Shown piece after piece: positions 1-64,000 of a DNA stretch of 64,000 nucleotides; the stretch's first letter is position 1; each line of letters starts with the position of its first letter. The notes under the pieces are model-generated. The model was not told the DNA's origin. It did not search any database and saw nothing but the letters and a program-made list of their open reading frames with translations. Both the position numbers and the translations under genes were made by a program. Location: the NCBI GenBank assembly GCA_963205295.1, contig CAUJIY010000013.1:1-64000 (forward strand), in the 5' to 3' direction. Source of the stretch: Pseudomonadota bacterium (GTDB taxonomy: Bacteria > Pseudomonadota > Gammaproteobacteria > Steroidobacterales > GCA-2729495).

Positions 1-1359
1 GCGCATGCCGGGGCCGCCTTTCGGTCCCTCGTCGCGCACCACGACCACGTCCCCGGCAACGACCACGCCACCGAGGATCGCCGTCTGCGCCGCCTCTTCC
101 CCGCTGAACACGCGTGCACGGCCGCTGAAGCGCAGCCCCTCCTTGCCGGTGATCTTGGCCACCGCGCCCTCGGGAGCGAGATTGCCGTAGAGGATGACGA
201 GGTGGCTGTCCTTCTTGATGGGGTCGTCGAGCCTGCGCACGATCGGCTGTCCGGCCGGGTACGGACGCACGTCGGCGAGGTTCCCGGCGAGCGTGCGGCC
301 GGTGACCGTCATGCAACCGCCGTGCAAAAGGCCCGCGTCGAGCAGCATCTTCATCAGCGGCTGGATGCCGCCGATCGCCACCAGCTCCGACATCGCGTAC
401 TTGCCGCTCGGACGCAGGTCGGCGACCACCGGCACGCGCGCGCCGATGCGGGTGAAGTCATCGAGCGCCAGCGGCACCCCGGCTTCGTGCGCCATGGCCA
501 GCAGGTGCAGCACGGCGTTGGTCGAGCCGCCGACCGAGATCACCATGGTGATGGCATTCTCGAAAGCTTCGCGGCACAGGATGTCGGACGGGCGGATCCC
601 GCGGCGCACGAGTTCCACCACTGCGGCGCCGGCACGCCGGCAGTCGTCATGCTTGTGCGCCGAGACGGCTTCCTGCGCCGAGCTGTCGGGCAGCGACAGG
701 CCGAGCGCCTCGATCGCCGAGGCCATGGTGTTGGCGGTATACATGCCACCGCAGGAGCCGGCACCCGGAATCGCGGTGCGCTCGACCTCGAGCAGCTGGG
801 CCTCGGACATGCGCCCGCTCGCCACCGCCCCGACGGCCTCGAACACCGAAATGATGTCGCGGCGCTCGGCGCCGGGCCGGATCGTGCCGCCGTAGACGAA
901 CACGGACGGCCGGTCGAGGCGCGCCATCGCCATCACGCAGCCCGGCATGTTCTTGTCGCAGCCGCCGATGGCGACGAAGCCGTCGAAGCCCTCGGCGCCG
1001 ACCACGGTCTCGATCGAATCGGCGATCACCTCGCGCGACACCAGTGAGTAGCGCATGCCCGGTGTGCCCATCGAGATGCCGTCGGATACGGTGATGGTAT
1101 TGAAGATCACCGCCTTGCCACCGGCACCGTCCACGCCCGCGGCCGCCTCGCGCGACAGTGTGTCGATATGCATGTTGCAGGGCGTGACCATGCTCCAGGT
1201 GGACGCCACGCCGATCTGGCTCTTGCGGAAGTCGGCTTCCTGGAAGCCCACCGCGCGCAACATCGCCCGGCTCGGCGCCTGGCCGAGGCCGTCGACGACG
1301 AGGCTGGAATAGCGGCGCTCGCCGCCGCCCGACTTGGATCCCTGGTCGGTCATGTGCAT
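1..1359 (-). CDS. ilvD: Dihydroxy-acid dehydratase, 3' end beyond window
   Basis: This cytoplasmic Fe-S enzyme dehydrates 2,3-dihydroxy acids to 2-oxo acids in valine, leucine and isoleucine synthesis. The 453 visible residues start MHMTDQGS and carry the family landmarks TPCNMH (Cys61), GGCDKNMPGC and GSCGGMYTANTM, which supply the cluster-binding cysteines. At the window edge the sequence reads GPKGGPGMR, typical of the C-terminal domain. About 110-160 residues should lie outside the window. Two ATGs six bases apart (ending at 1359 and 1353) are both possible; neither has a strong ribosome site. It lies 84 bases downstream of the FAD dehydrogenase gene on the same strand and could share its transcript. 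The identification is secure. Confidence 0.95.
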   Translation of the reverse strand, partial: MHMTDQGSKSGGGERRYSSLVVDGLGQAPSRAMLRAVGFQEADFRKSQIGVASTWSMVTPCNMHIDTLSREAAAGVDGAGGKAVIFNTITVSDGISMGTPGMRYSLVSREVIADSIETVVGAEGFDGFVAIGGCDKNMPGCVMAMARLDRPSVFVYGGTIRPGAERRDIISVFEAVGAVASGRMSEAQLLEVERTAIPGAGSCGGMYTANTMASAIEALGLSLPDSSAQEAVSAHKHDDCRRAGAAVVELVRRGIRPSDILCREAFENAITMVISVGGSTNAVLHLLAMAHEAGVPLALDDFTRIGARVPVVADLRPSGKYAMSELVAIGGIQPLMKMLLDAGLLHGGCMTVTGRTLAGNLADVRPYPAGQPIVRRLDDPIKKDSHLVILYGNLAPEGAVAKITGKEGLRFSGRARVFSGEEAAQTAILGGVVVAGDVVVVRDEGPKGGPGMR

Positions 1360-1443
1360 GTCCCGTGGAATTGGCAGCCCGGGCGGCGAACCACCGCCGC
1401 CGGCCGCGGGGCGGCAGTGTACCACCCGGGCGGCCCGCGGGCT

Positions 1444-2886
1444 TCAGTCGCCGAGCACCTTGCCGGGGTTCATGATCCCGGCCGGATCGAGCGCCCGCTT
1501 GATGGTGCGCATGAGCTCCAGCTCGACCCCGCCGCGGTAGCGGCGCAGCTGCGCCACCTTGAGCAGCCCGATGCCATGCTCGGCGCTGAAGCTGCCGCCG
1601 AGCGCGGTGGCCACGGCATTGACCGCCGCCGTCAGCGGATTCCACAGGTCGAGGAAAGCGCCCGGCTCCATGCCTTCAGGCTGCGTGAGGTTGAAATGGA
1701 GGTTGCCGTCGCCGACATGCCCGAAGGCCACCACGCGCGTGCCCGGGGCGAGCGCTTCGACCGCCGCCCCGGCCTGGCTGAGAAAATCGGCGACCCGCGA
1801 GACCGGCACGGAGATGTCGTTCTTGATGCTCGCGCCACCGACCTTCTGGGCGTCGGACATGGCATGGCGCAGTGCCCAGAGCTGGTCGCGTTGCGCGCTG
1901 CTGTGGGCGGCGACGCCGTCGGTCACCAGGCCCGAATCGAGTGCTGCACCGAGAAAGGCCTCGAGATCCTCCTCGGCAGTGGCCTGGTCGCGCGCCGTGG
2001 CGATTTCGAGCAGGACGTACCACGGCGCCTGATGGCCGAGCGGATCGCGTGCACCGGGCAGGAAGCGCAGCACGAAGTCGAGCGCCTGCCGGCCAGCGAG
2101 TTCGAAAGCAATCAGCTCGTCGCCGAGCGCCAGCCGCGCCCGGCTGTGCAGCGCGATGGCCGCCGCCGGGTCAGCCACGGCGACCAGCGCGCTGGCGACA
2201 CCGCGCGGACGTGGAAACAGCTTGCAGGTCGCCGCCGTGATCAGGCCAAGCGTGCCCTCGGCGCCAACGAACAGCTGCTTGAGATCGTAGCCGGTGTTGT
2301 CCTTGCGCAGCGCCCGCAGGCCGTCGAACACGCGGCCATCCGGCAGCACGACCTCGAGACCGAGCACCAGCTCGCGCGCCGTGCCGAAACGCAGGACGTT
2401 GGTGCCGCCAGCGTTGGTCGACAGGTTGCCGCCGAGCTGGCAGCTGCCCTCGGATGCCAGGCTCAGCGGAAAGAACCGATCGGCATCGGCCGCCGCCGCC
2501 TGCAGGGCGGCCAGCACACAACCGGCTTCCGCGGTGATCGTGTAGTTGTCCGGATCGAGCTCGCGGATAGCTGCCATGCGCCGCATGGCGACCACGACCT
2601 GCGGTGCCCTGGGAGCCGAGCGGGCCACCGCGCCGCCGACAAGACCGGTATTGCCGCCCTGGGGCACGATGCCGATGCCGTGGCGGGCACACAGGCTGAC
2701 GACGGCCGCCACCTCGGCGGTCGTCGCCGGCAACAGCACCAGCGGCGCCTGGCTGCAATAGAACCCGCGCTGCTCGGCGAGAAAGGGGGCGAGATCCCCG
2801 CTGCTGTCGATGCAGCCGGCATCGCCCACGATCCGGCGAAACTCGCGCACCAGGGAGTCATCGATCTCAATGGGAACGGCAGCCAT
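1444..2886 (-). CDS. FAD-linked D-2-hydroxyacid dehydrogenase (GlcD/D2HGDH family)
   Basis: A 480-residue flavoprotein of the FAD_binding_4 / FAD-oxidase_C family, the family of glycolate oxidase subunit GlcD, D-lactate dehydrogenase and D-2-hydroxyglutarate dehydrogenase. The N-terminal half has the FAD loop PQGGNTGLVGGAV (near residue 75) and ENPGCxLGG-like pieces (SCQLGGNLSTNAGGTN). The C-terminal half has HVGDGNLHFN, the metal/substrate region, then EHGIGLLK and a closing NPGKVLGD. No signal peptide or Fe-S domain is present. D-2-hydroxyglutarate is a plausible substrate: SerA side activity makes it in many bacteria and serA is in this window. Substrate cannot be settled from sequence. 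The gene diverges from the cyclase-like gene and lies upstream of ilvD on the same strand. Confidence 0.88.
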   Translation of the reverse strand: MAAVPIEIDDSLVREFRRIVGDAGCIDSSGDLAPFLAEQRGFYCSQAPLVLLPATTAEVAAVVSLCARHGIGIVPQGGNTGLVGGAVARSAPRAPQVVVAMRRMAAIRELDPDNYTITAEAGCVLAALQAAAADADRFFPLSLASEGSCQLGGNLSTNAGGTNVLRFGTARELVLGLEVVLPDGRVFDGLRALRKDNTGYDLKQLFVGAEGTLGLITAATCKLFPRPRGVASALVAVADPAAAIALHSRARLALGDELIAFELAGRQALDFVLRFLPGARDPLGHQAPWYVLLEIATARDQATAEEDLEAFLGAALDSGLVTDGVAAHSSAQRDQLWALRHAMSDAQKVGGASIKNDISVPVSRVADFLSQAGAAVEALAPGTRVVAFGHVGDGNLHFNLTQPEGMEPGAFLDLWNPLTAAVNAVATALGGSFSAEHGIGLLKVAQLRRYRGGVELELMRTIKRALDPAGIMNPGKVLGD

Positions 2887-3027
2887 GGTCGGTCACGTCG
2901 GCGGGTCGGAAACGGCGCGCAGCTTGCGCCGGCGTTTGCGGATCGAGTAGGTTCTACGCGAGGCAATGGTAGTCCCCAGGGGTCGGGGCGCCAAGCAGCC
3001 ACCTTCCAGAGGCCCGTGAGCGACTCG

Positions 3028-4275
3028 ATGGACCGGACGTTGCACGGCCATGGCTTTTCCGACGAGACCGGCGGCAACGCCCTGCTCGCCGCGAGTGGGC
3101 TCGACCTGCGCCAGCGGAGCAACCTGCTCGATCTCGACCGCCAGCTGTACGAACACTGGCAGCTCGGCAGCAACCTCGTGCTCGCCTGGTGTCCTTACCA
3201 GGCAGGCATGCTGGCCCTCGTCGTGCCCCACTACGCCATCGCCGACTACGCGGCTGCGGCGGTGCGGGCCGAACAGGGCAGCGGCCAGGATTTCGTGGCG
3301 CGGCTGCTCACCGGGCCGCGCCTGTTCACAGTCCGCCAGCTCACCTCGGCCGCCCGCCTGCTGGGTTGCGAACCGGCATACCTCGCGCTGCGCCAGCCGC
3401 TTGCCGGCACCCCTGCCGAGACTGACCTCATCGACCGCCTGCTGCGCCGTTACGGGGTCAGCTTCGTGCCGAGCCGGGCGGTCGCGCTTTTTGACATCGT
3501 CGGCTTCAGCCTGCTGCAACCGTTCGAGCAGATGACGCAGCTCAACAGCCTCGCGCATTCGCTGAATTCGGCGCACAGCAAGATGCTCGGCAACCACGTC
3601 GGCGTGAACTTCGCCCGCTCCGGCACCGGCGACGGGTTCTACATCTGGAATCGCGACCTCGGCGTGACCGCCAACACCAGCCTCTATCACCTGATGCACC
3701 TGGTGCTGGCCGACAATGCCATCGCCCGCCGCAAGGCCCGGGGCCGTACCGTGCCGTTGCTGCGCGCTGCGTTCCATCTCGGTGGCTGCTACGAGTTCCA
3801 CCACGCCGAAGGCCTCAACCCGACCATCTCCACGCACATCGTCGGCGACGTCACCATCGAGCTGGCGCGCATGATCGAGCGGGCCATGCCCGGACAGATC
3901 CTGGTCGGCGACTTCCAGGCCGACCTGCCACTGGACGAGGACCTGCAGGCCGGCACGGTCCACCTCGACGCCGTGGCGTTCATGGAGCGTGCCCGTCACG
4001 ACCTTGCGCGGCTGAACGGCCTGGAGCTCGCGGGCGACGCGGTCGAGTCGATCAAGTGCTACCTGACCGGCCGGGCTCGCGCCGACGGCACGTTCACGAT
4101 CCGCCGGCTGGCAATCAGCGACAAGCACGGGCTCACGCACAGCGTGTTCAATGCCAAGGTGAACATCTACCGGCGTGCAGGCGACCCGATCCTGCTTGGC
4201 ATCGAAGACCGCCTGCTGCGCGGGGACGAACTGTCGGTCGCGACGGCCGGGCACATCGTGCGGCCCGCCCACTGA
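3028..4275 (+). CDS. Orphan class III nucleotide cyclase-like protein
   Basis: A 415-residue soluble protein. Residues 1-145 match nothing I recognise. Residues 150-300 look like a class III adenylate/guanylate cyclase domain. FDIVGFS (Asp156) and GTGDGFYIW (Asp202) correspond to the two metal-binding aspartates, RAAFHLGG resembles the strand after them, and ELARMIERAMPGQILVGD resembles the final helix-strand with Arg281. The Lys that usually specifies adenine is replaced around RSGTGDG, and the usual VNxAAR Asn is not where expected, so catalysis is uncertain. The start is ATG 3028; GTG 3016 is in frame but its AGAGG is only three bases away. It is a single plus-strand gene diverging from the FAD dehydrogenase and facing tRNA-Pro. 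Confidence 0.62.
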   Translation: MDRTLHGHGFSDETGGNALLAASGLDLRQRSNLLDLDRQLYEHWQLGSNLVLAWCPYQAGMLALVVPHYAIADYAAAAVRAEQGSGQDFVARLLTGPRLFTVRQLTSAARLLGCEPAYLALRQPLAGTPAETDLIDRLLRRYGVSFVPSRAVALFDIVGFSLLQPFEQMTQLNSLAHSLNSAHSKMLGNHVGVNFARSGTGDGFYIWNRDLGVTANTSLYHLMHLVLADNAIARRKARGRTVPLLRAAFHLGGCYEFHHAEGLNPTISTHIVGDVTIELARMIERAMPGQILVGDFQADLPLDEDLQAGTVHLDAVAFMERARHDLARLNGLELAGDAVESIKCYLTGRARADGTFTIRRLAISDKHGLTHSVFNAKVNIYRRAGDPILLGIEDRLLRGDELSVATAGHIVRPAH

Positions 4276-4293
4276 CGTCCGGTACCGCCGGAA

Positions 4294-4370
<77 letters not shown>

Positions 4371-4527
4371 ATTCAGTTCAGGTTCCGGCTTCAGGAAAGC
4401 GACTGCGACACCGGCGGCCGCCATGCCCCGCGGGTTGCGCGGGCAGGTTGTCCTGGCCGGGGGTCCGGTATGCGTCGGGGCGGCATCATAACGCAGCTCG
4501 CCGCCGCGGCAAACCAGCGTCGCCGCC

Positions 4528-4884
4528 TCAGCGGCGCAGGATCTTCAGGATTTCCTCGAGCTCGACCCGCAGCTGGCGCACGATCTGCTGGCTCTGGGAA
4601 ACGTCGGTCCGGGCTTCCTCGCCCGTGAGCCGCTGGCGGGCACCGCCGATGGTGAAGCCCTCGTCGTAGAGCAGGCTCCTGATCTGGCGGATGACGAGCA
4701 CGTCCTGGCGCTGGTAGTAGCGGCGGTTGCCACGGCGCTTGACGGGCTTGAGCTGCGGGAACTCCTGCTCCCAATAGCGCAGCACGTGCGGCTTGACCGC
4801 ACAGAGCTCGCTCACCTCGCCGATCGTGAAATACCGCTTCCCGGGAATGGGCGGTAGTTCGTCGTTATGTCCCGGTTCCAGCAT
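4528..4884 (-). CDS. MerR-family transcriptional regulator
   Basis: A 118-residue DNA-binding protein. The winged helix-turn-helix spans about residues 17-87 ([20 protein letters not shown], then [13 protein letters not shown] for the wing). A short basic/acidic helix that should form the MerR dimer coiled coil follows ([19 protein letters not shown]). There is no C-terminal effector domain and no metal-binding cysteine cluster, so it is not a metal or drug sensor of the classical type. Its start lies inside ihfA (20-base overlap), implying translational coupling. An uncharacterised MerR-like gene between ihfA and tRNA-Pro is a standard feature of this block in gammaproteobacteria; its target is unknown to me. 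Confidence 0.9.
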
Positions 4885-5164
4885 AAGCTTCCACTCGGGC
4901 TTTTAGTTTTTGTCCCGGACGGAAAGTCACCACCCGCCGTGCCGTGATGGGAATTTCTTCACCCGTCTTCGGGTTGCGGCCCGGCCGCGTGTTCTTGTCG
5001 CGCAGGTCGAAGTTGCCGAACCCGGACAGTTTCACCTGTTCTCCACTCGACAAGGCGGTGCGCAGATCCTCGAAGAACAGATCGACGAGTTCGCGCGCCT
5101 CGCGCTTGTTGAGCCCGAGTTCGTTGAAGAGCGATTCTGCCATATCGGCTTTTGTCAGGGCCAT
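4865..5164 (-). CDS. ihfA: Integration host factor alpha subunit
   Basis: A 99-residue HU/IHF-family protein. With IhfB (encoded near 25.8 kb here) it forms the heterodimer that bends DNA by 160 degrees or more at specific sites. The start [20 protein letters not shown] and the DNA-arm region [20 protein letters not shown] contain the intercalating-proline motif (NPKTG). Length and ends match the E. coli alpha subunit. The gene lies 38 bases downstream of pheT and overlaps merR by 20 bases. Confidence 0.97.
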
Positions 5165-5202
5165 GATCGTGATTCGCGCCTTCGGGCTTTTCTTGACGGA
5201 GC

Positions 5203-7584
5203 CTACTGTCGGATTCTGGCCTGGAAGCGGCGGTCGAGCGCCTCGCGGATCGCGTCGAGCGCAGCGCTGCCGTCCTGGTCTGTAAGGGTGCGCGATGGGT
5301 CCTGCAAAATCAAGCCTATAGCCACGCTTTTTTCGTCGGTTCCGACCTGCGGACCTGTATATATGTCAAAAACGAAGGCCTCGCGCAGGGTCGCCGGGGC
5401 CGCTGCGCGCACGGTCTCGAGCAACACCGCGACCGCCACCTCGCGGCCGACGACCACGGCGAGGTCGCGGCGCACCGCCGGGTAGACCGAAGGCGCGCGG
5501 TAGGCAGGCATCGCGACTGTCGTGGCCACGTTGGCGCTCAGTTCGAACAGCAACAGCGGCGGCACCTCGAGCTGAGCTGCGAGCGCCGGGTGCAGCTCGC
5601 CGAGCCAGCCGGCGTTCGCACCGTCGACCAGCACGCGTGCGGCACGACCGGGATGCAGCGCCGGGTGCAGCGCCGGGATGAATGCCGTGCGCCCGAGCGC
5701 ACCGGCCCGGGCGAGCAGTGCCTCGACTTCGGCCTTGACGTCGAAGAAGTCGAGCGGCTGCGTCACTGCACCCCACTGCTCCGGCCAGCGGGCGCCGGCG
5801 GCCACGCCGGCTACGCAGCGCTCCTCGTGACAGGCGCCGCCAGCGTCGAGGACGAACTGTGTGCCGACTTCGAACAGGCGCACCCGTGGCTGCTGCCGGT
5901 TGAGGTTGGCTGCGACAGCCTGTACCAGCCCCGGCCAAAGCGACTGGCGCATGACCGCGAGGTCACCGGAGATCGGATTGGCGAGCGCAAGCCCGGCGCG
6001 CTCCGTGACACTGAAAAAGGCATCGAGATCGGCCGGCACGAAGCTGTAGGTGATCGCCTCCTGCCAGCCGCGGGCCAGCAGTGTGGCGGCCAGGGCTGAA
6101 TGCGGCGCCGGCGCCTCACCGGCAGCTGCCGGGCGCAGCGCACCGGGTCCGGCGAGATCCGGCACACGGTCGTAGCCGTACACGCGGGCCACTTCCTCGA
6201 CCAGGTCTTCCTCACGCTCGAGGTCGAAGCGCGCCGTCGGCGGTGTCACGGTCCACCCGTCCGCTGCCGCGTCCACCGTCATGCGCAGCGCCCGCAGGAT
6301 GCGCGTCACGTCCGCGTCCGGCACTGCCACGCCGAGCAGCCGCGCCAGGCGCTCGCGCCGCAGCCGGATGGGAGCCCGCACCGGCAACGCCGCAGCGTTC
6401 TCTGCCGTGACCACCGGCCCGGCCTCACCACCGGCGATGTCGAGAATGAGCCGCGTGGCCCGCTCGATGGCCGACAACTGGATACCCGGATCGACGCCGC
6501 GTTCGAAGCGCTGGGAAGCGTCCGTGTGCAGCCCGAAACGCCGGCCGCGTCCTGCGACTGCCGCTGGTGCGAACCAGGCGCACTCGAGGAACAGGTCGCG
6601 CGTTTCAGCCGAGACCGCGGTCCCGGCGCCACCCATGATCCCGGCGAGCCCGATGGCGCCCGAGGCATCGGCGATGACGAGCACCCCGGCATCGGCCGTG
6701 ATCGTCTGCCCGTCTAGCAGCGCGAGCTGCTCCCCGGGCTGTGCCCGGCGCACCACGATGCCGCCACGCAAGCGCGTGAGGTCGTAAGCGTGCAGCGGCT
6801 GGCCGAACTCCAGCAGCACATAGTTCGTGACGTCGACAGCGGCGCTGATCGGGCGCACGCCGGCGCGGCGCAGCCGCTCCTGCAACCAGCGCGGCGTTGG
6901 CGCCTGCGGGTCGATGCCGCGGATGACGCGGCCGAGGAACCGCGGACAGTCGGCTGGCGCGTCGACCGTTACCGGGAAAGTGGCGGCAGACGCCGGTGGC
7001 ACCGGAGCCACGTGCGGCTCACGCGCCGTTCCCAGGCCGGCAGCGGCGAGTTCGCGGGCGATGCCGAGCACGCTGAAACAGTCGGCGCGGTTCGGGGTGA
7101 GGTTGACGTCGAGCACCGCATCGCCGAGGGCGAGCAGTGCGCTCGCATCGGCACCCGGGGCGATCTCCGCGTCCAGTTCGAGCAGCCCGTCGACATCGTC
7201 GTCGAGGCCGAGCTCGCGCGCCGAGCAGAGCATGCCGGCCGAGGCTTCGCCTCGAATGCGCGTGGCCCGGATCGCGAGACCGCCGGGGAGCGTCGTGCCG
7301 GGCAACGCCACCGGATAGAGCGCCCCGGTTCGCACGTTGCGTGCGCCACAGACGATGCCGAGCGGCTCGCCCGTGCCGACATCGACACGGCACAGCGAGA
7401 GCCGGTCGGCATTCGGGTGCGGCTGCCGCTCGAGTACGCGGCCGGCGACGAGCCGTTCGATGCGCGAGCCGACGCTCGCCACCGCTTCGACTTCCAGGCC
7501 GAGCATGGTCAGGCGCTCGGCGAGCGCCTCGGGCTCGAGCGCAGCATCGTTCCAGTCGGCCAGCCAGGACAGGGGAAGTTTCAC
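5203..7584 (-). CDS. pheT: Phenylalanyl-tRNA synthetase beta subunit
   Basis: A 793-residue beta chain of the alpha2-beta2 enzyme that charges tRNA-Phe and edits mischarged Tyr. Domain order is normal. An N-terminal [11 protein letters not shown] start leads into an OB-fold tRNA-binding domain (about 40-150). A B3/B4 editing domain follows (about 210-390, with [19 protein letters not shown]-type sequence near residue 250). Then come the B5 domain, the catalytic-like core ([12 protein letters not shown] near the end) and an anticodon-binding C-terminus ending FQARIRQ. It starts 10 bases after pheS, so the subunits are made from one transcript. Confidence 0.97.
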
Positions 7585-7594
7585 GGCGACCGGC

Positions 7595-8651
<1,057 letters not shown>

Positions 8652-8661
<10 letters not shown>

Positions 8662-9011
8662 AGCTGGCCCTTGACCTGCTCGGCGAGGGCCGCAAAGGCC
8701 TCTGCATCGTGCACGGCCAGGTCTGCGAGTACCTTGCGGTCGACCTCGATGCCGGCCAGCTTCAGCCCGTTGATGAAGCGGCTGTACGACAGCCCATGCG
8801 GGCGGATCGCAGCGTTGATGCGGGCGATCCACAGCGCACGGAACTCGCGCTTCTTCACGCGGCGGTCACGCAGGGCGTACTGGCCGGCCTTGATGACCGC
8901 CTGCTTGGCGGCGCGGTAAACCTTGCGACGGCCGTTGTAATAGCCCTTCGCCTTCTTGAGAACCTTTTTGTGGCGTGCACCCGCGGTGACGCCACGCTTC
9001 ACTCTCGCCAT
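8652..9011 (-). CDS. rplT: 50S ribosomal protein L20
   Basis: A 119-residue rRNA-binding protein needed early in large-subunit assembly. The sequence starts [20 protein letters not shown], with the basic N-terminal tail and the globular C-terminus ([21 protein letters not shown]) of L20. It follows rpmI by 15 bases. In E. coli, L20 represses its own operon by binding the infC-rpmI junction; the 97-base infC-rpmI gap here is long enough for such a site but I cannot confirm it by eye. Confidence 0.98.
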
Positions 9012-9026
9012 GACCCCGATCTCCCG

Positions 9027-9224
9027 TTATGCGTAAGGCAGCTGTTTGCGGATGCTCGGCACGTCGCATTCTTCGACCTGCTGCATCGGCCCGAGATGCC
9101 GCTTACGCTTGGCACTCTTCTTGGTCAGGATGTGATTGAGGTGGGACTGGGCCCGCTTGAAGCCGCCCTTTCCCGTGGCGCGGAAGCGCTTGGCAGCGCC
9201 GCGCTTGGTCTTCATCTTCGGCAT
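9027..9224 (-). CDS. rpmI: 50S ribosomal protein L35
   Basis: A 65-residue very basic protein of the large subunit. [20 protein letters not shown] is the signature N-terminus, followed by the [18 protein letters not shown] core. It lies between infC (97-base gap) and rplT (15-base gap), the invariant order in proteobacteria. Confidence 0.98.
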
Positions 9225-9321
9225 TGCTCTCTCCTTGGCCTGATCCGAACCACCATGGCCGGGGCAGGCGGGTTTCGGCGCCGGCGACGGGGCGGGATGC
9301 CCCGGGCCAGGCGGCCGATAC

Positions 9322-9840
9322 TCACTTTCGTTTCGGTGATATCACCATCACCAGCTGGCGCCCCTCGAGCTTCGGCATTTGCTCGACGGCCCCGTGCTCC
9401 TGCAGGTCCTGCTGCACACGTTGCAGGAGCTTGAAGCCGAGATCCTGGTGCACCATCTCACGGCCGCGATATCGCAGCGTGATCTTTGCCTTGTCGCCTT
9501 CGGTGAGGAAGCGGATGAGGTTCCGCAGCTTCACCTGGTAGTCGCCCTCCTCGGTGCCCGGCCGGAACTTCACTTCCTTGACCTGGATCTGCTTCTGCTT
9601 GCGCTTGGCAGCATGGGCCTTCTTGTTCTGTTCGAACAGGAACTTCCCGAAGTCGAGGATCCGGCACACCGGCGGGTCTGCGTTGGGGGAAAGCTCGACG
9701 AGGTCCAGCCCCTGCGCAACCGCCATTTCCAGCGCCTGCTCCCGGCTCAAAACCCCGATCATCTGGCCGTCCGGCCCGATCACTCGCAACTGGCGGGAGT
9801 CGATTTCCTCGTTCCGCCTGACCCTCTTGTTCGCGACGAT
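9322..9840 (-). CDS. infC: Translation initiation factor IF-3, starts with ATC
   Basis: IF-3 binds the 30S subunit, keeps ribosomes dissociated and rejects non-canonical start codons. The product is 172 residues. [19 protein letters not shown] forms the N-terminal domain start, [16 protein letters not shown] the N-domain/linker, and [19 protein letters not shown] the C-domain. No ATG or GTG precedes the conserved N-terminus. The first codon consistent with homologues is ATC at 9840-9838, with GGAGGG seven bases upstream inside the last thrS codons. Starting at the first in-frame conventional codon (9789) would delete the conserved [10 protein letters not shown] region. Rare start codons are the known basis of infC autoregulation. 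Confidence 0.95.
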
Positions 9841-9853
9841 GCGTCAACCCTCC
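9838..9853 (-). promoter_or_regulatory. infC Shine-Dalgarno and ATC start codon
   Basis: On the minus strand GGAGGG (9853-9848) overlaps the thrS C-terminal codons. The thrS TGA stop follows (9846-9844), then the ATC initiator (9840-9838), with seven bases between the ribosome site and ATC. A strong site with ideal spacing ahead of a non-AUG codon supports ATC as the true start. Confidence 0.85.
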
Positions 9854-11772
9854 ATAACAACGCGGCCGCGGCTCGCGACCTCGGCCTGCAGGCCCTGCAG
9901 CAGCGTGTCGAGAGACAGCGTGCCGAGATCCTTGCCGGTTCGCGTGCGCACGGCCACGGACTGTGATGCGGCTTCCCGGTCGCCTACGACGAGGAGATAG
10001 GGAACCCGCTGTAACGTGTGCTCGCGGATTTTAAAGCCGATCTTTTCGTTTCTCAAGTCCGTTTCGGCGCGAAAGCCCTGATTTTGCAGCGATTCCTCGA
10101 CCTGCCGGGCAAATGCAGCCTGGCGGTCGGTGATATTGAGGACGGCGGCCTGCACCGGCGCCAGCCACAGCGGCAGGCGTCCGGCATGGTGCTCGAGCAG
10201 GATCCCGCAGAAACGCTCGAGCGAGCCGAACATGGCGCGGTGGAGCATGACCGGCACACGCCGCTGGCTGTCGTCGCCGACGAAGCTCGCCCCGAGCCGG
10301 CCCGGCAGGTTGAAGTCGACCTGCAGGGTGCCGCACTGCCAGTCCCGGCCGATCGCATCGCGCAGGACGAACTCGAGTTTCGGGCCGTAGAAGGCGCCCT
10401 CCCCCGGGTTGTAGCCGGGTTCGAGACCCGCGGCCTCGGCCGCCGCCTTCAGCGCCGCCTCGGCCCGGTCCCAGATCGCGTCGTCGCCGACGCGCTGCGC
10501 CGGCCGGTCGGAGAACTTGATGCGGATGTCGTCGAAGCCGAAATCGCGGTAGATCGACAGGATCAGGCTGGTCACCGCCACCGATTCGGCCGTGATCTGC
10601 TCCTCGGTGCAGAAGATGTGCGCGTCGTCCTGGGTGAAGGCACGCACGCGCATCAGCCCGTGCAGCGCGCCGGAAGGCTCGTAGCGGTGCACCTTGCCGA
10701 ACTCGCACAGCCGCAACGGCAGGTCGCGGTAACTTTTCAGGCCCTGGTTGAACACCTGGATGTGGCCCGGGCAGTTCATGGGCTTGATGGCGTAGACGCG
10801 CTCGTCGGGCGTCTGCGTCATGAACATGTTCTCGCCGAACTTCTCGACGTGGCCCGACTGCACCCAGAGCGTACGGTCCATGATCTCCGGCGTGTTGACT
10901 TCCTGGTAGCCGGCCGCCTGCTGGCGCTCGCGCATGTAGCCGATGAGTTCCTGGAACAGCGTCCAGCCCTTCGGATGCCAGAACACGGCGCCCGGCGCCT
11001 CCTCCTGGAAGTGGAAGAGATCGAGCTCGCGGCCGATGCGGCGGTGATCGCGCTTCTCGGCCTCCTCCAGCCGGTGCAGGTATGCGGCCAGCGCTTTCTC
11101 GTCCGGCCAGGCGGTGCCGTAGATCCGCTGCAGCATCTCGTTGCGCGAATCCCCGCGCCAGTAGGCGCCGGCGACCTTGGTAAGCTTGAAGGCCTTGAGC
11201 TTGCCGGTGGCCGGCACGTGCGGGCCGCGGCACAGGTCGAACCAGTCGCCCTGGCCGTAGAGGCCGATGTCCTCGCCGGCCGGGATGCCCGCGATGATCT
11301 CGGCCTTGTACTTCTCGCCGAGCCCGCGGAACAGCGCCACCGCCTCGTCGCGTGGCAGCACCCGGCGCGACACGGCGAGGTTCGCCTGCGCCAGTTCCTT
11401 CATGCGCGCCTCGATGGCGGCGATGTCCTCCGGCGTGAACGGCCGCTCGAAGGCGAAGTCGTAATAGAAGCCGTCCTCGATCACCGGGCCGATGGTCACC
11501 TGCGCCGCCGGAAACAGGCTCTTCACCGCCTGCGCCAGCAGGTGCGCGGTGGAATGGCGGATGACCTCGAGCCCGTCGGGATCCTTGTCGGTGACGATGG
11601 CGACAGCCGCGTCGCGCTCGAGGCGATACGAGGTATCCACCAGCCGCCCGTCCACGCGCCCGGCGAGTGCGGCGCGCGCAAGGCCCGGCCCGATGGCCGC
11701 GGCCACCTCAGCGACCGTGACGGGCTGATCGAAGGAACGGCGCTGGCCGTCCGGCAAGGTGATGACTGGCAT
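9844..11772 (-). CDS. thrS: Threonyl-tRNA synthetase
   Basis: A 642-residue class II synthetase, the same length as E. coli ThrS. Residues 1-60 are the TGS domain ([19 protein letters not shown]). The editing domain begins at [11 protein letters not shown], with its HxxxH. The catalytic core includes [10 protein letters not shown], whose Cys is one zinc ligand, and motif 2 [14 protein letters not shown]. The C-terminal anticodon-binding domain ends GRVVMEG. An upstream in-frame ATG (11796) would add eight non-conserved residues. The stop codon lies three bases before the infC start. Confidence 0.97.
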
Positions 11773-11794
11773 CGATGATTCCCGCGGGATTGGC

Positions 11795-11832
11795 AAAACC
11801 GGCCGCTCGGGCCGGTCCGGCCGCGGATTCTA
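11795..11832 (-). promoter_or_regulatory. thrS leader: hairpin with T4 and a -10-like box
   Basis: On the minus strand TAGAAT (11832-11827) is a five-of-six match to TATAAT but has no convincing -35 partner. About 12 bases later a hairpin CCGGCC-CGAGC-GGCCGG (11815-11799) is followed by TTTT (11798-11795). It could terminate read-through from tRNA-Val/uvrB or be the 5' stem of the thrS leader. I see no tRNA-Thr mimic like the E. coli thrS operator. Confidence 0.4.
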
Positions 11833-11873
11833 GCAGAGGAGCGCCGCGCAGCCGGTCCCGGCCGGCCGGAAAC

Positions 11874-11949
11874 TGGTAGGCGCGAGTGGAATCGAACCAC
11901 CGACCCCTTGCATGTCAAGCAAGTGCTCTAACCGCTGAGCTACGCGCCT
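11874..11949 (-). tRNA. tRNA-Val (anticodon GAC)
   Basis: A 76-nt cloverleaf with encoded CCA. The acceptor AGGCGCG pairs with CGCGCCT. The anticodon stem CTTGC/GCAAG encloses TTGACAT, giving anticodon GAC (codon GTC). The T arm is GGTGG-TTCGATT-CCACT. It lies between uvrB (77 bases upstream) and thrS on the same strand. Confidence 0.97.
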
Positions 11950-12026
11950 TCGGAAGCGACCCCGGCGGCCAGGCTGGCCGGCGGGGGCACAACGATACCG
12001 AATCGGGCGCCGCCGCCGCAAGGCAC

Positions 12027-14048
<2,022 letters not shown>

Positions 14049-14128
14049 CAGCGTCCTTGGTCGCGGCGGCCTGATCCCTTACCATGTGCCGCCGCATCGC
14101 CGCCGCATCGCCCGCGAGGACAGCGCCC

Positions 14129-15310
14129 GTGAGCGTAACAGTTTCGCAACGCCTGCAACGCGTCAAGCCGTCGCCCACCATGGCCATGAGCGCGTTGGCT
14201 ACCGAGCTGCGCGCGCAGGGCCGGCCCGTGATCGACCTCGCCGCCGGCGAACCGGACTTCGACACGCCCGGGCACATCAAGGCCGCCGCCATCGAGGCGA
14301 TCCGCACCGGGCAGACGAAGTACACGCCGGTCGAAGGCACCGCCGCGCTGAAGCGGGCGGTCATCGACAAGTTCCGCCGGGAGAATGAGCTCGCGTACGA
14401 GCCCGACCAGGTGATGGTCACGAGCGGCGCCAAGCAGGCCTGCTACGCCGTCGTCACCGCGGTGCTCGACCCGGGCGACGAGGCCATCGTGCCGGCACCT
14501 TATTGGGTCTCCTACCCCGACATGATCAAGCTCGCCGACGCCGAGCCGGTGATCGTCGCCGCCATGCTCGAGGACGGCTTCAAGATCACCCCGCGCGCCC
14601 TGCGTGCGGCGATCACGCCACGCACGCGGCTGCTGTTCCTGAACAGCCCGTCGAACCCGACCGGTGCGGTCTACACCCGCGCCGAGCTGCAGGCCCTCGG
14701 CGCCGTGCTGCAGGATTTCCCCGCGATCATCATTGTCGCCGACGACATCTACGAGCACATCTACTGGGGAGCCGGGCCGTACACCAGCTTCGCTGCCGCC
14801 TGCCCGGCGCTGCACGAGCGCACGGTCACCATCAACGGCGTCTCCAAGTGCTACGCCATGACGGGCTGGCGCATCGGCTACGCCGGCGGGCCGAAGGCGA
14901 TCATCGGGGCCATGAAGAAGCTGCAGGGTCAGAGCACCTCAAACCCCTGCACCATCTCCCAGGCCGCGAGCCTCGCCGCCCTCGACGGCGACCAGTCCTG
15001 CGTGCGCGAGATGTGCCGCGCCTTCCGCGAACGGCACGACTACATCGTCGCGGCGCTCGATGCGATTCCCGGCCTGCGCTGCATCCGGACCGACGGCGCC
15101 TTTTACGCCTTCCCGAACGTCACCGGTGCAATACGCAGCCACGGACTCGCCGACGACAGCGCACTCGCCGAGCTGCTGCTGCGCCAGGCCGAGGTCGCCG
15201 TCGTGCCCGGCTCCGCCTTCGGCGCCCCCGGCCATCTGCGCCTGTCCTTCGCCTGCAGCATCGCCACACTCGAGGAAGCCGTGGCCCGGATCCGGCGCGT
15301 GCTCGGCTGA
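14129..15310 (+). CDS. PLP-dependent aspartate-type aminotransferase (class I)
   Basis: A 393-residue fold-type I aminotransferase resembling the Ib aspartate aminotransferases, which transfer the amino group between aspartate (or prephenate/aromatic acids) and 2-oxoglutarate. DLAAGEPDFDTPGHIK is the N-terminal substrate loop, LNSPSNPTGAVYT is the conserved Asn/Pro region, and NGVSKCYAMTGWRIGYAGG holds the PLP lysine and its phosphate-binding Arg. The start is GTG 14129 because GAGGA lies eight bases upstream and the protein then begins VSVTVSQRLQRVKPSPTMAM, as in homologues. Substrate range cannot be read from sequence. It diverges from uvrB. Confidence 0.9.
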   Translation: MSVTVSQRLQRVKPSPTMAMSALATELRAQGRPVIDLAAGEPDFDTPGHIKAAAIEAIRTGQTKYTPVEGTAALKRAVIDKFRRENELAYEPDQVMVTSGAKQACYAVVTAVLDPGDEAIVPAPYWVSYPDMIKLADAEPVIVAAMLEDGFKITPRALRAAITPRTRLLFLNSPSNPTGAVYTRAELQALGAVLQDFPAIIIVADDIYEHIYWGAGPYTSFAAACPALHERTVTINGVSKCYAMTGWRIGYAGGPKAIIGAMKKLQGQSTSNPCTISQAASLAALDGDQSCVREMCRAFRERHDYIVAALDAIPGLRCIRTDGAFYAFPNVTGAIRSHGLADDSALAELLLRQAEVAVVPGSAFGAPGHLRLSFACSIATLEEAVARIRRVLG

Positions 15311-15332
15311 CCGCAGGACGTGCCGCCCTGCC

Positions 15333-15361
15333 TTGACTTGGCCTGCGCCTTACAACAGAAT
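15333..15361 (+). promoter_or_regulatory. Sigma-70-like promoter for tRNA-Asn
   Basis: TTGACT (15333-15338, five of six) is followed after exactly 17 bases by CAGAAT (15356-15361, four of six). Transcription would begin near 15368, about 40 bases before the mature tRNA-Asn 5' end. This is among the best promoter matches in the window. Confidence 0.65.
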
Positions 15362-15374
15362 CCCCGCGCTCATC

Positions 15375-15390
15375 AACGGCTTAAGCCGTT
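15375..15390 (+). repeat. 16-base palindrome in the pre-tRNA-Asn leader
   Basis: AACGGCTTAAGCCGTT is a perfect palindrome able to form a 6-bp stem with loop TTAA. It lies between the predicted transcription start and the tRNA-Asn gene. It may be a processing stem, a protein site, or the end of the aminotransferase transcript; no T tract follows. Confidence 0.5.
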
Positions 15391-15408
15391 CCACAAGGTC
15401 CAAGCCGC

Positions 15409-15483
15409 TCCCCGGTAGCTCAGTGGTAGAGCGATCGGCTGTTAACCGATTGGTCGCTGGTTCGAGTCCGGCCCGGGGAGCCA
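15409..15483 (+). tRNA. tRNA-Asn (anticodon GTT)
   Basis: A 75-nt cloverleaf with encoded CCA and discriminator G. The acceptor TCCCCGG pairs with CCGGGGA. The anticodon stem ATCGG/CCGAT encloses CTGTTAA, giving GTT (codons AAC/AAT). The T arm is GCTGG-TTCGAGT-CCGGC. It has its own likely promoter upstream. The 130 bases between it and the TonB receptor stop codon hold nothing I can support. Confidence 0.97.
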
Positions 15484-15616
15484 GTTCTTCGCTTGACCGA
15501 CCCGTATCCACAGCGCCGACACGCGCCGGCTGACAGCCCGCATATCACTGACGCACCGCGATGACCTATGCGGTCCACCGGCACCATCGCTGGTCGCCGG
15601 AAAACAACCTCACCCG

Positions 15617-18289
15617 CTAACGCTCCTCCCCGCCAAACCGTACCTTCGCCGTCAGGCCGAAGGTCGCCAGCCGTGGATGAGTCACGGTCAGGCGCCACGG
15701 GAAGAAATCGTCCGGTGTCGAGACGGGTGCGCCCTGCTGGTAGACGTCGGTGGTGTTGGTGAAGAACACATCGCGGTACGCCGCGATGGGGCTGTCGTCG
15801 CTGAAGACGTTGCGGCCCCACAGCTCCACCGAGTAACGGCCGGACTCGATGCCGAGCTTCATGTTCACGTAGGTGTTGGCCGGCAGGTAGCTCAGGTTGG
15901 AATTGCCTTCGAACACCTTGCCCTGGTAGGTCACGTCGGCCCGGGCGAACCAGTCCCAGCCATCGCTGAGCGGGCGCCGGTAGTCGAGGCTGCCGCTCGC
16001 CTGCCACTCGGGCTGGCGGAGCAGGGAGTTGCCGGAAATGTAGCCGGCGCGGGCCTGGCAGTCGGCTTCGTCGGCAGGAACGACCGTGCCCTGGCAGTCG
16101 CCCGGCCGGTAGCTCGGGAATGTCTCGAGGGTGCCCTGGCGGGTGCCGTTGTCCCAGGTGGCGTCGGTGTGGGAGCCGGTGAACTGCATGCTGAGGTAGT
16201 CGGTCATGGAGAGGTCGAGCACGATTTCCCAGCCGATGATCGTGGCGTTGCCCAGGTTCGCGTTGATGCTCTCGGGTTGCCTGAACGGACGGTCGTCGAT
16301 GGGACTGTTCTCATAAACCTCGGGGATGACCACGTTGTTCCAGTCGTTGTAGAACACCGACAGGTCGAGTCCCAGCCGGCCATCGGACGTGCGTCCCTTG
16401 ATGCCCAGTTCGGTGGCGATCATCTCCTCGGAATCGAAGCTCGTGATGAGGATCGCCGACTCGCCCTGCAGGTCGGCATAGTCCACGTCGAGAACGTCGA
16501 AGCCGCCGGATTTCTCGCCTCTGGAGACCGACGCATAGGTCATCCAGTTGTCGCTTACCTTCAACTTGGCGCCGAGCCGCCAGGTCAGGGCGTCCCAGGT
16601 GTCCTTGTCGCTGGCGCTGAGGAGCGGATCGACCGCGTCGAGGTCGACCTCGTTCCAGCGGTTACCCGAAGTCTCCTTCTCCTCCTCCCCGTAACGGAGC
16701 TGGGCATCGAGCGTCAGGGTCTCCGTCACATCGAAGTCTGCGGATGTGAACACCGACCAGGCGCTGACGCTCCGGTCCTGGATGTTGCGCGCCAGGGGAT
16801 CGGTATCGCCCCCCGGCTGGAACCAGGGCCGGAAGGCGGCATCGCCGATGATCACCGGAAACCCGACCACGACAGGCCCGAACTGCTCGTCCGGGAAGGG
16901 TGGCGGCGACTGGTTCGTCGACTCGACACCGCGTTCGCGCACGTCGGTATCCACGTCGTACCAATAGGCACCGACCGACCAGCGCAACGGCTGCGTCTGA
17001 TCGCTGGTGAAGCGCAATTCCTGGCTGATCTCCCGGGTTTCGTCTTCCTGGTCGATCTGCAGGAGCCCGGTGGTCAGGCGATCGAGCGACGAGGGCCCGC
17101 CCAGGCACAGGTAGGCCGGCGGATCCGGGCTGAGGATGCCGGTGTTGGTGCAGTAGACGAAAGGCTGGTCCAGCCCGAGGCTGCGGCTGCCGTCCACGAG
17201 GGCCGATTGCCTCGTTTCGGAAAAACCGGTGAGCGCGGTGACAGTTCCGCCGAGCACGTCCCAGGCGATATCCAGGTGGCCTCGGGTGAGTTCCCGGTCC
17301 TCGCCGAGGGCGCGTGCGATTTTCGGGATCGATTCATCCGCGAAAGCGTTGGCGAGCGACAGGGAGTTCGGCGTCCCGATGTCGCGCAGGATGCTGGTGT
17401 AGTCGTCCAGGCTCGGGATCTTGCCGCAGTAGTCCAGCAGCCGCGGAATGTTGAGATTCGTGTCGACACGGTTTTCGCAGGTGGCGAGATAACCTGTGGT
17501 GGCCGCCTCGTCGATCTCGTCGTTCGAGTAATAGACGGCGCCGGTGATGCTCAAGGTATCGGCCGGTGTCCAACGCAGCTTGCCCTGGAAGCTGCGGTAG
17601 CGGTAGCCGCCGACATCCTGCCCGCCCAGGGGATTGTCGTAGGAGCCATCGAACTCGTCGTACAGTACGGAGGCACGCCCGGTGAGTTGCTCCGAGAAGA
17701 TCGGTCCGGTGACCGCCACCTGGCCGCCTGCCCGACCGTCCGTGCCTCCGGTCACTTCGGCTTTCGTGCCGAATTCAGCGGCCGGCGCTTTCGTCACGTA
17801 GTTGATGGCACCGCTGAAGGCGTTGCGGCCATAGAGGGCGCTCTGGGGTCCCTTGACCACCTCGATCCGTTCGAGATCGAGCTGGGAGAAGTTCAGCCCC
17901 TCGCGACCCGAAACGTAGATGCCGTCCACGAAGATGGCCGCATTGTTCTCGCCGAAGATATCCGTGGGCGCCACGCCGCGGATCACCGGCACTGCCAGGA
18001 ACTCGCCATGGGCGTTGAAGAAGGACAGGCCGGGCGTCAGACCCGCCACGTCGTAGAGATCGCGGATGCCCGCCTCCTCGATGGTGTCGGCGCTGAAGGC
18101 CGTGATCGCCACCGGCACTTCCTGGAGGGACTCCTCGCGTTTGCGGGCAGTGACGATGATCTCCGGCGTCGCCGAACTGACCTGTGCCAGCACACTGTCG
18201 GCTGGCCATGCGATCAGCACCACCATGACGACCGCAATCGACGGCCGCAACGGTCCGACCCAATGGTACGGCATTGACTGGTTCTCCAT
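15617..18289 (-). CDS. TonB-dependent outer-membrane receptor
   Basis: An 890-residue transporter that would import a ligand through the outer membrane using TonB-ExbBD energy. A signal peptide (about residues 15-35, SIAVVMVVLIAWPADSVLAQ) precedes the TonB box region EIIVTARKREESLQEVPV. The plug runs to about residue 160 (IRGVAPTDIFGENNAAIFVD, then ALYGRNAFSGAINYVTKAP). A beta-barrel ends TFGLTAKVRFGGEER. Plug wording is that of the large receptor families of Sphingomonas/Xanthomonas-type bacteria; no N-terminal signalling domain and no ligand clue is present. ATG 18289 is preferred to 18298 because a G-rich stretch sits right against 18298 but about nine bases before 18289. No transport or regulator gene accompanies it. 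Confidence 0.92.
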   Translation of the reverse strand: MENQSMPYHWVGPLRPSIAVVMVVLIAWPADSVLAQVSSATPEIIVTARKREESLQEVPVAITAFSADTIEEAGIRDLYDVAGLTPGLSFFNAHGEFLAVPVIRGVAPTDIFGENNAAIFVDGIYVSGREGLNFSQLDLERIEVVKGPQSALYGRNAFSGAINYVTKAPAAEFGTKAEVTGGTDGRAGGQVAVTGPIFSEQLTGRASVLYDEFDGSYDNPLGGQDVGGYRYRSFQGKLRWTPADTLSITGAVYYSNDEIDEAATTGYLATCENRVDTNLNIPRLLDYCGKIPSLDDYTSILRDIGTPNSLSLANAFADESIPKIARALGEDRELTRGHLDIAWDVLGGTVTALTGFSETRQSALVDGSRSLGLDQPFVYCTNTGILSPDPPAYLCLGGPSSLDRLTTGLLQIDQEDETREISQELRFTSDQTQPLRWSVGAYWYDVDTDVRERGVESTNQSPPPFPDEQFGPVVVGFPVIIGDAAFRPWFQPGGDTDPLARNIQDRSVSAWSVFTSADFDVTETLTLDAQLRYGEEEKETSGNRWNEVDLDAVDPLLSASDKDTWDALTWRLGAKLKVSDNWMTYASVSRGEKSGGFDVLDVDYADLQGESAILITSFDSEEMIATELGIKGRTSDGRLGLDLSVFYNDWNNVVIPEVYENSPIDDRPFRQPESINANLGNATIIGWEIVLDLSMTDYLSMQFTGSHTDATWDNGTRQGTLETFPSYRPGDCQGTVVPADEADCQARAGYISGNSLLRQPEWQASGSLDYRRPLSDGWDWFARADVTYQGKVFEGNSNLSYLPANTYVNMKLGIESGRYSVELWGRNVFSDDSPIAAYRDVFFTNTTDVYQQGAPVSTPDDFFPWRLTVTHPRLATFGLTAKVRFGGEER

Positions 18290-18426
18290 GACGAGCATCC
18301 CCCCGAAATTTCGCCCCGATCGCTGCCCAGACGACCGGCCATGCAGCCGCTCGCCTGGATCACGGCCCCGATCATACCGAAATACGGGTTTTCCGAAACC
18401 TGCGCCGCCGGCGGATGCCGCTGATC

Positions 18427-18480
18427 GGGACCGCGAAGGTCCCCTCTGGCCTGACCACCGGAACGGGCCTGCTCCGTTCC
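18427..18480. repeat. Two tandem hairpins upstream of the mltF-like gene
   Basis: GGGACC-GCGAA-GGTCCC (18427-18443) and GGAACGG-GCCTGCT-CCGTTCC (18460-18480) are perfect inverted repeats 16 bases apart. They lie in the 263-base gap between the divergent TonB receptor and transglycosylase genes, just upstream of the latter's promoter. They could be regulator-binding palindromes or stems in the receptor 5' leader. Confidence 0.5.
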
Positions 18481-18491
18481 CGGTATCACAG

Positions 18492-18520
18492 TCGACAGGA
18501 ATCCGGGCCGGTCGTATAAG
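18492..18520 (+). promoter_or_regulatory. Sigma-70-like promoter for the mltF-like gene
   Basis: TCGACA (18492-18497, five of six) and TATAAG (18515-18520, five of six) are separated by 17 bases. The predicted start near 18527 gives a 5' untranslated region of about 26 bases before the ATG at 18553. Confidence 0.65.
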
Positions 18521-18552
18521 GACTCCACGTAAGGCGGCGGACGCGTCGGGCC

Positions 18553-20100
18553 ATGCATATCCTCACGCGACAACGTCCCGCTCTCATGGTGGCCGCGGCA
18601 CTGCTCGGCGCCTGCGGCAGCGGCGAACCTCCAGCGGGCACGCCACCGCCGGCCGCCATGCCCGCCGCGCCAGCGCCTGCGGCAGATGCCGGCCTGACCC
18701 CCTTCCTCGACCTCGAAACCGAGCAGTACCTGCAGCTCGCCGAGCCCTGGCACGGCGACTGGGACGCTCTGGAATCCGGCGACCGCCGCTTCATCCGGGC
18801 GCTGGTGCCTTACAGCAGGACGCTGTATTTCCTCTCGGGGGCCCAACAGCAGGGCATCGCGTTCGAGTCGCTGCGCGAGTTCGAACGGGTGCTCGCAGCG
18901 CGCACAGCCAGAGGCCGGATCCCGCCCAAGATCGTGATCGTGCCGACGCCGCGCGACCGGCTCCTGCCGGCACTGGCCGAGGGCCACGGCGATATCGCGA
19001 TCGGTGCGCTCACGGTGACGGCGGAGCGTGCCACGACCGTGGCATTCTCGATGCCGACCCTGGAAGATATCCGCGAGGTGGTCGTCACGGCCCCCGGCGA
19101 ACCACCGGTGACCCGACTGGAAGACCTCGCCGGCCGCGAGATTCACGTGCGCCGCTCGAGCAGCTACTGGGAGAGCCTCGCATCGGCCGCTGAGCGCCTG
19201 CGGGCAACGGGGCGCGAACCGCCGCAGGTCGTGGCAGCCGACGAGATGCTCGAGACCGAGGACCTCCTGCAGCTGGTGGATGCCGGTGCCCTGCCAGCCA
19301 CCGTTGCCGACGCCCACCTCGCGCGCGCCTGGAGCGGCCTGTTCGACCGCATGGTCGTCAACGATGGCATCGCGCTGCGCGAAGGCGGCACGCTCGCCTG
19401 GGCAGTGCGCAAGGACGCACCGCGCCTGCTTGGCATGGTCAACGCCTTCGTCAAAGGACACCGCGAGGGCACCCTGTTCGGGAACGTGCTCCTAAAACGC
19501 TATCTCGATCCGGCTGCCAAGCTGCGCAATCCACGCTCGAAGACCGAAGCGAAGAAATTCCGCGAGATCGTCGACTACCTGCGTCGCTATGCTGGTGAGT
19601 ACCGGTTCGACTGGCTCCTCGTCGGCGCGCAGGCCTACCAGGAGTCCCAGCTCGATCACAGCCGGCGCAGCGCTGCCGGCGCGGTGGGCGTGATGCAGGT
19701 CAAGCCCGCGACAGCGCGCGACATGGGCATCAAGGACATCCGGCCCGTGGACCGCAATATCGAGGCCGGGGTGAAGTACCTGCGCTTCATGGCAGATCGC
19801 TACTTCGCCGACGACGCCGTAGATCCGCTCAACCGCCAGCTCCTCGCTATCGCCTCGTACAACGCAGGCCCGGCCAGGATTGCGAAGCTGCGCAAGGAGG
19901 CCATCGGACGCGGCCTCGACCCGAACGTGTGGTTCGGCAACGTGGAGATCGTGGCAGCGCGACGTATCGGCCGCGAAACCGTCGACTATGTCAGCAACAT
20001 CTACAAGTACTACGTAGCCTACAAGGCGCTGGTCGCAGCCGACGCAGCACGGCAAGGGATACCACAACCGCCGGTGCAGGGCTCCGACGGGAGCGGTTGA
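18553..20100 (+). CDS. mltF: Membrane-bound lytic murein transglycosylase F-like lipoprotein
   Basis: A 515-residue lipoprotein that should cleave the MurNAc-GlcNAc bond of peptidoglycan to form 1,6-anhydro ends. The signal peptide ends in the lipobox LGAC (Cys21). Residues 60-290 form a periplasmic solute-binding (SBP_bac_3-like) domain, the regulatory domain of MltF. Residues 350-480 form an SLT domain: catalytic Glu364 in AYQESQLDH, then GAVGVMQVKPATA and ASYNAGPARI. This two-domain order is specific to MltF. A good promoter lies upstream. It faces the mechanosensitive channel gene, with only 16 bases between stop codons. Confidence 0.9.
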   Translation: MHILTRQRPALMVAAALLGACGSGEPPAGTPPPAAMPAAPAPAADAGLTPFLDLETEQYLQLAEPWHGDWDALESGDRRFIRALVPYSRTLYFLSGAQQQGIAFESLREFERVLAARTARGRIPPKIVIVPTPRDRLLPALAEGHGDIAIGALTVTAERATTVAFSMPTLEDIREVVVTAPGEPPVTRLEDLAGREIHVRRSSSYWESLASAAERLRATGREPPQVVAADEMLETEDLLQLVDAGALPATVADAHLARAWSGLFDRMVVNDGIALREGGTLAWAVRKDAPRLLGMVNAFVKGHREGTLFGNVLLKRYLDPAAKLRNPRSKTEAKKFREIVDYLRRYAGEYRFDWLLVGAQAYQESQLDHSRRSAAGAVGVMQVKPATARDMGIKDIRPVDRNIEAGVKYLRFMADRYFADDAVDPLNRQLLAIASYNAGPARIAKLRKEAIGRGLDPNVWFGNVEIVAARRIGRETVDYVSNIYKYYVAYKALVAADAARQGIPQPPVQGSDGSG

Positions 20101-20116
20101 CAGCGCGCGGACGCGG

Positions 20117-21766
20117 TTATTCCCCGGGCACCGTGGATGGTTTCGCCGGCGCCGTGAACCACTGGCTCTTCGGCACGACCTTCGGGCCTGCGGGATCGCC
20201 CTCGTAGGCCGGGGTCATGATCTGCACCCCGAACTCGTTGAACACGTCAAGGATGTTCTGGTGCAGCTCGGAGTAGGCGGCCGGCAACCGCTCTGCCACC
20301 GCCTTGTGCACATTGAGCTGATACACCACGGCAAAGTCGCCGAGCCGGCGCTGCCAGACGAAAGGTGCGGGATCCGCCAGCAGGCCGGAGGTACGCCGCG
20401 CAGCCTCTTCCAGCATGGCATGGACCTGGCGCCAGGGCACCTCGTAGCCGATGCCAACCTCGGCCTGCAGGATCAGCCCCTGCTGGCGGGCAAGCACCGT
20501 GAAATTCGTGACGCTCGAATTCATGATGGTCGAGTTCGGGATCGTCACCTCCTCGTTGCGGATGGTGCACACACGGGTCGTGAGCAGGCGGACCTGCGTC
20601 ACCTGCCCGACGATCTCCCCAACCTGGATCAGGTCGCCAATCCGGAACACGCGTCCAAAGGTGATGAAATAGCCAGCGATGAGGTTGGCGACGGACGACG
20701 AGGCACCGAGCGACAACATCAGGCCGGCCAATACCGACAGCCCGCGCAGCGCCTCCGAACCAGACCCCGGCAGGTACGGATAGGCCATCACCAGGGCGAT
20801 GGCGAGCCCCAGGGCACGCACGATCCTGTAGACCGGCAGCGCCCATTCCGGTTCGAAGTGCAGCAGCCGCACGCGCCCCCGCTCTACGCCATCGAAGTAA
20901 AGCCGCAGCATGCGCAGTCCGAAGCGCGTGACTAGGGCCAGCACCACCAGGAACAGCAGGTTCGGGATGTAGCCCGCGATGCGGAGCGCGATCGTCCCGA
21001 ACGACCCCAGTATCAGGTCGGCGAGATCGTCGCTGAGCCAGCTGGTCCACGGGAACTGGCCGAGGACAACGTGGACCCAGATCAGCGCGATCGCTGCAAA
21101 GGCCACGATCCGGACGCTGCGGACGGACCCGTGCATGGCCCGCAGCAGCGGCCCGACTTGCACGGCGTCACCGAGCTTTTCCGACAGCGACTCGATGCGC
21201 TCCCGGTAACGGCGCTCGAGCATCGCTTCGAGGCGCCTGAATGTGTATCCGAGCAGGAGGAGGATCCCGGCGCTGGCTGCAGTGGCGAGAATGGCCATGC
21301 CTGCACTCGCCAGCAAGCGTCTGGGCTCGCGTGCCGCACGATACAGGTCGATCGACTGCGCGATCTGGCGCCGGTGGGCTTCCGCTAGTATCTGCAAGGT
21401 GACCGACTCGATCTGCGCGTCGGCCTCGAAGACACTGACCAGCGACCGGTTACCGGCCCGGATGCTGAGGCCGAGCGGCTCCTGCACCACGATCAGGGAT
21501 TCACTGCTGACGCCGGGATCCTCCGCGGCCTCCCGGATCCGCTCCTCGATCGAACTGGCCCGGTCCCGGGCCGGCCGCGACGATGTGCCGCGGACAACGA
21601 ACAGCGTGCGACCGTCGACCCGGACGGGTGCCGTCTCGACGTCGGTGTCGTCCGGCTGCGCCGCCACGGCCGGGTGCATGGTCAGCCCGACGGCCACCAG
21701 CGCGAACATGATCGCGACAGCCACCGCCTGGCCGCGGCGAGGGATCCGCCTGGATACCTTGTTCAT
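20117..21766 (-). CDS. Large MscS-family mechanosensitive channel
   Basis: A 549-residue inner-membrane channel that would open on membrane tension during hypo-osmotic shock. A signal peptide (VAVAIMFALVAVGLTMHPAVAA) is followed by a periplasmic domain of about 120 residues, then four or five transmembrane helices. The MscS pore helix and beta domain follow (LMLSLGASSSVANLIAGYF, FRIGDLIQVGEIVGQV, TIPNSTIMNSSVTNF), then the alpha/beta cytoplasmic domain. ATG 21766 is chosen because upstream in-frame starts add an Arg-rich stretch unlike a signal sequence. It lies 91 bases downstream of a small MscS gene on the same strand. Confidence 0.88.
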   Translation of the reverse strand: MNKVSRRIPRRGQAVAVAIMFALVAVGLTMHPAVAAQPDDTDVETAPVRVDGRTLFVVRGTSSRPARDRASSIEERIREAAEDPGVSSESLIVVQEPLGLSIRAGNRSLVSVFEADAQIESVTLQILAEAHRRQIAQSIDLYRAAREPRRLLASAGMAILATAASAGILLLLGYTFRRLEAMLERRYRERIESLSEKLGDAVQVGPLLRAMHGSVRSVRIVAFAAIALIWVHVVLGQFPWTSWLSDDLADLILGSFGTIALRIAGYIPNLLFLVVLALVTRFGLRMLRLYFDGVERGRVRLLHFEPEWALPVYRIVRALGLAIALVMAYPYLPGSGSEALRGLSVLAGLMLSLGASSSVANLIAGYFITFGRVFRIGDLIQVGEIVGQVTQVRLLTTRVCTIRNEEVTIPNSTIMNSSVTNFTVLARQQGLILQAEVGIGYEVPWRQVHAMLEEAARRTSGLLADPAPFVWQRRLGDFAVVYQLNVHKAVAERLPAAYSELHQNILDVFNEFGVQIMTPAYEGDPAGPKVVPKSQWFTAPAKPSTVPGE

Positions 21767-21857
21767 CGCCGCCCCCATCCCTGTTTGTGAACGCCGGGCG
21801 AACCTTTGCGGAAACGTCGATCCGGAAACCGGACCCACGGCTGCGGCCCGCCTGGAT

Positions 21858-22670
21858 TCAGCCCGACTGCGCCCTGACGATCTGCGTCGGCGTCGGCGCG
21901 GGCCAGCCTGCCTCACGACAGACCTGCACGATGGCTTCGTTGGTGTCGAAATACACCTGCCAGTAGTGGTCGGTGTGCGTGTATGGACGTACCGCGATCA
22001 CCGGCCCGACCAGGTTCATGTCGAGCAGATTCACTTCCGGCGCTGGTGTGGCCGCGACGTTCGGGATGCGTGCCACGGCAGCGCGCAGCCGGTTCACGGC
22101 ATCCCTGGGGTCCACGCCTCCCGCCAGTTGTGCCGTGCGCTCGACGCGCCGCACCGGCAGCGCCGAGTAGTTCTGGATCACGTCGGCGAAGATCTTGCCG
22201 TTGCCCACCACCGTCAGCACGTTGTCCGACGTGATCAGCGTCGTACCGAACAGGCCGAGCTCGTGCACCACGCCGGTTATGCCAGCGACCGTCACCAGGT
22301 CACCGATCTTGAACGGACGCAGGACCAGCATGAAGGCGCCAGCAGCGAAATTGCCGAGCATCCCGCTCCAGGCTGCGCCGATCGCCACACCCGCACCCGC
22401 GAGAAGGGCCGCAAACGAGGTGGTCTCGATGCCGAAGTAGCCGAGGATGCCGATGACCAGCGCGATATTCAGGACCACGCCGACCACCGAGCCGAGATAC
22501 TTCACCAGCATCGCGTCGACAGCTGTGCGTTTCATCGCCGCCTGCATCGCCATCGTGATGCGCCCGATGAGCCAGCGGCCGATGATCCAGAACGCCAGCG
22601 CTGCCAGGATCTTCAGACCCAGGGCCGTGGCGGTCGTCTTCACCAGGGTCATGATCGATTCGATTTCCAT
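21858..22670 (-). CDS. mscS: Small-conductance mechanosensitive channel MscS
   Basis: A 270-residue protein close to E. coli MscS (286). Three transmembrane helices occupy about residues 15-115. TM3 is the Gly/Ala-rich pore helix LLAGAGVAIGAAWSGMLGNF, followed by RPFKIGDLVTVAGITGVV of the beta domain and the alpha/beta vestibule. The start ATG has AGGA eight bases upstream. It is followed by the larger MscS paralogue, so two tension thresholds may be encoded in tandem. Confidence 0.93.
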   Translation of the reverse strand: MEIESIMTLVKTTATALGLKILAALAFWIIGRWLIGRITMAMQAAMKRTAVDAMLVKYLGSVVGVVLNIALVIGILGYFGIETTSFAALLAGAGVAIGAAWSGMLGNFAAGAFMLVLRPFKIGDLVTVAGITGVVHELGLFGTTLITSDNVLTVVGNGKIFADVIQNYSALPVRRVERTAQLAGGVDPRDAVNRLRAAVARIPNVAATPAPEVNLLDMNLVGPVIAVRPYTHTDHYWQVYFDTNEAIVQVCREAGWPAPTPTQIVRAQSG

Positions 22671-22740
22671 GGTGCAATCCTCACAGAAGTCAGCACTTCA
22701 CCCGGGACCAGCACGGCGCAGTGACGCCGGCCACGACTGC

Positions 22741-23604
22741 CTACCGATGCGCCGCGATATGCGCCCGCACCGGTGCGGCGAGCGCCGGATCTTCGAGCGC
22801 GAAGTCGACGATGGCTTCGATGTAACCGAGCTTGCTGCCGCAGTCGTAGCGGCGTCCCTCGAAGCGGAATGCGTGGACGGGTTCGCGCTGCAACAGCGCC
22901 GCGATGCCGTCGGTGAGCTGGATCTCGCCGCCGGCGCCGCGGCCGGTCTGCTCGAGCAGGTCGAAGATGGTGCTGGTCAGCAGATAGCGTCCGACCACGG
23001 CCAGCGTGGACGGGGCCCTGCTCGGCTGCGGCTTCTCGACGATCTGGCGCAGGCGTGAAGCGGTGTCGACGTCGACGATGCCGTAACTGCTGGTCTTCTC
23101 CTGCGGCACGTTCTCCACGGCGAGCACGCTGGCACCGGTTGCTTCGTACTGCGCACGCATCTGCGCGAGCGCGCCGACCGGGGCACGGATGAGGTCGTCG
23201 GGCAGGTGCACGTAAAACGGCTCGTCGCCGACCGCCGGGCGCGCACAGAGCACGGCATGGCCGAGACCGAGTGGTTCACCCTGGCGGATGTACACGCAGG
23301 AGACGCCGGCCGGCAGGATCCCGCGCACGACGTCGAGCAGGTCGTGCTTGCCGGTGACCTCGAGAGCGCGCTCGAGCTCCGGATCACGGTCGAAGTGGTC
23401 CTCGATCGAGCGCTTGGTGCTGCCGGTGATGAACACCAGGCGCGTGGCCCCGGCGGCGATCGCCTCCTCGACCGCATACTGGATGAGGGGCTTGTCGACG
23501 ATCGGCAACATTTCCTTCGGCATCGCCTTGGTGGCCGGCAGGAAGCGCGTGCCGCGGCCGGCGACGGGAAATACGGCGGTGCGGACGGGTTTGCGGGAAG
23601 CCAT
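22741..23604 (-). CDS. galU: UTP-glucose-1-phosphate uridylyltransferase
   Basis: A 287-residue nucleotidyltransferase that makes UDP-glucose from UTP and glucose-1-phosphate for polysaccharide and lipopolysaccharide synthesis. The start [16 protein letters not shown] leads into the nucleotide loop [20 protein letters not shown]. Further conserved pieces are [30 protein letters not shown] and [12 protein letters not shown]. The reading frame stays open upstream, but homologues begin at 23604. Confidence 0.95.
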
Positions 23605-23680
23605 GAGCGGGTGCCTGTCGACTGTTGCGCCCGCAGTGTAGCCAAATTGCCGCGGCCTTGTCCCGCCGCCGCGAGGGGAT

Positions 23681-23720
23681 GCAGGCGGGCGACGCGCCCC
23701 GACGCGTGCCACCCGCCTGC
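23681..23720. repeat. Long inverted repeat between comEA-like gene and galU
   Basis: GCAGGCGGG (23681-23689) is repeated in inverted form as CCCGCCTGC (23712-23720). GACGCG and CGCGTC-like pieces in the loop can extend the stem. It lies just downstream of the comEA-like stop codon on the minus strand, so it may mark the 3' end of that transcript. No T tract follows. Confidence 0.4.
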
Positions 23721-23736
23721 CGCCGGTGGCTGCCGG

Positions 23737-24003
23737 CTATTTGCCCGGGTCGCGGACCTGCAGGTTGCCCTTGTTCTTCTCGAGCACCTGCGGGCCGATG
23801 CCCTTGACGTTGAGCATCTCGTCCACGGAGCGGAACTTGCCGTTGCGCTCGCGGTACTCGACGATCGCTTTCGCGCGTGACAGGCCGATGCCATCGAGTT
23901 CGCGCGCCAGTGTCGGCGCATCCGCACTGTTGAGATCGACAGGCCCGGCGAGGGCCGCCATGGGCCCGAGCAGGGCCAGCAGCAGGGCAATGCGATGAGA
24001 CAT
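23737..24003 (-). CDS. ComEA-like helix-hairpin-helix protein
   Basis: An 88-residue exported protein. A signal peptide (MSHRIALLLALLGPMAALAG) precedes one helix-hairpin-helix pair, VDLNSADAPTLARELDGIGL and MLNVKGIGPQVLEKNKGNL. This matches the short periplasmic ComEA family that binds double-stranded DNA during natural transformation. Many non-competent gammaproteobacteria also carry such a protein, so competence is not proven. ATG 24003 has AGGAGT five bases upstream, favouring it over the ATG at 24021. It lies downstream of lapB. Confidence 0.85.
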   Translation of the reverse strand: MSHRIALLLALLGPMAALAGPVDLNSADAPTLARELDGIGLSRAKAIVEYRERNGKFRSVDEMLNVKGIGPQVLEKNKGNLQVRDPGK

Positions 24004-24036
24004 GGGGACTCCTTTGACCATCAGGGATCGAAACCG

Positions 24037-24055
24037 CCCGCCCGCAGCGGGCGGG
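24037..24055 (-). terminator. GC-rich hairpin after lapB
   Basis: CCCGCCC (24037-24043) and GGGCGGG (24049-24055) form a strong stem with loop GCAGC, extendable by two more pairs. It lies in the 126-base gap between the lapB stop and the comEA-like gene. Only GGTTT follows on the minus strand, so termination would be weak or factor-assisted. Confidence 0.35.
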
Positions 24056-24129
24056 TGACGATGATCCTAGGCCGCGGGTCCCCGGCGCCGACAGCGCCGA
24101 AAGGCACCGGAATCGCTGGAAAGGCGTGC

Positions 24130-25314
24130 TCAGCGGTCGCCGGATTCGAACGCGAGGCGCACGCGCGGGCGCACGGTGTCCCAGGCGCCGCAACCCGGGC
24201 ACTGCCACTGCAGGGCGGCACTCGAATAGCCACATTCCAGGCAGCGATAGGCGCGTCCCGAGGTTGCCATAGCGCGCAGCGCGCCGCGCACGCGCTCGAG
24301 GGCCTGCGCACGCTCGGCCTCGGGCGCCTGCGCCAGGCGCTCGCCGTCGACCAGCACACGCAGCGTCGGATCGGCACCGACGAATTCCCACAGGCAGCGG
24401 ATGGCCAGCGGGTCACGGATGCGCGGTTCCATCATCGTCGCGAAAGCGACCAGACGCGCCACCTGCGGCCCCTGCCGCAGCACGCGCTCGAGGAAGCGCG
24501 CGAACTCGGCCTCCTGCCCGGCGGCAGCGGCAGCCGCCGACAAGCGCGGCAGGATGTCGACCAGCAGCGACGGCTCGCGCTCCGCGGCGCGCGCATAGCA
24601 GACGATGGCGCGGTCGTGATCGCCGGCATCGGCCGCCACGGCCGCCCGCAGCAGCAGCACGCGTACGCTGTCCGGGCGGTCCTGCTCAGCGCGGTCGAGC
24701 CAGCGCAGCGCGCCGTCGAGATCACGGCCCTGGCGCGCCTGCTCGGCGAGTTCGCAGCAGTAATGCGTGACACGGCCGGAACCGGCAGCGCCGCGGTCGG
24801 CGGCCTCGAGTTCGGCGTACAACTCGATGGCGCGCTCCCACTCGCGGGTGAGCTCGGCGAGGCGGATCAGCCGGCGCAGCGCATCCACGCCCTGGCGTGG
24901 CGAGGTGCGCAGCTCGCCGAGCAGCGCCTCGGCGCGGTCGAACAGGCCGGCACTGAGGTAATCCTCGGCCAGCGCGAACTGCGCCTTCTCGCGCTCGGCA
25001 CGCTTCAGGTTCGGCCGCTCCATGAGATCGCGGTGCACGCGGATGGCGCGCTCCACCTCGCCGCGGCGGCGGAACAGCTGGCCGAGCGCGAAATGCGTCT
25101 CCACCGTGTCGTCGTCGAGCTCGCCGGCGCCGGTCAGCGCCTCGAGGGCCCGGTCGGGCTGCTCCTTGAGGAGGAACTTGAGGCCGCGCACGTAGTCGAG
25201 GCCGGACGGCGCACGTTCGTCCTCGTCGATCTGTCCGAGACGGGCGAATACGTAACCCAGCGCTGCCGCGATGAACAGCAGCCCGGCGAAGAAAAAAGCG
25301 GCTTCAGTCGGCAT
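24130..25314 (-). CDS. lapB: Lipopolysaccharide assembly protein LapB
   Basis: A 394-residue inner-membrane-anchored TPR protein (YciM). It brings LpxC to FtsH for degradation and so balances LPS against phospholipid. An N-terminal membrane helix (TEAAFFFAGLLFIAAALGYV) is followed by about nine TPR repeats. The C-terminal rubredoxin-like metal site has two CxxC pairs (YRCLECGY and WQCPGCGAW). The start at 25314 aligns with E. coli LapB (389 residues). Its first 11 bases overlap lapA, so the two are translationally coupled. Confidence 0.94.
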   Translation of the reverse strand: MPTEAAFFFAGLLFIAAALGYVFARLGQIDEDERAPSGLDYVRGLKFLLKEQPDRALEALTGAGELDDDTVETHFALGQLFRRRGEVERAIRVHRDLMERPNLKRAEREKAQFALAEDYLSAGLFDRAEALLGELRTSPRQGVDALRRLIRLAELTREWERAIELYAELEAADRGAAGSGRVTHYCCELAEQARQGRDLDGALRWLDRAEQDRPDSVRVLLLRAAVAADAGDHDRAIVCYARAAEREPSLLVDILPRLSAAAAAAGQEAEFARFLERVLRQGPQVARLVAFATMMEPRIRDPLAIRCLWEFVGADPTLRVLVDGERLAQAPEAERAQALERVRGALRAMATSGRAYRCLECGYSSAALQWQCPGCGAWDTVRPRVRLAFESGDR

Positions 25315-25600
25315 GCGCGGCCGGCAGACTGCGCAGGGCGTGGACCTCGGCCTCCGCAAGGCGCAGCGCATTGCGCAGGCGGCGGCGGTCAAAATACAGG
25401 CGCATCATGACGACGCCGAGGCAGAGCAGGCCGAACAGCCAGCCCAGGCCGAAGGCAACCGCGAGCGCCACGGCCTTGGGCGCGGTGATCTCGGCGATGC
25501 CGAGGTCGACACCGATCGGACCCGGGTTGAGCGCGGTGAACAGCAGCGCCATCGCGAGGACAGCGAACAGCACCACCGGGAGTACGATCCTGCCTGCCAT
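25304..25600 (-). CDS. lapA: LapA-family (DUF1049) membrane protein
   Basis: A 98-residue protein with two transmembrane helices (LPVVLFAVLAMALLFTALNP and AVALAVAFGLGWLFGLLCLG) and a basic cytoplasmic helix (MMRLYFDRRRLRNALRLAEA). This is the YciS/LapA topology; LapA acts with LapB in LPS assembly. It overlaps lapB by 11 bases and follows ihfB by about 100 bases, the order seen in E. coli and Pseudomonas. Confidence 0.9.
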   Translation of the reverse strand: MAGRIVLPVVLFAVLAMALLFTALNPGPIGVDLGIAEITAPKAVALAVAFGLGWLFGLLCLGVVMMRLYFDRRRLRNALRLAEAEVHALRSLPAAHAD

Positions 25601-25701
25601 CCGGGAACCTGCCGTCGCGTGGCGCCAGCACCACAGCCGAAATTGTACGTCAACGCCGCAGGAATTTTGCGGTGCGCGCTATCCGCGCCGTCGCCGCAGC
25701 A

Positions 25702-26004
25702 TCACTCCTTGATGGGAAGCTTACGGTTCTCGTTGACCCGGTCGCGCAGGTCCTTGCCAGGTTTGAAGTGCGGCACGTACTTGCCGGCAAGCGCCACAGC
25801 CTCGCCGGTCTTGGGATTGCGCCCGAGGCGCGGGGGACGGAAGTGCAGCGAGAAGCCACCGAAGCCGCGGATCTCGATGCGCTCGCCGGCGGCAAGCGCA
25901 TTGCTCATCAGCTCCAGCAGGTGCTTGACGGCAAGCTCGACGTCCTTCGCCGGAAGGTGCTTCTGCTTGCGCGACAGCAGCTCGATCAGCTCAGACTTCG
26001 TCAT
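25702..26004 (-). CDS. ihfB: Integration host factor beta subunit
   Basis: The 100-residue partner of IhfA. The sequence [20 protein letters not shown], the core [17 protein letters not shown] and the arm [19 protein letters not shown] match IHF beta closely. ATG 26004 gives the family N-terminus. An in-frame TTG at 26010 is also possible: GGAG lies seven bases before the TTG but thirteen before the ATG, so two extra residues (Met-Ala) may be present. It follows rpsA, the usual order. Confidence 0.96.
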
Positions 26005-26087
26005 GGCCAAGGCCGTACTCCCCAGTTCCCCGTAGGCCCCGCAGGCGCCCCTGCGCCCGGTGCCCGCACCCTGCGGCGCAGCCCCCG

Positions 26088-27767
26088 TCAGCCCTCACCG
26101 CCGCCGGCGATGCGCTCCTTCAGCAGATCACCCAGCGTCGTTCCGGACGTGGTGTCGGAGCTGCGATAGGTCTCCATCGCCTCGGCCTCCTCGTGGGCCT
26201 CCTTGGCCTTGATGGACAGCGAGACGACCCGGTTCTTGCGGTCGAGGCCGGTGAATTTGGCCTCGACCACGTCGCCGACCTTGAGCACTGCACGGGCGTC
26301 CTCTACACGATCGCGCGACAGCTCGCTCGCGCGCAGCTGCCCGATGATGCCGCCACCCAGGTCCACCAGCGCGCCGCGGGCATCGACCTCGGTGACCGCA
26401 CCCTGGACGATGCTGCCCTTCGGATGCTCGGCCATGAAGCTCGAGAGCGGGTCGTTGTCGAGTTGCTTGACGCCGAGGGATATGCGCTCGCGCTCCGGGT
26501 CGATGGTGAGCACCACGGCATCGACGTCCTCGCCCTTCTTGTACTTGCGCACCGCTTCCTCGCCGGGCACGTCCCAGGAGAGGTCCGAGAGATGCACCAG
26601 GCCGTCGATCCCGCCCGGCAGGCCGATGAACATGCCGAAGTCGGTGATCGACTTGATCTTGCCGCTGACGCGGTCGCCCTTGTTGAAGCTGTTGGCGAAC
26701 TCCGACCAGGGGTTGGGCTTGCACTGCTTGATGCCAAGGGAGATGCGGCGACGGTCCTCGTCGATGTCGAGCACCATGACCTCGACCTCGTCGCCGATCT
26801 GCACGACCTTCGAGGGATTGACGTTCTTGTTGGTCCAGTCCATCTCCGAGACGTGCACCAGGCCCTCGACACCTTCCTCGATTTCGACGAAGCAGCCGTA
26901 GTCGGCAATGTTGGTGACCTTGCCGAACAGGCGGGCGTTCGCCGGATAGCGGCGCGAGATCGCCTCCCAGGGATCGGCGCCGAGCTGCTTCATGCCGAGC
27001 GAGACACGGTTCTTCTCGCGGTCGAAGCGCAGGATCTTGACGTTGATCTCGTCGCCGACGTTGACCGCCTCGGAGGGGTGCTTGACCCGCTTCCAGGCCA
27101 TGTCGGTGATGTGCAGCAGCCCGTCGATGCCGCCGAGATCGACGAAGGCGCCGTAGTCGGTGAGGTTCTTGACGATGCCGCGCACCGTGCTGCCTTCCTG
27201 CAGCGACGCCAGCATGGCCTCGCGCTCGGAGCTGTACTCCTGTTCTACCACCGCGCGGCGCGATACGACCACGTTGTTGCGACGCCGGTCGAGCTTGATC
27301 ACCTTGAACTCGAGTTCCTTGCCCTCGAGGTAGGAGGGATCGCGCACCGGGCGCACGTCGACCAGCGAACCGGGCAGGAAGGCGCGCACGTAGTCGACGT
27401 CGACGGTGAAGCCGCCCTTGACGCGGCCGCTGATCACACCCTTGACAATCTTGCTGTTCTCGAAAGCGTCCTCGAGCTGCTCCCAGGTGCGGGCGCGCTT
27501 GGCGCGCTCACGCGACAGACGCGTCTCGCCGTGGCCGTCCTCGACCGAGTCGAGCGCCACTTCGACGTGGTCGCCGATCCGGACCTCGATCTCGCCGCGC
27601 TCGTTGCGGAACTGGCTGGCGGGGATGACAGCTTCGGACTTCAGTCCGGCGCTGACGACCACGACCTCGGAGGAGACATCGACGACCCGTCCAGTGAGGA
27701 TGGTCCCGGGGCGGATCCGGCTGCTGGCAAGGCTCTGCTCGAAGAGTTCGGCGAAAGATTCAGTCAT
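26088..27767 (-). CDS. rpsA: 30S ribosomal protein S1
   Basis: A 559-residue mRNA-binding ribosomal protein with six S1 (OB-fold) repeats starting near residues 21, 105, 192, 277, 364 and 451. The first two anchor it to the 30S subunit; the later ones bind mRNA. Typical repeat wording is [20 protein letters not shown] and [20 protein letters not shown]. It starts [13 protein letters not shown]. The leader has only GGAAAAG as a ribosome site and a perfect hairpin directly upstream, consistent with the unusual, autoregulated rpsA initiation region known in gammaproteobacteria. Confidence 0.98.
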
Positions 27768-27799
27768 TTCTGCTTTTCCGCCATCGCCTGAGCGATGGC
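27768..27799 (-). promoter_or_regulatory. Hairpin in rpsA leader next to a degenerate ribosome site
   Basis: On the minus strand GCCATCGC-TCAG-GCGATGGC (27799-27780) is a perfect 8-bp stem with a 4-base loop. It ends 12 bases before the rpsA ATG; those bases contain only GGAAAAG. In E. coli, rpsA translation depends on leader hairpins rather than a strong Shine-Dalgarno and is repressed by S1. Confidence 0.6.
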
Positions 27800-27860
27800 A
27801 CTTCGGTTGTCGCAGCGCGAGCCATCGGCCCTGCTGCGGTGGTCGATCCGGTCGCGCTCG

Positions 27861-28577
27861 TTACGCTTCCGGTCCTTCCCGGCGCGCCAGCCCGGGATAT
27901 GCCTCGTCGGCCCAGTCGAGCACCTGGACGACCACCGCGGCGATGCCGAGGCCGGTACTGTCGAGGATGCGCGCGTCCGGGCTGGGACGAAGCGGCGCGA
28001 CGGCGCGCTCCGCATCTCGGCGATCGCGCTCCGCCATGTCCTTGGAAAGGGCCGGCAGGTTAACATCAATACCCTTCTGCTTCAACTGCTTATATCGCCT
28101 GAGGGCGCGTTCCTCGACGCTGGCCGTCAGGAAGACCTTGAGCCTGGCGTCCGGGAAGATCACCGAGCCCATGTCCCTGCCGTCGGCAACCAGGCCCGGC
28201 AGGCGGCGGAACGCCCGCTGGCGTCCGACCAGCGCCGCGCGTACGGCTGGTACTGCGGCGACCAGCGAGGCCGCGCGCCCGGCCGTCTCGTTGCGAAGTT
28301 CCGCGGTGACGTCCACGCCGGCGAGAAGCGTGCGGCCCTCCTCCCCGCCCAGTGGATCGAATACCACGTCGAGCCCGTGCGCGACTCCGGCCAGCGTCCC
28401 GCCATCATCGAGCGCCACTCCCTGCCGGGTCGCGGCCAGGCCGACCAGCCGGTACAACGCCCCGCTGTCGAGCATGTGCCAGCCCAGGGCGCGGGCGACG
28501 GCGCGGGCGATGGTGCCCTTGCCCGAGCCCCCGGGACCGTCGATGGCAACGACCGGCACCTCAGCCGGGCCGGTCAT
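27861..28577 (-). CDS. cmk: Cytidylate kinase
   Basis: A 238-residue nucleoside monophosphate kinase that phosphorylates CMP and dCMP. The P-loop is AIDGPGGSGKGTIARAVA, followed by HMLDSGALYRLVGL. The CMP-binding insert has GRDMGSVIFPDARLKVFLTA, and the lid has RRDAERAVAPLRPSPDA. A strong ribosome site (GGGAGGAGG) lies six to seven bases upstream inside aroA, with which it overlaps by 17 bases. rpsA follows after 93 bases, as in E. coli and Pseudomonas. Confidence 0.96.
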   Translation of the reverse strand: MTGPAEVPVVAIDGPGGSGKGTIARAVARALGWHMLDSGALYRLVGLAATRQGVALDDGGTLAGVAHGLDVVFDPLGGEEGRTLLAGVDVTAELRNETAGRAASLVAAVPAVRAALVGRQRAFRRLPGLVADGRDMGSVIFPDARLKVFLTASVEERALRRYKQLKQKGIDVNLPALSKDMAERDRRDAERAVAPLRPSPDARILDSTGLGIAAVVVQVLDWADEAYPGLARREGPEA

Positions 28578-29874
28578 CGCACGCCTCCTCCCGCAGGTCG
28601 AGGCCGAGCCCGTGCGCCATCGCCACGAACCCCGGAAACGACGTGGCGACGTTGGCGGTGTCGAGGATCCGGACCGTGCCGCGCGCCCGCAGGGCGCCTA
28701 CGGCAAAGGCCATCGCCACGCGGTGATCACCGCGACTGTCGATCGTGCCGGTGTCGAAGCCGTCCTCCCGACCGCGAATGTGCGCTCCGTCGGGCTGCTC
28801 GTCGACTTCGATCCCCAGTGTGCGCAGCGCCGTCGCCATGACTCCGATGCGGTCGCTCTCCTTGTGGCGCAGTTCGGCAGCTCCCGTGACCGTCGTGTCG
28901 CCCTGCGCCAGTGCGGCAGCCACGAATACGGCAGGGAACTCGTCGATGGCGAGCGGTACGAGCCGGGCCGGTATCACCGCGCCGTGCAGGGCCGCGGGAC
29001 GCACGGTGATCCGCCCGACCGGTTCGCAGCCCGCTTCGCCGGTCGGTTCGACACGGATGTCGGCGCCCATCAGGCGCAGGATGTCGATGATGCCGGTGCG
29101 CGTCGGATTCAGGCCGACGTGTTCGATGACCACCTCGCCACGGCGGGCGAGCACACCGGCGAGCAGGACGAAGGTCGCCGAGGAAAGGTCGCCCGGCACG
29201 TCGATGGCGCCAGCGGTGAGACTTCCGGCCGGCACGAGGGTCACGGCCCCGCCCTGACGCGCGACGGGCTGGCCAAAGCTCGCGAGCATGCGCTCGGTGT
29301 GGTCACGCGTGATGGCTGGTTCGCGGACCGTCGTCGGCCCGTCGGCGTAGAGCCCGGCGAGGAGAATCGCCGACTTGACCTGGGCACTCGCCACCGGCAT
29401 GTCGTAGGCAATGCCGCGCAGCCGGTGGCCGCCGCGCACGTGCAACGGTGCGCGGCCGCCGGTCGTGTCGAGCACGGCACCCATGGTGCGAAGCGGTGCG
29501 GCGACGCGCTCCATTGGCCGGCGCGACAGCGACTCGTCGCCGACCAGCGTGGTGTCGAAAGCCTGGCCGGCAAGCAGGCCGGCGAACAGGCGCATCGCCG
29601 TACCCGAGTTGCCCATGTCGAGCGGATCCGCCGGCGCGCGCAGGCCGCGCAGGCCGGCACCGTCGAGCCTCACGCGGGTCGTGGCGCTGCGCTCCACGAC
29701 GACGCCCATCGCCGCAACAGCCGCGAGCGTGGCCAGGCAATCCTCGCCAGGCAGGAAGCCGGTGACCTCGGTACGGCCCGTGGCAATCGCACCGAGCATG
29801 AGAGCGCGGTGCGAAATCGACTTGTCGCCGGGGACGCGCAGGTTGCCGCGCACCTCGTCGGCACGACCGGCCAT
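28561..29874 (-). CDS. aroA: 3-phosphoshikimate 1-carboxyvinyltransferase (EPSP synthase)
   Basis: The 437-residue sixth enzyme of the shikimate pathway, joining shikimate-3-phosphate and PEP. LRVPGDKSISHRALMLGAIA, DMGNSGTAMRLFAGLLA, LRHKESDRIGVMATALRTLG and GDHRVAMAFAV are the substrate-binding signatures. ATG 29874 is preferred over 29886 because AAGG sits five bases upstream. There is no fused tyrA (prephenate dehydrogenase) upstream as in Pseudomonas; aroA begins 72 bases after pheA. Confidence 0.96.
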   Translation of the reverse strand: MAGRADEVRGNLRVPGDKSISHRALMLGAIATGRTEVTGFLPGEDCLATLAAVAAMGVVVERSATTRVRLDGAGLRGLRAPADPLDMGNSGTAMRLFAGLLAGQAFDTTLVGDESLSRRPMERVAAPLRTMGAVLDTTGGRAPLHVRGGHRLRGIAYDMPVASAQVKSAILLAGLYADGPTTVREPAITRDHTERMLASFGQPVARQGGAVTLVPAGSLTAGAIDVPGDLSSATFVLLAGVLARRGEVVIEHVGLNPTRTGIIDILRLMGADIRVEPTGEAGCEPVGRITVRPAALHGAVIPARLVPLAIDEFPAVFVAAALAQGDTTVTGAAELRHKESDRIGVMATALRTLGIEVDEQPDGAHIRGREDGFDTGTIDSRGDHRVAMAFAVGALRARGTVRILDTANVATSFPGFVAMAHGLGLDLREEACDDRPG

Positions 29875-29946
29875 GAAGGCCTTCATGCCAGGCCGCCCGC
29901 TGCGGCGGGGCTGCGCTCGGGCACTGCGGACCGCTTCATGCCGGAC

Positions 29947-31077
29947 CTACAGGATGGCCTTCGGGTAGGAACCGAGCACGCGAAACAGGTCGGCCTCGCG
30001 CTGCAGGCGCTGCAGGGCCCGCGCCACCGCCGGATCCTCGACGTGTCCGTCGAGGTCGAGGAAAAAGACATAGTGCCACTTGCGCCGGCGCGACGGGCGC
30101 GACTCGATTCGCGTCAGGTTGATCTTCGCCGCGGCGAGCGGCGTGAGCAGCCGATGCAGCGCGCCGGGGTCGTCGGTCCTGCCGCTCGAGATGAGCAGCG
30201 TGGTGCGGTCATCGCCGCTGCGCGCGAGCAGCTTGCGGCCGACGACCAGAAAGCGCGTAGTGTTGTCGGGACGGTCTTCGATGTCGGCCACCAGCTTGCC
30301 GAGTCCGTAGACCTCGGCCGCGGCATCACCGGCGATCGCGGCCGTGCCGGCTTCGTCGCGCGCCCGGCGCGCGCCCTCCGCATTGCTGGTGACCTCCACC
30401 AGCGGCACGCCCGGCAGGTACTCCTTCAGCCAGGCCCGGCACTGCGCCAGCGACTGCGGGTGGGCGCACACGCGCACCACCTTGTCGAGGGACTTCATCG
30501 TCCCGAGCAGGTGCTGGTGCACCCGCAACTCGACCTCGCCACAGATCTTCAGCGGCGAGGCCAGGAACAGGTCGAGCGTGTGATTGACCGTGCCCTCGGT
30601 CGAGTTCTCGATCGGCACGACACCGAAGTCGGCAGCTCCTGACTCGACTTCGTGGAAAACCTCGTCGATGGCCGCCAGCGGCAGCGCGCGCACCGAGTGG
30701 CCGAAGTGCTTGTGCACCGCCGACTGGCTGAACGTACCCTCCGGGCCAAGGTAGCCGACCTTCAGCGGTTCTTCCTGCGCCAGGCAGGCCGACATGATCT
30801 CGCGGAACAGCCGCACCATTTCCTCGTTGGTGAGCGGTCCCTGATTGCGGGCGACCACGCCGCGCAGCACCTCGGCCTCGCGTTCGGGGCGGAAGTAATC
30901 GATGGCGCGCGCCTCACCGGGCTTGCCTTTGGCAAGCGCCACCCGCTGCGCCCAGCGCGCCCGTTCGCTGATGAGGCCGGCGATCTGCGTGTCGAGCGCA
31001 TCGATGCTCCGGCGCATCGACGCGAGATCACCGGACGCCGTGGCGACGGGCTTGCGGGAACGAGCCTTCCTGGCCAT
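29947..31077 (-). CDS. pheA: Bifunctional chorismate mutase / prephenate dehydratase
   Basis: A 376-residue enzyme converting chorismate to prephenate and then phenylpyruvate for phenylalanine synthesis. Residues 15-105 are the AroQ-type mutase (LASMRRSIDALDTQIAGLI, FRPEREAEVLRGVV). Residues 110-285 are the dehydratase (YLGPEGTFSQSAV, VVPIENSTEGTVNH, DNTTRFLVVGR). The C-terminal ACT domain has ESRPSRRRKWHYVFFLDL, whose ESRP motif binds Phe for feedback inhibition. The start at 31077 is chosen because upstream sequence in this frame overlaps serA. It follows serA by 13 bases. Confidence 0.96.
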   Translation of the reverse strand: MARKARSRKPVATASGDLASMRRSIDALDTQIAGLISERARWAQRVALAKGKPGEARAIDYFRPEREAEVLRGVVARNQGPLTNEEMVRLFREIMSACLAQEEPLKVGYLGPEGTFSQSAVHKHFGHSVRALPLAAIDEVFHEVESGAADFGVVPIENSTEGTVNHTLDLFLASPLKICGEVELRVHQHLLGTMKSLDKVVRVCAHPQSLAQCRAWLKEYLPGVPLVEVTSNAEGARRARDEAGTAAIAGDAAAEVYGLGKLVADIEDRPDNTTRFLVVGRKLLARSGDDRTTLLISSGRTDDPGALHRLLTPLAAAKINLTRIESRPSRRRKWHYVFFLDLDGHVEDPAVARALQRLQREADLFRVLGSYPKAIL

Positions 31078-31090
31078 GACGCGTGCGATC

Positions 31091-32272
31091 TCAGGCGGCC
31101 TGCGGACGGCCGAGGTCGCGCACACCGAGCACGCCCTCGATGCCGCGGATCTTCGCCAGTAGCGCCGGCGATGGCGTACCGTCGAGATCGACGATGGTAT
31201 AGGCAAGGTTGCCGCGGCTCTTGTTGAGCAGGTCGGCGATGTTCAGGCCCGCGTCGCCGAGGCAGCCGGAAATCTGCCCGACCATGTTCGGCACGTTGGC
31301 ATTCGCCACGGTGATGCGGTGGGCATCCATGCGCGGCAGGTCGGCGTCGGGGAAATTCACCGAGTGACGCAGCAGGCCGTTCTCGAGATAGCCGCGCAGG
31401 GTGTCGGCCACCATGACGGCGCAGTTGACCTCGGCCTCCTCGGTCGAGGCACCGAGGTGCGGCAGCGCGATGACCTTCGGCTCGGCCATCAGCCGCCGGC
31501 TCGGGAAGTCGCAGACGTACGCCTGCAGCTTGCCGCCCGCGAGCGCCGCGAGCACGGCCGCCTCGTCGGCGATCTCGCCGCGGGCGAAGTTTAGGATCAC
31601 GCCGGCACCCGGCATGAGGCGGATGCGCGACTCGTTGACGAGTCCGCGCGTGCCTTCGGCCAGCGGAACGTGCAGCGTGATCACGTCGGCGCGGCTGAAG
31701 AGCTCGTCGAGGCTGCGCGCTTTTTCCACGCCCGAGGACAGCGCCCAGGCGCGGTCGATCGTGATCTGCGGATCAAAGCCGATGACGCGCATGCCGAGGG
31801 CGAGCGCGGCGTTGGCCACCTGCACGCCGATGGCACCGAGACCGACGACACCGAGGGTGCGGCTCGGCAGCTCGAAGCCGACGAACTTCTTCTTGCCGGC
31901 CTCGACCGCCTTGTCAAGCTCGGCGCCCTCGCCCGGCAACGCGCGGGTGAAATCCCAGGCGTGGCAGAGGTTGCGCGCCGCGAGCAGCATGCCGGCCAGC
32001 ACCAGCTCCTTCACCGCGTTGGCATTGGCACCCGGCGCGTTGAACACCGGGATGCCGCGCTTCGAGAGCTTGTCCACCGGAATGTTGTTCACGCCGGCAC
32101 CGGCGCGACCCACGGCGAGCACCGAGGCGGGCAGGTCCATGTCGTGCATCTTGGCCGAACGCACCATGATCGCATCCGGATGACCGATCTCGGAGGCGAC
32201 TTCGTAACGCTCGCGCGGCAGTCGGGCAAGGCCCTGCACGGCGATGTTGTTCAGGGTGAGGATCTTGTACAT
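31091..32272 (-). CDS. serA: D-3-phosphoglycerate dehydrogenase
   Basis: A 393-residue NAD-dependent enzyme of the first serine-synthesis step. AVGRAGAGVNNIPVDKLSKRG is in the substrate domain, VVGLGAIGVQVANAALALGM binds NAD, FARGEIADEAAV carries the catalytic Arg region, and PHLGASTEEA carries the catalytic His. A C-terminal ACT domain (about residues 320-393) suggests serine feedback. The start MYKILTLNNIAVQGL follows serC by 26 bases. Its position between serC and pheA pairs two consecutive serine-pathway steps and is not the Pseudomonas order. Confidence 0.95.
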   Translation of the reverse strand: MYKILTLNNIAVQGLARLPRERYEVASEIGHPDAIMVRSAKMHDMDLPASVLAVGRAGAGVNNIPVDKLSKRGIPVFNAPGANANAVKELVLAGMLLAARNLCHAWDFTRALPGEGAELDKAVEAGKKKFVGFELPSRTLGVVGLGAIGVQVANAALALGMRVIGFDPQITIDRAWALSSGVEKARSLDELFSRADVITLHVPLAEGTRGLVNESRIRLMPGAGVILNFARGEIADEAAVLAALAGGKLQAYVCDFPSRRLMAEPKVIALPHLGASTEEAEVNCAVMVADTLRGYLENGLLRHSVNFPDADLPRMDAHRITVANANVPNMVGQISGCLGDAGLNIADLLNKSRGNLAYTIVDLDGTPSPALLAKIRGIEGVLGVRDLGRPQAA

Positions 32273-32298
32273 CGTCTCGGTCCTGTTGCGGTACTCGC

Positions 32299-33381
32299 CT
32301 AGCCGTTGCGCCGGGTGAAATCGGCCATGTAGTCGATCAGCGCATCGACGCCAGCCTCGGGCATGGCGTTGTAGATGCTGGCGCGCATGCCGCCCACCGA
32401 ACGGTGGCCCTTGAGTTCGGCGAGCCCGGCTTTCTCGGCGCCGGCGAGGAACGGCGCGTCGAGTTCCGGTCGCGGCAGCGTGAATGGCACGTTCATCCAC
32501 GAGCGGTGCGCAGGCGCCACCGGGTTGCGGTAGTAACCGGATTCGTCGATGGTGCGGTAGAGCTTTTCGGCCTTGCGGCGGTTGACCTCGGCCATGGCGG
32601 TGAGCCCGCCGCGACGCCTGAGCCAGGCGAACACCAGTCCGGCAATGTACCAGGAGTACGTTGCCGGGGTGTTGAGCATCGAGCCTTCCTTCGCCTGCGC
32701 CGCGTAGCGCAGGATGTTCGGCACGGTGTCGGCGACGCGCTCGAGCAGATCGCGGCGGATGATCATGAGCACCAGGCCAGCCGGGCCGATGTTCTTCTGG
32801 GCGCCGGCGTAGATCACGCCAAAGCGCGAGACATCCACCGGCCGCGACATGATGGTCGAGGACATGTCGGCCACGAGCGGCACGCCACCCACCTCGGGCA
32901 CGGTGTGGAACTCCAGCCCGCCGATGGTCTCGTTCGGGCAGTAGTGCACGTAGGCAGCCCCGGGTGTGAGCTGCCAGCTGGCACGCCCGGGGATGTCCGT
33001 GTAGTTGCCGGCGGCACCGTCGGCGACCACATTGGTCCGGCGCAGGAATTTCGCCTCGGCAGCGGCCTTCTTCGACCACTGGCCGGTCACCACGTAATCG
33101 ACTGCCTGGTCGGGAGCAGCGAGGTTCATCGGCAGCTGTGCGAACTGCTGTGTCGCCCCGCCCTGCAGGAACAGCACGGCGTAGTCCGGCGGCACCGCGA
33201 GCAGTTCACGCACGTCTGTCTCGGCCTGCTCGGCCACCTTGATGAAGGCCTTGCTGCGGTGGCTGATCTCCATGACGGACGCACCGCGCCCGTTCCAGTC
33301 GAGCATCTCGGCCTGCGCCTGCTCGAGCACCTCCAGCGGCAAAGCCGCCGGACCCGCACTGAAATTGAATATCCGCCCCAT
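32299..33381 (-). CDS. serC: Phosphoserine aminotransferase
   Basis: A 360-residue PLP enzyme (E. coli 362) that makes 3-phosphoserine and also acts in pyridoxal phosphate synthesis. It starts MGRIFNFSAGPAALPLEVLE and has SVMEISHRSKAF, VLFLQGGATQQFAQLP and GVIYAGAQKNIGPAGLVLM, which contains the PLP lysine. An upstream start at 33405 would add eight non-conserved residues. It lies 72 bases downstream of gyrA. Confidence 0.96.
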   Translation of the reverse strand: MGRIFNFSAGPAALPLEVLEQAQAEMLDWNGRGASVMEISHRSKAFIKVAEQAETDVRELLAVPPDYAVLFLQGGATQQFAQLPMNLAAPDQAVDYVVTGQWSKKAAAEAKFLRRTNVVADGAAGNYTDIPGRASWQLTPGAAYVHYCPNETIGGLEFHTVPEVGGVPLVADMSSTIMSRPVDVSRFGVIYAGAQKNIGPAGLVLMIIRRDLLERVADTVPNILRYAAQAKEGSMLNTPATYSWYIAGLVFAWLRRRGGLTAMAEVNRRKAEKLYRTIDESGYYRNPVAPAHRSWMNVPFTLPRPELDAPFLAGAEKAGLAELKGHRSVGGMRASIYNAMPEAGVDALIDYMADFTRRNG

Positions 33382-33453
33382 GTATCGCCCGATGCCTCCG
33401 GTCACTGGTGAATGGCCACGGGTGCTGCCCGCGGCGGTGTCGTCGTCGCTTCG

Positions 33454-36000
33454 TTACGCCGGCTCGTCCTCGTCGGAGAGTGCGATGATGCGGTCGAGCC
33501 CGACCAGCCGCTCGCCGTCGTCGAGGCGGATGAGCCGCACGCCCTGGGTATTGCGGCCCTGCTGCGAGATTTCGTCGACCGCGGTGCGCACCAGGGTGCC
33601 GACCGCGCTGATCAGCACCACCTCGTCGCCCGGGTCCACCTGGATGGCGCCGACCATCCGGCCATTGCGGTCGGAGGTCTGGATCGCGATCACGCCCTGC
33701 CCGCTGCGCCCCTGCACCGGGAACTCGGCGAGCGGCGTGCGCTTGCCGAAGCCGTTCTCCGTGGCGGTGAGGATGTCGCCGCTGCCGGCAATGAGCAGCG
33801 CGATGACCTCGTGGCCATCGCCGAGGCGGATGCCGCGCACGCCGGCGGCGGTGCGGCCCATCGGGCGCACGTCGTCCTCGTGGAAGCGAATCGCCTTGCC
33901 CGAACTCGAGCAGAGCAGGATGTGGCAGTTGCCGTCGGTGATGGCGACGTCGACCAGCCGGTCGTTGTCGTGCAGTTCTACCGCGCGAATGCCCGCATTG
34001 CGCGGCCGCGAGAACGCCTCGAGGCTGGTCTTCTTGACGATGCCCTGGCTGGTCGCCATGAACACGTACTTGTCCGGCTGGAAGTCGCGGATCGGCAGCA
34101 CGGCGTTGACGCGCTCGCCCTCCTCCAGCGGCAGCAGGTTGACGATCGGCCGCCCACGCGCCTCGCGGCTGGCCCGCGGTACCTGGTAGACCTTGAGCCA
34201 GAACAGCCGTCCACGGCTGGTGAAGCAGAGCAGCGTATCGTGCGTGTTGGCGACGAAGAGCTTGTCGATGAAGTCCTCGTCCTTGACGCGCGCCGCGCTG
34301 CGCCCACGCCCGCCGCGCCGCTGCACCTGGTAGTCGGTGAGGCTCTGTGCCTTGGCATAGCCGCCATGCGAGAGCGTGACCACCACGTCTTCCTCGGGCA
34401 CCAGGTCCTCGATCGACAGGCTCTCGTGGCTCTCGATGATCTCGCTGCGCCGCGGGTCGGCGAAGCGCTCGCGGATGTCGGCGAGTTCGGTGCGGATCAC
34501 CGCGAGCAGTTTGTCGGGATCCTGCAGGATTGCCGTGAACTCGCCGATATCGGCGAGCAGCCCACGATACTCGTCGATGATCTTGTCCTGCTCGAGTGCG
34601 GTGAGCCGGTGGAGCCGCAGGTCGAGAATTGCCTGGGCCTGCACCGGGGAGAGCCGGTAGCCCGCGGGGCCGAGCCCGTACTCCCCGCCGATGTCGGGCG
34701 GGCGCGTGGTGATGTCGCCGGCACGCTCCAGCATCGCGGTGACCGCTCCCGGAGTCCAGGCGCGCGAGACGAGCGCATCGCGCGCGGCGGCTGGCGAAGC
34801 GGAGGCCTTGATGGCCGCGATCACCTCGTCGATGTTGGCGAGCGCAACCGCCTGGCCCTCGAGGATGTGGGCGCGCTCACGGGTCTTGCGCAGGTCGTAG
34901 ATGGTGCGTCGCGTAACCACTTCGCGGCGGTGGCGCAGGAACGCGTCGAGCATCTCGCGCAGCGTCAGCAGCCGCGGCCGGCCATCGCGCAGGGCCACCA
35001 TGTTGATGCCGAACACCGTCTCGAGCGGCGTCTGGGCAAAGAGGTTGTTCAACACCACGTCGGTCAGCTGGCCACGACGCAGCTCGATGACGATGCGCAT
35101 GCCGTCCTTGTCAGACTCGTCGCGCAGTTCGCTGATGCCCTCGATCTTCTTGTCGCGTACCAGCTCCGCAATCTTCTCGATGAGCCGCGCCTTGTTCACC
35201 TGGTAGGGCAGCTCGGTGACGATGATTGCCTCGCGGCCCTTGTCGTCGATCGGCTCGACGTGGGTGCGCGCACGCACGTGGCAGCGGCCGCGACCGCGCG
35301 CGTAGGCCTCGTACACGCCGTGGGTGCCGTTGATGATGCCCGCGGTCGGGAAATCCGGACCCGGGATCAGCTTGATCAACTCGGCCAGCGTGATGTCACG
35401 GTTGTCCATCACCGCCAGCACGCCGTCGATCACTTCGCCGAGATTGTGCGGCGGGATGTTGGTGGCCATGCCGACCGCGATGCCGGAGGAACCATTGACC
35501 AGCAGGTGCGGCACCTTCGTCGGCAGCACTGCCGGCTCGCGTTCCGAGCCGTCGTAGTTGGGGACGAAGTCGACGGTTTCCCGGTCGATGTCGGCGAGCA
35601 GTTCGCCGGCGATGCGCGCCATGCGCACCTCGGTGTAGCGCATCGCCGCCGGGGCGTCGCCGTCGACCGAGCCGAAGTTGCCCTGACCGTCCACCAGCAG
35701 GTAGCGCATCGAGAACGGCTGGGCCAGGCGCACGATGGTGTCGTACACCGCCACATCGCCATGCGGGTGGTACTTGCCGATGACGTCGCCGACCACGCGT
35801 GCCGATTTCTTGTACGGCTTGGTGTGGTCGTTGCCGAGCTCGCGCATCGCGTACAGCACGCGCCGGTGCACCGGCTTCAGGCCGTCGCGCACGTCGGGCC
35901 GGGCCCGCCCGACGATCACGCTCATGGCGTAATCGAGATACGACTGGCGCATCTCGTCCTCGAGATTGACCGGCAGTATCTCCAGCGCTACATCAGCCAT
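33454..36000 (-). CDS. gyrA: DNA gyrase subunit A, Val at position 83
   Basis: The 848-residue DNA breakage-reunion subunit of the type II topoisomerase that introduces negative supercoils. The catalytic Tyr122 is in [13 protein letters not shown]. The GyrA box is QRRGGRG at the start of the C-terminal beta-pinwheel. The acidic tail is short (ALSDEDEPA), shorter than in E. coli (875 residues). In the quinolone-resistance region the sequence reads [13 protein letters not shown]: residue 83 is Val (codon GTG at 35754-35752), where E. coli has Ser, while Asp87 is kept. It leads the serC-serA-pheA-aroA-cmk-rpsA block. Confidence 0.98.
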
Positions 36001-36227
36001 GATCGGAACAGTTCACCATCGCCACGGACCCACGGGGCTGGGGCACCCCGGTCCACAGCGCGAAAAAAGCGTTCGACGAAGCCGTCCGGCGGATCGGTTA
36101 CCGCCATGATTGCAGTCGCAAAGTCTAGCACAGGGCCCCTGCCGGCCACAGCCGTCCCGAGGCATCGGCGCAGCCGTCGGCGCGCGGTTTCAACGCCCAC
36201 GGCGATCAGGCAATATGCCGACCGCTC
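36001..36227. other. Divergent gyrA / mtaD intergenic region
   Basis: This 227-base gap separates gyrA (minus) from mtaD (plus) and must carry promoters for both. On the minus strand TAGACT (36127-36122) is a four-of-six -10 candidate for gyrA, but no good -35 hexamer is found 16-18 bases upstream. On the plus strand I find no convincing promoter. Nothing else is seen. Confidence 0.4.
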
Positions 36228-37559
36228 ATGCCCGATGACGCCCGCAAACCGGCCGACCTGCTGATCGCCCCGCGCTGGCTCGTGCCGGTGGAACCCGCCG
36301 GCCAGGTCCTCGAGAACCACGCAGTCGTGGTCAGCGCCGGGCGGATCGTCGCCGTACTGCCACGGGCCGAGGCCGAGCGGCAGTTCGCGCCCGCTGCCAC
36401 ACTCGAGCGTCCGGGCCATGTGCTGTTGCCGGGTCTCGTCAACGCGCACGTCCATGCGGCCATGACCCTGCTGCGGGGCCTGGCCGACGACCTGCCGCTC
36501 GCCGACTGGCTCGGCCGCCACATCTGGCCGGCAGAACACCGCTGGGCGGGCCCGGAGTTCGTCCGCGACGGCACGCGGCTGGCACTGCTCGAGATGATCC
36601 GCGGCGGCATCACCTGCTTCAACGACATGTACTACTTCCCCGACGTCGTCGCCGATCTCGCCGTGGAGCACCAGGTGCGGGCTGTCGCCGGGATGATCGT
36701 TATCGAGCAGCCCACGCCCTGGGCAGCGACCACGGCAGAGTACTTTTCCCGGGGCCTTGCCGTGCACGACCAGTACCGCCACCATCCGCTGGTGAGCACC
36801 GCCTTCGCCCCGCATGCACCGTACTCCGTGAGCGACCCTACGCTGCAGCACCTGCGCACGCTCGCCGACGAACTCGACGTGCCCGTGCACATGCACGTGC
36901 ACGAGACCCGCCGTGAGGTCGAGGATTCGCTGCGCCAGCACGGCGAGCGGCCACTGGCGCGACTCGACCGGCTCGGCCTGCTGTCGGCCGGGTTCATGGC
37001 GGTCCACATGACGGCGCTCGAGGCCGCGGACATCGATCTCGTGGCCGAACGGCGCGTCCCGGTCGTGCACTGTCCGGCCTCCAACCTCAAGCTGGCAAGC
37101 GGGCTCTGCCCGGTCGCGGCACTCGCAGCACGCGGTGTCAGTCTCGCCCTCGGCACCGACGGGGCCGCCAGCAACAACCAGCTCGACCTGCTCGGCGAAG
37201 CCCGGCTCGCCGCGCTGCTCGCCAAGACGGTCAGCGGCGATGCGAGCGCGCTGCCCGCCGCGCAGGCACTCACCATGGCCACCCTCGGTGGCGCGCGCGC
37301 CCTCGGTCTCGCCGAGGAGATCGGCTCGATCGTGGCTGGCAAATGGGCGGACCTCACCTGCGTCGACCTGAGTGGCCCGGCCACGGAGCCCGTGCATGAC
37401 GTGGTCTCGCAGCTCGTCTATACCGCACCGCGCGACCAGGTCAGCGACGTCTGGGTCGCCGGGCGCGCCGTGCTCGCCGACGGCGAATTCACCACCATCG
37501 ACGCCGGGGAAGCGCTCGAGCGGGCGCGCGCCTGGCCGGTACGACTGGGGCAGGCATGA
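36228..37559 (+). CDS. mtaD: 5-methylthioadenosine / S-adenosylhomocysteine deaminase
   Basis: A 443-residue amidohydrolase (TRZ/ATZ family). It deaminates methylthioadenosine to methylthioinosine in the purine-salvage route known from Pseudomonas. Metal ligands are visible in VNAHVHAAMTLLRG (HxH), HVHETRREVEDS (His), AVHMTAL (His) and LALGTDGAASNNQLDLL (Asp). Its stop codon overlaps the ubiG start (ATGA), so the two are coupled. Placing a SAM-byproduct enzyme directly before a SAM-dependent methyltransferase is a conserved arrangement in this group. Confidence 0.9.
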   Translation: MPDDARKPADLLIAPRWLVPVEPAGQVLENHAVVVSAGRIVAVLPRAEAERQFAPAATLERPGHVLLPGLVNAHVHAAMTLLRGLADDLPLADWLGRHIWPAEHRWAGPEFVRDGTRLALLEMIRGGITCFNDMYYFPDVVADLAVEHQVRAVAGMIVIEQPTPWAATTAEYFSRGLAVHDQYRHHPLVSTAFAPHAPYSVSDPTLQHLRTLADELDVPVHMHVHETRREVEDSLRQHGERPLARLDRLGLLSAGFMAVHMTALEAADIDLVAERRVPVVHCPASNLKLASGLCPVAALAARGVSLALGTDGAASNNQLDLLGEARLAALLAKTVSGDASALPAAQALTMATLGGARALGLAEEIGSIVAGKWADLTCVDLSGPATEPVHDVVSQLVYTAPRDQVSDVWVAGRAVLADGEFTTIDAGEALERARAWPVRLGQA

Positions 37560-38272
37560 AAACAGGACCAACCAACGTCGACCTGAACGAAGTGGAACGC
37601 TTCAACGCGCTCGCCAGCCGCTGGTGGGACCCGGCCGGGGAGATGCGCATGCTGCACCGGATGAACCCGGTGCGGCTCGCCTGGATCGGCACGCATGCGC
37701 CGCTTGCCGGCGCCCACTGCCTCGACGTCGGATGCGGCGCGGGCCTCCTCAGCGAAGGACTCGCGCGCGCCGGCGCCGAGGTCACGGCAATCGATCTTGC
37801 CGCGGACTCTCTCACCGTGGCACGCCTGCACCAGGCTGAGAGCGGCCTCGCCTCGATCCGTTACCTGCAGGTGGCAGCCGAGGAACTCGCCGCGCAGGTT
37901 CCCGCCACCTTCGACGTCGTCACCTGCCTCGAGATGCTCGAGCACGTGCCCGACCCGGCCTCCGTGGTCTCGGCCTGTGCGCGCCTGGTGCGCCCTGGCG
38001 GGCGCGTGTTCTTCTCGACCATCAACCGGCACCCGCACGCTTTCGCCGTCGCCATCATCAGCGCCGAGTACCTGCTGGGAATACTGCCGCGCGGGACCCA
38101 CGACTGGGAACGCTTCATCCGGCCCTCGGAACTCGAGACCTGGGCCCGCGCCGCCGGCCTGGATCTCGAGGACCTCGCCGGTCTCGCCTACGACCCGGCT
38201 GCCCGCGGCTTCGTCGTCAACGACGACGTGCGCGTCAACTACCTCGCCTGCTGCCGCCGGCCCGGCCCGTGA
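37556..38272 (+). CDS. ubiG: Ubiquinone biosynthesis O-methyltransferase
   Basis: The 238-residue SAM-dependent enzyme that performs both O-methylations of the ubiquinone ring. It begins with the UbiG signature DLNEVERFNALASRWWDPAG. The SAM-binding motif I is CLDVGCGAGLLSEGLARAGA, and later LEMLEHVPDP and FFSTINRHPHAF are typical of UbiG. The start overlaps the mtaD stop by four bases and the stop overlaps the next gene's GTG start. Confidence 0.95.
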   Translation: MKTGPTNVDLNEVERFNALASRWWDPAGEMRMLHRMNPVRLAWIGTHAPLAGAHCLDVGCGAGLLSEGLARAGAEVTAIDLAADSLTVARLHQAESGLASIRYLQVAAEELAAQVPATFDVVTCLEMLEHVPDPASVVSACARLVRPGGRVFFSTINRHPHAFAVAIISAEYLLGILPRGTHDWERFIRPSELETWARAAGLDLEDLAGLAYDPAARGFVVNDDVRVNYLACCRRPGP

Positions 38273-38958
38273 ATGCCGCGCGACGGCTGGGCGCCGTGCT
38301 CTTCGACCTTGATGGCACGCTGCTCGACACGGCACCGGACATGGTCGCGGCACTCGACGCGCTGCGCGCCGAGGAGGCGGCCGGACCGCTGCCCTACGCC
38401 GCCGCCCGCGCCCAGGTCTCCAACGGCGCCCTCGGACTGCTGCGCTTCGCCTTCGGTGAACTGCCGGAAACCTCGCGCAGCCGCCTGCACCGGCGTTACC
38501 TCGAACTGTACGCGGCGCAACTCGTCGTGCACACGCGGCTGTTTCCCGGCATGGACGCGGTCATCGGCTGGCTCGAGCGAGCCACCATCCCCTGGGGCGT
38601 GGTCACCAACAAGCCCGCGGCGCTGACCGAGCCGCTGCTCGAAACACTCGGACTGCGCACGCGCTGCGCCTGCGTGGTCAGCGGCGACACCACGGCCGAA
38701 CGCAAACCACACCCGCTGCCGCTGCAGCACGCACTCGGCGTGATCGCCGCCGATGCCGCGCGCGCCGTGTACGTCGGTGACGCCGCCCGCGACATTGCCG
38801 CCGGGCGGGCTGCCGGCATGCACACGATCGCGGCGCTCTACGGGTATATTCCACCCGGGGAGGCACCGGAGCAGTGGGGCGCCGACTACCACGTCAGTGA
38901 CCCCGGCGCCCTCGTCCCGGTCCTCGCCCAACTCGACGCCCGGGTCGCAACCACGTGA
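38269..38958 (+). CDS. HAD phosphatase, MupP/Gph type
   Basis: A 229-residue haloacid-dehalogenase hydrolase. Motif I is LFDLDGTLLDTAPDM (nucleophile Asp13, acid Asp15), motif II is the GVVTNKPAAL region, and motif IV is AVYVGDAARDIAAGR. Annotation pipelines call such genes phosphoglycolate phosphatase (gph). In Pseudomonas the gene in this exact place, between ubiG and yciK, is mupP, the MurNAc-6-phosphate phosphatase of cell-wall recycling. Synteny therefore favours MupP; sequence alone cannot decide. It starts at GTG 38269 overlapping ubiG by four bases and ends inside the rmuC start. Confidence 0.85.
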   Translation: MNAARRLGAVLFDLDGTLLDTAPDMVAALDALRAEEAAGPLPYAAARAQVSNGALGLLRFAFGELPETSRSRLHRRYLELYAAQLVVHTRLFPGMDAVIGWLERATIPWGVVTNKPAALTEPLLETLGLRTRCACVVSGDTTAERKPHPLPLQHALGVIAADAARAVYVGDAARDIAAGRAAGMHTIAALYGYIPPGEAPEQWGADYHVSDPGALVPVLAQLDARVATT

Positions 38959-40289
38959 CGTTCCCACCTGCCTGGCTCCTGCTGCTGGCCGCCGCGTTTG
39001 TCGCCGGCGTGCTGGTCGGCCTGCTCGTCACCAGCCGCTCGGCACGCCGGCGCGAAGCGGGCGCCGCCACCGAACTTGCCCGCCTGCAGGCCGAACTCGC
39101 CGCCGAGCAGGCGCGTGGCGGGGAACGGGCCAGGGCACTCGAGGATGCCGAGAAAGTGCTGGCCGGGACCTTCGCACGGCTCGCCAGCGAATCGCTGTCG
39201 AAGCAGAGCGAGGCTTTCCTGCGCCTCGCGCAGGAAAATCTCGGGCGTTTCCAGGACAAGGCGCGAACCGACCTCGACGAGCGCGAGAAGGCGGTCAGCG
39301 CCCTCCTCGCCCCGATCCGCGAGGCGCTGGAGAAGACGTCCACGCAGATCGGTGCCATCGAAAAGGAGCGGCACGAGGCCTTCGGCGGGATCCGTACGCA
39401 GCTCGCGGCGATGAGCACCGACCAGCAGCTGCTGCAGGCGGAGACGCGCAACCTCGTCAACGCACTGCGCCGGCCACAGGTGCGCGGCCAGTGGGGCGAG
39501 CTGACCCTGCGCCGGGTCGCCGAACTCGCCGGGATGGTCGAACACTGCGACTTCGTCGAGCAGGAGACGATTGCCACGACCGGGGGCAACCTGCGCCCCG
39601 ACATGATCGTGCGCCTGCCCGACCGCGGCGAGCTGGTCGTCGACGTGAAGACGCCGCTCGATGCCTACCTCGAGGCCACCGAAGCCGGCAGCGACCAGGA
39701 CCGCCGCACGGCCCTGCAGCGGCACGCGCGCAACGTCGCCGAGCGGGTCCGCGAACTCTCGGCCAAGACCTACTGGGCGCAGTTCCCGTCGAGTCCCGCG
39801 TTCGTGGTGCTGTTCATCCCGGGTGACCAGTTCCTCGCCGCCGCCCTCAGCGAGAACCCGGGGTTGCTCGAAGAAGCGCTGCGCAACAAGGTCGTGCTGG
39901 CCACGCCGACGAGCCTCGTCGCGCTGCTGCAGGCGGTCGCCTTCGGCTGGCGCCAGCTGTCGCTGCAGCAGAACGCCGAGGAAATCCGCCGCGTCGGCCA
40001 GGACCTGTACGACCGGCTGACACCGTTCACGGCCCATCTGGCACGGCTCGGCCGCCAGCTCGAGAGCAGCGTCAGGATCTTCAACGAGACCGTCGGCTCG
40101 CTCGAGCGCAAGGTCCTGCCCGGCGCACGCCGCCTCACCGAACTCGGTATCCACGGCCGGCAGGAACTCGAAGCCCCGACCGAGATCGAGACGACGGCCC
40201 GCACGCCGGCCACGGGCGTCGCCGAACCGGTCGACCCCCCGGCGGGCGACGCGGCGAACAGCGCCGACGACCAGCCTCTCCCGCACTGA
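38955..40289 (+). CDS. rmuC: DNA recombination protein RmuC
   Basis: A 444-residue protein with an N-terminal membrane helix (WLLLLAAAFVAGVLVGLLV), a coiled coil (about residues 30-150) and the nuclease-like RmuC domain (about 160-400; QVRGQWGELTLRRVAELAGM, DVKTPLDAYLEA). RmuC limits inversions at short inverted repeats and has been linked to phage defence. GTG 38955 overlaps the preceding stop by four bases. rmuC is an insertion relative to the Pseudomonas ubiG-mupP-yciK order. Confidence 0.92.
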   Translation: MTFPPAWLLLLAAAFVAGVLVGLLVTSRSARRREAGAATELARLQAELAAEQARGGERARALEDAEKVLAGTFARLASESLSKQSEAFLRLAQENLGRFQDKARTDLDEREKAVSALLAPIREALEKTSTQIGAIEKERHEAFGGIRTQLAAMSTDQQLLQAETRNLVNALRRPQVRGQWGELTLRRVAELAGMVEHCDFVEQETIATTGGNLRPDMIVRLPDRGELVVDVKTPLDAYLEATEAGSDQDRRTALQRHARNVAERVRELSAKTYWAQFPSSPAFVVLFIPGDQFLAAALSENPGLLEEALRNKVVLATPTSLVALLQAVAFGWRQLSLQQNAEEIRRVGQDLYDRLTPFTAHLARLGRQLESSVRIFNETVGSLERKVLPGARRLTELGIHGRQELEAPTEIETTARTPATGVAEPVDPPAGDAANSADDQPLPH

Positions 40290-40310
40290 GCCCACCAGGC
40301 ACCAGCAGCC

Positions 40311-41066
40311 ATGAACGCTCCCGATCCGAAGTCCTACCAGGCCCGGCCCGACCTGCTCGCCGGTCGCGTCATCCTCGTCACCGGCGCCGGCGATGGCATC
40401 GGCCGCGCCGCTGCGACGAGCTTCGCCGCACACGGCGGCCAAGTGGTGCTGCTCGGCCGCACCACGTCGCGGCTGGAATCGCTCTACCAGGAGATCTGTG
40501 CCGCCGGCCACCCGGAGCCGGGCATCGCCGTGCTCGACCTCGCCCGTGCCCAGGGTCCGGCCTACTTCGATCTCGAGCGCCAGATCCGCGAGCGCTATGG
40601 ACGCCTCGACGGCCTGCTGCACAACGCCGGCATCCTCGGCGACCGTGCACCGCTCGAGCAGTACGATGTCGGCACCTGGACGCAGGTGCTGCACGTGAAC
40701 CTGACAGCACCGTTCGTGCTCACACAGGTGTTGCTGCCGTTGTTGCGCGCGTCGGCCGACGCCTCGGTGCTGTTCACGTCGAGCAGTGTCGGCCGTCGCG
40801 GCAAGGCCTACTGGGGCGCCTACGCCGTGTCGAAGTTCGGCCTCGAAGGACTGTCGCAGGTGCTCGCCGAAGAGACGCAGGGCACGACGCGCATCCGCGT
40901 CAATTGCCTCAACCCGGGTCCGACGCGCACCCGCATGCGCCGCCGGGCGTATCCGGGCGAACTGCCCGAGAGCCGGCCTGAGCCGGCGGCCATCCTTGCG
41001 CCTTATCTCTATCTCATGGGACCCGATAGCGCCGGCATCACCGGGCAGAGTCTCGACTGTCAATAA
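40311..41066 (+). CDS. yciK: YciK-family short-chain dehydrogenase/reductase
   Basis: A 251-residue SDR oxidoreductase. The cofactor loop is VILVTGAGDGIGRAAATSFA, followed by LHNAGILGDRAPLEQ and FTSSSVGRRGKAYWG. The catalytic YxxxK is in YAVSKFGLEGL. The substrate is unknown for the family. It is the last gene of the mtaD-ubiG block and ends just before an intrinsic terminator. Confidence 0.9.
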   Translation: MNAPDPKSYQARPDLLAGRVILVTGAGDGIGRAAATSFAAHGGQVVLLGRTTSRLESLYQEICAAGHPEPGIAVLDLARAQGPAYFDLERQIRERYGRLDGLLHNAGILGDRAPLEQYDVGTWTQVLHVNLTAPFVLTQVLLPLLRASADASVLFTSSSVGRRGKAYWGAYAVSKFGLEGLSQVLAEETQGTTRIRVNCLNPGPTRTRMRRRAYPGELPESRPEPAAILAPYLYLMGPDSAGITGQSLDCQ

Positions 41067-41075
41067 AGCTCTTTG

Positions 41076-41102
41076 ACAATAGTATTCAAACTATTGTTTT
41101 TT
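41076..41102 (+). terminator. Intrinsic terminator of the mtaD-yciK operon
   Basis: ACAATAG (41076-41082), loop TATTCAAA, CTATTGT (41091-41097), then a T run to 41102. The stem is AT-rich in a GC-rich genome. Its right arm contains the rluB stop codon read on the other strand (41093-41091), so the terminator and the convergent gene's end share bases. Confidence 0.75.
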
Positions 41103-41864
41103 CTTCGTTTTAATATCCCCTTGGATCGATGGGGTCACGCTGTCGTACAGGGCGCTGACCTCGGCAGCGCCGAGTTCGCGCCACCGGCCGCGCGGCAGGT
41201 GGCGCGGCAACGCGAGCGGTCCAAAGCGTACGCGGATCAGCCGGCTCACCTGGCAGCCCACCGCCTCCCAGAGACGGCGCACGATGCGGTTACGCCCTTC
41301 GGCGACGGTGACGCGATACCAGCGATTGGCGCCCTGCCCGCCTTCCGCCTGCACGCGGCCGAAGCGGCCGATACCGTCCTCGAGCGCGACGCCGGTACAC
41401 AGGAGGCGCAGCGACGCATCGTCGGGCTCGCCGCGCACACGCACCGCATACTCACGCTCAAGCCCCCCCGCCGGGTGCATCAGCGCGTTGGCGAGTTCGC
41501 CATCGGTGGTGAACAGCAGCAGCCCGGCGGTGTCGAGGTCGAGCCGCCCGACCATCACCCAGCGGCCGCCCCGCAGCGCCGGCAGGGCATCGAACACGCT
41601 CGGGCGACCCTCCGGATCCGAGCGTGTGCACACCTCGCCTGTCGGCTTGTGGTACAGCAACACGCGCGGTGACGGACGGTGGCGGCGTGTCGCCACGCGA
41701 ATGGCGCGCCCGTCGATGACGATGCGCTCGGTGCCGCTCACCTTCTGGCCCAGCACGGCCGGCTTGCCGTTGACCTTCACCCGCCCGGCGACGATCCAGT
41801 CCTCGATCTCGCGGCGCGAGCCGACACCGGCCGCGGCCAGCCACTTCTGCAGCCTCTCGGGCAC
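41091..41864 (-). CDS. rluB: Ribosomal large-subunit pseudouridine synthase B
   Basis: A 257-residue RsuA/RluB-type enzyme that isomerises a uridine in helix 80-90 region of 23S rRNA (U2605 in E. coli). The N-terminal S4 domain (ERLQKWLAAAGVGSRREIED) binds RNA. The catalytic Asp is in VMVGRLDLDTAGLLLFTTDG. EGRNRIVRRLWEAVG is typical of the C-terminus. A Lys-rich AT-rich tail ends KTKKKQ and overlaps a terminator. It follows scpB by 31 bases, the standard position of rluB. Confidence 0.94.
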   Translation of the reverse strand: MPERLQKWLAAAGVGSRREIEDWIVAGRVKVNGKPAVLGQKVSGTERIVIDGRAIRVATRRHRPSPRVLLYHKPTGEVCTRSDPEGRPSVFDALPALRGGRWVMVGRLDLDTAGLLLFTTDGELANALMHPAGGLEREYAVRVRGEPDDASLRLLCTGVALEDGIGRFGRVQAEGGQGANRWYRVTVAEGRNRIVRRLWEAVGCQVSRLIRVRFGPLALPRHLPRGRWRELGAAEVSALYDSVTPSIQGDIKTKKKQ

Positions 41865-41895
41865 GACGACAGTTACCGCCGCCGGCGCAGGCCGG

Positions 41896-42657
41896 TCAGC
41901 GCGCCTTCAGCGGAATGATCGTGGCCGTCGCCGTGCTTGCCGGTTCGCTGGCGAACGCCACATGTCCGGTCGCCGGCGCGGCAGCGCGCGCTTCCTCGAT
42001 CGAGGCGACCGTGGCCGGTTCCTCGGGCAGGCCGGCATCCGGAGCGCTCACCAGCGGCGCGTCCGGGTCGCTGGCCAGGGCGACCGCGGCAAGATCGGCC
42101 TCGGTCAGCTCGAGCTGGGCACTCAGGCGGTCGAGGTCCCGGATCTCAGCCAGCGGCGGGAGGTCGTCGAGCTGCTTCAGGCCAAAGTAGTCGAGGAACT
42201 CGCGGGTGGTGCCGTACATCGCCGGCTTGCCGGGTACGTCACGGTAGCCGACCACCTTGATCCAGCTGCGCTCGAGCAGCGTGCGCATGATGTTGGTCGT
42301 CACCGCTACGCCACGGATCTGCTCGACATCGCCGCGGGTGACGGGCTGGCGGTAGGCGACGATGGCGAGGGTCTCCATCAGCGCGCGTGAGTAGCGTGGC
42401 GCGCGCTCTTCCCACAGGCGTGCCAGCCGCGGCGTCATCGCCGGCCGGATCTGGATGCGAAACCCGCTCGCCACCTCGCCGATCGCGATGCCGCGGTCGG
42501 CATAGTCGGTCTCGAGCGCGACGAGCGCCTGCCTGATGTCGTTGCGTTCCGGCGGGTGCTCGTCGCCGAACAACGCGCGCAGCTGGTCGACCGTGAGCGG
42601 CCGTCCCGCCGCGAGCAGCGCGGCCTCGATCACGTACTTGATCTGGTTCTGGTCCAT
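41896..42657 (-). CDS. scpB: Segregation and condensation protein B
   Basis: A 253-residue kite subunit of the SMC-ScpAB condensin. Two winged-helix domains cover about residues 1-165 (IEAALLAAGRPLTVDQLRAL, ALMETLAIVAYRQPVTRGDV, TREFLDYFGLKQLDDLPPL). An acidic, low-complexity C-terminal tail of about 80 residues follows. It starts 7 bases after scpA. No smc gene is in this window. Confidence 0.93.
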   Translation of the reverse strand: MDQNQIKYVIEAALLAAGRPLTVDQLRALFGDEHPPERNDIRQALVALETDYADRGIAIGEVASGFRIQIRPAMTPRLARLWEERAPRYSRALMETLAIVAYRQPVTRGDVEQIRGVAVTTNIMRTLLERSWIKVVGYRDVPGKPAMYGTTREFLDYFGLKQLDDLPPLAEIRDLDRLSAQLELTEADLAAVALASDPDAPLVSAPDAGLPEEPATVASIEEARAAAPATGHVAFASEPASTATATIIPLKAR

Positions 42658-42664
42658 CTCGTGA

Positions 42665-43603
42665 CTACTCCGGTACCTCGGCAGGCAGGTCCGCCAGGGC
42701 GAGCCCGGCGTGACCCGCGACGGTCGCCACGCGCACGTGGATCGGCGCGTAGGCTTCGGCCTGCACCACCTCGATCAGCGATTCCTTGAGCAACTCGAGG
42801 ACCGCGAGAAAGGTGACCGTGACCCCCATGCGCCCTTCGGTCGGATCGAACAGGCGGTGGAACTCGCAGAAGCCGCCGTCGTTGAGCCGGGTCAGCACTT
42901 CCGACATGCGCTGGCGCACCGAGAGCGGCTCTCGCTGCACATGATGGTGGGCGAACATCTCCGCCCGGCGCATGACTTCGTGGAATGCGAGCAGCATCTC
43001 CTTGAGGGTCAGGTCCGGCAGCCGCGTCACCGCCGGCTTCTCCGTGATCCCGGCTGCCGCCTGGTGTGTATCGCGCTCGAGTCGCGGCAGCTGGTCGATG
43101 TCCTCGGCAGCCTTCTTGAAGCGCTCGTACTGCTGCAGCCGCCGCACCAGCTCCGCCCGCGGATCGGCTTCGTCCTCGTCGGCCGCCACCGGCCGCGGCA
43201 GCAGCATGCGCGACTTGATCTCGGCCAGCATCGCCGCCATCAGCAGGTACTCGCCGGCCAGCTCGAGCTGGAGATCCTTCATCAGTTCGATGTAGTTGAC
43301 GTACTGGCGCGTGATCTCCGCGATCGGGATGTCGAGGATGTCGAGATTCTGCCGACGGATCAGGTACAGCAGCAGGTCGAGCGGGCCCTCGAACGCCTCC
43401 AGGAAGACCTCGAGGGCGTATGGCGGGATGTAGAGGTCGCGCGGCAGTTCGGTGACCGGCTGGCCCTCGACGATGGCGAACGGCATCTCGCCCTGGGCGG
43501 GTTGCCCGCCAGTCGAATCCGGCGGCAGGAACGCCTCGGCAGGCGCCGCGGTGCTGTCGATCACCGTCATGCGGGACTCGCCCGCCGCCTCGCCCGTGCC
43601 CAT
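42665..43603 (-). CDS. scpA: Segregation and condensation protein A
   Basis: The 312-residue kleisin that bridges SMC heads. After a divergent 45-residue leader the conserved start is VFLEAFEGPLDLLLYLIRRQ, then LDILDIPIAEITRQYVNYI and YLLMAAMLAEIKSRMLLPRP. A winged-helix C-terminus follows (VTVTFLAVLELLKESLIEV). ATG 43603 is supported by AGAGGGA about nine bases upstream. It lies between the M50 protease and scpB. Confidence 0.94.
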   Translation of the reverse strand: MGTGEAAGESRMTVIDSTAAPAEAFLPPDSTGGQPAQGEMPFAIVEGQPVTELPRDLYIPPYALEVFLEAFEGPLDLLLYLIRRQNLDILDIPIAEITRQYVNYIELMKDLQLELAGEYLLMAAMLAEIKSRMLLPRPVAADEDEADPRAELVRRLQQYERFKKAAEDIDQLPRLERDTHQAAAGITEKPAVTRLPDLTLKEMLLAFHEVMRRAEMFAHHHVQREPLSVRQRMSEVLTRLNDGGFCEFHRLFDPTEGRMGVTVTFLAVLELLKESLIEVVQAEAYAPIHVRVATVAGHAGLALADLPAEVPE

Positions 43604-43617
43604 CCGCTTGCGTCCCT

Positions 43618-44283
43618 CTAGATTATTCCGGCCGCCGCCAGCACCAGACGCTGCGCCCCGTCGAAAAGGGGCCGCAGGATCTGCCCGAGAACTCCGCTGG
43701 CCAGCAACGCGACGACGATTATAAGGCCCCAGCGCTCGAGGGCATCGAGGCGTTGTCCCACCGCTTCCGGCAACAGGCCGCGCAGCACGCGACCGCCGTC
43801 GAGCGGTGGTACGGGAACGAGATTAAAAAGACACAGCAGCACGTTGAAAAAAATACCGAAACTTGCCATCTGGCTGAAGAATTCCGCCGCCCCTGGTGCC
43901 ACGGTGTACAGCGCTCGGGTGAGGTGCAGGCTCAATGCCCACAGATAAGCCATGGCAAGGTTCGTCAGCGGCCCGGCGGCGGCCACCAGCACCATCGCCC
44001 GACGCGGGTCGTGCAGGGCCCGCGCATTGACCGGCACCGGGCGCGCCCAGCCGAAGAGGAAGCCTCCAAGCCACAGCATCAGCAGCGGCACGATCACCGT
44101 GCCGAGCGGATCGACGTGGCGCAGCGGGTTCAGACTCAGGCGGCCGAGCATCTCGGCGGTGCGGTCGCCGAACAGGCGCGCCACGCGTCCGTGCGCCACC
44201 TCGTGCAGGGTGATGCCGAAGAGCACCGGGATGACAGCGACCGCCAGCATGCGGATGAAATCGGCGGTGTCGGCACCCATCAT
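43618..44283 (-). CDS. Site-2-protease-family (M50) membrane metalloprotease
   Basis: A 221-residue intramembrane protease homologue. The zinc-binding HEVAH is in LFGITLHEVAHGRVARLFGD in the first membrane helix. NLVPVPPLDGGRVLRGLLP supplies the conserved DG metal ligand near the C-terminus. Five or six hydrophobic helices are apparent and there is no PDZ domain, so it is the compact YwhC-like type rather than RseP. Substrate is unknown. A gene of this type between yciO and scpA is common in proteobacteria. Confidence 0.9.
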   Translation of the reverse strand: MMGADTADFIRMLAVAVIPVLFGITLHEVAHGRVARLFGDRTAEMLGRLSLNPLRHVDPLGTVIVPLLMLWLGGFLFGWARPVPVNARALHDPRRAMVLVAAAGPLTNLAMAYLWALSLHLTRALYTVAPGAAEFFSQMASFGIFFNVLLCLFNLVPVPPLDGGRVLRGLLPEAVGQRLDALERWGLIIVVALLASGVLGQILRPLFDGAQRLVLAAAGII

Positions 44284-44315
44284 GCCGGGATTATACGGAG
44301 GCCGCCGCTGCGCGC

Positions 44316-44936
44316 TCAGCGAAATGCGCTGGCGTCACCCCGCCCCTGGCGCAGCAAGACCGGGTAGCCGGAGGTGAAGTCGACGACGGTGCTCGGTTCG
44401 ACACCGCAGTTGCCGCCGTCGATCACGAGATCGACCTGGCCGGTCAGTCGCTCCACGATCTCCCCGGGTTCGGTCACCGGCAGATCGTCGCCCGGCAACA
44501 GCAGCGTGGAACTCATGAGCGGCTCACCGAGTTCGGCGAGGATCGCCTGCGGCACGGGATGATCGGGCACGCGGATACCGATCGTGCGCCGCTTCGGGTT
44601 CTGCAGCCGGCGCGGCACCTCGCGCGTCGCCGGCAGGATGAAGGTATACGGCCCCGGTGTATGCGCGCGCAGCAGCCGGTAGGCCCAGTCCTCGACCCGT
44701 GCATAGGTGGCAATCTCGGCGAGATCCCGGCAGGCGAGCGTGAAGTTGTGGTCCTTGCCGGTCTGGCGGATGCGTTCGATGCGTTCGACCGGGGCACGCG
44801 CCCCGATGCGGCAGCCGAAGGCGTAGCAGGAGTCCGTCGGGTACACGATCAGGCCGTCGTCACGCAGCAGCGTGACGGTCTGCAGCACCAGGCGGCGCTG
44901 CGGGTTGACGGGATGGATAGCGAGGCACTGGATCAC
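44316..44936 (-). CDS. yciO: YciO-family Sua5/YrdC-like protein
   Basis: A 206-residue protein of the same length as E. coli YciO and closely matching its landmarks: IVYPTDSCYAFGCRIG, GKDHNFTLACRDLAEI, GPYTFILPATREVPRR, RRTIGIRVPDHP, MSSTLLLPG. The YrdC fold binds ATP and threonine/bicarbonate in TsaC/Sua5 enzymes of t6A synthesis; YciO itself has an unsettled role. GTG 44936 is taken because VIQCLAIHPVNPQRRLV aligns with the E. coli start; the ATG at 44975 would add unrelated residues. It diverges from yciB. Confidence 0.9.
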   Translation of the reverse strand: MIQCLAIHPVNPQRRLVLQTVTLLRDDGLIVYPTDSCYAFGCRIGARAPVERIERIRQTGKDHNFTLACRDLAEIATYARVEDWAYRLLRAHTPGPYTFILPATREVPRRLQNPKRRTIGIRVPDHPVPQAILAELGEPLMSSTLLLPGDDLPVTEPGEIVERLTGQVDLVIDGGNCGVEPSTVVDFTSGYPVLLRQGRGDASAFR

Positions 44937-44949
44937 GGCGGCATTGTAG

Positions 44950-45020
44950 GAGATCGCGGCTGGAGCCGCTGCCACGGTGCCGTCTCAGGAAACTACGGGA
45001 GCGGCTTCAGCCGCGGTCCC
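44950..45020. repeat. REP/REPIN-like inverted doublet
   Basis: Two 24-base units, 44950-44973 and 44997-45020, lie in opposite orientation with a 23-base spacer. Inverting the second gives 20 of 24 identical positions. Each has a core palindrome, GCGGCT-GG-AGCCGC (44956-44969) and GCGGCT-TC-AGCCGC (45001-45014). This core and the flanking GGGAG resemble the REP elements common in Xanthomonas/Pseudomonas genomes. The doublet occupies most of the 126-base divergent gap between yciO and yciB. Confidence 0.75.
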
Positions 45021-45062
45021 TCCCCGGTTTATCATCGGCACTGTCATCCCGGACTGCCACGC

Positions 45063-45629
45063 ATGCAAGCCCTCATCGACTTCCTTCCCGTCGTCGCTTT
45101 CGTCGTCGCCTACTGGCTCACCGATTTCCAGACCGCCATCGCCGTGATCATGGCGGCGATGGTGCTCCAGGTGGCGATCACCTGGTTGCTGACCGGCACC
45201 GTGAGCCGCATGACGCTCAGCTCCGCGGCCCTGGTGGTGGTGCTCGGCGGCGTGAGCCTGCTGCTCAAGAACGACCTCGTCTTCAAGTGGAAGCCGACCA
45301 TCCTCAACTGGGCTTTCGCCGCGGTTTTCCTCGGCAGCCAGTTCATCGGCGAGCGCACCATCGTGCAGCGCCTGCTGCAGTCGGTGGCCAAGGAACAGAT
45401 CACGCTCGCGCCGCGCGACTGGCGCACGCTCAACCTGATGTGGGTCGTGTTCTTCCTCGTCAGCGGTGCCGCCAACATCATCGTCGCCTACCGTTTCCCC
45501 GAGCACGTCTGGGTCAATTTCAAGCTGTTCGGCCTGCTTGGCCTGACAGTCGTCTTCGTGCTGCTCCAGGCCGCCTGGCTGTCGCGGCGCGAGGCCGGCG
45601 CAGGAACCAACCCGCCGCGGAGTGACTGA
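45063..45629 (+). CDS. yciB: Inner-membrane septation protein A (YciB/IspZ)
   Basis: A 188-residue membrane protein with five predicted helices. It starts MQALIDFLPVVAFVVAYWLT; LLKNDLVFKWKPTILNWAFA and APRDWRTLNLMWVVFFLVSG are diagnostic of the family. YciB affects septation and envelope integrity and interacts with elongation and division proteins. The start follows the REP-like doublet directly. The next gene begins two bases after its stop. Confidence 0.93.
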   Translation: MQALIDFLPVVAFVVAYWLTDFQTAIAVIMAAMVLQVAITWLLTGTVSRMTLSSAALVVVLGGVSLLLKNDLVFKWKPTILNWAFAAVFLGSQFIGERTIVQRLLQSVAKEQITLAPRDWRTLNLMWVVFFLVSGAANIIVAYRFPEHVWVNFKLFGLLGLTVVFVLLQAAWLSRREAGAGTNPPRSD

Positions 45630-45631
45630 AC

Positions 45632-45931
45632 ATGCTCTACGCCATCATGGGCGAGGATGTCCCGGGTAGCACTGCAGGCCGGCGCGAGCTGAGGTCCACG
45701 CACCTCGAGCGCATCCGCCACCTGCAGGACGCCGGCCGCCTCGTGCTCGCCGGACCGCACCCGGCGATCGACGCCCCGGACCCCGGCCCGGCCGGCTTCA
45801 CCGGCAGCCTGATCGTCGCCGAGTTCGCGTCCCTGGCCGATGCCGAGCGCTGGGCCCGCGAGGACCCCTACGCCACCGCCGGGGTCTTCGCCCGCGTCAC
45901 CGTGAAACCGTTCCGTCAGGTGCTGCCATGA
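45632..45931 (+). CDS. YciI-family protein
   Basis: A 99-residue ferredoxin-fold protein. The family motif is visible in STHLERIRHLQDAGRLVLAG, followed by GSLIVAEFASLADAERWARE, DPY and ending VKPFRQVLP. YciI proteins bind small molecules with a conserved His-Asp pair (His in STHLERI); no reaction is established for this subgroup. GGAG about nine bases upstream lies inside yciB. Its stop overlaps the bolA-like start (ATGA). Confidence 0.88.
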   Translation: MLYAIMGEDVPGSTAGRRELRSTHLERIRHLQDAGRLVLAGPHPAIDAPDPGPAGFTGSLIVAEFASLADAERWAREDPYATAGVFARVTVKPFRQVLP

Positions 45932-46206
45932 GCGCCGCCGACCGCCCCGCCCGCATCCGGGCCCGGCTCGAAGCGGTGCTCGCACCCGATGTGCTCGAGA
46001 TCATCGACGAAGGCCACCTGCACCGCGGCCACGCCGGTGCCCGCGACGGCCGCGGCCACTTCCGCGTGCGCATCGTCTCGCCACGCTTCGCGGGTGTACG
46101 CACCGTGGCGCGCCATCGGCTGGTCTACGACGCGGTGGGCGAGCTGATGCAGAGCGACATCCACGCGCTCACCATCACGGCACTCGCGCCGGGTGAGGCG
46201 GATTGA
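45928..46206 (+). CDS. BolA-family protein
   Basis: A 92-residue KH-like protein. The family core is DVLEIIDEGHLHRGH followed by GHFRVRIVSPRFAGV, RHRLVYDAV and DIHALTITALAP. BolA proteins pair with monothiol glutaredoxins around a 2Fe-2S cluster; the conserved C-terminal-half His is in DIHALT. It is translationally coupled to the YciI gene and faces ispA across 44 bases that contain a weak CCGGTCG/CGACCGG inverted repeat (46221-46250). Confidence 0.9.
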   Translation: MSAADRPARIRARLEAVLAPDVLEIIDEGHLHRGHAGARDGRGHFRVRIVSPRFAGVRTVARHRLVYDAVGELMQSDIHALTITALAPGEAD

Positions 46207-46250
46207 CAGCTCCCGGCCGGCCGGTCGCTCGTACTCCGCCACCCGACCGG

Positions 46251-47162
46251 TCACGCCGATCTGCCCGTTGTCCCCTGCCCAGCGAGCATCTCGTCGCCGA
46301 GCCAGCGCAGACCCCCGGCCGAGCCCCCCGCGCCAGCGAGCGCGGTCCGCGCCTCGTCACGCAGTACCGCGAGACGCTGGCGTGTCGCCGGTACACCGAT
46401 GACGTCGGGCACGGTGGTGCGGCCATTGCGCTGATCCGAGCCCTGCGGTTTGCCGCTGACCTCGGCGCTGCATTCGATGTCGATCAGGTCGTCGGCGATC
46501 TGGAAGCCGATTCCGAGGGCACGCCCGTAACGTTGCGCCATGGCGAGCGCGGTGTCGTCGTCCGGCGCGAGCAGCCGGCAGGGCATGGTGACCGCAGCCG
46601 CGATCAGCCGCCCGGTCTTCAGCCAGTAGCGCGCTTCCACCGCGGCGAGCGTGGCCTGCGTCGCGCCGGCCGGGTCCAGCTCGAGCGCCTGGCCGCCGGC
46701 CATCCCGGCCGAACCGCTGGCGCGAGCCAGGTCGAGGACCAGGCTGCGGCGCATCGCCGGCGTGGCATCGAGTGCCGCGTCGGTCGCGAGGACGAAATAT
46801 GCGTGTGCCTGCAGTGCATCGCCGGCGAGGATGGCGGTCGCCTCGTCGAAGGCAATGTGCGTGGTCGGCCGGCCGCGCCGCAGATTGTCGTCGTCCATGG
46901 CCGGCAGGTCATCGTGGGCGAGCGAGTAGGCATGCACGATCTCAAGTGCCGCAGCGATGCCGTCGAGGCGCGCGGCGGGCAGGCCGAGCCACTCGCCGGC
47001 CGCGTAGACCAGCAGCGGGCGCACCCGTTTACCGCCGCCGAGCACCGCGTAGCGCAGCGCCGCGTGGAAACGCTCCGGATGGGTGGTCGCCGGCGGCAGC
47101 CAGTGCTCGAGTGCGGTATCGACCCGCTGTCGGTAGGCGGTCACGCGGTCGGCGAAAGACAT
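46251..47162 (-). CDS. ispA: (2E,6E)-farnesyl diphosphate synthase
   Basis: A 303-residue trans-prenyltransferase that extends DMAPP with IPP to the C15 diphosphate. GGGKRVRPLLVYAAGEWLG is region I. The first Asp-rich motif is LAHDDLPAMDDD, region III is GDALQAHAYFVLATD, and the second Asp-rich motif is FQIADDLIDIE. The IspA-type insertion in the first motif is present. It is not next to dxs or xseB, its usual neighbours, but lies 26 bases downstream of an HMG-CoA synthase-like gene on the same strand. Confidence 0.93.
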   Translation of the reverse strand: MSFADRVTAYRQRVDTALEHWLPPATTHPERFHAALRYAVLGGGKRVRPLLVYAAGEWLGLPAARLDGIAAALEIVHAYSLAHDDLPAMDDDNLRRGRPTTHIAFDEATAILAGDALQAHAYFVLATDAALDATPAMRRSLVLDLARASGSAGMAGGQALELDPAGATQATLAAVEARYWLKTGRLIAAAVTMPCRLLAPDDDTALAMAQRYGRALGIGFQIADDLIDIECSAEVSGKPQGSDQRNGRTTVPDVIGVPATRQRLAVLRDEARTALAGAGGSAGGLRWLGDEMLAGQGTTGRSA

Positions 47163-47188
47163 CGGAGGCGCCGCGTACCGGAAGGGAG

Positions 47189-48649
47189 TCAGCGCACGTA
47201 CCGGTAGTACTCGACGCCTTCGTCGGCGAACTCCGGCGCCGTGCTGCTGCCGACGCGGTCGACCACGAACTCGTCGCGGCCGACCACCGGGCGCGGTCCC
47301 CGCCCGGTACGGTGCAGCTCACCATACTCTTCCCGGGTAAGGTCCACGGCCCCCTGCGTGGCGCGCGCAAAGCCAATCTGCGCGGCAGCCCTGGCCCAGG
47401 TGGCGCTGGCCCGCATGGGAATGGCCTCGGCCGCATCGCCGCTGCCGTAGCCAAGCGCCAGCACCTCGCCACCGGCAAGCTCGATCCCGCCCGCAGCGGC
47501 CTCTTCGAGCCCTGCCGCCATCCAGGCCGGCAGGGAAGCGGAGTACACGTTGCCGAGCTCGCGCATCGCCACGGCGCCGAGTTGCATCCGGTCGGCAACC
47601 AGCGTCTGGTGCAGCGGGTGCTCCCGGAAGACGCGCAGCAGGCGCATGGTCAGCGGCCAGGGATCGCGATCGAGCTCACCGCCGGCAGCGAGTGCGAGGA
47701 TATCGGGCGTCACCCGCATCTCGGCCAGCACGGCATCGACATCGATCTGCGCGGCCTCGCAGTAACCGGCCAGCTCCCCACGCCCGGCCGCACCGTCGTG
47801 CGCCAGCCCGATGAGGTAGCTGAAAGCGAGCGCATTCAGCGGCATGCGTTCGTAGGGACGATGCATGAAGACGGCGCGCACGCTGCGGAAGTACTCGCGC
47901 GGATCGCGGCCGAGGCGCCTGAACATGGCCCGCAGGGCCTGCAACGCCTCGTCGAGGTAGCAGGTGGTGGAGTACTTGCCGTTGAATACCGGCGTCTCGC
48001 GGAAATAGGTGCCGCTGCAGTTGACGCGCATCATCGGCTTACGGAAGTCGACGGCACGATAGGCCGAAGCGCTGCCGCAACCGGCAAGGTTCACCTCGAG
48101 CAGGCGCGGCGCCTTCTCGAGCAGCATGGCCACCGCGCCGGCACCCTGGGTCGCTTCACCGGTGCTGCCGAGGTCGTACTTGGCGACATCGGCACTGACG
48201 ACGATCGCGGCCGCGTCATCCGGCTCCATCGCCAGGAAGCGCAGCGCCGCTTTCATCGCGTAGATGCCGCCGAGACAGGCGTGCTTGACCTCGGGCACCT
48301 CGCAGTGCCGGCTGAGCAACGGCGCCCCACGCTCGCGCAGGGCCGCATCGAGCATGCCGCGCACGATCACCGCGCCAGCCGAGTTGTCGGTGCTCGACTC
48401 GGTGCCGAGGCCAAGGAAACGCACGCGCCGGGGGTCGATGTCGTACTGGTCGAGCAGGCGCAGCGCCGCGGTCGCCGCCATGGTGTAGACGCTCTGCCCG
48501 GGGCCGGGCAGGCGAAAGCCGGTGCCAACCACGGAGCGGACCTTGTCCCATGAGCTGCCGGTCCAGTCGCACCAGTCCTGCAGGTCGACGCGGTACGGCG
48601 GTACGTAGACGGCAAAACCGGAGATGCCGACAGGCCCGACGGTCAGCAT
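47189..48649 (-). CDS. Hydroxymethylglutaryl-CoA synthase-like enzyme
   Basis: A 486-residue thiolase-fold enzyme expected to condense acetyl-(CoA/ACP) with an acetoacetyl-type acceptor. The HMGS catalytic set is visible: Glu84 in LGTESSTDNSAG, nucleophile Cys125 in EVKHACLGGIYAMKAAL, and His263 in VFMHRPYERMPLNALAF. It is longer than typical bacterial mevalonate HMGS (about 390). ATG 48649 is taken because GGAG lies seven bases upstream. No HMG-CoA reductase, mevalonate kinase, ACP or PKS gene is nearby, so its role is open: either a mevalonate-type step or a beta-branching HCS-like reaction. Flanking genes are ispA downstream and a flavoprotein upstream. Confidence 0.85.
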   Translation of the reverse strand: MLTVGPVGISGFAVYVPPYRVDLQDWCDWTGSSWDKVRSVVGTGFRLPGPGQSVYTMAATAALRLLDQYDIDPRRVRFLGLGTESSTDNSAGAVIVRGMLDAALRERGAPLLSRHCEVPEVKHACLGGIYAMKAALRFLAMEPDDAAAIVVSADVAKYDLGSTGEATQGAGAVAMLLEKAPRLLEVNLAGCGSASAYRAVDFRKPMMRVNCSGTYFRETPVFNGKYSTTCYLDEALQALRAMFRRLGRDPREYFRSVRAVFMHRPYERMPLNALAFSYLIGLAHDGAAGRGELAGYCEAAQIDVDAVLAEMRVTPDILALAAGGELDRDPWPLTMRLLRVFREHPLHQTLVADRMQLGAVAMRELGNVYSASLPAWMAAGLEEAAAGGIELAGGEVLALGYGSGDAAEAIPMRASATWARAAAQIGFARATQGAVDLTREEYGELHRTGRGPRPVVGRDEFVVDRVGSSTAPEFADEGVEYYRYVR

Positions 48650-48850
48650 GACCCGCTCCCGCCCGCCCTGACCCTCACCGTGCCGCCTGGCCCGCGAACC
48701 GGCGCCGAGCCGATCCGTGCCGCAGAATGCCGTCGCCAACGCACCGTTTCGTGCCTCGAAGTCATCGCACCAGACCGGGGAATGGTAAAGGACGCGCCCG
48801 GGTGCCGAAAGCCCGGATCGCCGGCTCGCACTGGCGGATGCGGGGGACCG
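48650..48850. other. Gap between the flavoprotein and HMGS-like genes
   Basis: This 201-base non-coding stretch between two co-directional genes is GC-rich. I see no convincing sigma-70 promoter, T-tailed hairpin or small gene in it. Its length leaves it open whether the two genes share a transcript. Confidence 0.35.
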
Positions 48851-50149
48851 TCAGACGCCAACGCTGGCGGTGGTCGCCGCGGCCGGGTCGGCCGGCAGCA
48901 CGATGCGGTGACCGGTACTGAACTGGTAATCGCGGAAGACGTGTTCGGCCGTGAGCAGCTGCCAGCTGCCGTCGGCGAGCCGCCGCGTCGTGTCCTTCAG
49001 CCTGTAGACGTAGTGGCCGCAGGTGAAACAGTTGAACTTGGCAAAGTGGTAGCAGAGGCAGACCTTGTTGCCGGGCGGGAGCTTGCGCCCCTTCGCATCG
49101 ACCGGGGCAGCCTCGTAGGCGTCGATGTAGGTGCAGGTGCCCTCGCGACTCAGCAGGTAACCGAAGGCCTCGCACTGCGGCTTCACGTTGGAGGTGAAGC
49201 ACGGGCTGTAGCTCAGCAGCCGGATCGGATAGCCGGTTGGCGACACGCCGGACACGACGATGTCAGCCTCGGTGGCGCGGTAGTAATCCTGCTTGACCCG
49301 CGCAGGCAGGCCGCATTCCTCGGTGACCGTGAACCGCGTCGCCACCTGCAACGCGGCTGCACCCATGCGCAGGTAGGAAGCCGCGTCCGTACCGGTGAAG
49401 ATGCCGCCGGCCGGAACGACCGGGATGTCGAGTTTCTCCTCGCGCAGGAAGGCAAGGATCTCGGCGACGATGTCGCGCAGCTCGTACTGGCGCCAGTCCT
49501 CGCCAAACCCGAGATGCCCGCCGGCGAGTGGTCCCTCGACGATGACATAGTCGGGCAGGCGGTTCATCCGCGAGCCGCTCTTCAGGAAGATCTTCAGCGC
49601 ACGCAGGCTCGAGACGATCGGCCCGAGTTTGACGTCGCGGAAACGGGGGTGGTCCTCGATGAGGCGCAGCGTGCCGTTGTGCAGGCCGGCGGAAAGCGTG
49701 ATGCCGTCGATGCCGCCGTCGAGTGCCCCGGTGAGGCGTGCCCGCAGCGTATCGCCGGGCGCACCCATCGTCAGCTTTTCCATCACGTTGATGAACACTG
49801 CACCCGGCCCGCGTTTGCGCTCCATGGTGTCGCGCACGTGGTTGATCTGCGCCTGGCGCAGGTGCTCGAGGTCGAACTTGACCGTGGTCTTGTCGAAACC
49901 GTCGCGGGTGGCGCGATGCTTCTCCGACTTCGCCTTGGTGAAGTGCGTCTCGAACTTGCGGTCCGAGACGTGCTGCACCATGGCGTCGGAGATGTGCCCG
50001 ATGCCGCCGAGCCGGGCTGCGGCGAGCGCCAGTTCAGTGGTCGAGATGTCGACGCCCATGCCGCCGATGACGAGCGGCACCAGCTCGAGGTTGCCGAGCT
50101 GCCAGCGATAATTGTCGACCTTGTCTTCCGTGAGGGGCCGGGATTCCAT
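48851..50149 (-). CDS. Nitronate monooxygenase / PfaD-like FMN protein with Cys-rich tail
   Basis: A 432-residue protein. Residues 20-315 form the FMN-binding TIM barrel of the 2-nitropropane dioxygenase superfamily, with PLVIGGMGVDISTTELALAA, EGPLAGGHLGF and the phosphate-binding VVPAGGIFTGTDAASYL. Residues 317-377 add seven cysteines (317, 326, 339, 364, 366, 374, 377; CFTSNVKPQC, VCLCYHF, NCFTCGHY), which could bind Fe-S or zinc and are absent from ordinary nitronate monooxygenases. PfaD/PksE enoyl reductases share the barrel. ATG 50149 is used; no clear ribosome site exists there or at the upstream in-frame TTG (50173). It precedes the HMGS-like gene. Confidence 0.82.
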   Translation of the reverse strand: MESRPLTEDKVDNYRWQLGNLELVPLVIGGMGVDISTTELALAAARLGGIGHISDAMVQHVSDRKFETHFTKAKSEKHRATRDGFDKTTVKFDLEHLRQAQINHVRDTMERKRGPGAVFINVMEKLTMGAPGDTLRARLTGALDGGIDGITLSAGLHNGTLRLIEDHPRFRDVKLGPIVSSLRALKIFLKSGSRMNRLPDYVIVEGPLAGGHLGFGEDWRQYELRDIVAEILAFLREEKLDIPVVPAGGIFTGTDAASYLRMGAAALQVATRFTVTEECGLPARVKQDYYRATEADIVVSGVSPTGYPIRLLSYSPCFTSNVKPQCEAFGYLLSREGTCTYIDAYEAAPVDAKGRKLPPGNKVCLCYHFAKFNCFTCGHYVYRLKDTTRRLADGSWQLLTAEHVFRDYQFSTGHRIVLPADPAAATTASVGV

Positions 50150-50368
50150 GCAACGGCAACTGCGCAGCGACAACAGCTGCCGATATTAAAGGACTCCAGC
50201 CCGTTGGAACAGGCGCGCGGCCACAACCGCCGACGGCCAGCGTGCGGCCCGGCCGGTTGCGACCGGCCCGCGCTGTCGTGCCGCCACCACGCACACCCGG
50301 CGCGTGAACGCCAGCACGACGGTACCGATGCGACACCGCGCTGGCGCCGCTCAACGGCACCGTGGAAA
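50150..50368. other. Gap between tRNA-Lys and the flavoprotein gene
   Basis: This 219-base region contains a perfect hairpin GGCCGGT-TGCG-ACCGGCC (50251-50268) that may end the tRNA-Lys transcript, though no T tract follows. On the minus strand TTTAAT near 50188 is a five-of-six -10 match that could serve the flavoprotein gene, but the -35 is weak. No small gene is supported. Confidence 0.4.
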
Positions 50369-50444
50369 TGGTGGGCCGGGCGAGAATCGAACTCGCGACC
50401 AACTGGTTAAAAGCCAGCTGCTCTGCCGACTGAGCTACCGGCCC
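50369..50444 (-). tRNA. tRNA-Lys (anticodon TTT)
   Basis: A 76-nt cloverleaf with encoded CCA. The acceptor GGGCCGG pairs with CCGGCCC. The anticodon stem GCTGG/CCAGT encloses CTTTTAA, giving TTT (codons AAA/AAG). The T arm is GCGAG-TTCGATT-CTCGC. It follows queC at the end of the Tol-Pal/queuosine block, its usual place in Pseudomonas. Confidence 0.97.
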
Positions 50445-50535
50445 ACCGCAGTCCCCGATGCGGGCGCAACTGCGACACGCGCCTTGTCTGCACGCCGCCG
50501 CGGGCGCGCATGATAGCCGATCGGACCGGACCGAC

Positions 50536-51222
50536 CTAGGATGGCGCGATGCGGTAGCGGGTCGCGTCGGCGACGCCGGCGGCCTCGAAACCGGCCCGGC
50601 GCAGGCGACAGGCATCGCAGCGGCCACAGGCGGCGCCGGCTCCGTCGGCCTGGTAGCAGGACACGGTGAGGCGGTAGTCGACACCGAGCGCAAGCCCCTC
50701 GCGAATGATCGCCGCCTTGCTGAGTGCGATGAGCGGTGTGCGGATCGACACCGGGTGGCCTTCCACACCGCGACGGGTGGCAAGGTTCGCCATGGCCTGG
50801 AAGGCGCCGATGTACTCCGGGCGGCAGTCCGGGTAGCCCGAATAGTCCACGGCGTTGACGCCGGCATAGATGAAATCGGCGTCGAGCACCTCGGCCCAGG
50901 CAAGTGCCAGCGCGAGGAATACCGTGTTGCGCGCCGGCACGTAGGTCACGGGAATGCCTGCGGCCGGCGCCTCCGGCACCGGTATCGTGCTATCGGTCAG
51001 GGCTGAGCCGCCGAGGGCGCCGAGGCCAAGCGCGAGCGTGCGGTGCCCGCGCGCACCGAGGACTGCAGCCACGGTCGCCGCGGCTTGCAGCTCGGCGCGG
51101 TGGCGCTGGCCGTAATCGAAGCTGAGCGCCCAGGCTTCCAGCCCGTCGCGGCGCACCGCGAGCGCGAGACAGGTGGCAGAATCCATGCCACCGGAAAGCA
51201 GCACGACCGCACGCCCGGTCAC
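50536..51222 (-). CDS. queC: 7-cyano-7-deazaguanine synthase
   Basis: The 228-residue ATP-dependent enzyme that converts 7-carboxy-7-deazaguanine to preQ0 for queuosine tRNA modification. The PP-loop is [46 protein letters not shown] and [13 protein letters not shown] are QueC signatures. The zinc site is [23 protein letters not shown] 51222 is chosen by alignment with E. coli (231 residues), with AGGG nine bases upstream; another GTG at 51258 is possible. It follows queE. Confidence 0.94.
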
Positions 51223-51259
51223 GGCGGCGCCCTGCGCACACGGCCGGGAGAGCCGCACA

Positions 51260-51934
51260 TCAATGCCCCCTGGCCTCGCCCCACAGGTACTTGTGCAGCT
51301 GCACCTGGAAGCAGACGGGCAACCGGTCGGAGAGCAACCACTCGGCGAGCAGGCGCGGCTCGAGCCGGCCCCAGGCCGGCGACAGCAGCACGAGGCAGCG
51401 TGCGGCGAGATCATGCTCGCGCAGCATCGCGCGGCTCCACTCGTAGTCGGCGCGATCGGCGACGACGAACTTGACCTGATCGTGCGCCCGCAACAGCGCC
51501 AGGTTCGCCTGGCGATTGCGGTGGCTCTCGCCCGACGACGGCGTCTTCAGGTCCATCACCACGGTGACACGCGGGTCGATCCCGGCGATGTCGAGCGCGC
51601 CGCTGGTCTCGATCTGCACGGCGTGGCCCGCCTCGCAGAGTTCGCGCAGCAGCTGCCGGCACTCGGGCTGGGCGAGCGGCTCGCCGCCGGTGACACAGAC
51701 GTGGCGGGTGCCGAAAGCGGCCACCTCGGCGAGGATGGCCGCAACCGTGTGCAGGCGCCCGCCGCTGAACGCGTAGGCGGTATCGCAGTACGTGCAGCGC
51801 AGCGGGCAGCCGGTGAGGCGCACGAACACGGTCGGCTGGCCGACGGTGCTCGACTCGCCCTGGATCGAGCAGAAGATCTCGGTGATGCGCAGCTCAGCCT
51901 GGCGCGGCGCGGGGGCGTCTGCTGGCTCGGTCAT
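51260..51934 (-). CDS. queE: 7-carboxy-7-deazaguanine synthase
   Basis: A 224-residue radical-SAM enzyme that contracts the pterin ring to form 7-carboxy-7-deazaguanine. The 4Fe-4S motif CxxxCxxC is in [19 protein letters not shown]. Before it is [20 protein letters not shown], after it [18 protein letters not shown], both typical. ATG 51934 is preferred to the in-frame GTG at 51940. It lies 22 bases after cpoB and precedes queC. queD and queF are not in this window. Confidence 0.94.
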
Positions 51935-51956
51935 GGGCACGCGGCCTGTCAGGCCG

Positions 51957-52754
51957 TCAGTGGCCCTCGCTCGCCATCACCTGCAGGCGTTGGCCGGCAA
52001 GGCGCGCGGCCGTGGTCTCGGCGTAGTTCTGTACCACCGTCTGCAGCGCCTTGCGCGCTGCCTCGTAACGCTTGAGCTCGTAGTTGCAGTAGCCCATCTT
52101 GAGCAGGGCGTCCGGCATCTTGCGCGATTGCGGAAAACGCGCCACAACGACTTCGAACTCCGGCAGTGCTTCCTTGTACTTCTGCGTCACGTAGTAGCTC
52201 TCGCCGAGCCAGTACTGGGCGTTGTCGGCGAGCTTACTCTGCGGAAACGCGGCGAGGAACTGCCGGAAGGCGAGCGAGGCCTGGTCGTAGCGGCCCTGCT
52301 TGAGCAGCTCGAATGCAGCCTGGTAATTGGCGCGATCACCGCCACCGGGAACCGGCAGCTGGCCGGGCGCCAGCGAACCGCCCTCGAGCACCGACTTGCC
52401 GGGCTCGGTGCGCAAGCCGGCGCTGAGCCGCTGCTCCATCGCCTGCAGCCGCTGGTCGAGGTCGAGATACAACTGGCGCTGGCGTTCTCCGCCCTGGTCC
52501 TGCGCGTTGCGCAGCGTCTCGACCTCGTTGCGAAGTGTGGCGTTTTCCTTCCGCAGCTGCTCGAGCTCGCCGACCAGGTTCATGATTCCCTGGTTGTCGA
52601 CGATGCGCTCGACCTTCACCAGGCGGTTGTCGATCTCCACCTGCTTGAGGTAGACCGGATCCTCCTCGGGCGGCACCATCATCTGGCAGCCGCCGAGGAT
52701 CGCGGCGAGGGCAAACCCCGCCGCAGCCGGCAGTATTCGCGGCGCGTGTCTCAT
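51957..52754 (-). CDS. cpoB: Cell division coordinator CpoB (YbgF)
   Basis: A 265-residue periplasmic protein linking Tol-Pal to peptidoglycan synthesis at the septum. An N-terminal signal ends in ILGGC, a lipobox-like site (Cys23), whereas E. coli CpoB is soluble. Residues 40-115 form the trimerising coiled coil (LVGELEQLRKENATLRNEVE). Residues 140-265 hold three TPR units (YQAAFELLKQGRYDQASLAF, AQYWLGESYYVTQKYKEALP). It starts 7 bases after pal. Confidence 0.92.
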   Translation of the reverse strand: MRHAPRILPAAAGFALAAILGGCQMMVPPEEDPVYLKQVEIDNRLVKVERIVDNQGIMNLVGELEQLRKENATLRNEVETLRNAQDQGGERQRQLYLDLDQRLQAMEQRLSAGLRTEPGKSVLEGGSLAPGQLPVPGGGDRANYQAAFELLKQGRYDQASLAFRQFLAAFPQSKLADNAQYWLGESYYVTQKYKEALPEFEVVVARFPQSRKMPDALLKMGYCNYELKRYEAARKALQTVVQNYAETTAARLAGQRLQVMASEGH

Positions 52755-52761
52755 GCCTGCC

Positions 52762-53301
52762 TCAGGGCGCGTAGACGATCTCGACGCGGCGGTTCAGCGC
52801 CCACGACTCCTCGTCGCTGCTGGTGACGGCCGGGCGCTCCTCGCCGTAGCTCACGGTGGCGAGCTGGCTCGCACCGGCACCCTGCAGCAGCAACGCCTGG
52901 CGCACGGCCTGGGCACGTCGCTCGCCGAGACCGATGTTGTACTCACGGCTGCCGCGCTCGTCGGCATGGCCTTCGAGGCGCACGCGCGTGCCGGGGTTGG
53001 CCGCGAGATAGCGGCCGTGGGCGGCGACGATCTCGCGGAATTCAGCCTTGATCTCGTCACGGTCGAAATCGAAGTACACGGTACGGTTGCGCACCGACGC
53101 CCGGGGACCCGCCGCCGCCGAGTCATCGAATGCCGCGCCCTGGCCGGCACCGGCTTCGCTCACCCCGCCCGCCTGCGCACCCGGCGCCGGCTGGCCCTCG
53201 TAGGTGCCGTAACCGAGATCGTCCTGTTCCTTCGCGCCCTTGCCGGCACAACCGGCCAGCACAGCCGCGACCAGCACCAGGATCAGACTCATCGAACGCA
53301 T
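52762..53301 (-). CDS. pal: Peptidoglycan-associated lipoprotein Pal
   Basis: A 179-residue outer-membrane lipoprotein. The signal ends in the lipobox VLAGC (Cys18). A Gly/Ala-rich linker leads to an OmpA-like domain (about residues 68-179) with TVYFDFDRDEIKAEF and LEGHADERGSREYNIGLGER, the meso-DAP-binding region. Pal with TolB and TolQRA drives outer-membrane constriction at division. AGAGGTGA lies just before the ATG. It is separated from tolB by an AT-rich stretch containing an intrinsic-terminator-like hairpin, so its level may be set apart from the upstream genes. Confidence 0.96.
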   Translation of the reverse strand: MRSMSLILVLVAAVLAGCAGKGAKEQDDLGYGTYEGQPAPGAQAGGVSEAGAGQGAAFDDSAAAGPRASVRNRTVYFDFDRDEIKAEFREIVAAHGRYLAANPGTRVRLEGHADERGSREYNIGLGERRAQAVRQALLLQGAGASQLATVSYGEERPAVTSSDEESWALNRRVEIVYAP

Positions 53302-53326
53302 GTGATCACCTCTGCCACAAAATCAT

Positions 53327-53348
53327 AAAAAATGGAGGTTTACTCCAT
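53327..53348 (-). terminator. Intrinsic terminator-like hairpin between tolB and pal
   Basis: On the minus strand ATGGAG (53348-53343), loop TAAAC, CTCCAT (53337-53332), then a run of Ts to 53327. The stem is only 6 bp but the T tract is clear and it sits in a short AT-rich island in a GC-rich genome, 17 bases after the tolB stop codon. The same island has -10-like hexamers (TACAAT, TATGAT), so a pal promoter is also possible. Confidence 0.6.
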
Positions 53349-53365
53349 AACTCATTGTAACTCAA

Positions 53366-54667
53366 TCAATTCGTCCTGAAAGGAGACCAGGCTGGCTCAC
53401 GCACGTCACCCTCCATGGCCGGAATGCGCTGGCGGACGCGACCATCGGCCGACACCGTGGCGAGCACGCCCCGCCCGCCCTCGCGGGTGGCATAGATCAG
53501 CGTTTCGCCGTTCGGCGCAAAGCTCGGCGACTCGTCCTGTCGCCCTTCGGTAAGGACCTGGCTGAACCCGCGCTCCAGATCGACGAGCGCGATTCTATAG
53601 TTCCCGCGGTCGTTGGTCACGACGGCGAGACGCTTGCCGTCGGGCGCGACGCGCGGGCGGGCGTTGTAGCCGCCCTCGAAGGTCACCCGCTGCGCGGAAC
53701 CGCCGCCGGCCGGCACGCGGTAGACCTGCGGGCCGCCGGCCCTGTCGGAGGTGAAGTAGACCGTCCCACCGTCACGCGACCACGCGGCCTCGGTGTCGAT
53801 CGAGCGCGGCTCGGTCAGCCGCGTGAGCGCCTGGCTGGCAAGATCGAGGGTGTACACATCGAGGTTGCCTTCGCCGCGCGAAAGCGTCAGGGCGAGCCGG
53901 CGGCCGTCGGGCGACCAGGCCGGCGCACCATTGACACCGGGGCGTGCCGAAACCTTCTGCCGCGCGCCGGAACGCAGCGTCTGCACGTAGACCTCGGCGT
54001 GCTTGTTCTCGAACGACACGTAGGCGAGCTTGCGCCCATCCGGCGACCAGGCGGGCGACATGATCGGCTCGCGCGATTCGACCATGACCTGCTCGTTGGC
54101 ACCGTCGGCATCGGCGATCACCAGCCGGTACTGCTCGCCGCGTGCCCCGCGCGCGGCCGTCACGTAGGCGATGCGCGTAGCGAAGATGCCAGGCACGCCG
54201 GTCAGCTTCTCGTAGATCATGTCGGCCACGCGATGGCTGCTGAGGCGCAACGCCGCCTGCGCCGACGGCAGGCGGTAGCCGAGCAGCTGCTCGCCGCGCA
54301 GCACGTCGAAGAGCTGGAACTGGATGGTGAACTCCCCGGGCGCGGCCGGCCGCAGCCGGCCGACGACGACGGCCTCGACGCCGAGCGTCTTCCAGTCCTG
54401 GAAGTCGATGTCGGCCCCGCCCGTCGGCCGCTGTACCAGGTCGCGCTCGGGCAGTGGTTCGAAACGTCCCGTGCCCGCCAGGTCGCGCGCCACGACAGCG
54501 GCCACGTCGAGCGGCGGCGCACCCGGCCCGTCCCAGCCGAACGGCACGATGGCCACCGGCATGGGGCGCTCGGCGCCGCGGCTGATTTCGATGCGCAGCT
54601 CGGCCTGCGCACCGCAAGCCACCAGCGCGCCGATCAATGCCCATAGCGGGCGCATCCGCTTGTGCAT
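53366..54667 (-). CDS. tolB: Tol-Pal system beta-propeller protein TolB
   Basis: A 433-residue periplasmic protein. A signal peptide (LWALIGALVACGAQA) precedes the N-terminal domain (ELRIEISRGAERPMPVAIVP, DWKTLGVEAVVVGRL). A six-bladed propeller follows, whose WSPDGRKLAY-type repeats recur (SPAWSPDGRKLAYVSF, APAWSPDGRRLALTL). TolB binds Pal and the TolA C-terminus. ATG 54667 begins MHKRMRPLW; an upstream start would push the signal peptide inward. It follows tolA by 66 bases. Confidence 0.96.
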   Translation of the reverse strand: MHKRMRPLWALIGALVACGAQAELRIEISRGAERPMPVAIVPFGWDGPGAPPLDVAAVVARDLAGTGRFEPLPERDLVQRPTGGADIDFQDWKTLGVEAVVVGRLRPAAPGEFTIQFQLFDVLRGEQLLGYRLPSAQAALRLSSHRVADMIYEKLTGVPGIFATRIAYVTAARGARGEQYRLVIADADGANEQVMVESREPIMSPAWSPDGRKLAYVSFENKHAEVYVQTLRSGARQKVSARPGVNGAPAWSPDGRRLALTLSRGEGNLDVYTLDLASQALTRLTEPRSIDTEAAWSRDGGTVYFTSDRAGGPQVYRVPAGGGSAQRVTFEGGYNARPRVAPDGKRLAVVTNDRGNYRIALVDLERGFSQVLTEGRQDESPSFAPNGETLIYATREGGRGVLATVSADGRVRQRIPAMEGDVREPAWSPFRTN

Positions 54668-54733
54668 GCGCGTTCCCCGATCCGGTCCGTGAGGGCGGCT
54701 ATTGTCGCCAGCTGGAGCCAATGCGCAAGCGCC

Positions 54734-55552
54734 TCAGTCGCGGGGCCGGAATTCGAACCGCAGGCTGCGATCGAACAGCTTCGGGTCCGGCGGCGGCGGC
54801 AACGGCGAGGCGCGCAGCACCGCGGCCTCGATCGAGCGCACCACGGCGGCATCCCCGTTGCACTCCGTCACCTTCACGTCGACCACATCACCGCCTGGAA
54901 TCTGCTTCACCAGCACCACGCAAGCGATGCCCTGCCGGGCACTCGCCGGCCGGATCCAGTTGCGCTCCACCTTCTGGCGGATCACCTCCGCATACTGGTC
55001 GAGCAGGCCCGCATCGGCAGCGGCGAGCAGATCCTCCTCCTCGGCGAGCTGGCGGGCCAGTTCAGCCTGGCTCTGGGCGCGACGGCGCTCGGCCTCGGCC
55101 TTGCTGCGGCTTTCGGCTGCTGCCCTGGCCTCGCGCTGCTCGCGCTCCTTCTGGGCCTGGCGCTCGACCTCGGCCTTGCGGCGCGTCTCGGCCGCCCGCC
55201 GTTCCTGGTCGGCCCTGGCCTGGCGTTCAGCCTCCGCCTTGCGGCTCTCGATTTCGGCTTGCCGGCGCCGCTCGTCCTGCTCCTGGCGCTCGGCCTGCTG
55301 GCGCAGCCGCTCGGCTGCGAGCCGGGCGTCGCGCTCGCGCCGCTCGGCTTCGGCAGCGCGCTGGCGCAGCGCGCGGGCGTCGACCACGGTGGCCTGGATG
55401 GCGAGGCGAACCGGCTGCGGCTCGCGCTGCGGTGCGAAGCTCAGGTTGAGCGCCAGCAGCACCAGCAGCCCGACGTGCAGCAGCAGCGAACCGCCGAGCA
55501 CCGGGGCGTGCTCACGCAGGAAGGTGGACGGCAGGATCCCGGCGCGGCTCAT
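54734..55552 (-). CDS. tolA: Cell envelope protein TolA
   Basis: A 272-residue protein spanning the periplasm. One membrane helix (PVLGGSLLLHVGLLVLLALN, about residues 18-40) is followed by a long charged helix rich in Ala, Glu, Arg and Gln (about 60-170). The C-terminal TonB-like domain (about 180-272) contains YAEVIRQKVERNWIRPASA and ends LRFEFRPRD. E. coli TolA is 421 residues, so the periplasmic helix here is much shorter. It lies 16 bases after tolR. Confidence 0.94.
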   Translation of the reverse strand: MSRAGILPSTFLREHAPVLGGSLLLHVGLLVLLALNLSFAPQREPQPVRLAIQATVVDARALRQRAAEAERRERDARLAAERLRQQAERQEQDERRRQAEIESRKAEAERQARADQERRAAETRRKAEVERQAQKEREQREARAAAESRSKAEAERRRAQSQAELARQLAEEEDLLAAADAGLLDQYAEVIRQKVERNWIRPASARQGIACVVLVKQIPGGDVVDVKVTECNGDAAVVRSIEAAVLRASPLPPPPDPKLFDRSLRFEFRPRD

Positions 55553-55568
55553 GCGCAGGCGTTACCTG

Positions 55569-56011
<443 letters not shown>

Positions 56012-56015
<4 letters not shown>

Positions 56016-56722
56016 GCGCGTGCGCCCCCGGCAGCACCGGCACCGCGTGCCGCGTGTGCGTGACGCAGCAGGATGGCAGCGAACTCCTCGGTGAAGGTGT
56101 CGAAGCGCACTTCCAGGCGCGTGACCTGGTCGGCGTAGCGGTTGTAGGCGATCACCGCGGGGATCGCCGCAAACAGGCCCATGGCCGTGGCGATCAGCGC
56201 CTCGGAAATGCCCGGCGCCACCATGGCCAGCGTCGCCGACTGCACATTGCCGATGGCCTGAAAGGAATTCATGATGCCCCACACCGTGCCGAACAGTCCG
56301 ACGTACGGACTGGTCGAGCCGATCGTCGCCAGCGTGGCGAGGTTGCGCTCGAGGCGGTCCATCTCCCGCATCTGCGCCACGCGCATGGCGCGGTGACAGC
56401 CCTCCAGCACCTGTTCCGGGGCCGTGCCCTGCTGCTGCACCAGACGCCCGAATTCACGGAAACCAGCCTCGAACAAGGCCGCCATGTCGCGCGGCGCGGC
56501 GTCGCCGGCGATGACCTCGCGAAAGATCGTCGTCAGGTCGCCACCCGACCAGAAGCGCGCCTCGAAACCGTCGGCGCCATCGACGGCGGAATGCAGCATG
56601 CGGCGCTTGCGCAGGATGATCGCCCAGGAGGCCACCGAGGCTGCCAGCAGCAGCAGCATCACCATCTGGACGATGAAACTCGCGCCGAGCACGAGGTCGA
56701 GGAAGGAGTGGTCTGCAGTCAT
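56012..56722 (-). CDS. tolQ: Tol-Pal system protein TolQ
   Basis: A 236-residue ExbB/MotA-family inner-membrane protein with three helices: near residues 10-35 (LVLGASFIVQMVMLLLLAAS), near 135 (LATIGSTSPYVGLFGTVWGI) and near 175 (ISEALIATAMGLFAAIPAV). These are the family's hallmark second and third helices. It starts four bases inside the end of ybgC (ATGA) and ends overlapping tolR. Confidence 0.96.
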
Positions 56723-57165
56723 GGATCGGTTCCCGGGGTCGGTTCACAGCCGGGCAGCACGCCCGGTGGCAGGCGCCGCGGCTTGAAGCTCGCGGCATCG
56801 AGACAGGCGGCGGCGCAGCGGGCGCTCACCAGCAACTGGCGGTCGCGCGCGCGGCGCACCTCCTGGTCGAGGACGAAGCGCACGCGTTCGCGGCCGGCGA
56901 GGCGGGTACACACCAGCAGTTCGTCGTTGAAGCGGGCCGGACGGTGATAGCGTGCGCTGACTTCGGTGATCGAGAAGAACACGCCGTGGCGCCCCAGGAC
57001 CGCGTCCTGTTCCACGCCGTGACTGCGCAGCCACTCGGTGCGCCCGCGCTCCATGAAGCAGAGGTAATTGGCGTAGTAGACGATGCCCTGGGCATCGGTG
57101 TCCTCGAAATACACCCGCACCGGGAACTCGTGCCAGGCGCCCTCGCCGGCAGCGACGGCCGCCAT
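56719..57165 (-). CDS. ybgC: Tol-Pal-associated acyl-CoA thioesterase
   Basis: A 148-residue hot-dog thioesterase. The catalytic Asp is in FEDTDAQGIVYYANYLCFME, and RARYHRPARFND-like sequence follows as usual. YbgC hydrolyses acyl-CoAs and is encoded with Tol-Pal in most proteobacteria. ATG 57165 lies one base past the ruvB stop; a GTG at 57192 is in frame but would overlap ruvB by 26 bases. Its own stop overlaps tolQ (ATGA). Confidence 0.93.
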   Translation of the reverse strand: MAAVAAGEGAWHEFPVRVYFEDTDAQGIVYYANYLCFMERGRTEWLRSHGVEQDAVLGRHGVFFSITEVSARYHRPARFNDELLVCTRLAGRERVRFVLDQEVRRARDRQLLVSARCAAACLDAASFKPRRLPPGVLPGCEPTPGTDP

Positions 57166-57166
57166 T

Positions 57167-58228
57167 TCAGTCGCCGCCACGGTCGGCCTCACCCGCGAAC
57201 AGCGCCAGCGAGGACTCGCGCATGCCCCGCGGCATCGCCAGCCCGAAGTGCTGGTAGGCGCGCGCGGTCGCCATGCGCCCGCGCGCCGTGCGCATCAGGA
57301 AGCCGCGCTGGATCAGGAACGGCTCAAGCACGTCCTCAATGGTGCCGCGCTCCTCGCTGATCGCCGCGGCCAGCGACTCGATGCCGACCGGGCCACCGCC
57401 GAAGTTCTCGATGATGGCGAGCAGCAGGCGCCGGTCCATGAGGTCGAAGCCGTTCGGATCGACGTCGAGCATGTCCATGGCCGCACGCGCGGTCGCCTCG
57501 TCGACCTGCCCGCTGCCCTTCACCTGGGCGTAGTCGCGCGCCCGGCGCAGCAGGCGGTTGGCGATGCGGGGCGTGCCGCGGGCGCGCATAGCGATGAGGC
57601 GCGAGCCGGCCGCATCGATCACCACGCCGAGGATGCCGGCGGAGCGGCGCACGATCTCGTCGAGTTCCTCGTCGCTGTAGAACTCCAGCCGCTGCACGAT
57701 GCCGAAGCGGTCGCGCAGCGGCGAGGTCAGCAGGCCCGCCCGCGTGGTCGCGCCGACCAGCGTGAACGGCGGCAGGTCGAGCTTGATCGAGCGCGCCGCC
57801 GGCCCCTCGCCAATCATGATGTCGAGCTGGAAGTCCTCCATCGCCGGATAGAGCACTTCCTCGACCACGGGACTGAGGCGGTGGATCTCGTCGACGAACA
57901 GCACGTCACGCGCCTCGAGGTTGGTGAGCAGCGCGGCGAGGTCACCGGGCCGCTCCAGCACCGGGCCGGAGGTGTGGCGCAGGTTCACGCCGAGTTCGTT
58001 GGCGACGATGTGGGCGAGCGTGGTCTTGCCGAGGCCCGGCGGACCGAAGATGAGCACATGGTCGAGCGCGTCGCCGCGCTGGCGCGCGGCTTCGACGAAG
58101 ATCTGCATCTGGCGCTTGACTGCCGCCTGGCCGATGTAGTCATCGAGACGGCGCGGGCGGATGGCACGCTCGTAGCCCTCCTCCTCGCCGCGGGCGGCGG
58201 TCGACACGAGCCGGTCGGGCTGGTTCAT
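57167..58228 (-). CDS. ruvB: Holliday junction branch-migration helicase RuvB
   Basis: A 353-residue AAA+ motor that drives branch migration with Ruv[21 protein letters not shown] is the N-terminal signature. Walker A is [20 protein letters not shown], Walker B is [11 protein letters not shown], sensor 1 is LVGATTRAG, and the arginine finger region is [18 protein letters not shown] winged helix ends the protein. It lies 21 bases after ruvA. Confidence 0.97.
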
Positions 58229-58249
58229 GGCGTGACGGCTCGCGGCATC

Positions 58250-58867
58250 TCAGCCGCGCCCCTGGGGTGCGGCCGCCTTCAGCGCGGCCCGCAGCAACTC
58301 GGCGGTGGTCGCCGGCCCTGGACCAGCTTGCTCGATCATGCGGCGCGCTTCGCCCGGGCGGTAGCCCAGCGAGAGCAGCGCATCGAGCACCTCCTGCCCG
58401 GCATTCGCCGGCGCCGCGCCGTCACCGCCGGCGACGACGATGTCGCCCGGCACGGCGATAGCAAACACCTCGATGCGGTCGCGCATCTCCACCAGCAGCC
58501 GTTCGGCAGTCTTGCGGCCGACGCCCGGCACCTTCGTCAGCGCCGCCGTGTCGCCCGCCTGCACGCAGCGCACGAAGCCGGCCACGGTGATGCCGGAGAG
58601 GATGGCGAGCGCGATGCGGGCGCCGACGCCGGTGACTCTCAGCAGGTCGCGGAACAGCCGGCGCTCCTCCTCGGTGGCAAAACCGAACAGCAGGTGCTGG
58701 TCCTCGCGGATGACGAGGTGGGTGCGCAGCTGCACCTCGGCGCCGAGCGCCGGCAGCCGCGACCAGGTCGACATCGGCGCCTCGACCTCGTAGCCGACAC
58801 CGGCCACCTCCACCACGAGCTGTGGCGGATCCTTGTGCACGAGTACACCGCGCAGGAACCCGATCAC
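58250..58867 (-). CDS. ruvA: Holliday junction DNA-binding protein RuvA
   Basis: A 205-residue tetramer-forming protein (E. coli 203) that recognises four-way junctions. The OB domain is at the N-terminus (IGFLRGVLVHKDPPQLVVEV). Two helix-hairpin-helix motifs follow (LLRVTGVGARIALAILSG, LTKVPGVGRKTAERLLVEM), and a C-terminal three-helix domain binds RuvB. GTG 58867 overlaps the ruvC stop (GTGA), so it is coupled to ruvC. Confidence 0.96.
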   Translation of the reverse strand: MIGFLRGVLVHKDPPQLVVEVAGVGYEVEAPMSTWSRLPALGAEVQLRTHLVIREDQHLLFGFATEEERRLFRDLLRVTGVGARIALAILSGITVAGFVRCVQAGDTAALTKVPGVGRKTAERLLVEMRDRIEVFAIAVPGDIVVAGGDGAAPANAGQEVLDALLSLGYRPGEARRMIEQAGPGPATTAELLRAALKAAAPQGRG

Positions 58868-59388
58868 CGGCGCACGACCCGCAACGGCGCCAGCCCCGCC
58901 AGCCGGGCTGCGAGCGGCCGGCTGTGGGCGTGGCAGAGCGCGACCGCGAGCGCATCGGCCTCGTCGGCGGCGAGCGCCCCGGGCAGGCGCAGCAGCGCCC
59001 GCACCATGTGCTCGACCTGCCCTTTCTCGGCGCCGCCCTGGCCGACGAGCGCCTGCTTGACCGCGCGGGCCGCGTATTCGTGGACTTCGACGTCGCCGGC
59101 GAAGGTCGCGCAGATCGCCGCCGCGCGGGCCTGGCCGAGCTTGAGCGCACTGTCGGCGTTGCGGTGCATGAAGACCTTTTCCACCGCGATCTCCTGCGGG
59201 GCGTGTTCGAGCACCAGCGCACGCACGCCCGCGAAGATCGTCCGCAGCCGCCCCGCCATCGCATCGCCGTCCGTGCGGATGCAACCGCTCGCCACGTAGC
59301 GCGTCACGGGACCCTCGATGTCGATCAGGCCATAGCCGGTGATCCGCGAACCGGGATCGATGCCGAGGATGCGCGTGCGCTGTCCCAT
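58864..59388 (-). CDS. ruvC: Crossover junction endodeoxyribonuclease RuvC
   Basis: The 174-residue RNase H-fold resolvase that cuts Holliday junctions. Acidic catalytic residues are visible in ILGIDPGSRITGYG (Asp), IAVEKVFMHRNADSALKLGQ (Glu) and ALAADEADALAVALCHAH (two Asp positions). ATG 59388 (MGQRTRILGIDPG) fits homologues; upstream in-frame codons overlap yebC. It lies 4 bases after yebC. Confidence 0.96.
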   Translation of the reverse strand: MGQRTRILGIDPGSRITGYGLIDIEGPVTRYVASGCIRTDGDAMAGRLRTIFAGVRALVLEHAPQEIAVEKVFMHRNADSALKLGQARAAAICATFAGDVEVHEYAARAVKQALVGQGGAEKGQVEHMVRALLRLPGALAADEADALAVALCHAHSRPLAARLAGLAPLRVVRR

Positions 59389-59392
59389 GTCG

Positions 59393-60151
59393 TCAACTGC
59401 CCGCCACGGCACTGCCCGCGGCAGCATCGGCCGGAATCAACCCGTTGCTGTAGACCTCCTGCACGTCGTCCATCTCGTCGAGGGCGTCGAGCAGTTCGCC
59501 CAGGCGAGCGCTGCCAGCCGCATCGAGCGGCACCGTGACGGCAGAACGCCAGGTCAGTTCGGCAGTCGCAGGCACGAAACCGGCGCGTTCCAGTGCAGCA
59601 CGCGCCGCGGCGAATCCGGACGGATCGGTGAGCACGTCCACCGCACCGTCGCCCTGCACCACGACGTCCTCGGCACCGGCATCGAGGGCGGCCGCGAGGA
59701 GCGCGTCGGCATCGACGCCGGGTAGATAGCCGATCAGGCCGACCGGATTGAACAGGTAGGCCACCGAACCCTCGGCACCGAAGTTGCCGCCGTGCCGGGC
59801 GAAAGCGTGGCGGATGTCGGCGACGGTGCGCTGGCGGTTGTCGGTCAGGCAGCGGACCATCACCGCCGCGCCGCCCGGGCCGTAGCCCTCGTACGTCGCT
59901 TCCGCGAAATCGGCGCCGTCGGCGTGACCCGCGCCGCGCTGCACGGCACGCTCGAGTGTGTCGCGTGGCAGGTTGCCGGCCCGGGCCCGGTCGATCGCCA
60001 GGCGCAGGCGCGGGTTGGCCGCCGGATCGGCACCGCCGAGGCGGGCAGCGACCGTGAGTTCGCGAATGAGCTTGCCGAAGGCGCGCGCACGCCTGCGGTC
60101 CTGGGCACCCTTGCGGTGCTGGATGTTCGCCCACTTGCTATGGCCGGCCAT
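59393..60151 (-). CDS. yebC: YebC/PmpR-family regulatory protein
   Basis: A 252-residue protein. MAGHSKWANIQHRKGAQDRR is the family start, then YEGYGPGGAAVMVRCLTDNR and FARHGGNFGAEGSVAYLF. Members act as transcription regulators (PmpR) and help ribosomes through polyproline stalls. AGGG lies about five bases upstream of ATG 60151. The 133-base gap before it contains TATGAT (60247-60242) and a GCGACG/CGTCGC hairpin (60225-60240), a plausible promoter region for the yebC-ruvCAB-tol block. Confidence 0.95.
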   Translation of the reverse strand: MAGHSKWANIQHRKGAQDRRRARAFGKLIRELTVAARLGGADPAANPRLRLAIDRARAGNLPRDTLERAVQRGAGHADGADFAEATYEGYGPGGAAVMVRCLTDNRQRTVADIRHAFARHGGNFGAEGSVAYLFNPVGLIGYLPGVDADALLAAALDAGAEDVVVQGDGAVDVLTDPSGFAAARAALERAGFVPATAELTWRSAVTVPLDAAGSARLGELLDALDEMDDVQEVYSNGLIPADAAAGSAVAGS

Positions 60152-60284
60152 TTCGCCCTTCGCCCGCTGCTGCGCCGTGGCCCCGGAGGACACGGGCGGA
60201 TGCGTGCAGCGCCCGTGCGCTGCCGCGACGACAACGTCGCCATCATAACCCAAGGCACCCGCCGGCCGGGCCGTTCCGGGACGC

Positions 60285-61712
60285 TCAGCGATTGATGGCG
60301 TGGATCGCGCGCCGGTCGGCCGCCAGGGCCGCCTCGTGCACGGCCTCGGCGAGGGTCGGGTGGGCGTGGATGGTGCGCTGCAGGTCCTCGGCGGTGCCCT
60401 GGAACTCCATGGCGACCACCGCCTCGGCGATGAGCTCGCCGGCCATTGGTCCGCAGACATGGACGCCGAGCAGTTCGTCGCTCGCCGCATCCGCCAGCAC
60501 CTTGACGATGCCGGCCGCCTGGTCCATCGCCAGGGCCCGGCCACTGGCGGCGAAATTGAAGGTGCCTGCCTTGAACGCCACCCCGTCGGCGACGAGTTCG
60601 GCCTCGCTGCGCCCCACCCAGGCGATCTCCGGGGTCGTGTAGATCACCGACGGGATGACCGCGTAGTTGACGTGCCCGTAGCGGCCGGCGATCAGGTCGG
60701 CGACCATGACGCCTTCCTCCGAACCCTTGTGCGCCAGCATCGGCCCGCGCACCACGTCACCGATGGCCCAGACGTTGGCGGCCGACGTCCGGCAGTGTGC
60801 GTCGACTTCGATGCAGCCACGCGCATCGGTCACCACGCCGCTGAGCGGGTCGAGCAGCCCGGCCGTGTGCGGGCGCCGCCCGACGGCGACCACCACCCGG
60901 TCGACCTCGAGTTCGTGCGAGCCCTGGCGGTCCTCGTAGCGCAGGCGCACACCGCCGGCGCTGCGCTCGCCCGATTGCACGCGGGCGCCGAGGTGGATGT
61001 CGAGCCCCTGGCGGCGCAGCTGCCGCTCGGCCTCGCGCGCGATCTGCGCATCGGCCATGGGCAGGAACTGGTCGAGCGCCTCGAGCACCGTGACCTCGGC
61101 GCCGAGCCGGCGCCAGACGCTGCCGAGTTCCAGGCCGATGACGCCCGCGCCGATCACCCCGAGGCGGTGCGGCACGGCATCGAGTTCGAGGGCGCCGGCG
61201 GAATCGACGATCCGCTCGCCGTCGAAGGGCAGGCTCGGCAGTTCGATCGGCTGCGAGCCGGTGGCGAGGATCACGTGGTCGGCTTCGAGCAGCCGCGCCT
61301 CGCCCTGGTGCGGTGTGAAGCGCACCTTGTTGCCGGGCAGGAGCGCGCCATGGCCGGCCAGCGCGGTAACGGCATTGGCGCGGAACAGCCCCTGGATACC
61401 GCCGCAGAGCCGCGCGACGATCGCCGCCTTGCGTGCCTGCATGCGCGCCAGGTCGAGCCTGACCTCGCCAGCGTCGATGCCGTGTGCGCCCAGTTCGTGG
61501 CACGCGCGGTGGTAGATCTCGGAGGACTCGAGCAGCGCCTTCGAGGGAATGCACCCCGCATTGAGGCAGGTTCCGCCGAGCGAGAGCTCGCCGGCGGCCG
61601 TGCGCCAGGCGTCGATGCAGGCCGTGGCCAGGCCATTCTGTGCCGCGCGGATGGCGGCGACGTAGCCGGCCGGGCCGCCGCCGATGACGACGACGTCGAA
61701 CTTGCTGCTCAT
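60285..61712 (-). CDS. lpdA: Dihydrolipoyl dehydrogenase (E3)
   Basis: The 475-residue flavoprotein that reoxidises dihydrolipoyl groups with NAD. The FAD motif is VVVIGGGPAGYVAAIRAAQN, the redox disulfide is Cys49-Cys54 in GGTCLNAGCIPSKALLESS, the NAD motif is IGAGVIGLELGSVWRRLGAE, and the C-terminal catalytic His-Glu region is TIHAHPTLAEAVHEA. It follows sucB by 12 bases, making a full sucA-sucB-lpdA set, so it serves at least 2-oxoglutarate dehydrogenase. Confidence 0.96.
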   Translation of the reverse strand: MSSKFDVVVIGGGPAGYVAAIRAAQNGLATACIDAWRTAAGELSLGGTCLNAGCIPSKALLESSEIYHRACHELGAHGIDAGEVRLDLARMQARKAAIVARLCGGIQGLFRANAVTALAGHGALLPGNKVRFTPHQGEARLLEADHVILATGSQPIELPSLPFDGERIVDSAGALELDAVPHRLGVIGAGVIGLELGSVWRRLGAEVTVLEALDQFLPMADAQIAREAERQLRRQGLDIHLGARVQSGERSAGGVRLRYEDRQGSHELEVDRVVVAVGRRPHTAGLLDPLSGVVTDARGCIEVDAHCRTSAANVWAIGDVVRGPMLAHKGSEEGVMVADLIAGRYGHVNYAVIPSVIYTTPEIAWVGRSEAELVADGVAFKAGTFNFAASGRALAMDQAAGIVKVLADAASDELLGVHVCGPMAGELIAEAVVAMEFQGTAEDLQRTIHAHPTLAEAVHEAALAADRRAIHAINR

Positions 61713-61724
61713 GGCAACGCGCTC

Positions 61725-62927
61725 CTAGACCTGCAACAGCAGCCGCGCCGGGTCCTCGAGCGCGTCCTTGACCGCCACCAGGAACTGCACCGCCTCGCGA
61801 CCGTCGATGATGCGGTGGTCGTAGGTCAGTGCCAGATACATCATCGGCCGGGCCACGAGCTGCCCGTTCACGACCATCGGCCGTTCCTGGATCTTGTGCA
61901 TGCCGAGGATGGCACTCTGTGGCGGATTGAGGATCGGCGTGGACAGCAGCGAACCGAAGATGCCGCCGTTGGTGATGGTGAAGGTGCCGCCGGTCAGGTC
62001 CTCCATGCCGATCGAGCCGTCGCGCGCCTTGCGCCCATAATCGGCAATGGCTGTCTCGATCTGGCCGAAGGACAGCGTGTCGGCATCGCGCACCACCGGC
62101 ACGATCAGCCCACGCTCGGTCGACACGGCGATGCCGATGTCGTAGTAGTCATGGTGGACGATGTCGCCCCCCTCGACCGAGGCGTTGACCACCGGGAAGC
62201 GGCGCAGGGCCTCGATCGCGGCCTTGACGAAGAACGCCGTGAAGCCGAGCTTCACGCCGTGGCGCTGCTCGAAGGCCGCGCGGTGGCGGTGGCGCAGGGC
62301 GATGACTTCGCCGAGGTCGGCTTCGTTGAACGTGGTGAGCATGGCCGCCTGCTGCTGGGCTTCGACCATGCGCTCGGCGATGCGGGCACGCAGGCGGCTC
62401 ATCGGTACACGCCGCTCGGCGCGACCGGCAGGTGGCAGCCCGGTGGCCGGCATCGCACCCGCGGTCTCGCCGGCTGCAACGGCTGCAGCCACGTCGGCCT
62501 TGAGCACGCGCCCGTCGCGGCCACTGCCGGCGATCGCAACCGGATCGACCCCGCTCTCGGCCGCCAGACGGCGCACGGCCGGACCCGCGCGGCCGGCGGC
62601 GCGTCCCGGCGCCACGGGAGCCGTCGTGGGCGCCACGGCTGCCGGTGCCGTCGCGGCCGCTCCCGCCGGCGCTGCCGCAACCTTCGCCTCGCCCGCCTCG
62701 AGGATGGCGAGCAGCTCGCCGGCACGCACCGTCGTGCCGTTCGGCACACGGATTTCCTTCAGCACCCCGCTCACCGGTGCCGGCACCTCGAGCACGACCT
62801 TGTCGGTCTCGAGCTCGACCAGGCTCTCGTCGCGGCTGACCGCATCGCCCGGGGCCTTGTGCCAGGCAATCAGCGTCGCATCGGCAACCGACTCGGGCAG
62901 TTGCGGGACTTTCACTTCGATCGGCAT
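61725..62927 (-). CDS. sucB: 2-oxoglutarate dehydrogenase E2 (dihydrolipoyl succinyltransferase)
   Basis: A 400-residue core subunit that transfers succinyl groups to CoA. A single lipoyl domain (1-77) has the lipoylated Lys43 in [14 protein letters not shown]. An Ala/Pro-rich linker precedes the peripheral-subunit-binding domain ([20 protein letters not shown]). The catalytic domain (about 170-400) ends with [20 protein letters not shown], containing the catalytic His and Asp. It lies 30 bases after sucA. Confidence 0.96.
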
Positions 62928-62957
62928 GGCGTCACCTGTGGCTGCAGGGGCGGTGGA

Positions 62958-64000
62958 TCACGCAGGACGCCCGGTGGCGTCCGCTGCGGCCTTGTCGACA
63001 CCGAGTGCGGTATCGACGAGGCTCTGCTGCTGGTACACATGGAGCTGGAACACCCCGGGCGCCGGCGCAGCGGCCGCGGCACGACCGGCATAGTACAGTT
63101 CCTGGCCACGCACCAGCGGCTCCTGCAGGCGGTGGCGGATCTGGTACCAGGCACCCTGGTTCTGCGGTTCTTCCTGGCACCAGACCAGCTCCTTCGCCGC
63201 CGGGTAGCGGGCGAGGACCGCAGCGAGCTCGCGGGCCGGGAACGGATAGAGCTGCTCGATGCGCAGCAGCGCGACGTGGCCCAGGCCGTGCTTGCGCCTT
63301 GCCTCGAGCAGGTCGTAGAACACCTTGCCGCTGCAGGCGACCACGCGGCTGACGGTGGCCGGGTCGATGGGATCGATCTCGTCGAGCACGAGCTGGAACC
63401 GGCCGCGCGTGAGATCGGCGAGCGGTGAACTCGCGAGCCGGTGGCGCAACAGGCTCTTCGGTGTCATGACGATGAGCGGCTTGCGCACGTCGCGCAGCAT
63501 CTGCCGGCGCAGCATGTGGAACATCTGTGCCGGCGTCGACGGCACGCAGACCTGCATGTTCTGCTCGGCGCACAGCTGCAGGAAACGCTCCAGGCGTGCC
63601 GAGGAATGCTCCGGCCCCTGGCCTTCCTGGCCGTGCGGCAGGAACAGCGTCAGGCCGCACAGCCGGCCCCACTTCGCCTCCCCCGAGCTGATGAACTGGT
63701 CGATCACCACCTGGGCGCCGTTGACGAAGTCGCCGAACTGCGCCTCCCAGATCACCAGCGTGTCGGGATCCGTGGTGGCGTAGCCGTACTCGAAGCCGAG
63801 CACCGCCTCCTCGGAGAGCAGCGAGTCGGTGACGGTGAAGGCACCGCGCCGGCTGCCGAGGTTCTCGAGCAGCAGGTGGGCCGCACCGCTCGCCTGGTCG
63901 TGCAGGGCTGCGTGGCGGTGGAAAAAGGTGCCACGCCGGCTGTCCTGGCCGGTGAGCCGCACGCGGTAGCCCGCCTTGAGCAGGCTCGCGTAGGCCATCA
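62958..64000 (-). CDS. sucA: 2-oxoglutarate dehydrogenase E1, 5' end beyond window
   Basis: The C-terminal 347 residues of the thiamine-diphosphate-dependent E1 (about 930 in full). Landmarks are LTGQDSRRGTFFHRHAALHD, SLLSEEAVLGFEYGYAT, WEAQFGDFVNGAQVVIDQFI, LPHGQEGQGPEHSSARLERF, TPKSLLRH and WCQEEPQNQGAWYQI, all classic SucA sequences. E1 decarboxylates 2-oxoglutarate and passes the succinyl group to SucB. It is the first gene of the visible sucA-sucB-lpdA run; its start and promoter lie outside the window. Confidence 0.96.
   Translation of the reverse strand, partial: MAYASLLKAGYRVRLTGQDSRRGTFFHRHAALHDQASGAAHLLLENLGSRRGAFTVTDSLLSEEAVLGFEYGYATTDPDTLVIWEAQFGDFVNGAQVVIDQFISSGEAKWGRLCGLTLFLPHGQEGQGPEHSSARLERFLQLCAEQNMQVCVPSTPAQMFHMLRRQMLRDVRKPLIVMTPKSLLRHRLASSPLADLTRGRFQLVLDEIDPIDPATVSRVVACSGKVFYDLLEARRKHGLGHVALLRIEQLYPFPARELAAVLARYPAAKELVWCQEEPQNQGAWYQIRHRLQEPLVRGQELYYAGRAAAAAPAPGVFQLHVYQQQSLVDTALGVDKAAADATGRPA

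Follow-up and report, generated by a model that had tools for sequence, protein, structure and literature searches.

Introduction

In Escherichia coli, Pal is more abundant than its partner motor proteins. According to a 2017 paper, E. coli and Pseudomonas putida were the only species for which the operon structure of the tol-pal genes had been determined; passages of it describe the E. coli cluster as split by an internal promoter into ybgC-tolQRA and tolB-pal-ybgF, and that of P. putida as the separate units ybgC-tolQRAB and pal-ybgF, the latter citing Llamas 2003 (PMC5479800). A review (PMC7391070) does not use the word promoter in its main text, and no report of a pal promoter inside tolB was found among titles, the opening parts of abstracts and some passages of papers, mostly those outside subscription journals. 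Separate transcription of pal is already known; the promoter-like element described here, kept family-wide in tolB codons, is a new instance as far as our searches show. Intercistronic stem-loops of a well-known kind set mRNA stability in malE-malF and papBA, according to passages of PMC5927463, and the title of an entry in its reference list indicates the same for puf.

The locus analysed here would resemble that of P. putida, as partly described, in having pal and ybgF (cpoB) as a unit apart from the motor genes and tolB; by comparison, the element here lies within tolB, linked to codons that a single family conserves. As in the available description of E. coli, an internal promoter would subdivide the cluster, although in E. 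coli the split comes before tolB; E. coli TolB has a different peptide at the site of the element, and its 34-nt tolB-pal gap has no such hairpin by eye. The hairpin in the gap is, like those of malE-malF and papBA, a small stem-loop between operon genes, and 5' structures of the papBA type are described as protecting the downstream gene. The stem here is small and limited to part of one genus.

Results

Organization of the locus and its AT-rich gap

The stretch of DNA analysed (the window, 64 kb) carries a tol-pal locus of which nine proteins all exceed the cut-offs of curated NCBIfam models. The features needed for what follows are:

53366..54667, minus strand: tolB coding sequence (NCBIfam TIGR02800, 503.6 bits, above the cut-off, over 53366-54664)
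53302..53365, minus strand: tolB-pal gap, an AT-rich island of 64 nt, GC 0.36 (sequence, composition)
53354..53359, minus strand: TACAAT, a -10-like hexamer within the island, changed in the sister species (comparison with sister L083)
53332..53348, minus strand: hairpin ATGGAG-TAAAC-CTCCAT, -5.8 kcal/mol (folding of the hairpin alone)
53327..53331, minus strand: TTTTT, the unpaired part of the T-run 3' of the hairpin (sequence)
53306..53313, minus strand: pal ribosome-binding site, AGAGGTGA (sequence)
52762..53301, minus strand: pal coding sequence, peptidoglycan-associated lipoprotein (NCBIfam TIGR02802, 140.4 bits, above the cut-off)
51957..52754, minus strand: cpoB (ybgF) coding sequence, 7 nt 3' of pal (NCBIfam TIGR02795, 126.6 bits, above the cut-off)

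We took the ATG at 54667..54665 as the tolB start, with the stop codon at 53368..53366; the pal start codon is the ATG at 53301..53299. Within the pal ribosome-binding site, the bases of AGAGG have predicted unpaired probabilities of 0.66-0.84 each.

The preliminary description of this DNA had singled out an AT-rich stretch, unusual in a GC-rich window, that holds a 6-bp hairpin followed by about six Ts, and both observations held: the gap is 36% GC against 69% for the window, the arms ATGGAG (53348..53343) and CTCCAT (53337..53332) match exactly around the loop TAAAC, and the T-run occupies 53332..53327, one of its Ts being paired. The 50-mer starting at 53317 has a GC of 0.28, and 50-mers within 0.06 of that value form two clusters in the 64-kb window, one in the gap and one at 41046-41133, the only other dip of similar depth (GC 0.24 over 50 nt). 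For the 86 nt around the hairpin, folding is at the level of shuffles (z -0.16).

A promoter-like element inside tolB is conserved at the DNA level

A candidate promoter, GTGACC-17 bp-TAGAAT (53620..53592, minus strand), lies inside tolB about 230 nt upstream of the island. Its two parts are:

53615..53620, minus strand: -35-like hexamer GTGACC inside tolB (promoter scan; conservation)
53592..53599, minus strand: -10-like TATAGAAT inside tolB, codons TAT AGA ATC, with the hexamer TAGAAT at 53597..53592 (conservation)

The -10 hexamer resembles TATAAT and has the A of position 2 and the T of position 6. The -35 is poor by consensus: GTGACC matches TTGACA at four of six positions within the genus, and most of the remaining family has GTGCAT or GTGCAC (two of six). 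From the end of the -10 to the pal ATG there are 290 nt in the window (268-323 nt, median 290, in 34 rows of the alignment described below), and about the last 75 codons of tolB lie downstream of the element. A consensus scan of 10.5 kb returned GTGACC-17-TAGAAT as its sole match, one against 0.7 in shuffles, so that the match alone is no evidence for a promoter in tolB. The element, scoring 9.78, was the best site in nine of the ten loci of the genus, and because the same top score recurred in these nine, a codon-level comparison was undertaken.

TATARAAT in an NDRG context was found in 38 of the 40 genomes of the family, with all nine genera represented, and none of 256 other genomes of the order, a sample of a larger group, had it; the order-wide pattern also requires the peptide context, and its absence elsewhere is therefore partly protein change. 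Genome G027 (72% complete) is not assessable, its pal contig beginning downstream of the site. A codon alignment of 36 rows was drawn from the 40 family genomes: L138 was left out because its pal frame is interrupted, L134 (G020) and L137 (G027) have too little tolB, and G037 has the element but no locus in the alignment. A set of 34 rows was taken from 36, L091 and L137 having no match. The frame interruption in L138 (G021) is an in-frame TAA inside the pal match, possibly a sequencing error or a sign of a pseudogene.

The site follows the codon pattern GTG-xxx-AAY-GAY-MGN-GGN-xxx-TAT-AGA-ATY, in which the wobble bases of the spacer vary and GTG, TAT and AGA scarcely do. Across the 36 rows, AGA, the rarest arginine codon in tolB of the family, encodes the -10 arginine in 33 of 34 Arg rows, compared with 33 of 1531 other tolB arginines, and neither AGG nor CGA, each one synonymous step from AGA, occurs at this arginine. 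The tyrosine of the -10 is TAT in 35 of 36 rows (144 of 423 elsewhere), and 35 of 36 likewise have GTG for the -35 valine (usage 49.5%). When L138, whose site reads TATAGAATT, is added to this alignment, which was not selected for the motif, both TATARAAT and GTG are present in 36 of 37 rows, L091 being the exception in both. Because the rows share ancestry, binomial figures cannot be taken as true probabilities, and rank was relied on instead. The AGA column ranks first of 257 tolB columns (45.4; the next, 14.3, is the adjoining TAT) and first of 1071 columns in eight genes from tolQ to queC (22-25 sequences per gene; 1.73 against 0.77 for the next, mean 0.18, s.d. 0.097). Averages over nine codons also place the element first but less sharply, at 0.27 versus 0.24 for another stretch of tolB with five scored columns. 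The third base of the -35, the wobble position of GTG, is G in 34 of 34 rows (2.0 bits); over 100 nt, the other wobble bases that lie outside the motif used for selection reach at most 1.57 bits. These rows were picked for having the -10, and two of the fixed wobble bases in them are fixed by that selection.

In L127 and L129 lysine replaces arginine with TATAAAAT kept and TAAAAT as the hexamer, still a -10, whereas L091 (G005), of the same genus and the sole family genome seen with a changed site, has GTC, TAC and CGC, the three marks having been lost together. Outside the family, loci with a DRGxYR peptide have CGN in 12 of 12 and TAC in 10 of 12. These comparisons show a constraint on the element that acts on the DNA and goes beyond the protein. 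We infer that the element is a promoter from its constrained -35 third base and -10, its freer 17-bp spacer and their joint loss in one species; its direction and position would make pal-cpoB the target.

A separate observation concerns the tolA-tolB gap, which holds TTGCGC-16-GACAAT (54728..54723 and 54706..54701, minus strand), kept in L002 and present as TTGCAC-16-AACAAT in L006. Other family loci (e.g. L008, L009, L014, L016 and L034) have TTGCGC-16-AAGAAT or TTGCGC-16-AACAAT at the tolA 3' end instead, where Leu TTG ranks second in constraint among the 1071 codon columns. An element of this TTGCGC-16 type near the tolA/tolB junction is a possible tolB promoter.

A small stem recurs in the gap within part of the genus

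Gap comparisons covered 36 gaps, ten from the genus and 26 from other genera (L138 was excluded, and no pal start was obtained for L140). An RYGGA-loop-TCCRY stem lies 15-18 nt after the tolB stop in six of the ten genus genomes (L082, L083, L086, L087, L088 and L090), which belong to two clades of the tolB+pal tree; it is missing in the other four genus gaps, and one of the 26 gaps from other genera has it. The preliminary description had proposed looking for the hairpin in relatives, and a related stem is found in some of them, whereas the T-run after it is confined to one of the ten genomes. Among the six stems, pairs are exchanged between A-T and G-C and among T-A, C-G and T-G, the last pair being G-T in L088, where the stem is weak (-1.4 kcal/mol). 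The sister stem in L083, GTGGAG-ATAAC-CTCCAC, has G-C for the outer A-T pair. A MAFFT alignment of the six gaps placed the two AT-rich rows away from the remaining four; we set it aside and aligned the stem manually. Such a stem arises in 1-18% of shuffles of the six stem-bearing gaps. At fourfold sites the window and its sister are 59% identical in tolB and 58% in pal, compared with 22 of 26 positions in the block around the stem, a hand-picked 26-nt block that, like the stem motif, was defined after inspection.

It might be that the hairpin has no function, being an inverted repeat that arose by chance or is decaying in a gap that changes fast, and that only the tolB element matters. Gap length and GC do vary widely across genomes, the stem is missing in four of the ten genus genomes, and neither these four gaps nor the 26 from other genera (z -1.7 to +1.6) fold better than shuffles. 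What such a reading leaves unaccounted for is a stem that persists with compensating changes in two clades, although the window is only 52-60% identical to the other five stem bearers at fourfold sites, and folding z values of -1.9 in the window, -2.8 in L083, -2.5 in L086, -2.4 in L087 and -1.7 in L090 (albeit -0.5 in L088). We consider a functionless hairpin possible but somewhat doubtful. A clade-limited RNA stem under structural constraint is plausible on this moderate evidence, and the recurrence of the stem with compensating changes is a better fit to an mRNA structure than to a terminator.

Several other identities for the hairpin were considered. No known RNA family was found at it: a search of 51900-56000 against Rfam 15 with E up to 1 gave a single match, to a microRNA model at 51900-51990, with 22.5 bits where the gathering score is 100. 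A dispersed, REP-like repeat was rejected, TGGAGN4CCTCCA occurring once in its own genome and once in the sister, both times in the tolB-pal gap; CGGATGGTCCG, the core of the other stems of the genus, is no commoner than its reversed control in eight pooled genomes. An anti-Shine-Dalgarno switch, in which ACCTC of the 3' arm would pair with GAGGT of the pal ribosome-binding site, was rejected at a pairing probability of at most 0.003, and a mini-ORF from an ATG 3' of the T-run was rejected by eye, the sister having no such ATG.

Possible cleavage or pausing at the tolB element

Synonymous conservation is a DNA or RNA constraint that is compatible with a promoter, an RNase site or an effect on codon rate. 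TATARAAT could be kept for a reason other than initiation, either as a site of RNase E-type cleavage that frees pal mRNA or as a slow-codon pause. It is AU-rich in an otherwise GC-rich mRNA, AGA is a rare codon, and RNase E cleavage in the upstream gene, 5' of a structure, is described for some E. coli operons as stabilising the downstream gene (passages of PMC5927463). A rare-codon role, however, explains neither the change of AGA to AAA (Lys) with TATAAAAT kept, nor the fixed TAT, nor the G at the -35 wobble position, and cleavage leaves that fixed G, 17 bp away, unexplained. Both are unlikely as the reason for the conservation.

The gap hairpin and the island hexamers

In the preliminary description the hairpin and T-run were read as a partial intrinsic terminator after tolB, with the -10-like hexamers of the island starting a pal transcript. 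Like intrinsic (Rho-independent) terminators, the gap hairpin has a G-C-containing stem with a T-run at once behind it. A loose terminator scan of 10.5 kb was at chance level (three sites against 3.1 in shuffles), and a strict pattern, requiring a perfect stem of at least six pairs with at least three G-C and at least six Ts in eight, was found once in the 64-kb window, for which 20 shuffles of its whole length gave 0.25 on average, and turned up in 5 of 5000 shuffled versions of the gap. Strong intrinsic terminators usually have stems well below -8 kcal/mol; that of the window, with three of six pairs G-C, has a borderline -5.8, and its U-run is uninterrupted. A terminator score was likewise borderline in the window, at -4.0 if the stem is taken as 6 bp and +1.0 if it is taken as 5 bp; the five relatives scored gave values between -26 and -69. 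The T-run is found in the window species alone among the ten genus genomes, or in one of the six stem bearers: the bases after the stem in L083 are ATATTC, the L089 gap has nine Ts but no such stem, and the longest T-run in the remaining eight is at most four.

Unlike intrinsic terminators, the hairpin combines a weak stem with an unconserved T-run and is preceded in its leader by the conserved promoter-like element. With this element upstream of the hairpin, efficient termination in the gap would also cut the transcript from tolB. The gap hairpin is most likely not an efficient terminator, and the case for the partial terminator proposed at first is weak.

The island does contain -10-like hexamers, TACAAT (53359..53354) and TATGAT (53327..53322, both minus strand), but neither has a good -35 and the consensus scan reported no promoter in the island. 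The best island site, TACAAT with CTTTCA at 17 bp, scores 7.33 with a set of promoter weights; 0.9% of 2130 stretches from both strands of the window score at least as high, as do 2.3% of 86 stretches from its own locus. The sister L083 has TTCAAT and TCTGAT in place of the two hexamers, and the island was rejected as a conserved promoter. The best gap site of L083 lies elsewhere (CATATT, score 5.8, top 3.5% of its own locus), and L091, which has no tolB element, has a gap candidate AAAAAT scoring 6.11 at nearly the same offset as that of the window. These gap candidates and the strict stem with its immediate T-run are on the side of termination after tolB and re-initiation in the island; against the strongly negative scores and absent T-runs of relatives, the low stem energy, the loss of the hexamers in the sister and the conserved element upstream, it is decidedly unlikely.

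A different pattern, TGGYARWAD, was seen in some tolB-pal gaps of an 80-locus set, of which 79 loci are in a codon alignment (L077 has no tolB), 23 with the tolB element and 56 without. This extended -10-like pattern, chosen after inspection, occurs in 9 of the 56 gaps without the element (L020, L036, L053, L054, L055, L057, L063, L064 and L069), with 0.32 expected from shuffles, and in 1 of the 23 with it (0.17 expected). Loci L002-L081 and the genomes with G handles partly overlap, e.g. L002 and L083 have the same gap, as do L007 and L091. In the loci without the tolB element that have TGGYARWAD, pal may have its own promoter in the gap instead of in tolB.

Discussion

What we observe directly is that the tolB element is conserved at the DNA level and that the gap stem exists and recurs; our interpretation is that this element serves as a promoter and drives pal, and that the stem has a role. 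Taken together, these data are probably best explained by uncoupling of pal and cpoB from ybgC-tolQRA through a promoter embedded in tolB, with the gap hairpin as a small intercistronic stem-loop. An internal promoter separating pal and cpoB from the motor genes had been suggested beforehand, and that idea gains support, its conserved candidate lying inside tolB (53620..53592) and not in the island.

According to this explanation, a housekeeping-type promoter, GTGACC-17-TAGAAT, in the tolB coding sequence would separate pal and cpoB from ybgC-tolQRA. The transcript would run from the last ~75 codons of tolB through the AT-rich gap into pal and cpoB, and the hairpin would lie within both the pal leader and the operon mRNA, where it would most likely act as an RNase barrier after cleavage or as a site of mild pausing or attenuation. 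An extension of the same scheme, which we regard as rather unlikely, is that a codon-locked pal promoter throughout the family has been joined in this species by a new T-run at an older leader stem-loop, making an attenuator; the ratio of Pal to TolB would then be set after both promoters, that of the operon and the internal one, have fired.

A codon-locked promoter would limit the codons and the amino acids, Arg or Lys, available at its site in TolB, and a regulatory signal could in this way keep a rare codon from changing in GC-rich genomes. The hairpin, for its part, illustrates that an eye-catching structure beside a gene need not be the control element of that gene. The start of pal transcription in L091 (G005), where the tolB element has been lost and the gap candidate scores 6.11, would be informative. 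If the element is the promoter that we propose, its retention in tolB throughout the family would be a direct and testable answer to how unequal output is obtained from one gene cluster.
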